Part shown: piece by piece, positions 1 through 42,006 of the stretch
How the letters are laid out: each line of letters opens with the position of its first letter
How positions within the stretch are numbered: position 1 is the first letter of the stretch
Assembly (NCBI GenBank): GCA_019306365.1
Contig: JAFDLS010000014.1
Span: 1-42,006, forward strand
Source: Deltaproteobacteria bacterium
GTDB lineage: Bacteria; Desulfobacterota; Desulfarculia; Adiutricales; JAFDHD01
Length of the DNA: 42,006 nucleotides
Direction: 5' to 3'
Translations under genes and position numbers: made by a program
Notes under the pieces: generated by a model
Databases searched by the model: none
Seen by the model: the letters and a program-made list of their open reading frames with translations, nothing else
Told to the model about the DNA's origin: nothing

Positions 1-717
1 CCGGTCACGGCCAACGACCAGGAGTTTGATCTGAATTTGCTGCAAGGCCCTAATCACATTGGGTAATCCCTTCCGTGAGAAACCCGAACCAACAAAAAGG
101 GCCACCGGTTCGTCCTGAGTTAAATCCAACTCCTGCCTGACACGTTCCCGATGAGCCTCTCGAAGTTCCGGATAAAACCTTCCGCGATCCAATCCATTAT
201 AAATGACCCGAATCTTATCCTCGGGTACCCGGTAATGCCGGATGATTTCCTCCCGGCCTCTCTTTGAATTAGCCAAAATGCATTTGAGCTTCTCATCGGC
301 AAAGAGCCTCGCCTCCAGATGTAAAAAAGCCTTATGCTTTGGGTTTATACTGTCGACTAAGGCCTTACCCCGCCCATAAGCCCGGGCCCTTCTGAACAGC
401 CATTCTCGATGACATCCGTCTCCGGCCCGGAAGATATCCTGAGAATAAGTCCGCTCGAAACTGTGCACCAGGTCGAATCCGCCCGATTGGATTTTCAGCG
501 CCACGTCTCGAGCGAATGTTAACAAACTGAAAAAAGACGGGCCTCTCCCCGGCGGAATAGGGTCAAAAATAAGCCCTTCAGTCTTTTCAGCCTCCCACTC
601 TCTGGCGAGGATGTGGACTTCATGACCCTGATCGACCAGCCGGCGGGCCAGTTCACTCACGTAACGCTCTGCTCCGCCAAAATCGGTATAGCGTTTCCTG
701 ATCAAAGCCAGTTTCAT
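1..717 (-). CDS. GT4-family glycosyltransferase, WaaG-like (3' end outside window)
   Basis: Translating the minus strand from the ATG at 717 gives 239 codons open to the window edge, so the C-terminus is missing. The N-terminus begins MKLALIRKRYTDFGGAERY, with the nucleotide-sugar transferase GGAE loop typical of GT-B fold GT4 enzymes. Further in are VIYNGLD and FVGSGFSRKGL, the start of the second Rossmann domain. The resemblance to WaaG (LPS core glucosyltransferase I) is by motif and context: it is the last visible gene of an LPS core cluster and lies 19 bases after the WaaE-like gene. AAGGATG upstream of the ATG is a fair ribosome site. The sugar donor and acceptor cannot be read from the sequence. 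GT4 family is near certain; WaaG function is likely but unproven. Confidence 0.85.
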   Translation of the reverse strand, partial: MKLALIRKRYTDFGGAERYVSELARRLVDQGHEVHILAREWEAEKTEGLIFDPIPPGRGPSFFSLLTFARDVALKIQSGGFDLVHSFERTYSQDIFRAGDGCHREWLFRRARAYGRGKALVDSINPKHKAFLHLEARLFADEKLKCILANSKRGREEIIRHYRVPEDKIRVIYNGLDRGRFYPELREAHRERVRQELDLTQDEPVALFVGSGFSRKGLPNVIRALQQIQIKLLVVGRDR

Positions 718-736
718 GGCTCATCCTTGCGAAACA

Positions 737-1489
737 TCATTTTGATCGGGAGAGCTCAAGCAGTTTGGCGTATTTTACAAAGGTATACATGCTGTAAAGG
801 CAGGCCATCAAAAACCCCTCGTAACCGTCCAGAAATCCCCGCCTTAAAAAAAACATTTTAATAAAGGTAAAACCCGCGTGGCCGCTCATTCTCAGAGGAC
901 CGGTGTGTCTGCCCTGGCGTAGATATTCCTCGGCCTGCAGAGTCGAGTAGGTCTCCATCCGGTCAAGATAATCTTTAACGGAATCATAAGAGTGGTGCTC
1001 CATAGGATATTTCAAGCTGTTTACCGTCCCATCGACTTCGATGGTCTCATGTACGGTTTGGGGCCCGCAACGTCCGAGGCCACGTCGAAAAAGACGGAGA
1101 CGTTTCTCAGGATAAAAACCGCCATGCCTAAGCCATTTACCCCGGTAAAAAACCTTACGAAGCAAGTAATAACCAGCAACCTCCGCCTGAGGGCGCTCCA
1201 AAAGCTCCTTGATCTCCACAGCCAGTTCCGGTGTAACACGTTCGTCCGCGTCCAAACTCAAGATCCAATCGCCGGTTGTCAAATCAAATGCCTTGTTCTT
1301 TTGAGCGGAATAGCCAGACCACTTTTGGAAAAAAATTTTGTTTGTATACTCCTGGCAAAGTTCCACTGTCCGATCCGTGCTTCCCGAATCCAAAACCACG
1401 ATCTCGTGAGCCCAGGAAACACTTTTGAGGCAGGCGGTGATATTTTTTTCCTCGTTTAAAGTGATTATGGCTACAGACAAGGTTTCCAT
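737..1489 (-). CDS. GT2-family LPS core glycosyltransferase, WaaE/KdtX-like
   Basis: A 250-residue GT-A enzyme. The N-terminus METLSVAIITLNEEKNI is the classic GT2 opening. VLDSGSTDRT (about 32-41) and SLDADERVTPEL (about 78-89, the DxD metal site) complete the nucleotide-sugar pocket. Length and motifs match the WaaE/KdtX/LgtF group, which adds a glucose to heptose I of the LPS inner core in other Gram-negatives. A hydrophobic, basic C-terminal part (about 205-245) suggests contact with the inner membrane. It sits just upstream of the WaaG-like gene. The ATG start has only a weak ribosome site. About 250 bases between this gene and the Trm112-like gene hold no ORF I can support. The exact sugar and linkage are inference. 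Confidence 0.87.
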   Translation of the reverse strand: METLSVAIITLNEEKNITACLKSVSWAHEIVVLDSGSTDRTVELCQEYTNKIFFQKWSGYSAQKNKAFDLTTGDWILSLDADERVTPELAVEIKELLERPQAEVAGYYLLRKVFYRGKWLRHGGFYPEKRLRLFRRGLGRCGPQTVHETIEVDGTVNSLKYPMEHHSYDSVKDYLDRMETYSTLQAEEYLRQGRHTGPLRMSGHAGFTFIKMFFLRRGFLDGYEGFLMACLYSMYTFVKYAKLLELSRSK

Positions 1490-1739
1490 GCCGGCTTACT
1501 TCCTATTAATTTCAGACAAAAACAAGCGCCAATTTAGTAATATTCATGATCTTGCATTGCTGTTCCCGGGCCGCGGTCCCTATTTAGAGTGCTGAGCTTG
1601 AGTTTTTACTTCACTTGCGTCTTTAAGATCTCAAGAGAGATGGTAATACGTCATAGCGAACACTCGAAAAAGATTAGCACGGCCTGCCCCAGGCCTTTCA
1701 AATCCATAAAAAACAATGACTAAAGGCCGGCTTGCAGTA

Positions 1740-1910
1740 TTAGTTCAGAGGTTTCGCCTCATCAATGAGCATTATGGGGATGTCGTCCTTTATCTCATAC
1801 AGGAGCTGGCAGTTTTCACAAATCAAACCATCTTCAGACTCGGTCAGATTCAAGTCCCCCTTGCATTTTGGACAGGCCAGCACCTCTAACAGTTCCTTGC
1901 TTATAGGCAT
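1740..1910 (-). CDS. Trm112-family zinc-ribbon small protein (YcaR-like)
   Basis: A 56-residue protein beginning MPISKELLEVLACPKCKG. It has the CPKC...CENC four-cysteine pattern and the ending typical of Trm112/UPF0434 proteins (YEIKDDIPIMLIDEA). The start is secure: AGGAGGAAGAT lies immediately upstream of the ATG. In E. coli the homologue YcaR sits between lpxK and kdsB, so its place in this LPS cluster fits known context. Its bacterial role is not settled; eukaryotic and archaeal Trm112 activates methyltransferases. The visible cysteines suggest zinc binding. Repeat A1 begins 57 bases upstream, so the promoter would have to lie in that short gap, within A1, or further upstream. Confidence 0.9.
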   Translation of the reverse strand: MPISKELLEVLACPKCKGDLNLTESEDGLICENCQLLYEIKDDIPIMLIDEAKPLN

Positions 1911-1966
1911 ATCTTCCTCCTGTTAAATTCAGACCATATATACTTTCGACTATTTTTACAAATATA

Positions 1967-2141
1967 TGAGACCTCTGCAAAACATCGTCCTTTAGCCGAA
2001 CTCATGAGCGCCGCTTCGCTGATGCTGCAGCGGCATATGTCAGTCTCAAATTTAAGCCCTCGAAATATTAGTAATATTCCTGCGGGTTAAATTTTCGCCT
2101 TCCGCGATTTCAACAAAATTACTGGTTTTGCAGAGGTCTCA
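1967..2141. repeat. MITE-like repeat A1 (175 bp)
   Basis: A non-coding element with perfect 17-bp terminal inverted repeats: TGAGACCTCTGCAAAAC at 1967-1983 and its complement at 2125-2141. The interior contains a GC-rich palindromic patch around CTGCAGCGGCATATG and an AT-rich patch (AATATTAGTAATATT). A copy of the same length in the same orientation lies at 3200-3374 (A2), with only scattered substitutions. The right end abuts the stop codon of waaC (TAA at 2143-2145). No transposase is visible in the window. No convincing target duplication flanks this copy. Confidence 0.9.
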
Positions 2142-2142
2142 T

Positions 2143-3168
2143 TTACAATTCAAGCCTGGTTCGAACCGCCTCATAAACCTCGTCAACGCTCAATTCTGTC
2201 ATGCATTTAGGATCCGGGCAACTCTTCCGAAAACACGGGCTGCATTCAAGTTCTCGTCTCAAAACCAGATGACCAGGGCCAAAAGGTCCGGTCCTCCACG
2301 GCGCGGTTGGCCCAAACAGCGCCACGACAGGAACTCCCACCCCGGCGGCCAGATGCATTGGTCCGGTGTCTGGGCAAACAACAAGATCCGCGGATCGAAA
2401 AATTTCCATTAAAACCTTTAGGCTGGTCTGACCGGTCACATCCAAAGCCCCATGGCTGCCTTGAAAAATCTCCCGATTAAAAGCCCTGTCCTGCGGTCCG
2501 CCGGTAAGCACCACCTGTATATCCAATTCCCGGGACATGCGCCGAATCAATTCCTTCCATGACTCACGCGGCCAAAGCTTGGTCGTCCATCTGGCCACAG
2601 GGTTGAGCACGACTTTGGGTTTGCCGCTACCGGCAAGCATCTGCTCGGCCCGGTGAGCCGCGTCATCGTTTCTAGGCAGGCAGAATTTGACATTCTTGTC
2701 AACCTCAGCCCCTAAAAGCGCCGCTACATCAAGATAACGCAGCAAGGCGTGCTGGTCAATATTGTAAGGCTCCATGCGCCGGTTATAGAAAAGATAGCTC
2801 AGCTCCCGAGATCGATCAAAGCCCACTTTCTGCCGACCACCGCTGAGGAAAGCGAAAATACCACTTTTAAAAAGCCCCTGCAAGTCAATAACAAGGTCGT
2901 ATTTCTCTGATCGAAGATCTTTCAGGAATAGGCGTATCTCCTTAATTGTTGAACGAATTCGTCCCTTTTTAATCTCCCTTATCCAACTCTTCCGGTGCGA
3001 GACCAGCACCCGGTCGATTTGGGAATGATCAAGAACAATGTCTGACGCTGCTTCTTCGACCAACCATGTCAGGCGAGCCTGTGGATAAGTTCGGCGCAGA
3101 GCCTCCAGAAATGGCTGGCACTGTGCCACGTCACCGATAGCGCTTAGTTTGATAATCAGTATATTCAA
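2143..3168 (-). CDS. waaC: LPS heptosyltransferase I (WaaC), GT9 family
   Basis: Transfers L-glycero-D-manno-heptose from ADP-heptose to Kdo of Kdo2-lipid A at the cytoplasmic face of the inner membrane. The N-terminus NILIIKLSAIGDV is the GT9 acceptor-domain opening. VIDLQGLFKSG (about 97-107) and the donor-domain signature DTGPMHLAAGVGVP followed by ALFGPTAPWRTGP are all present. I chose the TTG at 3168 (341 residues) because AAGGGGAAG lies just upstream and homology begins there. The longer reading from 3282 would take its first residues from repeat A2 and should not be annotated. The C-terminus has a CSPCFRKSCPDPKC cysteine cluster, as in other bacterial GT9 enzymes. The gene is bracketed by direct repeats A1 and A2. 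Confidence 0.93.
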   Translation of the reverse strand: MNILIIKLSAIGDVAQCQPFLEALRRTYPQARLTWLVEEAASDIVLDHSQIDRVLVSHRKSWIREIKKGRIRSTIKEIRLFLKDLRSEKYDLVIDLQGLFKSGIFAFLSGGRQKVGFDRSRELSYLFYNRRMEPYNIDQHALLRYLDVAALLGAEVDKNVKFCLPRNDDAAHRAEQMLAGSGKPKVVLNPVARWTTKLWPRESWKELIRRMSRELDIQVVLTGGPQDRAFNREIFQGSHGALDVTGQTSLKVLMEIFRSADLVVCPDTGPMHLAAGVGVPVVALFGPTAPWRTGPFGPGHLVLRRELECSPCFRKSCPDPKCMTELSVDEVYEAVRTRLEL

Positions 3169-3199
3169 AAAAACGACTTCCCCTTGATGAAAGCTAGTT

Positions 3200-3374
3200 T
3201 GAGACCTCTGCAAAACTTCGTCCTTTAGCTGAACTCTTGAGCACCGCTTCGCTGACGCTGCAGCGGCGTATGTCAGGCTCAAATTTAACTCCTCGAAATA
3301 TTAATAATATTCCTGCGGGTTAAATTTTCACCTTCCGCGATTTCAACAAAATTACTGGTTTTGCAGAGGCCTCA
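3200..3374. repeat. MITE-like repeat A2 (175 bp), second copy
   Basis: Near-identical in length and order to A1 and in the same orientation. The ends are TGAGACCTCTGCAAAAC and a complement with one change (GGCCTCA in place of GGTCTCA). If the element is taken to begin at GAGACC (3201) and end at 3373, it is flanked by a 5-bp direct duplication AGTTT (3196-3200 and 3374-3378), as expected of a transposed element. It separates gmhB from waaC, two genes otherwise expected to be tightly packed. Its left end is 31 bp upstream of the waaC TTG, so any gmhB-waaC readthrough transcript must cross it. Confidence 0.9.
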
Positions 3375-3385
3375 GTTTAACCTTT

Positions 3386-3964
3386 TCAAATTTCTTTGAG
3401 GATCCAATCCACCGCCCCGCTAAGATCCTCCGCCACAAAATCCGGCCTCACTTCTGAATTGGGTAACAAATACTCCAGCTCTCCCCTTCCATAGCCGCTC
3501 AGAACAAGAATATTCCTTGTTCCCGCCGCCTGACCGGTTTTTATATCGGCCAGTCTGTCACCAATAGAAAAAGAACGGGCCAGGTCAAGCTTCAGCCGGG
3601 CCGTGGCCTTCTCGATTAACCCTGGCCGGGGTTTGCGGCATTCACAATCTTTCCGGTACTCATGCACTTCAGCCTGTGGGTGGTGAGGACAGTAATATAT
3701 CCCGTCAAGTTTGGCCCCGTCACGAGCCAGAAGATCCTTCATCTTTTTATTAACCGCGTCAACCAGATCTTTTGGGAAGTACCCCCGTGCCACACCGGAC
3801 TGATTGCTGGCAACAACCACGGCCAACCCTGCCTGATTGAGTCTGGCAATGGCGGAACCTACACCGGGCAGAAGCCTGAAACGATCGAGGTGATTGATGT
3901 ATCCCATCTGTTCGTTGATCGTTCCATCCCGATCAAGAAAAACAGCGCGTCTAAGATCCGTCAC
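3386..3964 (-). CDS. gmhB: D-glycero-D-manno-heptose 1,7-bisphosphate 7-phosphatase (GmhB)
   Basis: HAD-family phosphatase of the ADP-heptose pathway. It removes the 7-phosphate from heptose bisphosphate in the cytosol and so supplies the WaaC and WaaF donor. The catalytic motif FLDRDGTIN is at the N-terminus. ASNQSGVARG (HAD motif 2), a zinc site of the type CPHHPQ...CECRKP, and GDRLADIKTG (motif 4) follow in order. I prefer the GTG at 3964 (192 residues) over the in-frame ATG at 3985 because AAAGGAGG lies 8-9 bases upstream of the GTG; E. coli GmhB is about 191 residues. The start overlaps the end of waaF by 14 bases, so the two are translationally coupled. Confidence 0.93.
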   Translation of the reverse strand: MTDLRRAVFLDRDGTINEQMGYINHLDRFRLLPGVGSAIARLNQAGLAVVVASNQSGVARGYFPKDLVDAVNKKMKDLLARDGAKLDGIYYCPHHPQAEVHEYRKDCECRKPRPGLIEKATARLKLDLARSFSIGDRLADIKTGQAAGTRNILVLSGYGRGELEYLLPNSEVRPDFVAEDLSGAVDWILKEI

Positions 3965-5024
3965 CAGATTCGCCTCCTTTTCCAATTAATTCTAGTCCGG
4001 CTGTCGCCACCTCTTCCGGTTTAACAAGCTCCATGCAAAGATGGTTCGACTGGGTGCAAACGCGCTTCAAACAGGGCGCGCAATCCACGGGATGACGAAT
4101 TACACGAGCATTGTTAGTGAAAGGACTCGTGGTGATTGGATTTGTTGAGCCAAATATGGCCACCAGCGGTGTGCCCACCGCTGCACCAACGTGCATCAAG
4201 CCCGAATCATTAGTTAAAAATAAATGACAACGCTTTATCAAGGCCGCGACCTCGGCCAGATCCGTCCTTCCCGCAAGATCATAGGCTGGAACTGTCAGGA
4301 ACTCCTTAATCCCTTTGGTGACCATAACTTCACTTTGACTGCCAAACAAAAGAGCCGTTCCACGTTTATTTTCAAGAATAACCTGGGCCGCTTTCGCGAA
4401 TTTTTCCGGCGGCCACTGTTTAGCCAGGCCATAGGAAGCTCCGGGGGCAATGCCCAATATAAAGGAGCCATCTAAGTTCATTTCGGAAAGCCTGGCTGAA
4501 GCCCATTGTTCGGCCGAAGAAGGCAGATGAAAGATAGGATTAGATTGATTAACCTTCAAACCGGACCGGCGAATTAAACCCTGATAAGACTCAACCTCGT
4601 GAATTTGTTTGTCTTCGGGCCGGTGTCTGACAGCCCGGTTGAGTAAAAAGCCCCGGCCGTCCGTATTGTACCCCAGGCGCTCGGGTATCCGCGCCAGCCA
4701 GGCAAGCAAAGCCGCGCCGAACGCGTGCTGAAAGAGCACGGCCAGATCGAACCGTTTTGCGCGGACCTCCCCCGCCAAACGATTAAAACCGGACCAACCC
4801 TTGTGTCTGCGCTCTCGATCGTAGATTATAATCTCATCCACAGCCGGATGATCCTCATAGACCGCCGTCACCCTGCTTCTGGCCAGAACCGAAATGCGCG
4901 CCTCAGGAAAATTTGCTTTCAGTGAAGCCAATGCCGGAGTAGTCAGTAACGCGTCGCCAACCCAGTTGGTTGACCGAACCAGGATGCGCCGGATGTTACT
5001 CCGTGTAAGTTCCATAAAGCTCAA
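3951..5024 (-). CDS. waaF: ADP-heptose:LPS heptosyltransferase II (WaaF)
   Basis: GT9 enzyme adding the second heptose to the LPS inner core. After a short lead the protein reads ILVRSTNWVGDALLTTPAL, the WaaF form of the GT9 opening (WaaC has KLSAIGDV instead). The donor-site signature TNDSGLMHVGAAVGTP and AIFGSTNPITTSPF are near residues 270-300. The C-terminal cysteines CAPCLKRVCTQSNHLC match WaaF. Length 357 is normal. The ATG at 5024 overlaps the lpxK stop in an ATGA arrangement. A second ATG four codons in is possible but the coupled start is the better choice. Confidence 0.94.
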   Translation of the reverse strand: MSFMELTRSNIRRILVRSTNWVGDALLTTPALASLKANFPEARISVLARSRVTAVYEDHPAVDEIIIYDRERRHKGWSGFNRLAGEVRAKRFDLAVLFQHAFGAALLAWLARIPERLGYNTDGRGFLLNRAVRHRPEDKQIHEVESYQGLIRRSGLKVNQSNPIFHLPSSAEQWASARLSEMNLDGSFILGIAPGASYGLAKQWPPEKFAKAAQVILENKRGTALLFGSQSEVMVTKGIKEFLTVPAYDLAGRTDLAEVAALIKRCHLFLTNDSGLMHVGAAVGTPLVAIFGSTNPITTSPFTNNARVIRHPVDCAPCLKRVCTQSNHLCMELVKPEEVATAGLELIGKGGESGDGS

Positions 5025-6097
5025 TCGGCCTCCTGATTCGGATATATCATGGCCATAAATTCGTCCTTTCGTTCCAAGATTTCAAACTCCACGCCCAGAA
5101 CCCATACCTCCAGGGGTATACCCCATTTGCGTAAATCATCGGTCCGCAATTTAACAGCATCCTTGGCCGTGGTCACTGCTTTTTTTATACCCAGCTCCCT
5201 GGCCCTGGCCGCCAGGGATAGAAGATCGCTGCGCCGGGCATGAAAATGATCGGGCCACTCAACGAAACCCGCCACCTCAACGCCTAGCCCGGTTAAAGTA
5301 TCCAAAAAGACCTGGGGTCTGGCCAGACCGCAAAAAGCCAGAACTCTTGTCCCAACCAGGAAACCTAAATCCTTTTCAGCATCCCCCTGAAGCTTGGTCA
5401 GCGACACTGGTTGGTGTCTTGCCGGAAAAATTGACCGGCTTGGAAAATCCTTTTCCAACTCTTCTATGAGCTGCCGATTATTATATTCGGACCGGGTAAT
5501 CATGAAGGCCGTGGCCCGGGCGGCTTGAGACCTGGGTTCGCGTAATGGGCCGGCAGGCAAAATCCAGCCGTTTCCCCAGGGATTTTTAGCGTCCAAAAGC
5601 AGCAGATTGATATCCCTTTTTAGCTTCAGATGCTGAAAGCCATCATCTAAAATTAGGGTCTGGACATCAAAATGATCAATTGCATACTGACCCGCGAGAT
5701 GTCGATCTTTCCCGGTCAGCACAGCCACGCCGGGCAAGGACTCTGCAATCAAATAGGCTTCATCCCCTGCCTGGAAAGGGCTGAGAAGAATTTTTTTTCC
5801 ATCAGAAACAATATTCACCGATTCCTTGGCGTTGCCGTGATAACCTCGGCTTAAAACCGCGGTCTTTATACCCATTGCATGGAGCTGTCCGGCGATAAAG
5901 ATCACGGCTGGGGTCTTGCCAGTCCCCCCAACCACCAGATTCCCCACGCTGATGACCCAGGCCTTCAGATGATCGGATTTGAGGCGACCGGAATTGTAAA
6001 GCTTCAGTCGAAGATCAACCGCCGCCCCATAAAGGGAAGTCAGCCTGCGGCGAAAAAATCCCGGGCGTGTTGAATAGAGATCAATTGAAAGATTCAT
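5021..6097 (-). CDS. lpxK: Tetraacyldisaccharide 4'-kinase (LpxK)
   Basis: Phosphorylates the 4' position of the lipid A disaccharide to give lipid IVA; membrane-associated and ATP-dependent. The Walker A loop GNLVVGGTGKTP is at residues 52-63 and is the LpxK-specific form. LSRGYHG, GDEAYLIA and ILDDGFQHLKLKRD (about residues 150-163, a stretch very characteristic of LpxK) follow. Length 358 is slightly above E. coli LpxK (328). Both ends overlap neighbours by four bases: its ATG overlaps the waaA stop and its stop overlaps the waaF ATG, so waaA-lpxK-waaF form one coupled unit. Confidence 0.95.
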   Translation of the reverse strand: MNLSIDLYSTRPGFFRRRLTSLYGAAVDLRLKLYNSGRLKSDHLKAWVISVGNLVVGGTGKTPAVIFIAGQLHAMGIKTAVLSRGYHGNAKESVNIVSDGKKILLSPFQAGDEAYLIAESLPGVAVLTGKDRHLAGQYAIDHFDVQTLILDDGFQHLKLKRDINLLLLDAKNPWGNGWILPAGPLREPRSQAARATAFMITRSEYNNRQLIEELEKDFPSRSIFPARHQPVSLTKLQGDAEKDLGFLVGTRVLAFCGLARPQVFLDTLTGLGVEVAGFVEWPDHFHARRSDLLSLAARARELGIKKAVTTAKDAVKLRTDDLRKWGIPLEVWVLGVEFEILERKDEFMAMIYPNQEAD

Positions 6098-7392
6098 CGG
6101 TCTGCCGCGCTCCGTAAAGCAAGAGCCCGTTTTACTAGTTCCATATTTCGATCAATCGCTCCCTGGTGTGCTTCGATAACCGCGCGGGCCCGCTTTCCCA
6201 TCTCTTTCCTTTTTTCAGGATCGGCTAACAGACTTTTCAGTTTCATCTTGAGATCATCCCGGTCAGCGACCTGAATTCCCCCTCCGCCAGCGAGGATCAA
6301 CCGGGCTATCTCCTGAAAGTTTTGCATTCGGCGGCCGAAAAGAACAGGTTTGAAATGAGCTGCGGGCTCGAGCAGGTTATGTCCTCCGCCCTCCCCTGAA
6401 CCGGGCAGGCTTTTACCGATAAAAACCACATCCGCCAACTCATAAAAACGGTCCAGTTCACCCTGAGTGTCGAGTAAAAAAACCCTGGTTTCAGCAGAAG
6501 GCTTCGGCCCGCTGCGGCGGGCGGCTTCCACTTTTCGCTGCTGGATCAGCTGCCAGACCTGCTCAAATCGAGATTTATTCCGTGGAGCAAGCAATAGCCT
6601 CAGTTCAGGAAAGTCCGCAGCAAGCTCCGTAAAAATTTCAAGGAGGGCCTCCTCTTCTCCAGGATGTGTGCTGCCGCCTACCAGCCAGACACCGCGAGGA
6701 AGACCGCTTTCGGTCAGCAAAACCTCACGAATCTCTGGACCGGTTTTTGGCTGAGCGCGGTCGAACTTGAGATTTCCGGTTACCACAATCCGATCGGAAC
6801 CCGCGCCCAAATCGAGCATCCGCTGTTTATCAAGATTTGTTTGGACACCAATGAAAGTGAACAGATTCAGGACCTTTTTCCACCACCTCTTAATCAACCG
6901 GTAACGGGAGTAAGAGCGGTCGGAAACTCTGGCGTTTATTAGCACGACTGGTATTTTTTTCTGTCTGAGACGGGCCAGAAAGTTTGGCCAGATATCCGTT
7001 TCCACCAGCACAACCAGGTCCGGCTCCACCTGATCTTGAACCCGCCTTACAGCTGGAGGCCAGTCATAAGGAAACTGCATAATTTGGGCTTTATCTGAGA
7101 ACCTGGTTTGTGCAATTTGACGGCCGCTTCGGGTGGTGGTGGACAGGCAGACATCATAACCTTCGGATTTGAGGCGGTTAATGAATTCCTGCGCAGATAA
7201 AGTCTCACCCAGACTCAAAGCATGGACCCAGATTCTAACGGATGACTTCGGTTCCAGACTAATATCTCTCAAGCCCAGCCGGTCTGGAAAATTCCAGAGA
7301 TACTTGCCGGATGCCAACCCTTTCACTAAATAATAAGGAGCCAGGGCCACGGCGGCCCCGCTGTAAGCCAGCGTGTAAAAAGGGAACATCAT
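6094..7392 (-). CDS. waaA: 3-deoxy-D-manno-octulosonic acid transferase (WaaA/KdtA)
   Basis: Transfers Kdo from CMP-Kdo to lipid IVA at the inner membrane. A hydrophobic N-terminal anchor (about residues 3-25) is followed by IWVHALSLGETLSAQEFI, the acceptor-site motif of KdtA. VETDIWPNFL (about 126-135) and the donor-side GEGGGHNLLEPAAHFKPVLFG stretch, with FxE/LLEPA signature, are present. Length 432 agrees with E. coli WaaA (425). The ATG at 7392 is the first gene after a 441-bp gap and is probably served by a promoter there. Whether it adds one or two Kdo residues cannot be judged from sequence. Confidence 0.95.
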   Translation of the reverse strand: MMFPFYTLAYSGAAVALAPYYLVKGLASGKYLWNFPDRLGLRDISLEPKSSVRIWVHALSLGETLSAQEFINRLKSEGYDVCLSTTTRSGRQIAQTRFSDKAQIMQFPYDWPPAVRRVQDQVEPDLVVLVETDIWPNFLARLRQKKIPVVLINARVSDRSYSRYRLIKRWWKKVLNLFTFIGVQTNLDKQRMLDLGAGSDRIVVTGNLKFDRAQPKTGPEIREVLLTESGLPRGVWLVGGSTHPGEEEALLEIFTELAADFPELRLLLAPRNKSRFEQVWQLIQQRKVEAARRSGPKPSAETRVFLLDTQGELDRFYELADVVFIGKSLPGSGEGGGHNLLEPAAHFKPVLFGRRMQNFQEIARLILAGGGGIQVADRDDLKMKLKSLLADPEKRKEMGKRARAVIEAHQGAIDRNMELVKRALALRSAADR

Positions 7393-7833
7393 TGCAATTA
7401 ACTATTCACCGCCACACAGGGAGCTTTCAGAACCATTAAAAGTGCCATCCGGATTTACGCCTGATAGAGAGAAAAAAGCCTGTCGATTTGATTTAAAGGC
7501 GCAACCATCGCCTCGGGGACTTATAAATAAAATCAAGCAAACCTCTTCATATTTATACCAAAAACTATCAGAGCCCCCCCTCAAAGTCAAGGTGAACCGA
7601 GGCCGGAAATGCTAATATCGAAGCCACATTAGGCTAATTGCCGCTTGAATGGGGATCATGCGAAATTTCGTTTATGTCTCATTATGGACAAATGCCCGTG
7701 AAACCATAATTAAACGATTGGTTCCTCTAAGACGCCATGAAAACGTCCCGTCAAGTAACGCTTCATAAAAAATCGAAGTTAAAGGAGGCAGACCGCATTG
7801 CAGCGATGAGCGGTTTTGGCTCGAATGATTTTT
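7393..7833. promoter_or_regulatory. 441-bp intergenic region upstream of waaA
   Basis: No gene is supported here. A 62-codon minus-strand reading at 7402-7590 lacks recognisable protein features. On the minus strand, a TTGACT near 7580 is followed by A/T-rich stretches (TATAAATATG), but the spacing to a -10 is poor, so the promoter is only a candidate. A dyad ATTATGG...CCATAAT spans 7681-7710 with a 16-base loop and could be an operator or weak hairpin. The gap marks the division between the lptF-lptG end of one transcription unit and the waaA-lpxK-waaF unit. Confidence 0.4.
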
Positions 7834-8913
7834 TCACTGACGAACCATGGTGAACAAGAAAGAACCCAGCAACATGAAAAACACGTTGGGCAGCCAGGCC
7901 GAAATGGCTGGAGGGAGCAGTCCGGTGTAACCGAGCGAGCGCGACAGACCTAAAAAAATGAAGTACACAAACGAAAGGCCAATCCCGGCTCCGATGCCCA
8001 AGGCGATACCACCGCCTTTCTCTTTCCATAAAGCGATAGGCAGCCCGATCAGGGTCATTACAAAGCAAATAACGGGGAAGGCGATCTTGAAGTGCAGATC
8101 GACCCAGTAACGGACGGGATCATGTCCTTCAGCCTCCATCCGGTTAGCGTAATCCAACAAACTTTTAAAATCCATCTCTTCGGGGGGACGCATGACTCTT
8201 GAAAAATCACCAAACATCTCGGGGATTGCAAAAACAGCCTGATCAAAATGCTTCAATTCAATCCTCCCGTCGTCCAGGTACGTTTTCACCAGACCCTGGG
8301 AGAAAAGCCAATGATCATCTTTCCATTGAGCCTTTTTGGCTTCAATCCTTTCATAAACCGCGAATTTATCGTTAAGACGAAAAAGGCTCACGCCCTCAAG
8401 AATACGAGCGCGTTGATCGTAAACTTGGCAGTTGTAAATAATCCCTTCGCCCTTGTACCAGACATCCTTGTACCGGCCTGAGGACACGTCCTGCCTCTTT
8501 TCCACCTCCACGTTCCAGATGTAGTTAGTCCGCGCTGATGTATAGGGGATTACGGCCTCGGCCAGCCCGAACATGATAAGGCTGAAGAGAATGGCTATCC
8601 CCAAAAAAGGCACAGAGATACGAAGAAGGCTGAATCCCCCGGCTTTTAAGGCCACAACTTCGCTGTGTCTGGCCAGCAGGCCCAGAGAAATCATTACCGA
8701 AACCAACACACCGACCGGAGACACGTTGAAAATAATTTCCGGAATTGACATCAGGTAGTAGTAGCCCACCTTTGTCAAAGGCACGCTGGCTTCAAGGAAA
8801 TTATCAATTTTTTCTAAAAAATCGACGATCAGATAAAGCAGGACAAAAGAAAGTAAAATGATTGCCAGAATGCGGATGAATTCCTTGAGTAAATAGCGAT
8901 TGACAACCCTCAT
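7834..8913 (-). CDS. lptG: LPS export permease LptG
   Basis: Inner-membrane subunit of the LptB2FG transporter, which extracts LPS from the inner membrane and passes it to the periplasmic bridge. It starts MRVVNRYLLKEFIRIL, with TM helices near 13-33, 60-80 and 97-118, a soluble periplasmic domain about residues 125-260, and three C-terminal helices (about 270-290, 297-320, 330-355). This is the YjgP/YjgQ architecture. HSEVVALKAGGFSLLRI (about 82-98) is the cytoplasmic coupling region conserved in LptF/LptG. Length 359 matches E. coli LptG (360). Its ATG overlaps the lptF stop by four bases. LptG rather than LptF is chosen from the N-terminus and gene order. Confidence 0.93.
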   Translation of the reverse strand: MRVVNRYLLKEFIRILAIILLSFVLLYLIVDFLEKIDNFLEASVPLTKVGYYYLMSIPEIIFNVSPVGVLVSVMISLGLLARHSEVVALKAGGFSLLRISVPFLGIAILFSLIMFGLAEAVIPYTSARTNYIWNVEVEKRQDVSSGRYKDVWYKGEGIIYNCQVYDQRARILEGVSLFRLNDKFAVYERIEAKKAQWKDDHWLFSQGLVKTYLDDGRIELKHFDQAVFAIPEMFGDFSRVMRPPEEMDFKSLLDYANRMEAEGHDPVRYWVDLHFKIAFPVICFVMTLIGLPIALWKEKGGGIALGIGAGIGLSFVYFIFLGLSRSLGYTGLLPPAISAWLPNVFFMLLGSFLFTMVRQ

Positions 8914-10070
8914 GCCCCGGAACCTCGCTCACCGGATTTCAGCCGTGACGTAAAAAAATCGAGCAGGTTAACGAGCCTGAGCGGAACCTCACGATTTGTC
9001 TGGCGCAGCATGTATAAAGTGACGGCCCCCATAACTACATTGGGAACCCACATACCCAAAATCGGTGGGTAGGTTCCAGATTCGCCAAAGCTCAATCCCG
9101 CCGAAAAAAGAATATAATACCCTATAAACACACCAAGGCCCATGCTGATACCCCAATTTCGTCCCCTGCCTCTTCCCTGAACCCCAAGCGGCACGCCAAT
9201 CAGACCCAGGACCAGACAGGCAAAAGGCAGCGAGTTCCTTTTGTGCGCCTCCAAAAGGTACGGGTAATACCTAACATCATATTTGTCAAGACTGTCTACG
9301 GACCGCCACAATTCGTCTTGATCCATCTCGTCCTGGTCCGCCGGTCTGAGATTTTCCGCTGACAGCGCGCTTTCCATGTCCAGCTTGAGGTCATAACGTT
9401 CAAAGGTTATGCTCTCCTCGACCCGATCAATCATTCCGTTGAAAAGCTCAAAAACAAGCGTGCGCTGCTTATTATCGGTAGTAATTCGGCCATAAGAAGC
9501 GTTGATGATATTGATCACATCCGCGTCCCGGCCGTCCTGGATGAAAATCTCCCTCATCCAGCCCTCATTCAAGTCAATGTGGTCCACATAGAGAACCATC
9601 TTTCTAAATTCATTGTTAAAAATACCCTCTTTAATACTGATATCAGCGCTAACCTTGGCCAGAGCTAAAAGCTCGTTACGAAAAGACCGGTTAAATGAGG
9701 GGACAATGTACAGGAGCAGATAACTCGTCACAAGGTAGGTCCAGAGACAAAAGAGTATGACAGGGGGAAGCAGCCGGTACAGACTCACTCCCGCTGATTT
9801 AAGAACCGTAATTTCGTTGTCCCCGGACAGGCGGAGAAAAGCGAGAAGCACCGCTAAAAGAGTGGACATAGGGATGGTCAGAGAGAGTAAAAAGGGAAGA
9901 CTGTACCATAGGAAACGGAGAATTGTTCTAGCTTTGACACCCTTGACCACCACCAATTCCGTCAAGTCAGGAATTTTGGCTAAAAGAAGAATGAAGGTTA
10001 ATACCAGAAGGGAAATAAAAAAGTTTGGCAGAACCTCACGAAGAATATAATGGGGAATAATACGTTTCAT
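8910..10070 (-). CDS. lptF: LPS export permease LptF
   Basis: Partner of LptG in the LPS export ABC transporter. The protein has the six-helix YjgP/YjgQ layout: N-terminal helices at about 13-31, 55-75 and 100-122, a periplasmic beta-jellyroll part at about 130-270, then three helices to about 360. The coupling region SGDNEITVLKSAGVSLYRLL (about 82-101) is typical. Length 386 is about 20 residues above E. coli LptF, due to a basic C-terminal tail. It lies between the 71-residue membrane protein and lptG. No lptA, lptB or lptC gene is in this window, so those must be elsewhere. Confidence 0.93.
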   Translation of the reverse strand: MKRIIPHYILREVLPNFFISLLVLTFILLLAKIPDLTELVVVKGVKARTILRFLWYSLPFLLSLTIPMSTLLAVLLAFLRLSGDNEITVLKSAGVSLYRLLPPVILFCLWTYLVTSYLLLYIVPSFNRSFRNELLALAKVSADISIKEGIFNNEFRKMVLYVDHIDLNEGWMREIFIQDGRDADVINIINASYGRITTDNKQRTLVFELFNGMIDRVEESITFERYDLKLDMESALSAENLRPADQDEMDQDELWRSVDSLDKYDVRYYPYLLEAHKRNSLPFACLVLGLIGVPLGVQGRGRGRNWGISMGLGVFIGYYILFSAGLSFGESGTYPPILGMWVPNVVMGAVTLYMLRQTNREVPLRLVNLLDFFTSRLKSGERGSGA

Positions 10071-10098
10071 CAGTCGCTTTTAGGATCCAAATCAATAT

Positions 10099-10314
10099 TC
10101 AAACACCTATGGCGTCGGCCGTGTGTTCGGAAGGAACCCAGTCCAGGTCTGCGGCGGCCAGGGGCACAACTTCTCCGGGTACGTTATAAGTTTTTAAAAC
10201 CTGGAACAAAGGAACGTCATAAAACGCGACAAGAGCTATGATCCCGAGCAGGCAAAGGCATAAAATAACATTGCCTCCGCTCAAGCGATTGAATTTACCG
10301 ATCTTTGGATTCAC
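10099..10314 (-). CDS. Small single-span membrane protein of unknown function
   Basis: I do not recognise this gene. A GTG at 10314, three bases after the msbA stop, gives 71 residues. A basic N-terminus (MNPKIGKFNRLSGG) is followed by one hydrophobic segment of about 18 residues (roughly 15-33), then a mildly acidic tail. This predicts an inner-membrane protein with a short periplasmic C-terminus. It fills the gap between msbA and lptF exactly and is in the same orientation, which argues that it is real; the ribosome site is weak, which argues against. Size and topology are too short for LptC. A role with MsbA or LptFG is speculation from position only. Confidence 0.55.
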   Translation of the reverse strand: MNPKIGKFNRLSGGNVILCLCLLGIIALVAFYDVPLFQVLKTYNVPGEVVPLAAADLDWVPSEHTADAIGV

Positions 10315-10317
10315 CGC

Positions 10318-12099
10318 TTAAATGTTACCGGTCTTGGCTAATTTGGTCTCAAAAGCGGAATCGTCACCCGGAACCCGGCCGTACTCCCTAAACTGCATTT
10401 CATACAGCCGCCTATATTCCCCTCCTGAAGCCAAAAGCTGCTCATGAGTGCCTTCTTCGATTATCTGCCCATCACCGAGCACAATAATCCGGTTAACGTT
10501 CCGGACCGTGGACAGCCGATGGGCGATAACAAAGGTTGTCCGGCCCTGCATCAAATTCAATAAAGCTTTCTGAACGATAAGCTCCGATTCAGCGTCAAGT
10601 GAGGAAGTGGCCTCATCCAGAATAAGAACAGGAGCGTCCTTCAAAATAGCTCGAGCCATGGCCAGACGCTGTCGTTCCCCTCCGGAGAGGCGAACTCCCC
10701 TCTCACCAATACGGGTATCAAATCCCTCGGGCAGATCTTTGATGAAATCATAGGCGTAAGCTGCCTTGGCCGCGGCCACGATTTCCTCCTTGGACTTGTC
10801 CAAACTGCCATAAGCGATATTGTTGAACACCGTATCGTCAAAGAGAACGATCACCTGGCTTACGATACTGATCTGGGCTCTCAGGCTCTTAAGAGTCACG
10901 TCCCTTATATCGTAGCCGTCTATCAGGATGGCCCCTTCCTGAACGTCATAAAATCTTGGAATGAGGTTTACTAAAGTGGTTTTGCCTACCCCCGAAGCGC
11001 CCACAATTGCCAGGGCCTCACCACCTTTTACGGTGAGGTTGATGCCTTTGAGAACTTTTTCTTGACCGTATCCGAAATGAACGTTCTTAAACTCGACCCC
11101 ATTCGTGATCGGCGGCAGAACCTTGGCCGAATCCGCATCCTTGATTTCAGGTTCCTCATCCAAAATGACGAAAACACGATCCGCGGCGGCAAAACCCTGC
11201 TGAATGGTTACATTCAAGCGGCTCAGGCGTTTGATTGGATCGTAAAGCAAAATCAGCGCGGTTAAAAACGAGACAAAAGAACCGGGAGTGGAAAGCCCCT
11301 TGACTACGGCCACCCCGCCATACAGGATGATTCCCGCGATGCAGATACCAGCCAGAATTTCCATGAATGATGAAGAAATAGCTCTTACAACCACCACTTT
11401 GATACGGTTGGATAAAAGCTTATCGCATTCACTGATCAGCCGCTTGTTCTCATGTTCCTCCATGTTGAAGGCCTTGACAATACGGACTCCCTGAAAAGTC
11501 TCCTGCAGTATGGTCGTCAGCGAACCCATGTTGATCTGCACTTTTTTCGACAAGGTACGAAGCTTGCGGCCAAAATAATAAAGAGGATAAGCGGCCATTG
11601 GGATAATTATTATACCCACCAGGGCCAGTTTCCAGTCCCGGTAGAAAATAACGAACATCAAACCGATAGCCGTAAAGGTGTCCATTATCATGGCGGTGAT
11701 TCCTTCGGAGACCGCATGCTGTATCATATTAACGTCATTCGTAATCCGGGAAGTGAGCACGCCAGTGGGGTTGCGATGGAAAAATGACATCGAAAGCGTC
11801 TGCAGATGCCGGTAAAGATCCACGCGAAGGTTGTTCACGATGGTCTGGCCGACATAACTCATCTGGTAAGCCTGATTGAGATAAAAAATCGCTTTTATTA
11901 TGAAAGCTCCAACAACAAGAGCCGAGATCAAATAGATTTTTTCCACATCTTTTTCAAGAAAAATCTGATCAAGCATGGGTTTGATTAAAAAGGCGATTGC
12001 CGCTGTAGATGCGGCTACCACTCCCATGGAAATCATCGCTGTCAGCAGACGCCACCAGTAAGGTTTGGCGTGTGTAATTAATCTTTGATAGTTATTCAT
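10318..12099 (-). CDS. msbA: Lipid A flippase MsbA, ABC transporter permease/ATPase
   Basis: Half-transporter of 593 residues that flips core-lipid A across the inner membrane. The N-terminal ABC exporter domain has six helices (about residues 15-310; the first two run WWRLLTAMISMGVVAAS and IYLISALVVGAFIIKAIF). The C-terminal nucleotide-binding domain has Walker A GASGVGKTT, Q-loop SQVIVLFD, signature LSGGERQRLAMARA, Walker B VLILDEATSSLD and switch HRLST. E. coli MsbA is 582 residues. Its place between lpxB and lptF in a lipid A operon supports MsbA over other type-1 exporters. Confidence 0.95.
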   Translation of the reverse strand: MNNYQRLITHAKPYWWRLLTAMISMGVVAASTAAIAFLIKPMLDQIFLEKDVEKIYLISALVVGAFIIKAIFYLNQAYQMSYVGQTIVNNLRVDLYRHLQTLSMSFFHRNPTGVLTSRITNDVNMIQHAVSEGITAMIMDTFTAIGLMFVIFYRDWKLALVGIIIIPMAAYPLYYFGRKLRTLSKKVQINMGSLTTILQETFQGVRIVKAFNMEEHENKRLISECDKLLSNRIKVVVVRAISSSFMEILAGICIAGIILYGGVAVVKGLSTPGSFVSFLTALILLYDPIKRLSRLNVTIQQGFAAADRVFVILDEEPEIKDADSAKVLPPITNGVEFKNVHFGYGQEKVLKGINLTVKGGEALAIVGASGVGKTTLVNLIPRFYDVQEGAILIDGYDIRDVTLKSLRAQISIVSQVIVLFDDTVFNNIAYGSLDKSKEEIVAAAKAAYAYDFIKDLPEGFDTRIGERGVRLSGGERQRLAMARAILKDAPVLILDEATSSLDAESELIVQKALLNLMQGRTTFVIAHRLSTVRNVNRIIVLGDGQIIEEGTHEQLLASGGEYRRLYEMQFREYGRVPGDDSAFETKLAKTGNI

Positions 12100-12111
12100 T
12101 ATATAATGCCG

Positions 12112-13260
12112 TTATACAGACCCTTTTTCTATGGTTGCCAGTAACAGCTCAGCCGCTCTTTTGCTGCCGCCGGGTTCACCAAGTTTTTTTCGAACATTCT
12201 TCAGCCCGTCAATCATTTTCGTCCTGGTTTCAGGCTCTTTCAGAAGACTTACGAGTTCGGCTGTAATTCTATCTGGACGCGCCTGTTTTTGCAAGAGTTC
12301 CGGCACGAGTCTTTCTCCGGCAATTAAATTGGCCATAGCAAAATGTTCCAGCTTGACTAAACGTTTTAACAAGAAAAGAGTCAAACTCCGTACCCGGTAA
12401 ATAACCACCATGGGGGTGAGCATCAGGGCCGTTTCCAAAGTCGCCGTCCCTGAAGCGGCTAAAATCACGTCAGCCGCGTTTTGCAGGGAGTGTGTCTGCC
12501 CACGCATCACCTTCACCTTGATCGGACAGGCGTCGAGATATGGATCCAATTCCTCGGTTTTTATGGTATCAGCCTGGGCCACTGCCAAAGAGAGACCGGG
12601 CACCTGATTTCTCACCTGAGAAGCGCATTCCAGCATCAGAGGTAAATGCTGCCTAATCTCAGACATACGGCTGCCAGGCAGTAATCCTAGCAAAGGCTCC
12701 GCAGCAGCAAAACCAAGTTCAGCCTTAACCTCCTCCTTAGGGCGAGGAATATCCATGACATCAAGCAAAGGATGCCCCACAAATGAAACATCGAACCCAT
12801 GCTGCCTATAATAAGCCACCTCAAACGGAAAGACAACTACCATCTGATTGACCAGCCGCTTGATTTTTTTTATGCGGCCCCGCCTCCAGGCCCAAACCTG
12901 AGGGCTGATGTAATAAAAAACAGGAATACCCAGCCTCCTGGCCGTTTTTGCCAAACTCAGATTAAAATCCGGGTAATCAATTAAAACCAGGCCGGATGGC
13001 CTTTCTTGCTTAAGCGAGTTTTTTAAAGTATTTAGGGTGGCCAGGGTATTCTTCAAGCCGGTAATAACCTCGGCCAAACCGGCGAGTCCCTGGTGCTCCA
13101 GATCAAAAAGAAGCTGAACCCCGGCGGCCTTCATTTTTTCTCCGCCGAGTCCATAGAATTCGAGATCTGGATCAAGACTCAAGGCCGAACGAACCAGATT
13201 GGAACCATGAAGGTCCCCTGAAGACTCCCCGGCCGCGATCATAATACGTGTCAAAACCAA
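12112..13260 (-). CDS. lpxB: Lipid-A-disaccharide synthase (LpxB)
   Basis: GT19 enzyme condensing UDP-2,3-diacylglucosamine with lipid X into the lipid A disaccharide; peripheral membrane. MIAAGESSGDLHGSNLVRSA is the family N-terminus. VLIDYPDFNLSLAKTARRLG, FYYISPQVWAWRRGRIKKI (about 138-156) and LLPGSRMSEIRQHLPLML (about 214-231) are LpxB signatures. ASGTATLETALMLTPMVVIYR near residue 290 forms the UDP site. Length 382 equals E. coli LpxB. It follows the Gfo/Idh gene by about 50 bases and precedes msbA by 12. Confidence 0.96.
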   Translation of the reverse strand: MVLTRIMIAAGESSGDLHGSNLVRSALSLDPDLEFYGLGGEKMKAAGVQLLFDLEHQGLAGLAEVITGLKNTLATLNTLKNSLKQERPSGLVLIDYPDFNLSLAKTARRLGIPVFYYISPQVWAWRRGRIKKIKRLVNQMVVVFPFEVAYYRQHGFDVSFVGHPLLDVMDIPRPKEEVKAELGFAAAEPLLGLLPGSRMSEIRQHLPLMLECASQVRNQVPGLSLAVAQADTIKTEELDPYLDACPIKVKVMRGQTHSLQNAADVILAASGTATLETALMLTPMVVIYRVRSLTLFLLKRLVKLEHFAMANLIAGERLVPELLQKQARPDRITAELVSLLKEPETRTKMIDGLKNVRKKLGEPGGSKRAAELLLATIEKGSV

Positions 13261-13309
13261 AGACCTCGAATAACCGTTCGTTGGTCTGCAATAAGGCAGG
13301 GTGACATCC

Positions 13310-14281
13310 CTACTCCTCCACCGCGATCTCGGGCCAATTCTTTAAGCGGTCGTTGATCTTCGTCATAATTTGCAAGGCCAAAGCCAGAGCCCGGCGGCCG
13401 TCCTCACCGCTAACTAGTGGAGCCGACCTGTTCGCCACAGAGTTAATAAAGGACCTCAGTTCATCCTCCAGCGAGTCACCGGAAGGCACCGTAAGTTCTT
13501 GAGTCGTGGTTTCGGGCTTGCCAGAAGGCCCTTCCGCCGAACGCCGGGCCACCATGACCTGCCGCTCGCCGTAATCAATGGAAAAATAAGCATCCTTTTG
13601 AAAGATACGACTTTTTCGAAGGGTTTTATCCGATATTCGGCTGGCCGTCAGGTTGGCCACGCAGCCTGAATCAAATTCAAGACGAGCGTTAGCGATGTCC
13701 ACGTGATTTGTCACAACCGGCGCGCCCACGGCCTGGACCGAAACCGGCCTGTTTCCCACGAGATTCAAGACGATATCGAGATCATGAATCATAAGGTCAA
13801 GCACCACGTCCACGTCTGTGCCACGTTCCGGGAAGGAACTGATTCGGCTGGCTTCTATGAAAAGGGGTGTGTCAATCATAGAGGAAACGGTCTTAAAGGC
13901 GGGGTTGAATCGCTCGAGGTGCCCAACCTGGAGAACAAGGTTATTCTTTTCAGCAAGTTCTATCAGGCTGTCGGCTTCCTCAAGAGTTCGGGTAATAGGT
14001 TTCTCCAGCATGACATGCACGCCCTGTTTAAGAAAAGGGCGAGCAACTTCATAATGGTACTTGGTCGGGACGACGACACTGATCGCGTCCACCCGGCCAA
14101 TGAGCTCCTGCGAATCAAAAAAAGGCTTGACGCCAAGGTTCGCGGCTACGGCTTCGGCACGCTCCGGCTCCACGTCGGCAACGCCCACCAGGTCAACACC
14201 AGGTATGGCCTTGTACTTCTCGGCATGGTATCGGCCCAGATAGCCGACCCCTGCCACTCCAACTTTTATGACTTTATTCAC
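13310..14281 (-). CDS. Gfo/Idh/MocA-family oxidoreductase in the lipid A operon
   Basis: NAD(P)-dependent sugar oxidoreductase fold. The Rossmann motif GVAGVGYLG is at the N-terminus, GVADVEPERAEAVA closes the nucleotide site, and EKPIT near residue 93 is the family lysine motif. VGHLERFNPAF follows, where the substrate-site segment lies. I start at the GTG at 14281, overlapping the lpxI stop by eight bases; an ATG at 14326 would overlap by 53 and adds 15 residues with no homology signature. From recall, the same arrangement (lpxI, oxidoreductase, lpxB) occurs in Geobacter-type genomes. A known possibility is GnnA, which with GnnB makes UDP-2-acetamido-3-amino glucose for amide-linked lipid A. 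No GnnB is visible here, so the substrate is open. Confidence 0.82.
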   Translation of the reverse strand: MNKVIKVGVAGVGYLGRYHAEKYKAIPGVDLVGVADVEPERAEAVAANLGVKPFFDSQELIGRVDAISVVVPTKYHYEVARPFLKQGVHVMLEKPITRTLEEADSLIELAEKNNLVLQVGHLERFNPAFKTVSSMIDTPLFIEASRISSFPERGTDVDVVLDLMIHDLDIVLNLVGNRPVSVQAVGAPVVTNHVDIANARLEFDSGCVANLTASRISDKTLRKSRIFQKDAYFSIDYGERQVMVARRSAEGPSGKPETTTQELTVPSGDSLEDELRSFINSVANRSAPLVSGEDGRRALALALQIMTKINDRLKNWPEIAVEE

Positions 14282-15083
14282 TTTCTCTAGCGACGATGGC
14301 GATTCCGGCCCGGTCCGCCGCGGCAATCATCTCGTCAGCATCAAAGATCAATGTCTTTTTAGCTTCAATGGCCAGGACTAAGGCCATAACCTCATTCATA
14401 ACCGCCACTGTGCCCGGACCGACGGATGGCACATCGAAACGAAAATCCTGATTAGGTTTGATGACCTTGACCACGACAGCGCCCTGCCTGGCGAGTCTTC
14501 CTCCGCGTCTGATGGTCTCATCCGTGCCTTCAATGGCCTCAACGGCCAGAACGACTCGATTACGCACGACCACACATTGACCGATGTCCAGATTCCCGAC
14601 ATCCTTGGCTATCTGCCACCCAAACTCAATATCAGCCTCCTCATCCGGAGACGGTGAGCGGCGGGTCAAAATACCTGAAGGGGCCTGGAGTTCAGGGGAA
14701 TAAAGGGTCGAAGGGCGAATAATAATGCCTTCTTTTTCAAACTCGGCCGCGAGTTCCCGCAGAACATTGTCATCATTGAGGGTTTTGAGGCGACCCATCA
14801 TGGCCTTAACTCGTTCGTCCGGTTCAAAATGTTTGAACATTTTGGTTTTGGTAACGCCCCCGGCCATGACGGCGTCTTTGAGGTCCCGCTGTTTAAAGAA
14901 GGAAATGATCTTGTTAACCTGCCCGAATTTTACCCAGAAGATTTCTTCGACCACCTGTTCGAGTTCCGGCCGCGTTTCTCCCTCCAGCGCCGCGGCAAAA
15001 ACCTTCACACCGTTTTTGCGGGCAGCACGGGCAAATAAAAACGGAAACTGACCTTGTCCGGCCACCAGTCCGATTTTTTGCAT
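14274..15083 (-). CDS. lpxI: UDP-2,3-diacylglucosamine diphosphatase LpxI
   Basis: Hydrolyses UDP-2,3-diacylglucosamine to lipid X and UMP. It is the functional replacement of LpxH in alphaproteobacteria and many other Gram-negatives. The start MQKIGLVAGQGQFPFLFARA is diagnostic of LpxI (DUF1009). AVMAGGVTK (about 71-79), the central GWQIAKDVGNLDIGQ, ALEAIEGTDE-like AVEAIEGTDETIRRGG, and the catalytic-region motif RFDVPSVGPGT (about 223-233) are all visible. Length 269 is typical. It lies six bases after lpxA. No lpxH is in the window, so this gene likely performs the step. Confidence 0.95.
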   Translation of the reverse strand: MQKIGLVAGQGQFPFLFARAARKNGVKVFAAALEGETRPELEQVVEEIFWVKFGQVNKIISFFKQRDLKDAVMAGGVTKTKMFKHFEPDERVKAMMGRLKTLNDDNVLRELAAEFEKEGIIIRPSTLYSPELQAPSGILTRRSPSPDEEADIEFGWQIAKDVGNLDIGQCVVVRNRVVLAVEAIEGTDETIRRGGRLARQGAVVVKVIKPNQDFRFDVPSVGPGTVAVMNEVMALVLAIEAKKTLIFDADEMIAAADRAGIAIVARESE

Positions 15084-15088
15084 GCCGC

Positions 15089-15865
15089 CTATCTGGTTAC
15101 TCCCCGTTTGGATGACTTGATAAATTCAACCATATTTTTCACTTCCGGCACGTCCGGGAACTTGATCAAAGCATCCTCGAGGGTCTCCGCCAGGAGACGA
15201 TTGGTGCGAAAGACAAGATGAAAAGCTCCGCGAAGAGCGGCGATAGTTTCGCGAGGGAATCCCTTACGCTTGAGACCGATAGTATTTGGGCCATAAAGCT
15301 TGAAATCAGTGACTCCCTGACCCAGCATATAAGGTGGAACATCCTTGGTCACTCTGCTTACGCCCCCGATATAAGCATGAGTTCCAATACGGACATGCTG
15401 ATGGACCGCTACCAAACCGCTCAGAATAGCCTCATCTTCCACGATGACATGGCCAGCCATGGCAAGATTATTTACCAGCGTGACATTTCGGCCGATCTGG
15501 CAATCGTGTCCGACGTGGGCGTAAGTCATGAGATAACAGCCATCACCAACACGAGTTACCCCCCCGCCCTTCAACGTGCCTCGATTGACGGTAACAAACT
15601 CGCGTATTGTCACATTATGGCCGATAATAAGTTCGGTATTTTCTCCGGCGTAGGTAACATCCTGCGGTGCGGTGCCAAGGGAAGCGGAGGGATAAACTGT
15701 GCAGCCGCGGCCAATTTTAGTGTAGGAATCTATGTGGGCATGAGCCATAATCTCGGTGCCCGCGCCGATAGAGACATCTTTATTTATAATCACGTAAGGT
15801 CCGATCTTGACGTCTTCCGCCAGTTCGGCCCCTGGATCAACTATCGCGGTGGGGTGAATTTGCAT
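15089..15865 (-). CDS. lpxA: UDP-N-acetylglucosamine acyltransferase (LpxA)
   Basis: First acylation of lipid A synthesis, a soluble homotrimer with left-handed beta-helix. Hexapeptide repeats run from residue 1 to about 190. MTYAHVGHDCQIG holds His120, aligned with the catalytic His125 of E. coli LpxA. A helical C-terminal domain with KRKGFPRETIAALRGAF (about 201-217) is characteristic. Length 258 (E. coli 262). It lies between fabZ and lpxI. The acyl chain length and whether it prefers an amino or hydroxyl acceptor (relevant to the adjacent oxidoreductase) are not evident from the motifs I can see. Confidence 0.96.
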   Translation of the reverse strand: MQIHPTAIVDPGAELAEDVKIGPYVIINKDVSIGAGTEIMAHAHIDSYTKIGRGCTVYPSASLGTAPQDVTYAGENTELIIGHNVTIREFVTVNRGTLKGGGVTRVGDGCYLMTYAHVGHDCQIGRNVTLVNNLAMAGHVIVEDEAILSGLVAVHQHVRIGTHAYIGGVSRVTKDVPPYMLGQGVTDFKLYGPNTIGLKRKGFPRETIAALRGAFHLVFRTNRLLAETLEDALIKFPDVPEVKNMVEFIKSSKRGVTR

Positions 15866-15897
15866 GTTAAATTCCTTATAAGTTTTCGTACCGATAG

Positions 15898-16347
15898 CTA
15901 TGGGACGGCAGCAACGATTGTCGCTAAAAATTCACCCTCAGCGGCCTTGGCATCACCTACAGTGGCCTGTCCCCTGAATTTGATACCCCGACTTCCAAAC
16001 CTTATGGCTTCAGTTTTAATGTCCAAACGATCTCCAGGCACAACCGGCCGGCGGAACTTGACCTTATCCATGCCCATAAAATACATGGTTCCTTTTTTGG
16101 GATCATTTTTTGTGGACAGCATGTATAAAAGACCCCCGGCCTGAACCATGGCTTCGACTATCAAAACACCAGGCATTATCGGATTTCCCGGAAAATGGCC
16201 CTGAAAAAAATGTTCATTATATGTAACGTTCTTGTAAACTGAGATCGTCTTGTTTTCTTCATAAGAAACTACCCGATCCACCAGGAGGAATGGATAACGG
16301 TGGGGCAGCAGTTCGATGATTTCATTGATATCAATAGGATCGTTCAT
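15898..16347 (-). CDS. fabZ: 3-hydroxyacyl-ACP dehydratase FabZ
   Basis: Dehydrates 3-hydroxyacyl-ACP in fatty acid elongation and so competes with LpxA and LpxD for the same hydroxyacyl-ACP pool. LLPHRYPFLLVDRV opens the hot-dog fold. HFPGNPIMPGVLIVEAMVQ carries the catalytic His51 and Glu65. Length 149 (E. coli 151). The lpxD-fabZ-lpxA order is the standard arrangement in Gram-negatives, and the gene is co-oriented with 10 bases to lpxD. Confidence 0.97.
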   Translation of the reverse strand: MNDPIDINEIIELLPHRYPFLLVDRVVSYEENKTISVYKNVTYNEHFFQGHFPGNPIMPGVLIVEAMVQAGGLLYMLSTKNDPKKGTMYFMGMDKVKFRRPVVPGDRLDIKTEAIRFGSRGIKFRGQATVGDAKAAEGEFLATIVAAVP

Positions 16348-16357
16348 TTTACATCCT

Positions 16358-17509
16358 TTAATTTCGGTCTTTTTTGGTTTCTGCCTCGAAAAATTTTGAT
16401 TTTAATTCTTCAAATGATGCCGCCTTCTTAAATACCTTTAAGAATTGCCTTACACGAGGCAGCTCTTTGCGTGCTAAGGCGGTGATCTTCCATTCCTGAC
16501 CAGCGTCTTGAGCCGGAAAGCCTGCCCAGCGCATCCTTCCAGCCGGAATGTCGCTCAAAACTGTCGCCCCCGCCAGGACAAGAGCTTCATCACCTATTTC
16601 GATACCGTCTTTGACATTGGCCCCCATGAGAAAGACCCTGTCCCCAATTTTCGCGCTTCCGGCAATTGAAGCGTGTACGACAATACAATCCTGCCCGATT
16701 CTGACATTGTGTCCGATTTGCGCCAGATTATCTATTTTGGTTCCAGCCCCGATTACGGTTATGCCCGCCAAACCTCGATCAACGCAGACCTGACTGCCAA
16801 CCTCGACGTTATCTTCAATCAGGACGCCTCCGGCATGTTCATTTTTAACGTGAAGAAGCCTGCCCCGCCCGGGGTCTGGAATTTGGTTATACCCGAACCC
16901 ATCATCTCCGATAACAGCCCCGGAATGAACAATAACCTTGTCTCCCAGGGTAGTGCGTCTAAAAAGGGTTACCCTGGGGTAAATCACGCATCCTTCACCC
17001 AGCACCACATTATCGTCGATAAAAACTTGCGGATAAATGCGGCAGCCTCGCCCGATCTTAACATTCTCGCCAATATAGCACCAGTCACCAATGATCACGT
17101 CATTACCCAGATCGACGCTTGCACGATTTTTAAACCGCACCTGTGACGTATCCGCTTGGACCAACGAGGGTTCTTCTATTGTCAGCTCTAACAGTACCGA
17201 GAAAACAAGACGAGGCGCTGGAGCTTGCAAGTAAGGTTTGGTCTGGCCGGCCAGTGAGTCTGGAAGAATAATCGCCGCTGCTTTTCCCTCTTCGGCCTTA
17301 ACAAGATATGGTTTTGAAACTGCGAAAGTCAAACAATCTGGTTCAAGAGCCTCGATCGGGGATATAGCTCTGATAATGACCTCAGGATCACCCACCATCT
17401 CAATGTCATGAGGCAGGTCTGGACTTCCAAGTTCCACCAATCGTGATCTGATCTCTTTTCGGGCCAGTTCCGCCAGCTCTCCTAATTTATATGAACGAGG
17501 CAGTTTCAC
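16358..17509 (-). CDS. lpxD: UDP-3-O-acylglucosamine N-acyltransferase (LpxD)
   Basis: Adds the N-linked hydroxyacyl chain in lipid A synthesis. An N-terminal uridine-binding domain (about 1-125) is followed by hexapeptide repeats (about 127-330) and a helical C-terminus. IDNLAQIGHNVRIG contains the histidine aligned with catalytic His239 of E. coli LpxD. IGDDGFGY and DRGLAGITVIGAGTKIDN are family signatures. Length 383 is about 40 above E. coli LpxD, from a longer N-terminal domain and C-terminal tail. It stands 76 bases downstream of the skp/ompH gene, as in E. coli. Confidence 0.95.
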   Translation of the reverse strand: MKLPRSYKLGELAELARKEIRSRLVELGSPDLPHDIEMVGDPEVIIRAISPIEALEPDCLTFAVSKPYLVKAEEGKAAAIILPDSLAGQTKPYLQAPAPRLVFSVLLELTIEEPSLVQADTSQVRFKNRASVDLGNDVIIGDWCYIGENVKIGRGCRIYPQVFIDDNVVLGEGCVIYPRVTLFRRTTLGDKVIVHSGAVIGDDGFGYNQIPDPGRGRLLHVKNEHAGGVLIEDNVEVGSQVCVDRGLAGITVIGAGTKIDNLAQIGHNVRIGQDCIVVHASIAGSAKIGDRVFLMGANVKDGIEIGDEALVLAGATVLSDIPAGRMRWAGFPAQDAGQEWKITALARKELPRVRQFLKVFKKAASFEELKSKFFEAETKKDRN

Positions 17510-17585
17510 ATTCTATACCTTTTGGGAGTGTATTGAAACGTTAACTCAATTTTACCAAATGCCAGCTCTTTACATGCACCGACAA

Positions 17586-18128
17586 TTACTTGCTTGCATC
17601 ATAAATTTTCATCAATTCATTCGTCAGATCGATAGTCCCGGGAGCGTAAATGACCCCGGACCGATTTTTTTCCAGAATCAAGGTATAACCTTTTTCCTGC
17701 CCATATTTGGTAATCAGTTGGGAAAGTTTTTCAAGAATAGGCCTGGTGCTTTTTATTTCCTCTCTTTTCATCTGCTCGTTGACATCCCGGTAATGATCCT
17801 CAAAATCCCTTATCTTACGCTTCAAGGTTTTTTCTTTATCGTAACGCACGTCAGGCGCAAGGATACTTGATTGACGCTCTAGTTCTAACTTTGCCTTTTC
17901 GATCTCGGCTCGTCTTAAGTCCAGATCTTTGCGCATCTGTTCGAATTTCTTGATAAGCTTCTCTTTTTCTACCTTACCTTTTTGAGACTCATTAATTACC
18001 TTTTGAATATTGACGACACCAATTTTAATCACTTCGGCGGATAATGCCGGCAAAGGCGCTGCCACCGCCATAAAACAAACAAGGGTTAAACACAATAAAA
18101 GGTTGGTTATCAAACTTCTTTTATGCAT
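17586..18128 (-). CDS. skp: OmpH/Skp-family periplasmic chaperone
   Basis: Periplasmic holdase for unfolded outer-membrane proteins on the way to BamA. The protein starts at the ATG at 18128, just after a GGGAGGACGA ribosome site. An N-terminal signal (MHKRSLITNLLLCLTLVCF, ending about PALSA) is followed by IGVVNIQKVI, the OmpH opening, then a long charged coiled coil (about residues 50-130) rich in Lys, Glu and Arg, and a C-terminal strand. Mature size about 150 residues fits Skp. The in-frame extension to 18290 would overlap bamA and is not used. Lies between bamA and lpxD as in E. coli. Confidence 0.93.
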   Translation of the reverse strand: MHKRSLITNLLLCLTLVCFMAVAAPLPALSAEVIKIGVVNIQKVINESQKGKVEKEKLIKKFEQMRKDLDLRRAEIEKAKLELERQSSILAPDVRYDKEKTLKRKIRDFEDHYRDVNEQMKREEIKSTRPILEKLSQLITKYGQEKGYTLILEKNRSGVIYAPGTIDLTNELMKIYDASK

Positions 18129-18162
18129 ATTCGTCCTCCCAAAACTAGAGATGTTGATATAT

Positions 18163-20817
18163 TTAAAAGAATGAACCAATACTGAACTCCCAGGAACTGG
18201 TCTGTTCTCCCGGTTTCGGATCAAGCACATAGCCCCATTCCAACCGCAGAGGTCCCAAGGGGCTGAAAAACCGAATGCCAGCCCCCGCACTCTTCCTCAA
18301 ACTGCTAAAATCAATATTTTCATCAGATCTGTAAGCATTGCCTGTATCAAAAAAGACGACTCCCATCAATCCGGCGTCCTTTATGAGGGGAAAGATGTAT
18401 TCGAAATTGAATAATACCATTTTTTCCCCGCCCAGGACGGTATTGGTCGCCGGGTCGAGCGGGCCGATGGAACCCCATTTAAAGCCTCGCAAGCTATTCA
18501 TGCCGCCCAGTACGAAGTTTTCAAAGATAGGCACTTTACCGCCAGCCCTTCCCTCGAGAAACCCGAACTTACCGCGGGCGAAAAAGACATGTTCTCCCCA
18601 GGGCAGAGGGAAAAACCAGCCTGAATTGAGCACGTATTTATTGAAATAACTAGTTCCGCCTAAGAAGCCGCCGGCATACTCCACCGTTATTGAGTTGTCC
18701 GATCCGGAAGAGGGATTAAAGAATCGGTTGCGAGTATCCCGTCGAAGTGCCACGGTGATGCTGCTGGTTTTCCACCTCCCCTCCATCGTCTCAAGTGTAA
18801 CGGAAGCATCTTCATCGATATTTTCTATGACAGCGTCTTCATATTTATATCTTCCGGATAAACCGACGTATTCCATGATAGGATATCCCAACCCTATAAT
18901 TCCACCGATCGCATCCTTATCGTAATCAGTATATTTCTGAGTTCTGTCATAAATACTAATACCGGCTGACAAAGGAATATCAAAGAGCCAGGGTTCCGTG
19001 AAACTCATTGAATACTCGGTGATTTTATCCCCAACGCTGCCTTCAAGCACAAGTTTCTGGCCCTTTCCAAACAGATTATTTTGACTGACTGAAAAGATAC
19101 CAAAAACCTTGTTGTATGAACTGTAACCAGCCCCAATTGAAAAGGCTCCGGTAGGCTGCTCTTCCACTTTGATCTTGACGTTCTGCTTGTTGTCTGCGCT
19201 TCCCTTGGTTTGAGAAAATTTAATATCTTTAAAATAACCGAGGCGGTTCAGATTCATGGCGCTCTTTTTGAGTTTTTCCTTTGAAAACAGGTCTCCCTCG
19301 TTGATCTTGAATTGCCGGCGAATGACTTTGTCTCTTGTTTTGGTGTTGCCCGTTATTTCAATACGTTCAATATAGACCAACTGATTTTTTGTAATCTTAT
19401 AGGTGATATCGACCGATAGGGTGTCCTCATGTTCCCTTATCAAGGGGGAAACAAGGGCAAAGGCGTATCCATGAGAAGAATACAAAGAGTTGATCTCTGT
19501 CATGTCCTTCCGTATAATTTCCCGGTTGAAAAAAGCCTGCTTGTCGATTTCAATCAGGGAGAAAAGCTTTTCTTCCGGCTCAATCAAGTCCCCGGTGAAA
19601 GAGACTTTTCCGACCTTATACTGAGGACCTTCGTTAATTTGGATAGTAACCACCATTTCGTCTTCTTCCACCTCGACAAAAGGGTCGGCCACTTGAACCT
19701 TGATATACCCATGGTTATAATAATACGTCAAAATTTTTGAAATGTCTTCTTTCAAATCGTCCCGTTTGAGGATGCCCGCATCGGTAAGCCAGGTAAAAAA
19801 ACCTTTTTCCTTGGTTTCCATGAGATCCAGCAGTTTTTTACGATTGACATTCTCATTGCCTTTGAAATCGATCCTTTTAATGTAAACTCGGCCCCTTTCC
19901 TTGATGCCATATCGAATACCAACCATTTTGGGTCCAATATTCTCAATCTTATAGATCACCTCAGCGTTATAGTACCCTTTTTCCCGATATACCTCTTTAA
20001 TATTTTCCACACTGTCCACGATCTTTTTTGTGTCCTGGATCGAGTAAAGCGAGTACCCCAACACCTCGCGCAAATCCTTCTCTTCAACCCTCCGTACGCC
20101 TACAAACTCAATCTGCCGAATGGATGGTTTTTCATCCACGGTGAAATGGACGATTTTCCCTTCCTCTGAATCCTCCACTTCAACCTTAACATCCTCAAAA
20201 TAATTCATTCTATAGATGCTCTTTAAGTCATCTGATATCTTTGTCTTGGAAAAGATATCGCCTTCCTTACTCTTGAGCACCGTTTTGATGGCGTCAGATT
20301 CAATACGTTTGTTGCCTGAAATAATAATCTTGGATAGTTTCTGCCGGCCAGTAATTTTAAATGTCGCCTTAACCGCGAGGTCCTTAATCAGGGCCGCCAG
20401 ATTTTCAAGACCTTCTCCCTGAACAAAAACGGATCCAGTTCTTTTAAGACCCAGGGTGTCAACTATTCTGGCATCTAGTGAAATACTGCGGCCAATTTTT
20501 GTGAGGCTTCCATAAATGATGTAATCGACGTTCAGGGCTTTGCCAAATTTCCTGGCGATTTGTTCACTCACCTCGACCAGTTCTCTTGCCCCCAGGGCTT
20601 GCCGAATATCGGCTTTGGTAGCCGTCTCGACGCCGTGATCCAGAAATTGACCCGTCAACATTTCCTGAATCCCCTTTCGGAGATAATTTAAATCTTCCTT
20701 GCCATAGACCGTAAACGGAAGAACACCAACCTTAACCGTCTCAGCAGCCCGGGCCAAACCCGGTAACACCATCAATAAAATCAAAAGCAAAGCAATTCGT
20801 TTCAGCATTCTTTTCAT
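18163..20817 (-). CDS. bamA: Outer membrane protein assembly factor BamA
   Basis: Core of the BAM complex, which folds beta-barrels into the outer membrane. Signal peptide about 1-24 (ending ARA). Residues about 25-155 form an extra alpha/beta domain (KVGVLPF...VDYIIYGSLTKIG...SLDARIVD) resembling the N-terminal TolB/FlgO-like fold, absent from E. coli BamA. Five POTRA domains follow (about 161-235, 236-314, 315-404, 405-483, 484-558), then a 16-strand barrel. LRGFKWGSIGP is the conserved loop-6 RGF motif, and the protein ends in Phe, the barrel signal. Length 884 against 810 in E. coli; the added domain accounts for the difference. The ATG overlaps the lolD stop by four bases. Confidence 0.95.
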   Translation of the reverse strand: MKRMLKRIALLLILLMVLPGLARAAETVKVGVLPFTVYGKEDLNYLRKGIQEMLTGQFLDHGVETATKADIRQALGARELVEVSEQIARKFGKALNVDYIIYGSLTKIGRSISLDARIVDTLGLKRTGSVFVQGEGLENLAALIKDLAVKATFKITGRQKLSKIIISGNKRIESDAIKTVLKSKEGDIFSKTKISDDLKSIYRMNYFEDVKVEVEDSEEGKIVHFTVDEKPSIRQIEFVGVRRVEEKDLREVLGYSLYSIQDTKKIVDSVENIKEVYREKGYYNAEVIYKIENIGPKMVGIRYGIKERGRVYIKRIDFKGNENVNRKKLLDLMETKEKGFFTWLTDAGILKRDDLKEDISKILTYYYNHGYIKVQVADPFVEVEEDEMVVTIQINEGPQYKVGKVSFTGDLIEPEEKLFSLIEIDKQAFFNREIIRKDMTEINSLYSSHGYAFALVSPLIREHEDTLSVDITYKITKNQLVYIERIEITGNTKTRDKVIRRQFKINEGDLFSKEKLKKSAMNLNRLGYFKDIKFSQTKGSADNKQNVKIKVEEQPTGAFSIGAGYSSYNKVFGIFSVSQNNLFGKGQKLVLEGSVGDKITEYSMSFTEPWLFDIPLSAGISIYDRTQKYTDYDKDAIGGIIGLGYPIMEYVGLSGRYKYEDAVIENIDEDASVTLETMEGRWKTSSITVALRRDTRNRFFNPSSGSDNSITVEYAGGFLGGTSYFNKYVLNSGWFFPLPWGEHVFFARGKFGFLEGRAGGKVPIFENFVLGGMNSLRGFKWGSIGPLDPATNTVLGGEKMVLFNFEYIFPLIKDAGLMGVVFFDTGNAYRSDENIDFSSLRKSAGAGIRFFSPLGPLRLEWGYVLDPKPGEQTSSWEFSIGSFF

Positions 20818-21503
20818 CTTTCCTCTTGAACCCGGCCATCAATCAATCTGATTTGTGAGGACATCATACTTGCAAGCTCAAGGTTATGGGTTGCAACAAT
20901 TGTAGTCAAGCCTTTCTCTTCATTAAGCTGGATCAAAAGCTCATTAATTCGCCGGCCGGTTTGAGAATCAAGGTTGCCGGTAGGTTCATCTGCCAAAAGC
21001 AGCTCAGGCTCAACGACCAGAGCCCGAGCCACGGCCACTCGCTGCTGCTCCCCGCCGGAAAGCTCTCCGACCCGGTGGCGCAATCTTTCCCGCAGGCCTA
21101 CCCGAACCAGCATTTCTTCTGCTTCGCCATAAGCATCCTTCCTGCTCAAACCCTGAATCAGGGCCGGCATAGCCGTGTTTTCCAACGCGTTGAATTCTGA
21201 AAGAAGGTGATGAAATTGAAAAACGAAACCTATCTTCCGATTCCTGATCCTGGCCAGAGCCTTGGGACTCTGCTGATACAAATCAAGACCATCCAGAAAG
21301 ACTCGCCCGGAAGTTGGCTCTTCTAAAGTTCCTAAAATATGTAGCAGGGTAGACTTCCCGACCCCCGAGGCACCGATCACAGCCAGACTCTGGCGGCGCT
21401 TGATTGTAAGATCGATACCTTTTATAACCTCGACTTGACTTGATCCTGTTTGGAAGGTCTTGATCAGACCTTCAACAATAACGTGGCCCCACTCGTTTTT
21501 CAC
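20814..21503 (-). CDS. lolD: Lipoprotein-releasing ABC ATPase LolD
   Basis: ATPase of the LolCDE complex, which releases outer-membrane lipoproteins from the inner membrane. Walker A is GASGVGKST at 44-52. [19 protein letters not shown] is the LolD form of the Q-loop region (E. coli has YQFHHLLPDFTALENV). Signature [15 protein letters not shown] and Walker [13 protein letters not shown] are intact, and HNLEL supplies the switch histidine. Length 229. It follows lolC/E by 14 bases and overlaps bamA. Confidence 0.95.
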
Positions 21504-21517
21504 TTTAAAGTACGCCC

Positions 21518-22759
21518 CTACTCATACCGCAAGGCCTCCACCGGCTTGAGCCGGGAAGCTCGCCAGGCAGGGTAGAGGGTTGCAAGAAAACTGATCACTA
21601 CAGCCATAAGGATGACAAGAATCACATCCGGGGCCTCCATTCTCACCGGCAGGGTATCTATATAGTAAATGTCCCGCGGGATCTTGATAAATTGATAACG
21701 GCGCAGAACATCACAGAGCAAAACTCCGCCCGCCAGCCCAAATAAAGTGCCGATGACACCGATGACCAAGCCCTGGAATACAAATATTTTCATGATACTG
21801 AATCCCGTAGCGCCCATGGACTTGAGAATCGCGATATCTTTGGCCTTTTCCATAACCACGATTATCAAAGTCGAAACGATATTAAAAGCCGCTACAAGAA
21901 CAATCAACAGCAGGATGACGAACATAGCGAACTTTTCCAGTTTAAGAGCCCAGAAAAGGTTGCGGTTCATCTCCATCCAATCCCTGGCCCAGTATCCCTG
22001 TCCCAGCCGTTGTAGAATCGCTCCCTTGATCTTATCGGCCATGTAAATGTCGTTAACCTTGACTTCCAGCCCGGTTACAGTCGGTCCCAGGTTCAAAAAG
22101 TCCTGGGCTTGACTCAATGAAACATAAACCAATGTCGAATCATATTCGTACATGCCGGATTTAAACAGCCCCACAACCTTGAAATTTCTGGTTTGCGGAG
22201 TGCGTCCCCCTAGAGGGGTAATCTTACCCATCGGTGAAATAACTTTAATAGTATCCCCGAGAATAACGCCTAAGGTCCTGGCCAGTTCCTGCCCTAGAAT
22301 TATCGTTCCCAGGTCCTCACCCGGAGATCCGGCCTTACCAGCCAATTCGGAAAGCCGGCCGGATGTTATGCTCTTGCTCAGATGTCCCACCTGCCCGGTC
22401 AAAACAGGGTCAACTCCCCTTAAGATCGCACCGGAGACACCGCCGAGCGCGCTCAACATGACCTGACTGTATATAAAAGGCTCTGCCGACAGAACTCCTT
22501 TAACCTCCCGAACCTCAGGGAGCATTTCTTTGTAGTTTTCCATGGATCGGCCGTATTTCAGAATAACGACGTGGGAGTTGACCCCGAGGATCTTTTCCTT
22601 CCAGGTTTCCTGAACTCCGCTCATTACGGACAAGACCACGATCAAGGCAGCCACGCCCACAGCCACCCCGGCCAAAGAAATGACTGTAATTAATGAAATA
22701 AAAGCCTGTTTACGTTTGGCCTTAAAATATCTCCAGGCGATAAAGGTCTCAAAGGCCAC
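21518..22759 (-). CDS. lolC: Lipoprotein-releasing system permease LolC/LolE
   Basis: Inner-membrane partner of LolD. A first helix (about 22-50, within LITVISLAGVAVGVAALIVV) is followed by a periplasmic MacB-PCD domain (about 51-265) and three C-terminal FtsX-type helices (about 275-300, 325-350, 380-400). FIAWRYFKAKRKQAFISLIT is the family N-terminus. Length 413. There is a single LolC/E gene beside lolD, rather than separate lolC and lolE, so it may work as a homodimer (LolF-type) or pair with a gene elsewhere. The C-terminus LYPAWRASRLKPVEALRYE is the standard ending. Confidence 0.92.
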   Translation of the reverse strand: MAFETFIAWRYFKAKRKQAFISLITVISLAGVAVGVAALIVVLSVMSGVQETWKEKILGVNSHVVILKYGRSMENYKEMLPEVREVKGVLSAEPFIYSQVMLSALGGVSGAILRGVDPVLTGQVGHLSKSITSGRLSELAGKAGSPGEDLGTIILGQELARTLGVILGDTIKVISPMGKITPLGGRTPQTRNFKVVGLFKSGMYEYDSTLVYVSLSQAQDFLNLGPTVTGLEVKVNDIYMADKIKGAILQRLGQGYWARDWMEMNRNLFWALKLEKFAMFVILLLIVLVAAFNIVSTLIIVVMEKAKDIAILKSMGATGFSIMKIFVFQGLVIGVIGTLFGLAGGVLLCDVLRRYQFIKIPRDIYYIDTLPVRMEAPDVILVILMAVVISFLATLYPAWRASRLKPVEALRYE

Positions 22760-22777
22760 TCCTCATTGACCTCCTTA

Positions 22778-24232
<1,455 letters not shown>

Positions 24233-24336
24233 TTTTGATTTACTTCCTTATGTAAAAATCATAACTCCATTTTTAAAAGCTCAAGGTTTTAAAAAGCCCA
24301 TTCCTTTTAAAACAGGATGTGTAATTTGGGAATTGA

Positions 24337-24365
24337 CTTATAGTCCAATTCGGGGTTCGAGTCAA
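24337..24365 (-). promoter_or_regulatory. Sigma-70-type promoter upstream of lysS-lol-bam-lpx operon
   Basis: On the minus strand TTGACT (24365-24360), a 17-base spacer, and TATAAG (24342-24337). Both boxes and spacing are close to consensus. It lies about 105 bases before the lysS start, in a 193-bp gap that otherwise holds no gene. It would transcribe lysS, lolC, lolD, bamA, skp and the lpx genes, so its activity matters even if lysS itself is dead. Not experimentally shown. Confidence 0.65.
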
Positions 24366-24425
24366 GTTAAAACCATGAAAATTAAACGAAATCCTCACCA
24401 AGAACAAATAGTGAAATGAGCAGGA

Positions 24426-26090
24426 TCACTGCGAACGCGGTAAATAGATGGTAAAGATGGTCCCGATCTGCGGTTGTGAAAAAACCTGAATCCGGCCGCC
24501 CCCGCCTTCGAGGATCCGGGAAACTATAGGCAGGCCCAGCCCGGTGCCTCTTTCCTTTGTAGTATAAAAAAGATCGAATATATGCGGCAGATCAACCTCA
24601 GGGATACCATGACCGGTGTCACTTACGATCACCCTGGCCATACCCTTTTTAACTTCATCAGGCTCCAACGCGACTGATATACTCCCGCCGTCGGCGATGG
24701 CGTCCTTAGCGTTTAAAAGAAGGTTCCACATAATCTGTTCAAATTGAAGAGGGTCAAAATGAATAAAAACTTCGGAACAGTTGACCGCGATCAAGGTCGC
24801 GGCGTCTTTCTGCTCAACCTGCCTGTTAAAATCGTTGATAATATCCTGAGTGGCCTGTAAGAGATTGACATGAACAGGATTACCGGATCGAGGCCGGGCA
24901 AATAAAAGGAAATCACGGACGATATTTTCGAGGCGGTCCATTTCACGGCGGATGATTTTTATTAAAGGCGCATGATCCTTTTTGCCTTTCAATTCTGCCT
25001 CTAACATCTGAATGGACCCGCTCATGGAAGCCAGAGGGTTCCTGATCTCGTGGGCAATTCCAGCGGCGACCTCACCTGCCGCGGCCAATTTGCCCACCCT
25101 TTGGACTTCTTCCTCCATCTGATGAATGCGGGTTTTGTCCTGAAAGACCAGAAGCCTGCCCCAGTTGATATTCGCGCTGTCTTTCAAGCCCTGAAGGGAT
25201 ATTTCGAGGTATAAAGGCTGACCGTCCGGCCTGGTGAAGATGTAAGGGACGGGTTGTGTCTTTATATCCTCCGAATCGCTTAAGGCCGGAAGACTCAAAT
25301 CCTTGAAGATCCTGGTATAGAGATGGCTTTTAATCTGGTTGGAAGTAAAGCCTGTTATCCGTTCCGCTGCCGGATTACAAGATAGAATCCTTCCGTTAAG
25401 ATCCAGAGTCATCAATCCGCTTTCAATGCTTTTAACAATGCTGTCATTAAGATCTTCCAGCCTTTTAAGATCAGTCTCCTTGGCCTGAAGCCTTCGCTGC
25501 GTATCCTCAACCTGAGATGAAAGATATCCAGACAGATAGGCCACCAGGTAAAAAGCGCACAGATTAATCAGAATTCTATATAGAACGTCTGAAGCCAAAC
25601 TGTAAGTTGGGGAATCCAGGCGGGTGTAAAAGGGAGTTATATACTGGTAGTACTGCAAATCAAGGATGAGCCCATACGTTATAATGGAGAACGAGGCGAT
25701 CAGAAACGCGCCTTTTCTATAAAGAATAAAACTGGCGTTTATAATGGCCCAAATGTACATGAAGGAAAAAATACTCTCAATACCGCCAGTTAAGTAAATA
25801 ATTCCCGTAATCATCAAGACATCGCCAATGCTCTGAATGTACGCTTGAATTCTTACGGGAGTGAAACGAGGTAAGATCAGGACATAGAAAAAAGTTAGCA
25901 GGTAGATCGCGATGATGATGATATACAAGCCGGTTAGGCTTACATTAACAGCGCCCCAGGGATCCCGCAGCTGAACAACAACCGTTGCCCCTAATAGAAA
26001 GGTAATAATGAGCACCCGAAAGAACATCAACAGGCGCAGCTTAGCGGTCGGGGTATGTTTAGGGTCTGAGTTTACTGGTTCCTCGATCAT
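24426..26090 (-). CDS. Membrane PAS-domain sensor histidine kinase, PilS-like
   Basis: Two-component sensor of 554 residues. Six hydrophobic segments lie in about residues 20-190 (FFRVLIITFLLGATVVV starts the first). A coiled segment (about 193-215) leads to a PAS domain (about 216-325, with MTLDLNGRILSCNPAAERITGF). The HisKA box AAGIAHEIRNPLASMSG places the phosphorylated histidine at 347. The HATPase domain shows LLNAKDAI (N box), VSDTGHGIP (G1) and GTGLGLPIV (G2). The N-terminal layout and the neighbouring pilC suggest PilS, which controls pilin transcription with PilR. No response regulator is adjacent, so its partner is elsewhere. PilS is an inference; kinase identity is firm. Confidence 0.9.
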   Translation of the reverse strand: MIEEPVNSDPKHTPTAKLRLLMFFRVLIITFLLGATVVVQLRDPWGAVNVSLTGLYIIIIAIYLLTFFYVLILPRFTPVRIQAYIQSIGDVLMITGIIYLTGGIESIFSFMYIWAIINASFILYRKGAFLIASFSIITYGLILDLQYYQYITPFYTRLDSPTYSLASDVLYRILINLCAFYLVAYLSGYLSSQVEDTQRRLQAKETDLKRLEDLNDSIVKSIESGLMTLDLNGRILSCNPAAERITGFTSNQIKSHLYTRIFKDLSLPALSDSEDIKTQPVPYIFTRPDGQPLYLEISLQGLKDSANINWGRLLVFQDKTRIHQMEEEVQRVGKLAAAGEVAAGIAHEIRNPLASMSGSIQMLEAELKGKKDHAPLIKIIRREMDRLENIVRDFLLFARPRSGNPVHVNLLQATQDIINDFNRQVEQKDAATLIAVNCSEVFIHFDPLQFEQIMWNLLLNAKDAIADGGSISVALEPDEVKKGMARVIVSDTGHGIPEVDLPHIFDLFYTTKERGTGLGLPIVSRILEGGGGRIQVFSQPQIGTIFTIYLPRSQ

Positions 26091-26291
26091 GAGATAATTT
26101 TTAATAGGCTGGAACCTGGTTTAGGGGGAGTATTTTTGATCTTCACGAAATAATGAGTTGAATTTGTGAAATACGGATATTTACAAAAGCACAAGTTATG
26201 ATAATCGCTTCATGTGTTCCTGATTATCTCCCATTGTCTGCGGTTCCCGGTGTTGAGCGGTGAAAATTCTTTGTTATATAGAAATGTCCGG

Positions 26292-27497
26292 TTAGATAAG
26301 ATCACCTATCTGGAACATGGGCATGTACATGGCTATCATCAAACCTCCGACGCCAACACCCATAATAACGGTCATTAATGGTTCAATGGCAGTGGTTAAC
26401 GCCTCCACCGCGGCATCAACCTCATCATCATAAAAGTCGGCGATCTTGGCGAGCATGGTTTCCAGCGCTCCGGCTTCCTCGCCCACACTAATCATCTGTA
26501 TAACCATGGCTGGAAAAACACCGCTTTCTTCCAACGGGTCAGCTATTACACGCCCCTCGGATATAGCCTGCCGAGTGTCGATTATGCTTTCCTCGATGAT
26601 CTTGTTACCAGCTGTGTGGGCTGTTATCTCCAGGCCGTCCATGATGGGAACACCAGAACTCATCATTGTGGAAAGGGTTCGCGTGAAGTGGGCGACAGCC
26701 ATTTTGCGCTGTAAATCTCCAAAAATGGGAACCTGCAGTATAGTCCGATCCCAGATGACTTGCCCTCTTTCCGTATTTTTAAAACGCCTGAATAAAAAAA
26801 TGAAGACTGCGGTAGCGACTATGATATAAATGATATTCTTTTTGGTGAAGTTACTGAGGCTGACGAGAAATTGGGTCGGCGCAGGCAGCTGCGCGCCCAT
26901 ACCCTCAAACATTTCCGCGAAAACAGGAATGACGAAATAAAGCATGAAGACCATAACGACAATAAACACTACGAAGATTATCCCGGGCAGCATCATGGCG
27001 CCCTTGACTTTTGATCTAAGTTTGGCGGCCTTTTCAATATGACGGGCCAAACGCTGGAAGATAATATCCAGGATACCGCCCTCCTCTCCAGCGGCCACAA
27101 GGTTGCAATACAGGTCATCAAAATGTTTGGGGTGTTTTTTAAACGCCTCGGAAAGGGTCGCGCCGGTAACAACGTTGTCCTTTACGTCTAAAAGTACCTT
27201 CTTAAAAGTTGGATTGTCTTCCTGATTAGACAGTATTTCAAGGCATTTAACCAAAGTAAGGCCCGCGTCGATCATTGTTGAGAAATTGCGGGTAAAGATG
27301 ATGATGGTCTTATTGGTTACCTTCGGCTGCAGGAATTTTATATTCTCAAATAGATCTTTGGGCGCAGGTTTAATTGAGGTCGGAGCAATGCGAAGGCGCT
27401 TTAAGTAGGCTTCTACGGCTTTCTCACTGTCCGCCTCCATTTTGCCTTTTCTTTTATTACCTTTAGTGTTAACCCCTTTCCACACGTAATATGGCAT
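26292..27497 (-). CDS. pilC: Type IV pilus inner-membrane platform protein PilC
   Basis: Polytopic inner-membrane protein of the GspF/PilC family that couples the PilB/PilT motors to pilus assembly. Two GspF domains are visible: about 65-190 (FTRNFSTMIDAGLTLVKCLEI) and about 270-395 (FTRTLSTMMSSGVPIMDGLEI), each ending in hydrophobic helices. NLVAAGEEGGILDIIF and MISVGEEAGALETML are the paired G-E-E-G/A motifs. I start at the ATG at 27497 (401 residues) because GGCGGAGG lies five bases upstream; a TTG at 27512 is less likely. No pilB, pilT or pilin gene is adjacent. The kinase gene follows 201 bases downstream. Confidence 0.93.
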   Translation of the reverse strand: MPYYVWKGVNTKGNKRKGKMEADSEKAVEAYLKRLRIAPTSIKPAPKDLFENIKFLQPKVTNKTIIIFTRNFSTMIDAGLTLVKCLEILSNQEDNPTFKKVLLDVKDNVVTGATLSEAFKKHPKHFDDLYCNLVAAGEEGGILDIIFQRLARHIEKAAKLRSKVKGAMMLPGIIFVVFIVVMVFMLYFVIPVFAEMFEGMGAQLPAPTQFLVSLSNFTKKNIIYIIVATAVFIFLFRRFKNTERGQVIWDRTILQVPIFGDLQRKMAVAHFTRTLSTMMSSGVPIMDGLEITAHTAGNKIIEESIIDTRQAISEGRVIADPLEESGVFPAMVIQMISVGEEAGALETMLAKIADFYDDEVDAAVEALTTAIEPLMTVIMGVGVGGLMIAMYMPMFQIGDLI

Positions 27498-27540
27498 AAC
27501 CGCCTCCGCCAAATGAACATTTTTAAATAATTATATGTAT

Positions 27541-27568
27541 TTTATAAGAAAATACCCCTTCCGGTCAA
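27541..27568 (-). promoter_or_regulatory. Sigma-70-type promoter for pilC
   Basis: Minus-strand TTGACC (27568-27563), 16-base spacer, TATAAA (27546-27541), about 45 bases before the pilC ATG. Good match to consensus at both boxes. No sigma-54 elements were seen here. Confidence 0.6.
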
Positions 27569-27609
27569 GTAAAATCAGGGGGTTGTCATTAGCACACGAT
27601 ATGACCTAG

Positions 27610-27891
27610 TTATGTAGCACATAAACTGTCCGGTCGAAAAGGATCAAGGAGCTCCCTGACCTTGCCATAGGGCACCATGAGCAGACCAGCGGATTTTTTC
27701 AGGTCAGAAGCTGCCCTGGCCACCAGCTTGAACGATACCATACCGGCTGAAACAAAAAGGCTAATCTCGCTTTTGATCAGTTTTTTGATATCATATCAGA
27801 TGGTTGATTGGGATATATGAAATTTTTTGACCGCTTTAGCGCATAATCCAGGATTATAAAAATAAGCAGCCGTTTCGATAAATTTTGTCAT
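27610..27891 (-). pseudogene. LysR-type regulator N-terminal fragment with in-frame TGA
   Basis: Reading from the ATG at 27891 gives MTKFIETAAYFYNPG, then KAVKKFHISQSTI, a TGA (27798-27796), then YDIKKLIKSEISLF and on to a TAA at 27610-27612. The order matches the LysR winged-helix domain, in which a Ser follows SQSTI, so TGA probably replaced a TCA serine codon. After LF the similarity fades and the frame ends after about 93 codons, where LysR proteins run to about 300. It is therefore both interrupted and lacks the effector domain. It is divergent from the PxxKW gene, the usual layout for a LysR gene and its target. Confidence 0.55.
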
Positions 27892-27929
27892 TCCATCATT
27901 AAAAAATGTCAATAATGTTAAAAAAAGGA

Positions 27930-27957
27930 TTGACAGGTTTAAAATTGCTAGTATATA
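27930..27957 (+). promoter_or_regulatory. Sigma-70-type promoter for the PxxKW gene
   Basis: TTGACA (27930-27935), 16-base spacer, TATATA (27952-27957; a 17-base spacer gives ATATAA). The -35 is perfect consensus. The start codon of the downstream gene is 67 bases further. The short, strong-looking promoter with a strong terminator after the gene suggests an independently and perhaps highly expressed small gene. Confidence 0.7.
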
Positions 27958-28023
27958 AGGCCTTAACCAATAAGAAGGGTGGCCACTCGTCACCCTTAAA
28001 TTTTGTATAAGGGAGTGGTTCCA

Positions 28024-28302
28024 ATGAATTGTCAAACCGTAAAAAAAGGTGTGGAATGTGTCTTCATGACCAAAAAGGGGTGCGAATTTAACGGCGGCAC
28101 ATGCCACACGATCATTCCTCAGTGTGAAGGTTGCGAAAGAGCTCGTGAATTTGAAGCCGGAGTTTTCTGCATTACGGTTCCAGACCCACAGATAAAATGG
28201 CGTCGAGGAACTTGTAACCTGGCAACACACATCAAGGAAAAAACCGAGAGTAAAAAACCGATGCTCAATCCGATCAAGGCTTCCAAAAGAGGTGCCCGTT
28301 AA
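28024..28302 (+). CDS. PxxKW-family cysteine-rich protein
   Basis: A 92-residue cytoplasmic protein with nine cysteines spread over the first 70 residues: NCQTVKKGVECVF, KKGCEF, GGTCHTIIPQCEGC, FCIT and GTCNLA. The sequence PDPQIKWRRGTC contains the PxxKW motif that names a small family known mostly from sulfate-reducing Desulfobacterota. The cysteine spacing suggests metal (zinc or iron) binding, but the function is unknown. The ATG at 28024 has AGGGAGTGG upstream; an in-frame ATG at 28003 has no ribosome site. Monocistronic, with its own promoter and terminator. Confidence 0.88.
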   Translation: MNCQTVKKGVECVFMTKKGCEFNGGTCHTIIPQCEGCERAREFEAGVFCITVPDPQIKWRRGTCNLATHIKEKTESKKPMLNPIKASKRGAR

Positions 28303-28322
28303 AATATATTTTCCCAAATTTA

Positions 28323-28362
28323 AAATACGGCGCAGATTGATAACAAATTCTGCGCCGTATTT
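28323..28362 (+). terminator. Rho-independent terminator after the PxxKW gene
   Basis: A perfect 14-bp stem AAATACGGCGCAGA (28323-28336) pairs with TCTGCGCCGTATTT (28349-28362) around a 12-base loop, followed by a further run of T. It lies 21 bases after the PxxKW stop codon. Among the strongest hairpins in the window. Confidence 0.92.
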
Positions 28363-28565
28363 TTTTATTATTTTCCACTCACCACGCCCAAATCTTGAAT
28401 CGATTGTGTACAGCTAGGCAATATTTGACCCCGCCGCCAAAATTATAACACTATATCAGCGGCTGCTTGCCTCGAAATTTAATATTTTCAGATACTTATA
28501 AATAACACTGCCCTGGCACTTTTTTTGCTTCTTTAAAAAGACAAAATTGCTTAAGGAGAAAGCCC

Positions 28566-28706
28566 ATGGAATTTCTGGCCGCGTCCGGTGTCTGTTTGGC
28601 CGTTTTGCTCGGATCGGTGGTGTATGAAACCCGCCGTATGAAAAAGGAAGAAAGGGAGACCAGAAATCTCTTGAAATCCTTGTCTAGAAGCGTGAAAAAC
28701 AACTAA
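28566..28706 (+). CDS. Small single-span membrane protein, 46 residues
   Basis: The ATG at 28566 is preceded by TTAAGGAGAAAGCCC, an excellent ribosome site. The protein begins MEFLAASGVCLAVLLGSVV, one hydrophobic helix, followed by a basic tail (YETRRMKKEERETRNLLKS) predicted to be cytoplasmic and helical. I do not recognise a family. The strong ribosome site and clean helix-plus-charged-tail design argue it is real. Repeat C1 begins directly after its stop codon. A clear promoter is not seen in the ~195 bases after the preceding terminator. Confidence 0.6.
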   Translation: MEFLAASGVCLAVLLGSVVYETRRMKKEERETRNLLKSLSRSVKNN

Positions 28707-28897
28707 AGCGTTTGTCATAAAAAAGTTCCGTTTGGCCTTGAGGCAGGAGAAGATTTAATTTCGATTTTTATCGTAAGTTACCATATGACAAACGCCAAAA
28801 CATCCTGTAACTGCGGCCTGTTACATCATGTTAGCCGCTGTTAGAGGCTTGATTTAGCTTAGAAATCATACGGAAAAAATTCTGGCAATTACTAGAA
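28707..28897. repeat. Inverted-repeat copy C1 (about 191 bp)
   Basis: Begins AGCGTTTGTCATAA and ends GGCAATTACTAGAA. A diverged reverse-complement copy (C2) lies at 31845-32036. C1 has an internal subunit, 28708-28795, bounded by perfect 11-bp inverted repeats GCGTTTGTCAT and ATGACAAACGC, then a tail rich in short dyads. The copies share the order of all segments with many substitutions, so the duplication is not recent. It abuts repeat B on its right and the 46-residue gene on its left. No coding potential seen. Confidence 0.85.
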
Positions 28898-29067
28898 GCT
28901 ATCTCAAAATTAGCGTTTTGGTCTAAATCGCGGAGAAAGAAAATTTAACCCGCAGGAATATGTTAGATATTTCGAGGACTTAATTTTGAGCCTGACATAT
29001 GCCGCTGCAGCGTGAGCGAAGCGGTGCTCATGAGTTAGGGTAAAAAAACTTTTTTGAGATGGCTTCT
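28894..29067. repeat. MITE-like repeat B: A-type core with different termini
   Basis: 174 bp. The interior (AATTTAACCCGCAGGAATAT ... CATATGCCGCTGCAGC ... AGCGAAGCGG) is the A1/A2 interior in reverse orientation. The ends, however, are AGAAGCTATCTCAAAA (28894-28909) and TTTTGAGATGGCTTCT (29052-29067), a 16-bp inverted pair with one mismatch and unlike the TGAGACCTCTGC ends of A1/A2. It fills the gap between C1 and the tlyA stop codon at 29077. Confidence 0.85.
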
Positions 29068-29076
29068 ATAACTTGT

Positions 29077-29829
29077 TTAGAGTGGCAGGGTAAGGAGTAA
29101 AAAATATTCTTGATTTCCTTTGGGGCCTTTAATGCGAGCGGGCAGCCGGTCACGGACCTCGAACCCTAATCCCCTCGACACAGCGGCGACCGATTCAACA
29201 GCTTCAAGCTGAATCTTAGTATCTCGCACCACTCCCCCTTTTCCGACTTTCTCCCGGCCCGCCTCAAACTGAGGTTTAACCAGGGCCAGGATGTTTCCTC
29301 CGGTCTTTATCAGGGTCTTTATCGACGGCAAAATCAAGGACAAAGAAATAAAAGAAACATCGATCACTGCCAGATCGAATAATTCCTCAAACCGGTCCGG
29401 CTCTAAAAACCGGGCGTTGGTTCTCTCCATAATCCGAACTCTTGGATCTTCCCTGAGACGCCAGTGGAGCTGACCGTAACCAACATCTATGGCTGTTACA
29501 TGGTCAGCGCCGCGTTTGAGCAGACAATCGGTGAACCCGCCGGTTGAGGCTCCGACATCCAGCACTCTTAAACCCCTCACGTCCATTTTCAAATCTTCGA
29601 GAGCGCCATCAAGCTTCAAGCCTCCCCGGCTGGCAAACCTTACACCCTTGTCTTTGAGAACCAGTTCTGTTTCAATCGCAAGCATTTGTCCGGCTTTCTC
29701 CACCCGGCTGCGCACGATTCCGCCGCTCATGGTCAGTACCTGACCTGCCATGATCAAAGCCCGAGCCTGAGATCTCGTTTCAGCCAGACCTCGCTCGACC
29801 GTAAGTTGATCAGCCCGAATTTTTTTCAT
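29077..29829 (-). CDS. tlyA: TlyA-family rRNA 2'-O-methyltransferase / hemolysin-A family
   Basis: Two domains: S4 RNA-binding (about 1-62: RADQLTVERGLAETRSQARA, then VLTMSG) and an FtsJ/RrmJ methyltransferase (about 65-245). VLDVGASTGGFTDCLLKRGA is the SAM-binding motif; AIDVGYGQLHW, AVIDVSFISLSLILP and ALVKPQFEAGREKVGKGGVV supply the remaining family motifs. In mycobacteria TlyA methylates 16S C1409 and 23S C1920; the target here is assumed by homology. Length 250. The ATG overlaps the dxs stop by four bases. The dxs-tlyA order is widespread. Confidence 0.93.
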   Translation of the reverse strand: MKKIRADQLTVERGLAETRSQARALIMAGQVLTMSGGIVRSRVEKAGQMLAIETELVLKDKGVRFASRGGLKLDGALEDLKMDVRGLRVLDVGASTGGFTDCLLKRGADHVTAIDVGYGQLHWRLREDPRVRIMERTNARFLEPDRFEELFDLAVIDVSFISLSLILPSIKTLIKTGGNILALVKPQFEAGREKVGKGGVVRDTKIQLEAVESVAAVSRGLGFEVRDRLPARIKGPKGNQEYFLLLTLPL

Positions 29830-31706
29830 TTATCGTTTAAAAGTTCAAGGGCGGCTTTATGGATTCCGGGTGCATCGAGACCGATACTCTGGCGCAGTTC
29901 AGCCTGAGTGCCATGTTCAATAAAGCAGTCTCTGATGCCCAGGTGTTTTATTTGTATGTTTGACAAACTATTTTCGGATAAAAGCTCACTAACCGCTGAG
30001 CCGAAGCCGCCCAGAACGGTATTTTCCTCGACACACAGTACCTTTCCAACTGCACGCGTCCGGTCAAGAATTAGCTTCTCATCCAGCGGTTTGACAAAGC
30101 GAGCATTGATGACGTTGGCTTCAACACCTTCGGCAGCCAAGGTTTCGGCACATGAACACGCTGGATGAACCATGGTTCCCACAGCCAGAATAAGTATATC
30201 GTCACCAGTTCTTAATTCTTCAGCGCATCCGATTTCCAAAGGCTTGCTTTCCTCACCAAAAAGCGGCCCCACTCCCTGTCCCCGGGGATAGCGTATCGCG
30301 ATCGGACCATTATGATCAAGGGCCAGCGCCAGCATCTGACGGAGTTCGTTCTCATCCTTGGGAACAGCTATGGTCATATTGGGCATAGTCCGCATGAAGG
30401 AAAGATCAAAGATTCCATGATGAGTTGGGCCATCCTCGCCGACCAGTCCGGCTCGATCCAGTGCAAAAACCACCGGCAGGTTCTGAAGGCAGACGTCCTG
30501 GAGTATCTGATCAAAGGCACGCTGGATAAATGTTGAATAAATAGCAATTACCGGTTTGAACCCTTCGAGGGCCAAACCGGCGGCAAAGGTAACGGCATGC
30601 TGTTCGGCAATAGCCACGTCAAAAAATCGGTCCGGGAAACGCTGGGCAAATGCAGAAAGGCCCGTTCCTTCAGGCATGGCAGCGGTTATGGCTATTACGC
30701 GCTCATCGAGTTCGGCCATCTCCAGAAGTGTCTGACCGAAAACCTCGGTATAAGTGGGCACGGGTTTCGGGCTTTTTTTCGGATTGCCGGTTTTAACCTC
30801 AAACGCGCCGACGCCATGAAAATGAACAGGGTTCTTTTCCGCCGGCTCATAGCCCTTACCCTTTACGGTCATAACGTGAATTAAAACCGGCCCCTCCAGG
30901 TTCTTACTGTTGGTAAAAACTTCGATTAATCGATTGAAACGGTGTCCGCTTATCGGCCCTATGTATTCAAAATCAAAGGCTTCAAAAAGAAAGCTCGGGG
31001 AGATAAAACCTCGGAAAGATTCCTCACTGCGCCTGACCAGCTGAATAATATTTTCCCCGATCCCCGGCACAGTGCGCAGAAAGTTCTGTACCTCTTTTTT
31101 AAAGGCGACATAACCCTTTTTGGTCATTTTACGACTAAGAAAAGATGATAAAGCGCCCACATTGCGAGAGATAGACATCTCGTTATCATTCAAGACCACA
31201 ATCAGATTCTTACTGAGTTCGCCTGCCTGGTTCAGACCCTCGAAAGCCATGCCGCCGGTCAGCGATCCATCACCGACCACAGCGATGACCCGACCTGGCG
31301 CTTGTTTAAGTTCAAGAGCGACACTCATGCCCAAACCCGCTGAAATGGCGGTTGAGGAATGACCGGAATCCAGTAAGTCGTACTCGCTTTCAACCCGTTT
31401 TGGGAAACCCGAGAGTCCGCCTTTTTGCCGTAAGGCCTTAAATTGATCGCGTCTGCCTGTGAGAAGTTTATGCGCATACGCCTGATGACCCACGTCCCAG
31501 ACGATTCTATCCGGAGGGGTATCGTAGATATAATGCAGCGCAATCGTTAACTCAACAACACCCAGCGACGGCGCCAGATGCCCGCCTGTTTTCGCTACAG
31601 TGTTGATTATTTCACCTCTGATATCCTGGGCCAAAACCGGCAGTTCATCAACATCAAGCCGCCTCAAATCAGCCGGACTATTTATCGTATCTAACAAGCG
31701 TGACAT
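29826..31706 (-). CDS. dxs: 1-deoxy-D-xylulose-5-phosphate synthase (Dxs)
   Basis: First enzyme of the MEP isoprenoid pathway; condenses pyruvate with glyceraldehyde 3-phosphate using thiamine diphosphate. HLAPSLGVVELTIALHY and DVGHQAYAHKLLTGR are Dxs signatures. VVGDGSLTGGMAFEGLNQAG holds the TPP/Mg site. DAGHSS-like LLDSGHSSTAIS, and the transketolase domain with AIAEQHAVTFAAGLA and DRAGLVGEDGPTHHG are all intact. I start at the ATG at 31706 (626 residues) because AGGA lies at a good distance; a GTG at 31727 is the alternative. Lies between inverted repeats C1 and C2, with ispA further upstream. Confidence 0.95.
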   Translation of the reverse strand: MSRLLDTINSPADLRRLDVDELPVLAQDIRGEIINTVAKTGGHLAPSLGVVELTIALHYIYDTPPDRIVWDVGHQAYAHKLLTGRRDQFKALRQKGGLSGFPKRVESEYDLLDSGHSSTAISAGLGMSVALELKQAPGRVIAVVGDGSLTGGMAFEGLNQAGELSKNLIVVLNDNEMSISRNVGALSSFLSRKMTKKGYVAFKKEVQNFLRTVPGIGENIIQLVRRSEESFRGFISPSFLFEAFDFEYIGPISGHRFNRLIEVFTNSKNLEGPVLIHVMTVKGKGYEPAEKNPVHFHGVGAFEVKTGNPKKSPKPVPTYTEVFGQTLLEMAELDERVIAITAAMPEGTGLSAFAQRFPDRFFDVAIAEQHAVTFAAGLALEGFKPVIAIYSTFIQRAFDQILQDVCLQNLPVVFALDRAGLVGEDGPTHHGIFDLSFMRTMPNMTIAVPKDENELRQMLALALDHNGPIAIRYPRGQGVGPLFGEESKPLEIGCAEELRTGDDILILAVGTMVHPACSCAETLAAEGVEANVINARFVKPLDEKLILDRTRAVGKVLCVEENTVLGGFGSAVSELLSENSLSNIQIKHLGIRDCFIEHGTQAELRQSIGLDAPGIHKAALELLNDK

Positions 31707-31844
31707 TTTATTTCCTGAAATACTCACTTATCGTTCAAAAGCTGTTCTTCTTTTAATTATGTTTAACCATCAAAATGAGAGATCATTAAAGCCGCCAGTC
31801 AGCTTAGGTATCAAAGCGGTGTTTTAATCAGCCCCAATTAATTT

Positions 31845-32036
31845 TTCTAGTAATTGCCAGAATTACGTTCCGTTTGATTACTAAGGTAAATCAAGGCTCT
31901 AACAACGGCTGACAACATATAACACAAGGCAATTACATGATGTTTTGGCGTTTGTCGTAAGGTGGCTTACGCGAATGGCCGAAATTAAACCTTCTCTCAC
32001 CCTAAGGCCAAACAGAACATATTTATGACAAACGCT
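31845..32036. repeat. Inverted-repeat copy C2 (about 192 bp)
   Basis: Reverse complement of C1 with substitutions: reading the minus strand it begins AGCGTTTGTCATAAATATG and ends CTGGCAATTACTAGAA. The inner subunit ends GCGTTTGTCAT and a one-mismatch partner (ACGACAAACGC). It fills most of the 363-bp gap between ispA and dxs; the remaining ~138 bases next to dxs (31707-31844) show no gene. Any ispA-dxs cotranscript or a dxs promoter must cross or lie in it. Confidence 0.85.
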
Positions 32037-32069
32037 CTAACTCCTCGTAATTAACAGGGTGAATTTGTT

Positions 32070-32960
32070 TCATTTCCGCCTGGTCAAAAAATAAGACGCT
32101 ATTTCGCGCAGGGAATCCGCTTCCCGCCCAAAAACCGACAGGGCGGCCCGGCCTTCAGCCACCATTTCTTGAGCCACCTCCCAGGACCGGTCTCGACCGG
32201 CAACGCCAGGATAAGTAGCTTTACAGCGATCCTCGTCCCCGCCGGTTTCCTTACCCATAAGTTCCGGATCGCCCTCAATATCCAGAATATCATCCGTGAT
32301 CTGGAAAGCAAGCCCAATGCTCCGCCCATAATAATTTATGGCTTCGATCTGGCTCTCGCCGCCGCCGCCAAGAATGGCGCCTGAAGTCACAGACGCGGCG
32401 ATCAAGGCCCCGGACTTGTGATTGTGAATGAACCTCACCACGGTCTCATCCACCTCACGGCCCTCTGACTCCATATCTACCACCTGCCCGGCGATCATAC
32501 CTTTCTTGCCCGCGGCCCGGGCGATAACATCCAATGCCGCCAGGGCTCTATCCGGCGGAACCAGACCCTTAAGGCCAGCCCTGGCCAATTGCCCCAGGCC
32601 CTCGGTCAGCAGCCCGTCTCCGGCCAGGATTGCCAGGGCTTCGCCAAAAACCTTGTGACTGGTCGCCCTGCCTCGGCGCAGATCGTCATCATCCATAAAT
32701 GGCAGATCATCGTGGATCAGGGAATAGGTATGAATCATTTCCAGAGCCACGGCCGCCGGCATGGCGGCCTCAGGGGAACCTCCCACGGTTTCAGCCCCGG
32801 CCAGACAGAGAATAGGTCTCAAACGCTTACCGCCCGCGAAAAGACTATACCGCATAGCCCGGTCCAGCATCTGAGCCAGTCCGTGCTCCTCGGGCAAGGC
32901 CTCTTCAAGCGCCCGGTCAATCATCTCTCTTCTTTGAGCCAGGTAAGCTTTAAGATCCAA
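32070..32960 (-). CDS. ispA: Polyprenyl synthetase, farnesyl-diphosphate synthase type (IspA)
   Basis: Chain elongation of isoprenyl diphosphates downstream of Dxs. AGGKRLRPILCLAGAE binds the allylic/IPP diphosphate. The first aspartate-rich motif is HDDLPFMDDDDLRRG and the second is FQITDDILDIEGDPELMGK. The two-residue insertion in the first motif (DDLPFMD) is the bacterial FPP synthase type. I prefer the TTG at 32960 (about 296 residues) because AGGAAGAGG lies upstream and family proteins begin near DLKAYLAQRR; ATG at 32981 or GTG at 33005 are alternatives with larger xseB overlap. xseA-xseB-ispA is a conserved trio. Confidence 0.92.
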   Translation of the reverse strand: MDLKAYLAQRREMIDRALEEALPEEHGLAQMLDRAMRYSLFAGGKRLRPILCLAGAETVGGSPEAAMPAAVALEMIHTYSLIHDDLPFMDDDDLRRGRATSHKVFGEALAILAGDGLLTEGLGQLARAGLKGLVPPDRALAALDVIARAAGKKGMIAGQVVDMESEGREVDETVVRFIHNHKSGALIAASVTSGAILGGGGESQIEAINYYGRSIGLAFQITDDILDIEGDPELMGKETGGDEDRCKATYPGVAGRDRSWEVAQEMVAEGRAALSVFGREADSLREIASYFLTRRK

Positions 32961-33222
32961 GTCCGTTATCCTCTTCCTCATCAGAAGACAGGGCGAAATT
33001 ATCACTTACCAGTTCACCGTTGTCATTTTTGAGCAGCAATTCCAGTTTTTGTTCAACCTGATCCAGTTTTTTATTAAGATTGCGAGCCAGCTTAATCCCT
33101 TCCTCAAACAGTGACAATGATTTATCAAGGTTCAATTCTTCTGATTCCAGATCCTCAACCAATTGTTCCAGGCGTCCAAGTCCCTTTTCAAAGGTCAATT
33201 CATCTTCTTTTTTTCCTGCCAT
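32950..33222 (-). CDS. xseB: Exodeoxyribonuclease VII small subunit (XseB)
   Basis: Small helical subunit, several copies of which bind one XseA. 90 residues; FEKGLGRLEQLVEDLESEEL and LSLFEEGIKLARNLNKKL are the XseB helical hairpin. A C-terminal acidic tail (SSDEEEDNG) is longer than in E. coli XseB (80 residues). The ATG directly follows the xseA stop codon with no spacer, so translation is probably coupled. Confidence 0.94.
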   Translation of the reverse strand: MAGKKEDELTFEKGLGRLEQLVEDLESEELNLDKSLSLFEEGIKLARNLNKKLDQVEQKLELLLKNDNGELVSDNFALSSDEEEDNGLGS

Positions 33223-34596
33223 TTATCTAACCTCATCCACCATTACGTCCAGTTCACCTTCTGCCAGGAGAACGTTTAACTTTTCCCCGACATCAGTATC
33301 ACGCACGGAACGTAAAACGGTTAATTCCGGTCTCTTCCGGACCACGGCGTAACCTCGCTTTAGAACGGCTAACGGATTTAAATCCCCCAGTCTCGATAAA
33401 TATATCAGAAGGCTCTCGCGAGAACGAGACACACGAGCCAGACCGGCCTTGATCATGGTCTGCCGCAGTCCTTTAAGCCTTGTTTTGACCGTTTCCAGTT
33501 TAATGCGGGGGTTGTTCATGGCCAGACGGATTTTTGTTTCCATCAGGGTTTGACGGCGGGTTTCGAGTACCAGCCGGGCCGTGTTAATAAATTCATCTGT
33601 CAAATCATCAAGCCTTAGCCGGCGATCGGCCAATCGCCTAAAAGGGTCGCCTAAACGCGTGAGGAAATGGGCTGTTTGTTCCCGAACCAGGTTCACCCTG
33701 CCTCGAACAGCCATGACCATCCGATTAATAAGGATATCGACATGCGTTTTTAACACCGCTTTTTCGCGAAATATCAACGCAGCGGCGGCTGAAGGTGTCG
33801 GCGCTCTTAAATCGGCCACAAAATCAGATATGGAAAAATCAACCTCATGACCCACCGCCGATACAACTGGGAGGCCGGACGAAGCCACAGCCCGGGCGAC
33901 TATCTCTTCATTGAAGGCCCACAAATCCTCCAGCGATCCTCCCCCCCGGGTGAGAACGATTAGGTCAAAGCCGCCCCATCGGTTCAGGTCTTTTACGGCA
34001 TCGGCGATCTCCTGAGCGGCACCTTCGCCCTGAACACGAACCGGATAGATTGACAGCGCCGCGTTCTCAAAGCGCTGTCTGGCTACCCGGATAAAATCCT
34101 TGACCGCCGCGCCGGTGGGCGACGTGACCAGGGCTACCCGCTGAGGTAAATAAGGCAGGGGCTTTTTTCGTTCCTCATCGAAAAGACCTTCCTCAGCCAG
34201 TTTGGCTTTTAATTTTTCAAAGGCCAGCCTGAGCGCTCCCTCGCCATGGGGCTCCATGTAATCGATAATTATCTGGTACTCCCCACGGGCCTCATAAACC
34301 GAAATACGTCCTCGAACCAGAACCTCCTGCCCGTCTTCCGGTTCAAAATCAAGGTAACGCTGCTCTCTTCGGAACATAACCGCCCGAAGTTGAGCGCCCG
34401 CATCCTTTAAGGTCAGGTAGTAATGTCCCGAACCCGGAAGGCGCAGGTTGGAAATCTCCCCGGTGAGCCAGACCTGACCGAACTCGAGCTCGATCAGGGA
34501 CTTGAGCTGCGCGGTCAACTCGCTCACTGACAAAATTTCTCGGTTAAATAAATCCTCGCTCAAATTCAAGGCCTTTTCGCTGTCCATCACCTTCAA
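33223..34596 (-). CDS. xseA: Exodeoxyribonuclease VII large subunit (XseA)
   Basis: Catalytic subunit of the single-strand exonuclease VII, used in mismatch and damage repair. N-terminal OB-fold about 20-118 (SVSELTAQLKSLIE, VWLTGEISNLRLPGSGHYYL). Catalytic domain with VALVTSPTGAAVKDFIRV, LIVLTRGGGSLEDLWAFNEE and SAVGHEVDFSISDFVADLRAPTP-type signature (HEVDF, DLRAPTPSAAA). A long helical segment (about 280-400) and a C-terminal segment (LNPLAVLKRGYAVV) follow. Length 457 matches E. coli (456). First gene of xseA-xseB-ispA. Confidence 0.96.
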   Translation of the reverse strand: MKVMDSEKALNLSEDLFNREILSVSELTAQLKSLIELEFGQVWLTGEISNLRLPGSGHYYLTLKDAGAQLRAVMFRREQRYLDFEPEDGQEVLVRGRISVYEARGEYQIIIDYMEPHGEGALRLAFEKLKAKLAEEGLFDEERKKPLPYLPQRVALVTSPTGAAVKDFIRVARQRFENAALSIYPVRVQGEGAAQEIADAVKDLNRWGGFDLIVLTRGGGSLEDLWAFNEEIVARAVASSGLPVVSAVGHEVDFSISDFVADLRAPTPSAAAALIFREKAVLKTHVDILINRMVMAVRGRVNLVREQTAHFLTRLGDPFRRLADRRLRLDDLTDEFINTARLVLETRRQTLMETKIRLAMNNPRIKLETVKTRLKGLRQTMIKAGLARVSRSRESLLIYLSRLGDLNPLAVLKRGYAVVRKRPELTVLRSVRDTDVGEKLNVLLAEGELDVMVDEVR

Positions 34597-35000
34597 AGGT
34601 AATCGTTTTATGAAGACTTAACATGATCAACTTTTTTAAGCAAATGATTTCACTGTTAAATATCTATTCGCGAGGTTCGCTTGAACAGAAAAATCGGTTC
34701 AAGACTTCAGGTATTATAATACCGCCAAATACAGGTGGCGGCAAGAGGCAGGTTATGATATTCTTAAATGCGTTTCGTCACATGAATATTGCTAAAATCT
34801 TAAGATATCTGCACGTTGAAACAGTGAAGGCCTAAACAACCTCCTAGCTTTCAGCTTTGAACCATACGAGAAAGATAGACCTGGATTTCTTAGGAAGGCG
34901 TTCTTTGAATCCGGGGTTGGCAAACGCCTCGATTTCGATGATTCTAAAACAGATTTAAATCCTGAACAATAAAATGAAAACTCCACAAGGAGGAAGCGAG
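34597..35000. promoter_or_regulatory. Divergent intergenic region between xseA and the ATC-hydrolase-like gene
   Basis: About 404 bases with no supported gene; the 70-codon plus-strand reading at 34623 shows no protein features. Three dyads lie close together: TTGAAC/GTTCAA (34681-34702, 10-base loop), a perfect 14-bp palindrome GGTATTATAATACC (34710-34723) and CCGCC/GGCGG (34722-34741). TATAAT occurs inside the palindrome but has no good -35 at 17 bases. The region must hold promoters for both directions and probably one operator. Confidence 0.45.
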
Positions 35001-35693
35001 ATGCCGAAACCGCAATACCCAACCCAAAAGGGCCTCTGGTCGAAGGGCAAAAGAAAGGAAGAGGGCTATCAAAACGTTCAACTCGGAATGCCGTATTCTG
35101 AAGCTGTAAAGCATTTCCGGCAGGCTTCAGAGGGGCGGGACGATTTTGACCCGGCCGTTCTGCTCGTATGGGGAACGATGCAGGCGACCGCAGTGCTCAA
35201 TATCCTGAAGGCGGCTGAGGAAACCTTTGGCGAAGCCGGCCAGGAGGTGGTGCGAAAGGCAATCAATAAGGCCGGGTATGAGGCCATGGCAGGGTTTATC
35301 GAACATTCCAGTTTCCCGGAGAACCTTGATGAAATCGAAAGAGCTTCATATATCGTCACCGGAATAAACACGGTTTTATACGCCTCCCTGGAAGACCCTT
35401 CTATTGCCTCCAGGGATCGCTGCGAATTCGACATCCTCTGGTGTCCCCATCAGGACCGTTACACCGCCTTTGACTGCCGGGTTCAGCGCTACTTCGTTGA
35501 GGGAATGTTTCAGGCCATGAAAGACCTGGGACAGGGAAACTTAACCGCCCGGGTTGAAAAACTGATTCCTCATCGAGCGGAGTGCTGTCATTTTGTGATC
35601 GAGTCATTGAAGGATCACGAGGGTAAAAATCCCTGGCGCGCTTACTCAGACGAACTCGGTAAAAGGGCCTTTAAAAAGCTGAAAGAGAAATAG
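35001..35693 (+). CDS. L-2-amino-thiazoline-4-carboxylic acid hydrolase-like protein
   Basis: A 230-residue cytoplasmic protein. The C-terminal half carries the spacing of conserved Cys, Tyr, Phe and His residues I associate with the ATC-hydrolase-like family: FDILWCPHQDRYTAFDC, then VQRYFVEGMFQAMKDLG, and RAECCHFVIESL. The founding member hydrolyses L-2-amino-thiazoline-4-carboxylate in Pseudomonas cysteine synthesis, but most members are uncharacterised and the substrate here is unknown. Start ATG at 35001 with AAGGAGGAAGCGAG upstream; an ATG at 34974 is weaker. First gene on the plus strand after the orientation switch. About 209 bases follow before the next gene. Confidence 0.6.
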   Translation: MPKPQYPTQKGLWSKGKRKEEGYQNVQLGMPYSEAVKHFRQASEGRDDFDPAVLLVWGTMQATAVLNILKAAEETFGEAGQEVVRKAINKAGYEAMAGFIEHSSFPENLDEIERASYIVTGINTVLYASLEDPSIASRDRCEFDILWCPHQDRYTAFDCRVQRYFVEGMFQAMKDLGQGNLTARVEKLIPHRAECCHFVIESLKDHEGKNPWRAYSDELGKRAFKKLKEK

Positions 35694-35902
35694 AAAGATC
35701 AGGAGTAAAAACTGGTTTCATGGGATAAGAAGAGGGATTGTAAATACTGCCATCAATCTTTAAACTAATAGACCTCGCGTCCTTTCTTGTGTTATTTATT
35801 TCAAATATCCGGATTTCTATTTACATTGAAATAAAGAACCAACGGGAACCGTTTCACCGGGTAGTGGCAAGACTATTACTTATATAACAGGGGGAGAAAG
35901 CA

Positions 35903-36760
35903 ATGGAAACGCGCCGTTTTGGACGAACCGGACACATGAGCACCGTTGCCATCCTGGGTTCTTATGCTTTTTCGAAAGCCACCCAAGCGGAAACCGATCC
36001 GGTTATGGAGCAGGTCATCGAAGCCGGAGTCAACCATATCGATGTCGCCCCCTCTTACGGCCTGGCAGAAGAACGCCTCGGTCCCTGGCTGGCTCGCGAG
36101 CGTGATCGTTTTTTTCTGGGCTGTAAAACCGGAGAACGCTCCAAAGCCGAAGCCGCCGCCGAACTGCGCCGCTCTCTTGACCGGTTGCAGGTTGACCATT
36201 TCGACCTGTACCAGATTCACGGCATCACCAGTATCAGACAACTGGATGAAGTAACACAGACCGGCGGCGCGCTCGAAGCGATCATTGAAGCGCGGGAAGA
36301 GGGGTTAACTCGTTTCATCGGCATTACTGGAGGTCACAGCCTCAAAGGTCCGGCAACCTTCACCGAAGCCCTGCGGCGGTTTGATTTCGATTCGATATTG
36401 TTTCCACTTAATTTCATCCTGTATGCCAACCCCGGTTACCGCAAAAAAGCTGAGGAGCTTCTGGCAAAGTGTCATGAAGGGGACGTGGGTACGATGATCA
36501 TCAAATCGATTGCCCACGGCGCATGGGGCGATCAGCCACAAAGCCATAATACATGGTATCGGCCTTACACCAATCCGGATGACATACAAAGAGCGGTCAA
36601 TTTTGTTCTCTCCCAAAACGTGACAGGCCTGTGTACCGCTGGCGACATGCGTCTGCTCCCGCTTATACTTCAAGCCTGCGAAAATTTCACCGCCTTGAAT
36701 GAAGCCGGGCAGGAGGAAACTATTGCCGCTGGTTCGAAGCACAAACCCCTATTTGAATAA
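35903..36760 (+). CDS. Aldo/keto reductase family protein
   Basis: TIM-barrel NAD(P)H-dependent oxidoreductase of 285 residues. METRRFGRTGHMSTVAILGSY is the AKR opening. HIDVAPSYGLAEERLGPWL carries the catalytic Asp and Tyr, FLGCKTGERS the Lys, and YQIHGI the His, completing the tetrad. GTMIIKSIAHGAWG and LSQNVTGLCTAGD belong to the later barrel strands. No 4Fe-4S domain is attached. Clear ribosome site AGGGGGAGAAAGC before the ATG. The substrate cannot be inferred. A U-type mini-repeat lies 49 bases downstream. Confidence 0.9.
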   Translation: METRRFGRTGHMSTVAILGSYAFSKATQAETDPVMEQVIEAGVNHIDVAPSYGLAEERLGPWLARERDRFFLGCKTGERSKAEAAAELRRSLDRLQVDHFDLYQIHGITSIRQLDEVTQTGGALEAIIEAREEGLTRFIGITGGHSLKGPATFTEALRRFDFDSILFPLNFILYANPGYRKKAEELLAKCHEGDVGTMIIKSIAHGAWGDQPQSHNTWYRPYTNPDDIQRAVNFVLSQNVTGLCTAGDMRLLPLILQACENFTALNEAGQEETIAAGSKHKPLFE

Positions 36761-36808
36761 CAGAGCCCGGGAATTTACCGCTGGGTGAAAATGATAATGG
36801 AAATACCA

Positions 36809-36847
36809 AGAAGCTATCTCAAAATTAGTGGTTTTGCAGAGGTCTCA
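36809..36847. repeat. 39-bp mini-element U1
   Basis: The left 20 bases AGAAGCTATCTCAAAATTAG equal the left end of repeat B; the right part (TGGTTTTGCAGAGGTCTCA, 36829-36847) equals the right end of A1 and A2 (with one change). It thus joins the two kinds of terminus with no core. An inverted, slightly diverged copy lies at 37728-37765 on the other side of nudC. Confidence 0.75.
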
Positions 36848-36912
36848 TTTACAGATATTTGGCTCAATTTTATTTTATCAAGTCATCATAAATACAGATC
36901 AAAGGAATATTA

Positions 36913-37728
36913 ATGCGGTTTATACCAGCCGTTGTACCGATCTCGGAAGCTAACGAACCCGAATGGTGGTTTCTTTTTCGTGAGTATAAACTCCTGGTTA
37001 AAAAGGAAGGTGAAGCCTTTTCCATACCGTACCTTGAAGACCTTGAAACCTTCAACCTGAGCCCAGTACGAACACAATATCTTGGAACGCTTGATGGCCG
37101 TCCCTGCTATTCAGGGGAGTTAGCGGACCATGCCGATCCTCCCCCTGGTATGGCTTTTCAAGGGTTACGAAGCCTGTTTGAAAGTATGGGGCCGGAGCTC
37201 TTCGGGCTGGCGGGACGGGCTTTTCAGATAGTCGATTGGGATCGGACCAACCAGTTCTGCAGCAGGTGCGGGGAACACGTGGAAACTAAAAGTGACGAGC
37301 GCGCAAAGGTCTGTCCAAAATGCGGGATGCTGAATTACCCGCGCCTTTCACCGGCAGTTATCGTGGCGGTGCTGAAAGAAAATCAAATACTCCTGGCGCG
37401 CAACGGTCGTTTCCCAAATGGATTCTACAGCGTTCTGGCAGGCTTTGTGGAGCCTGGAGAAACCTTTGAAGATTGCGTAAAACGGGAAGTTAAAGAGGAA
37501 GTCGGCCTGGAGGTTAAAAATATACGCTACTTTGGCAGTCAGCCCTGGCCCTTCCCGAACTCGGTTATGATTGGGTTTATAGCTGATTATGACAAGGGAG
37601 AAATAACCATAGATGGAAATGAGATTAAGGATGCGGGCTGGTTCCCGGCGAGCGACCTTCCTCTCATCCCGGGTAAAATAAGCATTGCCCGCCAACTGAT
37701 AGATTGGTTCCTGGAAAATTATCAATAG
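36913..37728 (+). CDS. nudC: NAD(+)/NADH diphosphatase NudC
   Basis: Hydrolyses NAD(H) to NMN(H) and AMP, and in E. coli removes NAD caps from RNA. 271 residues. An N-terminal domain (about 1-112) is followed by a zinc ribbon FCSRCGEHVETK and VCPKCGMLNYPR. The Nudix box GFVEPGETFEDCVKREVKEE then VGL (about 177-199) fits GX5EX7REUXEEXGU. SQPWPFPNSVMIGF (about 212-225) is the NudC-specific motif that separates it from other Nudix enzymes. Length matches the family (E. coli 257). A ribosome site is weak (AAAGGAATATTA). Its stop codon touches mini-element U2. Confidence 0.94.
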   Translation: MRFIPAVVPISEANEPEWWFLFREYKLLVKKEGEAFSIPYLEDLETFNLSPVRTQYLGTLDGRPCYSGELADHADPPPGMAFQGLRSLFESMGPELFGLAGRAFQIVDWDRTNQFCSRCGEHVETKSDERAKVCPKCGMLNYPRLSPAVIVAVLKENQILLARNGRFPNGFYSVLAGFVEPGETFEDCVKREVKEEVGLEVKNIRYFGSQPWPFPNSVMIGFIADYDKGEITIDGNEIKDAGWFPASDLPLIPGKISIARQLIDWFLENYQ

Positions 37729-37765
37729 AGACCTCCGCAAAACAGGTAATTTTGAGATAGCTTTT
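37728..37765. repeat. 38-bp mini-element U2, inverted copy of U1
   Basis: Reads GAGACCTCCGCAAAACAGG then TAATTTTGAGATAGCTTTT, the reverse complement of U1 with a few changes. Its first base is the last base of the nudC stop codon TAG. The rest of the gap to the CoA-ligase gene (to 37858) shows no clear promoter. Confidence 0.75.
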
Positions 37766-37858
37766 ATTAATAATTGCTTTTTTTAGGGATATGAATTATT
37801 AAATACACTCACTTTCCTTAATTGAATACATCTCGTCAAACCGCAGGGGGGTAGTATC

Positions 37859-39445
37859 ATGACGGAAGCTTCTCAGATTCGATATGTCCATGATTTAATT
37901 GAATACCAGACTGAAACTCAAGGCGAAAAACCATACATTCTTCATGAAGATCAGGTGATCAGTTTTGCCGAGTATAACCGGGCCACCCGCCGCGCAGCGA
38001 ACGGGCTTGCGGCGCAAGGCGCACAAGCGGGTGATGGCATGGGAATTCTGATGGGGAACTGTCCTGAATATTTCTTTTTATTTTACGGACTTCCCCGGGC
38101 CGGATTTTATTCAGTGCCGATAAACGTTGCGCTCAAAGGAAATGGGCTGCGGTACATTATTGAAAATTCCGACGTTAAATACCTGGCGGTTGATGACACC
38201 TTATATTCCAAGATTACCGAGTTTGAAAAACCGGTGGAAGCCATTAAAAAAATCTTCATCCGACGCACCACGGATCAGCCACTGCCCGAAGGAACCATTG
38301 ATCTTGAAGAACTGTTGAACGCTTCCGACCAGAAACCGGATCATGAGATTGACCCTGAAGCCATCACTTATCTAATGTACACTTCTGGCACTACGGGTTT
38401 TCCTAAAGGAGTGGTAAACAGAAACGGTCCGGGCGGGGCTGACAGACTTCTCGGGTTGGGGCAGCTTTTGGTTCAGCCAGAGGATATTCTTTACACCGCC
38501 CTGCCCCTTTTTCATGCAAACGCCCTGGTTCTGACCTCCGGCTTCGCCCTGGGAGCGGGCAGACCGTTTGGACTGGATAAAAAGTTTTCCGCCTCACGCT
38601 TCTGGGATAGAATCCGGTTTTACGGGGCGACCCAGTTTAACGGATTGGGGGCCATGATACCGATCCTGATGAAGCAGCCTGAAAAACCGGATGATGTGGA
38701 CAATCCCGTTCGACTGGTGATTTCAGCAGCCTGTCCGGCGAACCTGTGGGAGGCTTTTGAAAAAAGATTTAATCTTAAAATCTGGGAAGCGTACGGAGCT
38801 GTGGATGGAGGAGGCGTGTTGATCTTTAACTTCGGTAACGCCCCCGTGGGTTCGGTTGGGAAAGTTATGGGAGACATCGAATGGAAACTGGTGGATGATG
38901 ATGGCAACAAGGTCCCTCAGGGTGAAATCGGTGAATTGATAACCAAAGCTCCTGATCAGGAAACAAGCGTGGTGGAGTATTATAAAAATCCTGAAGCCTC
39001 ACAAAAAAAGGTTCGAAAAGGCTGGATTCATTCCGGTGATTATTTTTACGCAGACAAGGAAGGAAACCTCTTTTTTACGGACCGCAAGACCGATTCCATG
39101 CGCCGCAGAGGTGAAAATATCTCGTCTTTCGAAGTGGAAAGCGTCATAGAGAAACTACCGGAAGTGGAAACCTGCGCCGCCTTTGGGGTGCCTTCCGAGC
39201 TGGGAGAGGACGAGGTCATGATCTGGGTAAAACCCAAACAGGGAGCTCAGCTGGACCTTAAGAAGCTCATACAGCACTGCGCTGACAACATGGCCTATTT
39301 CATGGTTCCACGTTACATAGACGTTGTTGACAGCATCCCCAGTACAGAAACCTTGAGGATCATAAAAGGCGACATGAAAAAGCAGGGGGTGACCGAAAGG
39401 ACCTGGGACAGGGAGAAAGAAATGCCTGATCTGAAACTCAAGTAA
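37859..39445 (+). CDS. Acyl-CoA ligase (AMP-binding, CaiC/FadD-like)
   Basis: Adenylate-forming enzyme of 528 residues that would activate a carboxylic acid to its CoA thioester. P-loop YTSGTTGFPKG at 174-184; ALPLFHANAL is the A4-type region; EAYGAVDGGGVL replaces the usual YGxTE (A5); GWIHSGDYFYADKEGNLFFT and DRKTDSMRRRGENISSFEVE are A7/A8. The A10 region reads PSTETLRIIK, with Arg500 where a catalytic Lys (normally GK) is expected. The overall layout most resembles crotonobetaine/carnitine-CoA ligases. First gene of a ligase-dehydrogenase-thiolase run. GGGGGGTAG precedes the ATG. Substrate unknown. Confidence 0.9.
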   Translation: MTEASQIRYVHDLIEYQTETQGEKPYILHEDQVISFAEYNRATRRAANGLAAQGAQAGDGMGILMGNCPEYFFLFYGLPRAGFYSVPINVALKGNGLRYIIENSDVKYLAVDDTLYSKITEFEKPVEAIKKIFIRRTTDQPLPEGTIDLEELLNASDQKPDHEIDPEAITYLMYTSGTTGFPKGVVNRNGPGGADRLLGLGQLLVQPEDILYTALPLFHANALVLTSGFALGAGRPFGLDKKFSASRFWDRIRFYGATQFNGLGAMIPILMKQPEKPDDVDNPVRLVISAACPANLWEAFEKRFNLKIWEAYGAVDGGGVLIFNFGNAPVGSVGKVMGDIEWKLVDDDGNKVPQGEIGELITKAPDQETSVVEYYKNPEASQKKVRKGWIHSGDYFYADKEGNLFFTDRKTDSMRRRGENISSFEVESVIEKLPEVETCAAFGVPSELGEDEVMIWVKPKQGAQLDLKKLIQHCADNMAYFMVPRYIDVVDSIPSTETLRIIKGDMKKQGVTERTWDREKEMPDLKLK

Positions 39446-39520
39446 TTGAACCACGCTCAGGCAGTTCCGCCGTTTAAACCATATAATTTAAGCGCGTAGA
39501 ATACAGGAAGGAGGAAAGCA

Positions 39521-40756
39521 ATGGGTTATGTAGAATTGGACCTGAACATCAGCGATGAAGCCAAGTCAATGCATGAAACGGTGAAGAAATTCGCCATGGA
39601 AGTCATGCGGCCGATTGGTATTGAACTGGACAAGCTCGCTGATCCCGCCGACGTTATAGCGAAGGATTCGCGTCTGTGGGATGTTTTCAAAACATATCGG
39701 GAACTGGGCCTTCACAAGGCGGGTGTTCCCAAGCAGTTTGGCGGCATGGCCGAGGATATGGACCCAAAAGCAGGACCATTGATCGCTCAAGAAATGGGAT
39801 ACGGAGACGCCGGGTTGGCCGTCAGCCTGGGGGTTTCGGCCTTCCCGATTACGTTTGCCGCCATGTCGCCAGAACCGGAGCTGCAGCAGTTGGTCAGGGA
39901 TTACTGTGAGGACACCAAAGGTGAAATTATAGGATGCTGGGCCATAACCGAACCGGATCATGGATCGGACTGGATAATGTCGACTATACCTGACTTCGAT
40001 GACCCGAAGTGCGGTCCCCAGGTTAAGGCGGTTCTAAAAGGGGATGAATATATTTTAAATGGACAGAAAGCCGCCTGGGTCAGCAATGGAACCATTGCCA
40101 CTCACGCCGCTCTTCACGTCTCCCTGGATCCTTCCAAAGGGATGCAAGGCACGGGCCTGGCCGTGGTTCCTCTTGATCTGCCCGGTATTACGCGCGGAAA
40201 GCCTCTGGATAAAATCGGGCAACGGCCCTTGAATCAGGGCGAGCTCTTTTTCGAAGAGGTTAAGCTCCCCAAGAAATACATGATCATAACTGATGGCGCC
40301 CTGATGTCAGCCGTAGCGAAGATGATCCTGACCAACGCCAATGGCGGTATGGGGCTTTCTTTTGTCGGGTTGGCACAGGCGGCCTACGACGAAGCCCTCA
40401 AGTATTCCAAGGAACGCATTCAAGGTGGTGTCCCGATTTTTGAGCATAAAAATATAAAACTGCAGCTTTTTGAAATGTTCATAAAGGTTGAAGCCGCCCG
40501 CGGTTATGTCCGCCGCATGTCCGCTTACAATTCCGCCATGGCTCCCAACGGTTCTTCACCGCACGCTATCGCCGCCAAAGTCCTTTCCACCAGGACCGCC
40601 TTTGAGGTTGCCGGTGAGGCCATTCAAATCTTTGGCGGAAACGGTCTGTCAAAGGAATACATCATTGAAAAGCTTTTCAGGGACGCCAAGGCGGCCATGA
40701 TCGAAGACGGAGAAAACAACGCTCTGTGTCTGGCCGGTGCTGAAGATTTGATCTAA
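39521..40756 (+). CDS. Acyl-CoA dehydrogenase family protein
   Basis: FAD flavoprotein of 411 residues that should form an enoyl-CoA from the acyl-CoA made by the upstream ligase. N-terminal helical domain 1-125; CWAITEPDHGSDW (about 138-150) is the flavin/substrate region; a beta domain follows; AFEVAGEAIQIFGGNGLSKEY (about 362-382) and KLFRDAKAAM are the C-terminal helical domain motifs. The catalytic-base position, usually YEGT, reads IEDGEN with Asp396, a Glu-to-Asp difference or a shifted Glu395. AAGGAGG precedes the ATG. Electron acceptor (ETF) genes are not in the window. Confidence 0.92.
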   Translation: MGYVELDLNISDEAKSMHETVKKFAMEVMRPIGIELDKLADPADVIAKDSRLWDVFKTYRELGLHKAGVPKQFGGMAEDMDPKAGPLIAQEMGYGDAGLAVSLGVSAFPITFAAMSPEPELQQLVRDYCEDTKGEIIGCWAITEPDHGSDWIMSTIPDFDDPKCGPQVKAVLKGDEYILNGQKAAWVSNGTIATHAALHVSLDPSKGMQGTGLAVVPLDLPGITRGKPLDKIGQRPLNQGELFFEEVKLPKKYMIITDGALMSAVAKMILTNANGGMGLSFVGLAQAAYDEALKYSKERIQGGVPIFEHKNIKLQLFEMFIKVEAARGYVRRMSAYNSAMAPNGSSPHAIAAKVLSTRTAFEVAGEAIQIFGGNGLSKEYIIEKLFRDAKAAMIEDGENNALCLAGAEDLI

Positions 40757-40781
40757 CCCAAGCCACTGTGACCTTCGCGAG

Positions 40782-40806
40782 GGGGGGTAATAAAAAATTG
40801 CCCCCC
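40782..40806 (+). terminator. G/C-arm hairpin between acyl-CoA dehydrogenase and thiolase
   Basis: GGGGGGTAA (40782-40790) faces TTGCCCCCC (40798-40806) across a short A/T loop, followed by TTTA but not a long T-run. It lies in a 117-bp gap inside the likely operon, so it may be an attenuator or an RNA-stability hairpin rather than a full terminator. Confidence 0.5.
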
Positions 40807-40873
40807 TTTACCTTCATTAGTTCTTCTGGTAATCTCATCACCGGTGGATAAAGGATGGTAAAGGAGAAAAAAA

Positions 40874-42006
40874 ATGAGTGAGGACGTTTACATCATCGGA
40901 GTGGGGATGATCAAATTTGGGAAATGGCTGGACAGAAGTATTAAAGACATAACCGGCGAAGCCCTGGAGTTGACCCTCAAGGACTGCGGCCTCACTCGGG
41001 AAGACATTGAAGCCGCTTGGTTTTCCAACACCATGTGGGGGATGTACAGCTTCCAGCATTCCATTCGCGGCCAGGTGGCCTTGACGGCAAATGGTCTGGA
41101 AGGCATTCCGGTAACAAATGTTGAAAACGCCTGTGCCAGCGCCAGTACCGCTCTAAATGGAGCCTGGACAGCCATTAAGGCCGGCCTGTATGACTGCCTC
41201 CTGGCCATTGGGGCCGAAAAACTTTACGACGAGGATCGCGCCAAGGTTATGAGAAGCTTTATGGCGGGCACGGACGTCGAGGAGATGATGGAAACCGTGG
41301 CCAGGTTGCGGGAAGCTGAAAAGAAACACCGGGAAAAGGAAGCAAAGGGAAAAGGAGTTGATGTCGAGCAAGAAAAAGCAGGCGGTCACTCCGCTTTCAT
41401 GGATTTTTATGCCGCCGGAGCCCGCGCTCATATAAAAAAGTATGGTTCCACCCAGCGGCAGCTGGCCGCCATCGCCTCCAAGGCTCATAACAACTCCACC
41501 TTGAATCCCCTGGCCCAGTATACTTTTCCTCAAACCGTGGAGCAGGTTCTTCAGGATCGAGTCGTGTCATACCCTTTAACCAGAGCCATGTGCGCCCCCA
41601 TAGGTGACGGCGCGGCCGCGGCCGTTATCTGCAGTGAGCGATTCCTTAAAAAACATCCTTCAGACAGGGCCATTAAAATCAGGGCTTCGGTACTCCAGGG
41701 CGGAAACAGAAACGGGCCAGCCGATATCAGCGAACGAGCCGCCAAAAGGGCTTATGAGGTTGCCGGCGTGGGGCCGGAAGATATAGATGTCATGGAGGTT
41801 CATGACGCCACCGCTTTCGGAGAAATCTCCCAGCTGGAATCATTGGGATTTTGTCCACCGGGGGAAGGCGGAATCATGGCTGAAAGAGGAGAGACGGCTC
41901 TTGACGGTAAAATCCCTGTAAATCCCAGCGGAGGGTTGATTTCCCGAGGACATCCTATCGGCGCTTCCGGCCTTGCCCAGATCTATGAACTGGTAACGCA
42001 ACTGCG
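40874..42006 (+). CDS. Thiolase-family protein, SCP-x/acetyl-CoA acetyltransferase type (3' end outside window)
   Basis: 377 codons visible, open at the window edge. NVENACASASTALNGAW holds the nucleophile Cys87; EVHDATAFGEI is the catalytic His region; NPSGGLISRGHPIGASG is the C-terminal thiolase motif, in the SCP-x/lipid-transfer thiolase style. A highly charged stretch rich in Glu and Lys (about 136-168: VEEMMETVARLREAEKKHRE) sits between the Cys domain and AAGARAHIKKYG and is longer than I would expect. AAGGAGA precedes the ATG. With the ligase and dehydrogenase it would complete beta-oxidation-like cleavage, but hydratase and hydroxyacyl-CoA dehydrogenase are not seen. Confidence 0.88.
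   Translation, partial: MSEDVYIIGVGMIKFGKWLDRSIKDITGEALELTLKDCGLTREDIEAAWFSNTMWGMYSFQHSIRGQVALTANGLEGIPVTNVENACASASTALNGAWTAIKAGLYDCLLAIGAEKLYDEDRAKVMRSFMAGTDVEEMMETVARLREAEKKHREKEAKGKGVDVEQEKAGGHSAFMDFYAAGARAHIKKYGSTQRQLAAIASKAHNNSTLNPLAQYTFPQTVEQVLQDRVVSYPLTRAMCAPIGDGAAAAVICSERFLKKHPSDRAIKIRASVLQGGNRNGPADISERAAKRAYEVAGVGPEDIDVMEVHDATAFGEISQLESLGFCPPGEGGIMAERGETALDGKIPVNPSGGLISRGHPIGASGLAQIYELVTQL

Follow-up and report, generated by a model that had tools for sequence, protein, structure and literature searches.

Does the heptosyltransferase gene waaC of this Deltaproteobacteria bacterium, which lies between two co-oriented copies of one repeat, form a unit that the repeats can remove or deliver, or have two mobile elements settled beside it by chance? 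The window, the whole stretch of 42,006 nucleotides that was analysed, is contig 288 of a MAG of 3,586,339 bases (3.59 Mb) in 383 contigs, with a completeness of 90.5%. The repeats A1 and A2 belong to a MITE family, here called F1, whose terminal repeats are designated class A. Together with the genes around waaC they are arranged as follows.

737–1489: GT2 glycosyltransferase gene, beyond waaC and near the Trm112-like gene
1740–1910, minus strand: gene of a Trm112-like small protein, downstream of waaC
1968–2140, plus strand: A1, F1 MITE copy of 173 bp with class-A ends GAGACCTCTGCAAAAC; target duplication not recognised
2143–3168, minus strand: waaC, heptosyltransferase (Glyco_transf_9) gene with a TTG start, in its ancestral place in the operon
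3201–3373, plus strand: A2, F1 MITE copy of 173 bp with one mismatch between its ends and a 5-bp target duplication, AGTTT
3386–3985, minus strand: gene of a gmhB-like HAD phosphatase, upstream of waaC
3951–5024, minus strand: gene of a waaF-like heptosyltransferase, upstream of the gmhB-like gene
5021–6097: lpxK, upstream of the waaF-like gene
6094–7392: waaA, upstream of the waaF-like gene and lpxK

Placement of A1 and A2 around waaC

The intervals 1967–2141 (A1) and 3200–3374 (A2) are equal in length and co-oriented, as the first-pass annotation had stated, and are 93% identical (12 mismatches in 175 positions) at a spacing of 1233. That annotation described a 175-bp MITE-like element. The MITE-like character holds, given the inverted ends and the hundreds of copies, but the transposed unit measures 173 bp, because the outermost T/A is part of the target duplication. 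The mobile unit, GAGACC...GGTCTC with a 5-bp target duplication, was read from the flanks of many copies. The 17-bp inverted repeat attributed to both copies is perfect in A1 and carries one mismatch in A2; when up to three mismatches are allowed, its sequence, TGAGACCTCTGCAAAAC, is found at six places in the window, compared to 0.08 in shuffled sequences. The AGTTT duplication noted at A2 is present on both of its flanks (3196–3200 and 3374–3378). The flanks of A1 are TATAT and ATTTA, so that no target duplication is recognisable. The close contact with waaC is also as described: the end of A1 is 2 bp from the stop codon, and 31 bp separate the TTG start from A2 on its upstream side. The covariance model R1, which is introduced below, matches A1 with 84.7 bits (E 7e-16, minus strand) and A2 with 68.3 bits (E 2.5e-12, at 3231–3373). 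The similarity of the two sequences is far beyond chance, but their placement around waaC is not.

The only same-genus genome found (G001) contains the order waaA-lpxK-waaF-gmhB-waaC-Trm112-GT2, which is that of the window in the same direction, with protein identities of 73–91%. The waaC orthologue of G001 is 74% identical and has the same TTG start. There are no copies of the element between the operon genes of G001, and the R1 model has no match in that locus (L127). The element-free operon has the same gene order, and waaC is therefore ancestral and not a cassette. The first-pass annotation had proposed looking for copy-free junctions in relatives. At A2 such a junction is present: the gmhB–waaC spacer without A2 and one AGTTT aligns with the G001 spacer over its full length, including the ribosome-binding site and the TTG start. 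The waaC–Trm112 spacer, which is the site of A1, aligns poorly with that of G001. The synteny and the aligned empty site indicate that an old operon was entered twice by the element, with the reading frames left open.

How often genes become bracketed was determined in a sample of 815,408 bases (the window, L034–L073, and L180–L199), which is 23% of the genome and contains 699 genes according to greedy ORF calls. Twenty-three of these genes are singly bracketed by two neighbouring copies, ten of them, waaC included, by co-oriented copies. Neighbouring copies lie within 1.5 kb of each other in 25 pairs, compared to 31.7 ± 3.5 under uniform placement, and nothing sets waaC apart from the other bracketed genes of the sample. 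The bracketing of waaC is an ordinary, chance outcome of copy density, and the coincidence that the first-pass annotation had allowed for is the alternative that holds. A genome with an estimated one element per approximately 8.5 kb is expected to contain bracketed genes in numbers, which is a warning for the interpretation of waaC.

A functional switch or an acquired cassette, in which the A1-waaC-A2 unit would remove or deliver waaC by recombination or co-transposition, is very improbable. In its favour are the shared orientation, the 93% identity, and a longest identical run of 39 bp, and the TIMEs include composite elements that have a miniature element at either border (PMC4133298). However, waaC occupies the same place in G001 and is not missing from the site there, the outer flanks (TATAT and AGTTT) do not form a common duplication, A2 has a duplication of its own, and the bracketed genes of the sample are numerous. 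Both the cassette and the switch were rejected on these grounds. Deletion of waaC by recombination between A1 and A2 is physically possible, but any pair of this kind has that property. Instead of two transpositions, a tandem or segmental duplication of the local pair would account for the like orientation and length, but such a duplication is extremely improbable. Among the relatives of A1, A2 ranks 29th of 69, and A1 ranks 20th among those of A2, whereas the closest relatives of A1 elsewhere in the genome are 96.5% identical. Since neither copy is the closest relative of the other, A1 and A2 are separate insertions, which contradicts a local duplication, and the target duplication of A2 also speaks against it. 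The preferred reading is that of separate insertions placed by chance.

The F1 family and its putative transposase

F1 is a new high-copy MITE family. Its members are short, lack a transposase gene, occur in many copies, and have matched terminal inverted repeats and a target duplication of fixed length. All 40 scored matches, from 436 first-look candidates, are 94–100% identical to A1. Terminal repeats with up to two mismatches occur 560 times in the genome (295 + 265), whereas the reversed control gives none. BLAST with the consensus finds 128 F1 loci in the sample, 127 of them intergenic and one within a gene. The genome contains 286 exact 16-mer ends, of which 87 are in the sample; scaling by this proportion provides an estimate of about 420 copies. 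Compared with the consensus, 70 copies have a median identity of 94.8%. The copies are 141, 173, or about 206 bp long (range 141–208), corresponding to zero, one, or two internal units of 32–33 bp. Among 75 paired copies, the 5-bp target duplication is exact in 32 (0.55 expected from shuffles) and recognisable in 45 when one mismatch is allowed (3.8 expected); none of the other lengths from 2 to 10 bp is as prominent.

The copies are distributed unevenly among the types of gaps between genes, with 23 in 11.3 kb of net spacer between convergent genes, 24 in 30.1 kb between divergent genes, and 61 in 56.9 kb between tandem genes. The densities indicate that gene ends are preferred. In tandem-gene gaps of this genome, 40 of the 61 copies are oriented opposite to the genes. 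The preference for gene ends fits promoter avoidance and does not require a function.

Several known MITEs resemble F1 by description. Chunjie of Geobacter uraniireducens, with 38 copies and conserved ends, is palindromic, 178–235 bp long, and intergenic, and has one copy inside an operon that was left intact (PMC10969869). F1 is about ten times more numerous, the likeness is one of description and not of sequence, and the passages on Chunjie mention no core shared between end classes. ERIC, which reaches up to 711 copies in one genome, and Correia-type MITEs are likewise high-copy intergenic hairpins without genes (PMC10969869); as far as they are described there, they have a single kind of end, whereas here one core is combined with several end classes and duplication lengths. 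The minisatellite MITE of Porphyromonas gingivalis also has an internal unit in variable number (PMC4596501), but its host is unrelated and it is likened to F1 by description, not by sequence.

The exact 16-mer ends of F1 are present in none of the 40 other genomes of the order and in none of the 62 others of the class. In a phylum sample of 395 genomes, including the one studied here, GAGACCTCTGCAAAA occurs in 18 genomes and GAGACCTTTGCAAAAC in 19. Many of the inspected end-bearing loci are gene-free hairpins of 120–250 bp, and several are unpaired matches that are probably due to chance. One genome, G259, contains an insertion sequence of 1223 bp with the ends GAGACCTTTGCAAAA and GAGACCTTTGAAAAA and a transposase of 313 amino acids.

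L220, 1018–2240, and L210, 1253–2475: IS5-type insertion sequence of G259 with class-A ends

The G259 transposase scores 246 bits against the NCBIfam IS5 model NF033581, which has a cut-off of 140, and a relative of it is present in genome G301; by plasmid annotation the family is ISAba23-like. The class-A terminal repeat is the end of an insertion sequence with an IS5 transposase, and judging from this sequence match an IS5-type enzyme most likely moves class A. The partner was found only in another host family than that of the window genome. Of its copies in G259, one has a 6-bp repeat and the others are without a clear repeat, and there is no clean 5-bp duplication. The genus of G259 also has MITEs with class-A ends and unrelated interiors.

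In the window genome, class-A ends accompany none of four hits to PF01609 transposases, and there is no match to the G259 transposase. Ten long TIR-to-TIR intervals in the 815-kb sample have ordinary genes in the longest frame of each. An autonomous partner with class-A ends was not found in the assembly, whose completeness of 90.5% leaves its absence unproven, and the local enzyme may be missing or lost, may have diverged too far, or may be encoded in sequence that was not assembled. A plasmid or phage vehicle was considered and rejected, as plasmids, phages, and viral contigs provided no match; the exact core patterns were absent from viral contigs in all three scans, in which exact matching is insensitive.

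A hairpin core under different terminal repeats

Beyond its ends, F1 shares its interior with elements of other genomes. The covariance model R1 was built from seven aligned copies, two of them from the window genome and five from families f55, f38, and f8. The structure that it describes is a single long, imperfect hairpin with 51 pairs, seven of which show compensatory changes. At E ≤ 1e-4 the model matches 83 of the 395 genomes of the phylum sample, a count that is over-inclusive because coreless hairpins with class-A ends reach 31 bits and E-values down to 1e-4. The best E-value is 1e-10 or better in 59 of the 395 genomes, as counted by eye from the listed values. The core set comprises 65 full-length copies of at least 104 bits each from 35 other genomes in 15 families; since the copies were gathered by model search, elements without the core are unevenly sampled. 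The core of approximately 100 bp thus recurs in at least 35 other genomes of 15 families, or 16 families with that of the window genome. The interiors align almost without gaps, with a mean column identity of 79% in 50 copies, those of the window genome included.

The ends of these elements fall into several classes. Among 69 sequences (the 65 copies and four from the window genome), 25 belong to class A (GAGACCTTTG), 19 to class C (GGGTACCTTG), 11 to class D (GTGTCCATCCAG), six to class E (GTGCCTGAACG), three to class B (GAGCCTCTTG), two to class G (the second family of the window genome, F2), and one to class F, and two are unclassified. The classes, including GAGACCTTTG, GGGTACCTTG, and GTGTCCATCC/GTGCCTGAAC, differ in their target duplications of 5, 4, and 6 bp, respectively. 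The duplication is 5 bp in 10 of 22 class A copies (0.5 expected), 4 bp in 9 of 19 class C copies (0.9 expected), and 6 bp in 6 of 17 copies of classes D and E (0.7 expected); the 4 bp in two of three class B copies come from too few copies. Such lengths are what different transposases would leave, and they are independent of the end sequences.

F2, with GAAGCYATCTCAAAA ends, has TA on both sides in six of seven copies and TT in one, corresponding to a 2-bp duplication. One copy is in the window.

28895–29066, plus strand: F2 MITE copy with the A1/A2 core, ends GAAGCTATCTCAAAA and GAAGCCATCTCAAAA, and TA on both flanks; R1 core match at 28931–29001, E 1.3e-6

In L049 (15428–15567), another F2 copy has inserted into an F1 copy at its central TA, which shows the TA target. 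The right half of an F2-like element is present in G001 (L031, approximately 1495–1575). F2 may therefore be older than the divergence of the window species and G001, whose genome lacks F1 ends. G015, of the same order, contains a 142-bp element (L032, 909–1050) with the core motif, another end class (GAAGCGCCGATTAATG), and 71 bits in the R1 search.

The cores remain similar across the end classes. BLAST of the core between classes provides E-values from 1e-24 to 1e-37, and single comparisons between classes reach 93% identity over 105 bp; between families, too, the identity is up to 93%. The median interior identity between classes A and D is 84%, similar to the 83% within class A, whereas the identity of the ends drops from 88% to 53%. 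Column conservation is 0.84 in the unpaired core, 0.88 in the paired core, and 0.66 in the ends.

It is possible, although doubtful, that the core is a functional host element, either a structured RNA or a protein-binding hairpin, that became mobile, and not a selfish hairpin. Conservation of the unpaired columns is close to that of the paired ones and much higher than that of the ends, both arms of the core keep their differences, and G-T exceeds A-C in the shared pairs (24 and 9 of 1150 cells). This excess is suggestive only, leaning weakly towards an RNA of the given strand, as it is small, the rows are related, and the strands were assigned by an RNA-energy model. Against a host element, the copies are numerous, scattered between genes, and multiplied in species-specific bursts, all of which looks selfish, and Rfam does not contain an acceptable match. 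No family is above its gathering score in window positions 1700–3700, and six loci gave only RF03601, with scores of 25 and 23 bits where the gathering score is 100; a known Rfam RNA family was therefore rejected.

Exchange or divergence of the ends

Different end classes occur on the same core within single genomes: A and D in G190, D and E in G382 and G267, and A and G in the window genome (G000). The D and E cores of G267 are 89% identical over 116 bp, and G192 has class D and an unclassified end. At the 124 loci of the window genome's sample that are away from contig edges, two F1 ends were found 68 times, two F2 ends seven times, one of each six times, an F1 end only 39 times, and an F2 end only four times. 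Two core-less hybrids are in the window.

36811–36847, plus strand: hybrid of 37 bp in which an F2 end directly adjoins an F1 end with no core between them, located upstream of nudC (36913–37728)
37727–37763, minus strand: another such hybrid of 37 bp, likewise core-less, in inverted orientation on the downstream side of nudC

Further core-less pieces of the 37-bp type occur singly in L035 (19516–19553) and L048 (9105–9142). Copies with one F1 and one F2 end, such as the six of the sample, are the intermediates expected if the end of one side is replaced first, and within one genome they are natural intermediates for testing end exchange.

The conserved core can be read as having repeatedly acquired new ends. 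An alternative is that ends and transposases diverged together gradually, with the core kept constant by selection and no end ever swapped. In classes A, B, C, and F the inner half of the end is of one TTGAAAAAT-like type, and the ends of D resemble those of E; part of the end diversity could therefore be gradual divergence. The end classes are also clustered on a tree of the core only, with 13 class changes compared to a minimum of five and a shuffled mean of 26.9. The tree is based on few columns and has many unresolved forks, and its well supported branches force only one or two changes per class. However, duplication length varies with class, near-identical cores have different classes in one genome, as in G267, hybrids of F1 and F2 exist, and AAAA is nearly all that class A ends have in common with the TA-type F2 ends. 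Gradual co-divergence of all ends is therefore considered unlikely. The explanation as a whole, which combines separate MITE insertions by chance at waaC with a core whose ends appear to have been exchanged, is favoured with good confidence. That the core is an independent replicator, which survives by changing transposases via hybrids and is kept for its use to a transposase or the host, is a serious possibility, put forward tentatively.

In this explanation, A1 and A2 are separate F1 insertions in the gmhB–waaC and waaC–Trm112 spacers of a vertically inherited LPS operon. They would have been mobilised in trans by a DDE transposase, most likely of IS5 type, that cuts at GAGACC...GGTCTC and leaves 5-bp duplications. 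F1 is the local branch of a phylum-wide family in which the unit of inheritance is the imperfect hairpin core of approximately 100 bp. The core would have received several kinds of matched terminal repeats, each kind recognised by a transposase of its own that leaves 5-, 4-, 6-, or 2-bp duplications. Recombination within the shared core, or a switch of template there, could provide a new end, and the second end might then be matched by copying across the hairpin, which offers its own template. The core is presumably maintained by selection.

Bacterial MITEs are usually viewed as dead insertion sequences whose ends are kept for the transposase while the inside decays, as summarised in PMC10969869. 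Here, the inside is conserved over 16 families of the phylum and is combined with variable ends and duplication lengths, which raises the question of how a non-autonomous element outlives its transposase. The Tn3-derived TIMEs are also non-autonomous modular mosaics with duplications of 5–6 bp, but as described (PMC4133298) their ends are constant and their contents variable, which is the reverse of the arrangement found here. Bacterial MITEs with one core and different ends were not found in the literature searched, which mostly excluded subscription papers.

The genome also contains a third family of interspersed elements, which are about 200 bp long and unrelated to the others; one member is located at window positions 31845–32041 with the ends TAGTAATTGCC... 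and ...GACAAACGCTCTA. It occurs at 41 sites in the 815-kb sample, and its ends match imperfectly.

Follow-up and report, generated by a model that had tools for sequence, protein, structure and literature searches.

A conserved hairpin core shared by small mobile elements with different terminal inverted repeats in Desulfobacterota

What is being conserved when small mobile elements share an interior and differ in their termini is the question raised by a short repeat, here called B, in the 42,006-nucleotide stretch of DNA under analysis (the window), one contig of a 3.59-Mb draft genome (G000; 383 contigs, ~91% complete). Non-autonomous elements of this kind (MITEs) are classed by their ends, the interior being assumed to be decayed filler and the ends to be kept by selection. 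The original prediction held that B carries, inverted, the core of two other repeats, A1 and A2, between different terminal inverted repeats (TIRs), and that a constant core with exchanged ends would suggest mobilization by more than one transposase, or a core that is itself the functional part. Alignment bears out the first of these points, as B matches A1 at 84.4% and A2 at 85.2% over 128 bp in inverse orientation (E ~1e-37), which rules out a chance match of low complexity, and the ends do differ, being (A)GAAGCTATCTCAAAA / GAAGCCATCTCAAAA in B and (T)GAGACCTCTGCAAAAC in the A elements. The predicted element is real, its proposed span of 28894-29067 shrinking to the limits in Table 1 once the target duplication is taken away. 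It is clear that B is a MITE with the TIR GAAGCTATCTCAAAA and a TA target duplication, and that A1 and A2 are members of another MITE family, in which the core of B is combined with the ends GAGACCTCTGCAAAAC and 5-bp duplications.

Table 1. Positions of elements A, B and U and of their parts in the window
Feature	Position	Strand	Remarks
MITE A1	1968..2140	-	A ends and A core; no intact 5-bp duplication
MITE A2	3201..3373	-	A ends and A core; AGTTT/AGTTT flanks at 3196-3200 and 3374-3378
Left TA target duplication of B	28893..28894		TA/TA at GAAGC boundary
MITE B	28895..29066	+	mosaic BbbabB: B ends, B left arm, A-type right arm
B left TIR	28895..28909	+	GAAGCTATCTCAAAA
Conserved hairpin core in B	28928..29002	+	plus is the stable strand
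Signature hairpin in B	28954..28976	+	AGGAATA-TGTTAGA-TATTTCGAG
32-bp module in B	28996..29029	+	contains the CTGCAG dyad
B right TIR	29052..29066	-	GAAGCCATCTCAAAA, read on the minus strand
Right TA target duplication of B	29067..29068
U1	36809..36847	+	core-less fusion of a B-left end with an inverted A-left end
U2	37727..37765	-	core-less fusion of an A-left end with an inverted B-left end

These elements are abundant in the genome, which on matching loci can be placed in the order of Candidatus Adiutrix, TD114a_bin5, a named member of that order, being among its relatives. Searches found 590 A-type ends and 177 B-type ends (up to 2 mismatches; 2 and 8 with reversed-pattern controls), together with 312 core hairpins (up to 3 mismatches; control 1). 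Elements were delimited in 641 kb of sampled G000 sequence, which holds 152 complete copies, short elements with a TIR at both ends, comprising 99 with two A ends (AA), 37 with two B ends (BB) and 16 hybrids. The window's B is one of ~40 full or near-full B copies in the genome, and its predicted RNA fold has an energy of -58.5 kcal/mol (z=-4.6). Directly upstream of it, at 28704-28875 (+), lies a member of a second repeat family of ~180 bp that starts with GCGTTTGTCATA, and a copy in inverse orientation lies at a distance of 3 kb, at 31868-32039 (-); within the sampled 641 kb this family accounts for 46 alignments, and one of its copies, at C41:10437, has a truncated A element inside it.

The two kinds of ends leave different marks on their targets. 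TA/TA flanks, the duplication expected of Tc1/IS630-like elements, occur in 34 of the 37 BB copies, whereas a perfect 5-bp duplication is present in 39 of 99 AA copies, with 0.1 expected by chance, and in none of the BB copies (p=4e-19). Because target duplications vary with end type, more than one transposase is implied, as had been suggested, and for A and B two transposition chemistries. The simplest objection, that the B ends are point-mutation derivatives of the A ends used by the same transposase, is very improbable. The two ends do sit at the same positions and have a common pattern, GA....C.....CAAAA, and over the terminal 16 bp they are identical at 8 or 9 bases; the core, however, is identical at 62 of 74 positions, so that the ends have diverged in excess of the core (Fisher p=0.0015). 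This excess and the different duplications together disfavour slightly mutated A ends under one enzyme. Moreover, while the core of B is closest to that of the A elements of G000 (0.84), its ends are closest to a TA-type TIR of G021 (0.72/0.72, vs 0.50 to A), which belongs to a MITE that duplicates TA and comes from a different family within the order.

How the core came to lie between both kinds of ends can be read in part from the copies themselves. Typing of 142 G000 copies by diagnostic sites in four segments gave 86 pure A and 33 pure B copies, and among the others are various mosaics. Copies that combine an A end with a B end, the hybrids (BbbaaA in five copies, and others), keep TA beside the B end among those listed and nearly all have no shared duplication, and therefore fit a crossover between A and B insertions at different loci. 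In other mosaics the two ends match each other but enclose a segment of the other type (AabbaA, AaabaA in four copies, AabaaA and BbbabB), including A ends with B arms at C256:3574-3748, flanked by AATTA/AATTA, and four copies with A ends and a B right arm, one of them flanked by AATTT/AATTT. Because two of these A-ended mosaics (C256 and C197) retain perfect 5-bp duplications, it would appear that mosaics either remain capable of transposition or arose by conversion in situ. The B copy of the window is itself a mosaic, with a right arm of the A type, TTGAGCCTGACA, where 33 other B copies carry the B type, TTTCGTACGACA. In two fold-over copies (C10 and C174), the palindrome is the junction between an A left half and a B left half in inverse orientation, and U1, U2 and a third core-less copy at C125:6243-6281 look like deletion products of such a form via the common TAATTTTG; U1 and U2 had been described as both end types joined with no core, and each is indeed an A-left end with an inverted B-left end. 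The first two bases of U2 complete the stop codon TAG (37726-37728) of a NUDIX-like ORF (36913-37728), the insertion sitting exactly at the end of that reading frame. Judged by their segments, the mosaics, that of the window included, show A and B recombining through the core. The predicted exchange of ends around a constant core is thus upheld, and the route to it appears to be recombination between resident copies rather than replacement of the ends on an unchanged core.

The same core is found in many other genomes. A search with A1 against relatives found the central palindrome inside elements with different ends, and the pattern AGGAATA N3-9 TATTTCGAG has matches in 28 of 394 Desulfobacterota genomes, with up to 190 copies per genome where controls gave 0-1; matches in three of the 28 (G041, G138 and G433) look like chance occurrences in coding sequence. 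Elsewhere the elements are about 140-143 bp long, or longer with inserts, with colinear and nearly gapless cores and a length that is constant whatever the TIR class. The core is accompanied by no fewer than ten TIR classes and by duplications of four lengths (2, 4, 5 and 6 bp) across ~25 Desulfobacterota genera and in Gammaproteobacteria. Class T1 (GAGACCTTTGmAAAA) has a 5-bp duplication in 18 of 48 copies and T9 (GAAGTCATTTCATAAA) a TA duplication in 7 of 7, while numbers are small for T2 (GTGTCCATCCrkAAA; 6 bp, TANNTA, 8 of 21) and T4 (GGGTrTCTykAAAAA; 4 bp, 4 of 7). Further classes are GTGTCyGAACGAAAAC, GAGCCAGTTTCAAAAC, AAGCCTGGTTGAAAG, GGGCTCGC..AAAATAA and GATTAATGAGGATTTTTG, and another type occurs in two genomes (G115 and G143). 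One gammaproteobacterium has the hairpin in inverted-repeat elements, six copies in 1.7 Mb, and a second gammaproteobacterial draft has it with the GGGCTCGC TIR that also occurs in Desulfobacterota; these elements are well conserved in the inner hairpin only. Plasmids and phages gave no match to the core. Pattern matches in Chryseobacterium, Segetibacter, Trichodesmium and others lie in coding sequence without palindromic arms and were set aside as chance.

It is clear from these comparisons that end type and core have separate histories. A tree of 101 cores requires at least 14 changes of end type against a minimum of 5; it was built on 74 columns and has many unresolved forks, and the weight therefore rests on the changes forced by well-supported branches, at least six for T1 and at least four for T2. 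The B cores of G000 form a clade (100/96) nested within the A cores of the same genome (100/99), with the window copy basal in it. Cores with different TIRs in one genome are more alike (0.79) than cores with the same TIR in other genomes (0.74). A constant core with exchanged ends, as proposed for the window, holds far beyond it.

The enzymes that act on these ends can be approached only indirectly. The A end GAGACCTCTGCAAAA is identical at 14 of 15 bases to GAGACCTTTGCAAAA, the TIR that has been published for ISNme1, an element of the IS5 family, and A and T1 ends together match it at 14-15 of 15 (PMC4596501). The 5-bp-duplicating enzyme proposed for the A ends would probably be of the IS5 family; the B, T2, T4 and T9 ends do not match this TIR. 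Unlike ISNme1, the core elements have no transposase gene, and in the families searched no transposase gene with A/T1 ends was found. It had been asked whether either end type belongs to a complete insertion sequence, and none was found among the PF01609 and PF13358 transposases searched, four and zero respectively in G000 and those of up to 12 other genomes, flanking by A, B or other TIRs being absent throughout; with two families, a draft ~91% complete and repeats that assemble badly, this absence is weak evidence. No IS630-type transposase (PF13358) with a B TIR is present in G000, and none that matches in G001, G021 or G150, nor do the sampled contigs have paired A or B ends 600-3200 bp apart around a gene. 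A partner transposase is not kept by every MITE. One A-type element (L090:1105-1312) directly adjoins a PF01609 transposase gene, on whose far side no second A or B end occurs in the stretch examined.

The core itself is a hairpin built around AGGAATA-loop-TATTTCGAG, with the consensus AATTTTGTTCnAGnTCAAGGAAGGCGAAAATTTTAACCGCAGGAATACATTnAGTATTTCGAGGATTAAAATTTGAGCCTGACGCAG. The consensus fold of 35 diverse copies (RNAalifold) is a single long stem, interrupted by a GA/GA internal loop, a bulged A and a 3x2 internal loop and capped by a 7-bp apical hairpin, and it is far more stable on the plus strand (-22.3 kcal/mol) than on the opposite strand (-7.2). Covariation, proposed as a check on the fold, is evident: compensatory changes on both sides with the pair kept are seen in 15 of 23 core pairs, 95.1% of cells in the stem are paired vs 85.2% after shuffling, and the covariation score of 0.321 (0.132 shuffled) is reached in 0 of 500 shuffles. 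When the partner is slid by one base, pairing is halved and covariation collapses. Since the search pattern itself contains AGGAATA and TATTTCGAG, their invariance is no evidence, the stem outside them having been free to vary. Arm-to-arm correction in a palindromic mobile element could be a partial source of the covariation; it would not produce the conserved asymmetric loops or the one-strand stability. Comparison with Rfam covariance models gave no family for the core (among 28 loci, tRNAs alone exceeded the threshold, and weak matches to eukaryotic microRNAs and snoRNAs were judged to be chance), and the open-access literature yielded no relevant paper on the hairpin sequence, nor any on MITEs with a common core and different TIRs.

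Conservation does not extend to the whole of the interior that had been proposed as functional, namely an AT-rich palindrome together with a CTGCAG dyad. The folded, covarying core stands; the dyad sits in a 32-bp module (CATATGCCGCTGCAGCGTCAGCGAAGCGGTGCTCA-like) that is specific to G000 and absent from related elements in other genomes, and that occurs 0, 1, 2 or 3 times to give element lengths of 143, 175, 207 or 239. Over the 152 delimited copies this hairpin module varies like a minisatellite inside a MITE. Related elements of other genomes have other small hairpin inserts at similar places. An insert of this kind, TGAGCGCTGATGCTTCACTTCGTGT or its complement, lies in one core arm of the elements L302, L310, L311 and L314 (G376, G127 and G360), which belong to another family.

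By simple ORF calls, 2 of 138 G000 copies lie inside an ORF despite a coding density of ~82%, and copies are nearer to gene 3' ends (median 58 bp) than to 5' ends (147 bp), with 44 of 119 adjacent 3' ends and 18 of 121 adjacent 5' ends within 30 bp. Where the flanking genes are co-directional, 60 copies have the stable strand in sense and 23 in antisense orientation (p=6e-5). For A copies the ratio is 36:9 (p=7e-5), which fits selection at the level of the transcript; for B copies it is 8:11, with no sense bias, which makes orientation an uneven support for an RNA role. In other genomes it is 28:15 (p=0.07).

The explanation that probably accounts best for these observations is a MITE superfamily defined by its hairpin core, in which recombination passes the core from one end type to another and the core is kept for a function of the hairpin of one strand. 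Each copy would be moved in trans by whichever DDE transposase recognizes its TIRs, in G000 presumably one enzyme that duplicates TA for B ends and another, probably of the IS5 family, that duplicates 5 bp for A ends. Copies with different ends would recombine via the common core, through crossover, gene conversion or template switching at the palindrome, and such events would give rise to the hybrids, mosaics and fold-over copies and pass the core between end types, in a direction that can be only surmised. The core could thereby outlive the loss of any single transposase, and it may be kept as its one-strand hairpin acts, most likely as RNA in the transcripts of neighbouring genes. The core rather than the ends seems to be the part that is kept. 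On a bolder version, nearly as likely as not, the core would be a structured RNA (or single-strand DNA) module, so far undescribed, that spreads as a passenger and has time and again taken over the ends of transposons unrelated to one another; the cargo hairpin rather than the transposase would then define the lineage, which is present in at least two phyla.

Two other readings of the conserved core have to be weighed against a one-strand function. The core might be needed for transposition itself, with a cruciform or single-strand hairpin that joins the ends, or marks the element during replication, for any transposase. The element length of 141-143 bp kept whatever the TIR and a near-complete hairpin that spans the whole element would suit such a role, as would the pairing, for in DNA hairpins, too, G.T is better tolerated than A.C. 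Nonetheless, the same asymmetric internal loops would have to be needed by transposases of all four duplication lengths, and the sense bias of the A copies is not predicted, which leaves this role unlikely. Rather less likely still is homology alone, an old MITE whose functionless interior is homogenized by gene conversion while its TIRs drift after new transposases. The G000 mosaics do amount to active conversion, and the greater likeness of differently ended cores within a genome is what it would produce; conversion within genomes, however, leaves unexplained the internal loops, G.U pairs and compensatory changes found in ~25 genera and in Gammaproteobacteria, and the bias to one strand is unaccounted for.

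Contrary to the usual assumption about MITEs, an interior with covarying stems has here been kept across two phyla while the ends were replaced many times. The system lets one test whether recombination into new ends can save a non-autonomous element when its transposase dies out, and it draws attention to a hairpin with a putative function that is present hundreds of times per genome and beside gene 3' ends. Comparison with known elements is instructive. With REP and REPIN sequences the core elements have in common an intergenic location, imperfect palindromes, high copy number and one-strand asymmetry; they differ in being 141-239 bp long with TIRs and duplications, where REP and REPIN are 20-40 bp palindromes tagged GTAG or CGTC and free of target duplications, and no such tag is present in the core consensus. 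The Correia elements of Neisseria (compared in PMC4853749) are likewise MITEs with hairpin potential and TA duplications, but have one end type only, and no sequence likeness to the core came to notice. BrickBuilt/MITEPgRS of Porphyromonas gingivalis (PMC4596501) and QMITE1/2 of Coxiella (PMC5896051) are also short and transposase-free, with TIRs, target duplications, many intergenic copies and predicted stem-loop transcripts. BrickBuilt/MITEPgRS elements combine near-identical TIRs with unrelated interiors, whereas here one interior is combined with at least ten TIR classes, and in QMITE1 the ends vary while the core is conserved, all in a single species, an arrangement that in the present case extends across phyla and different duplication lengths.
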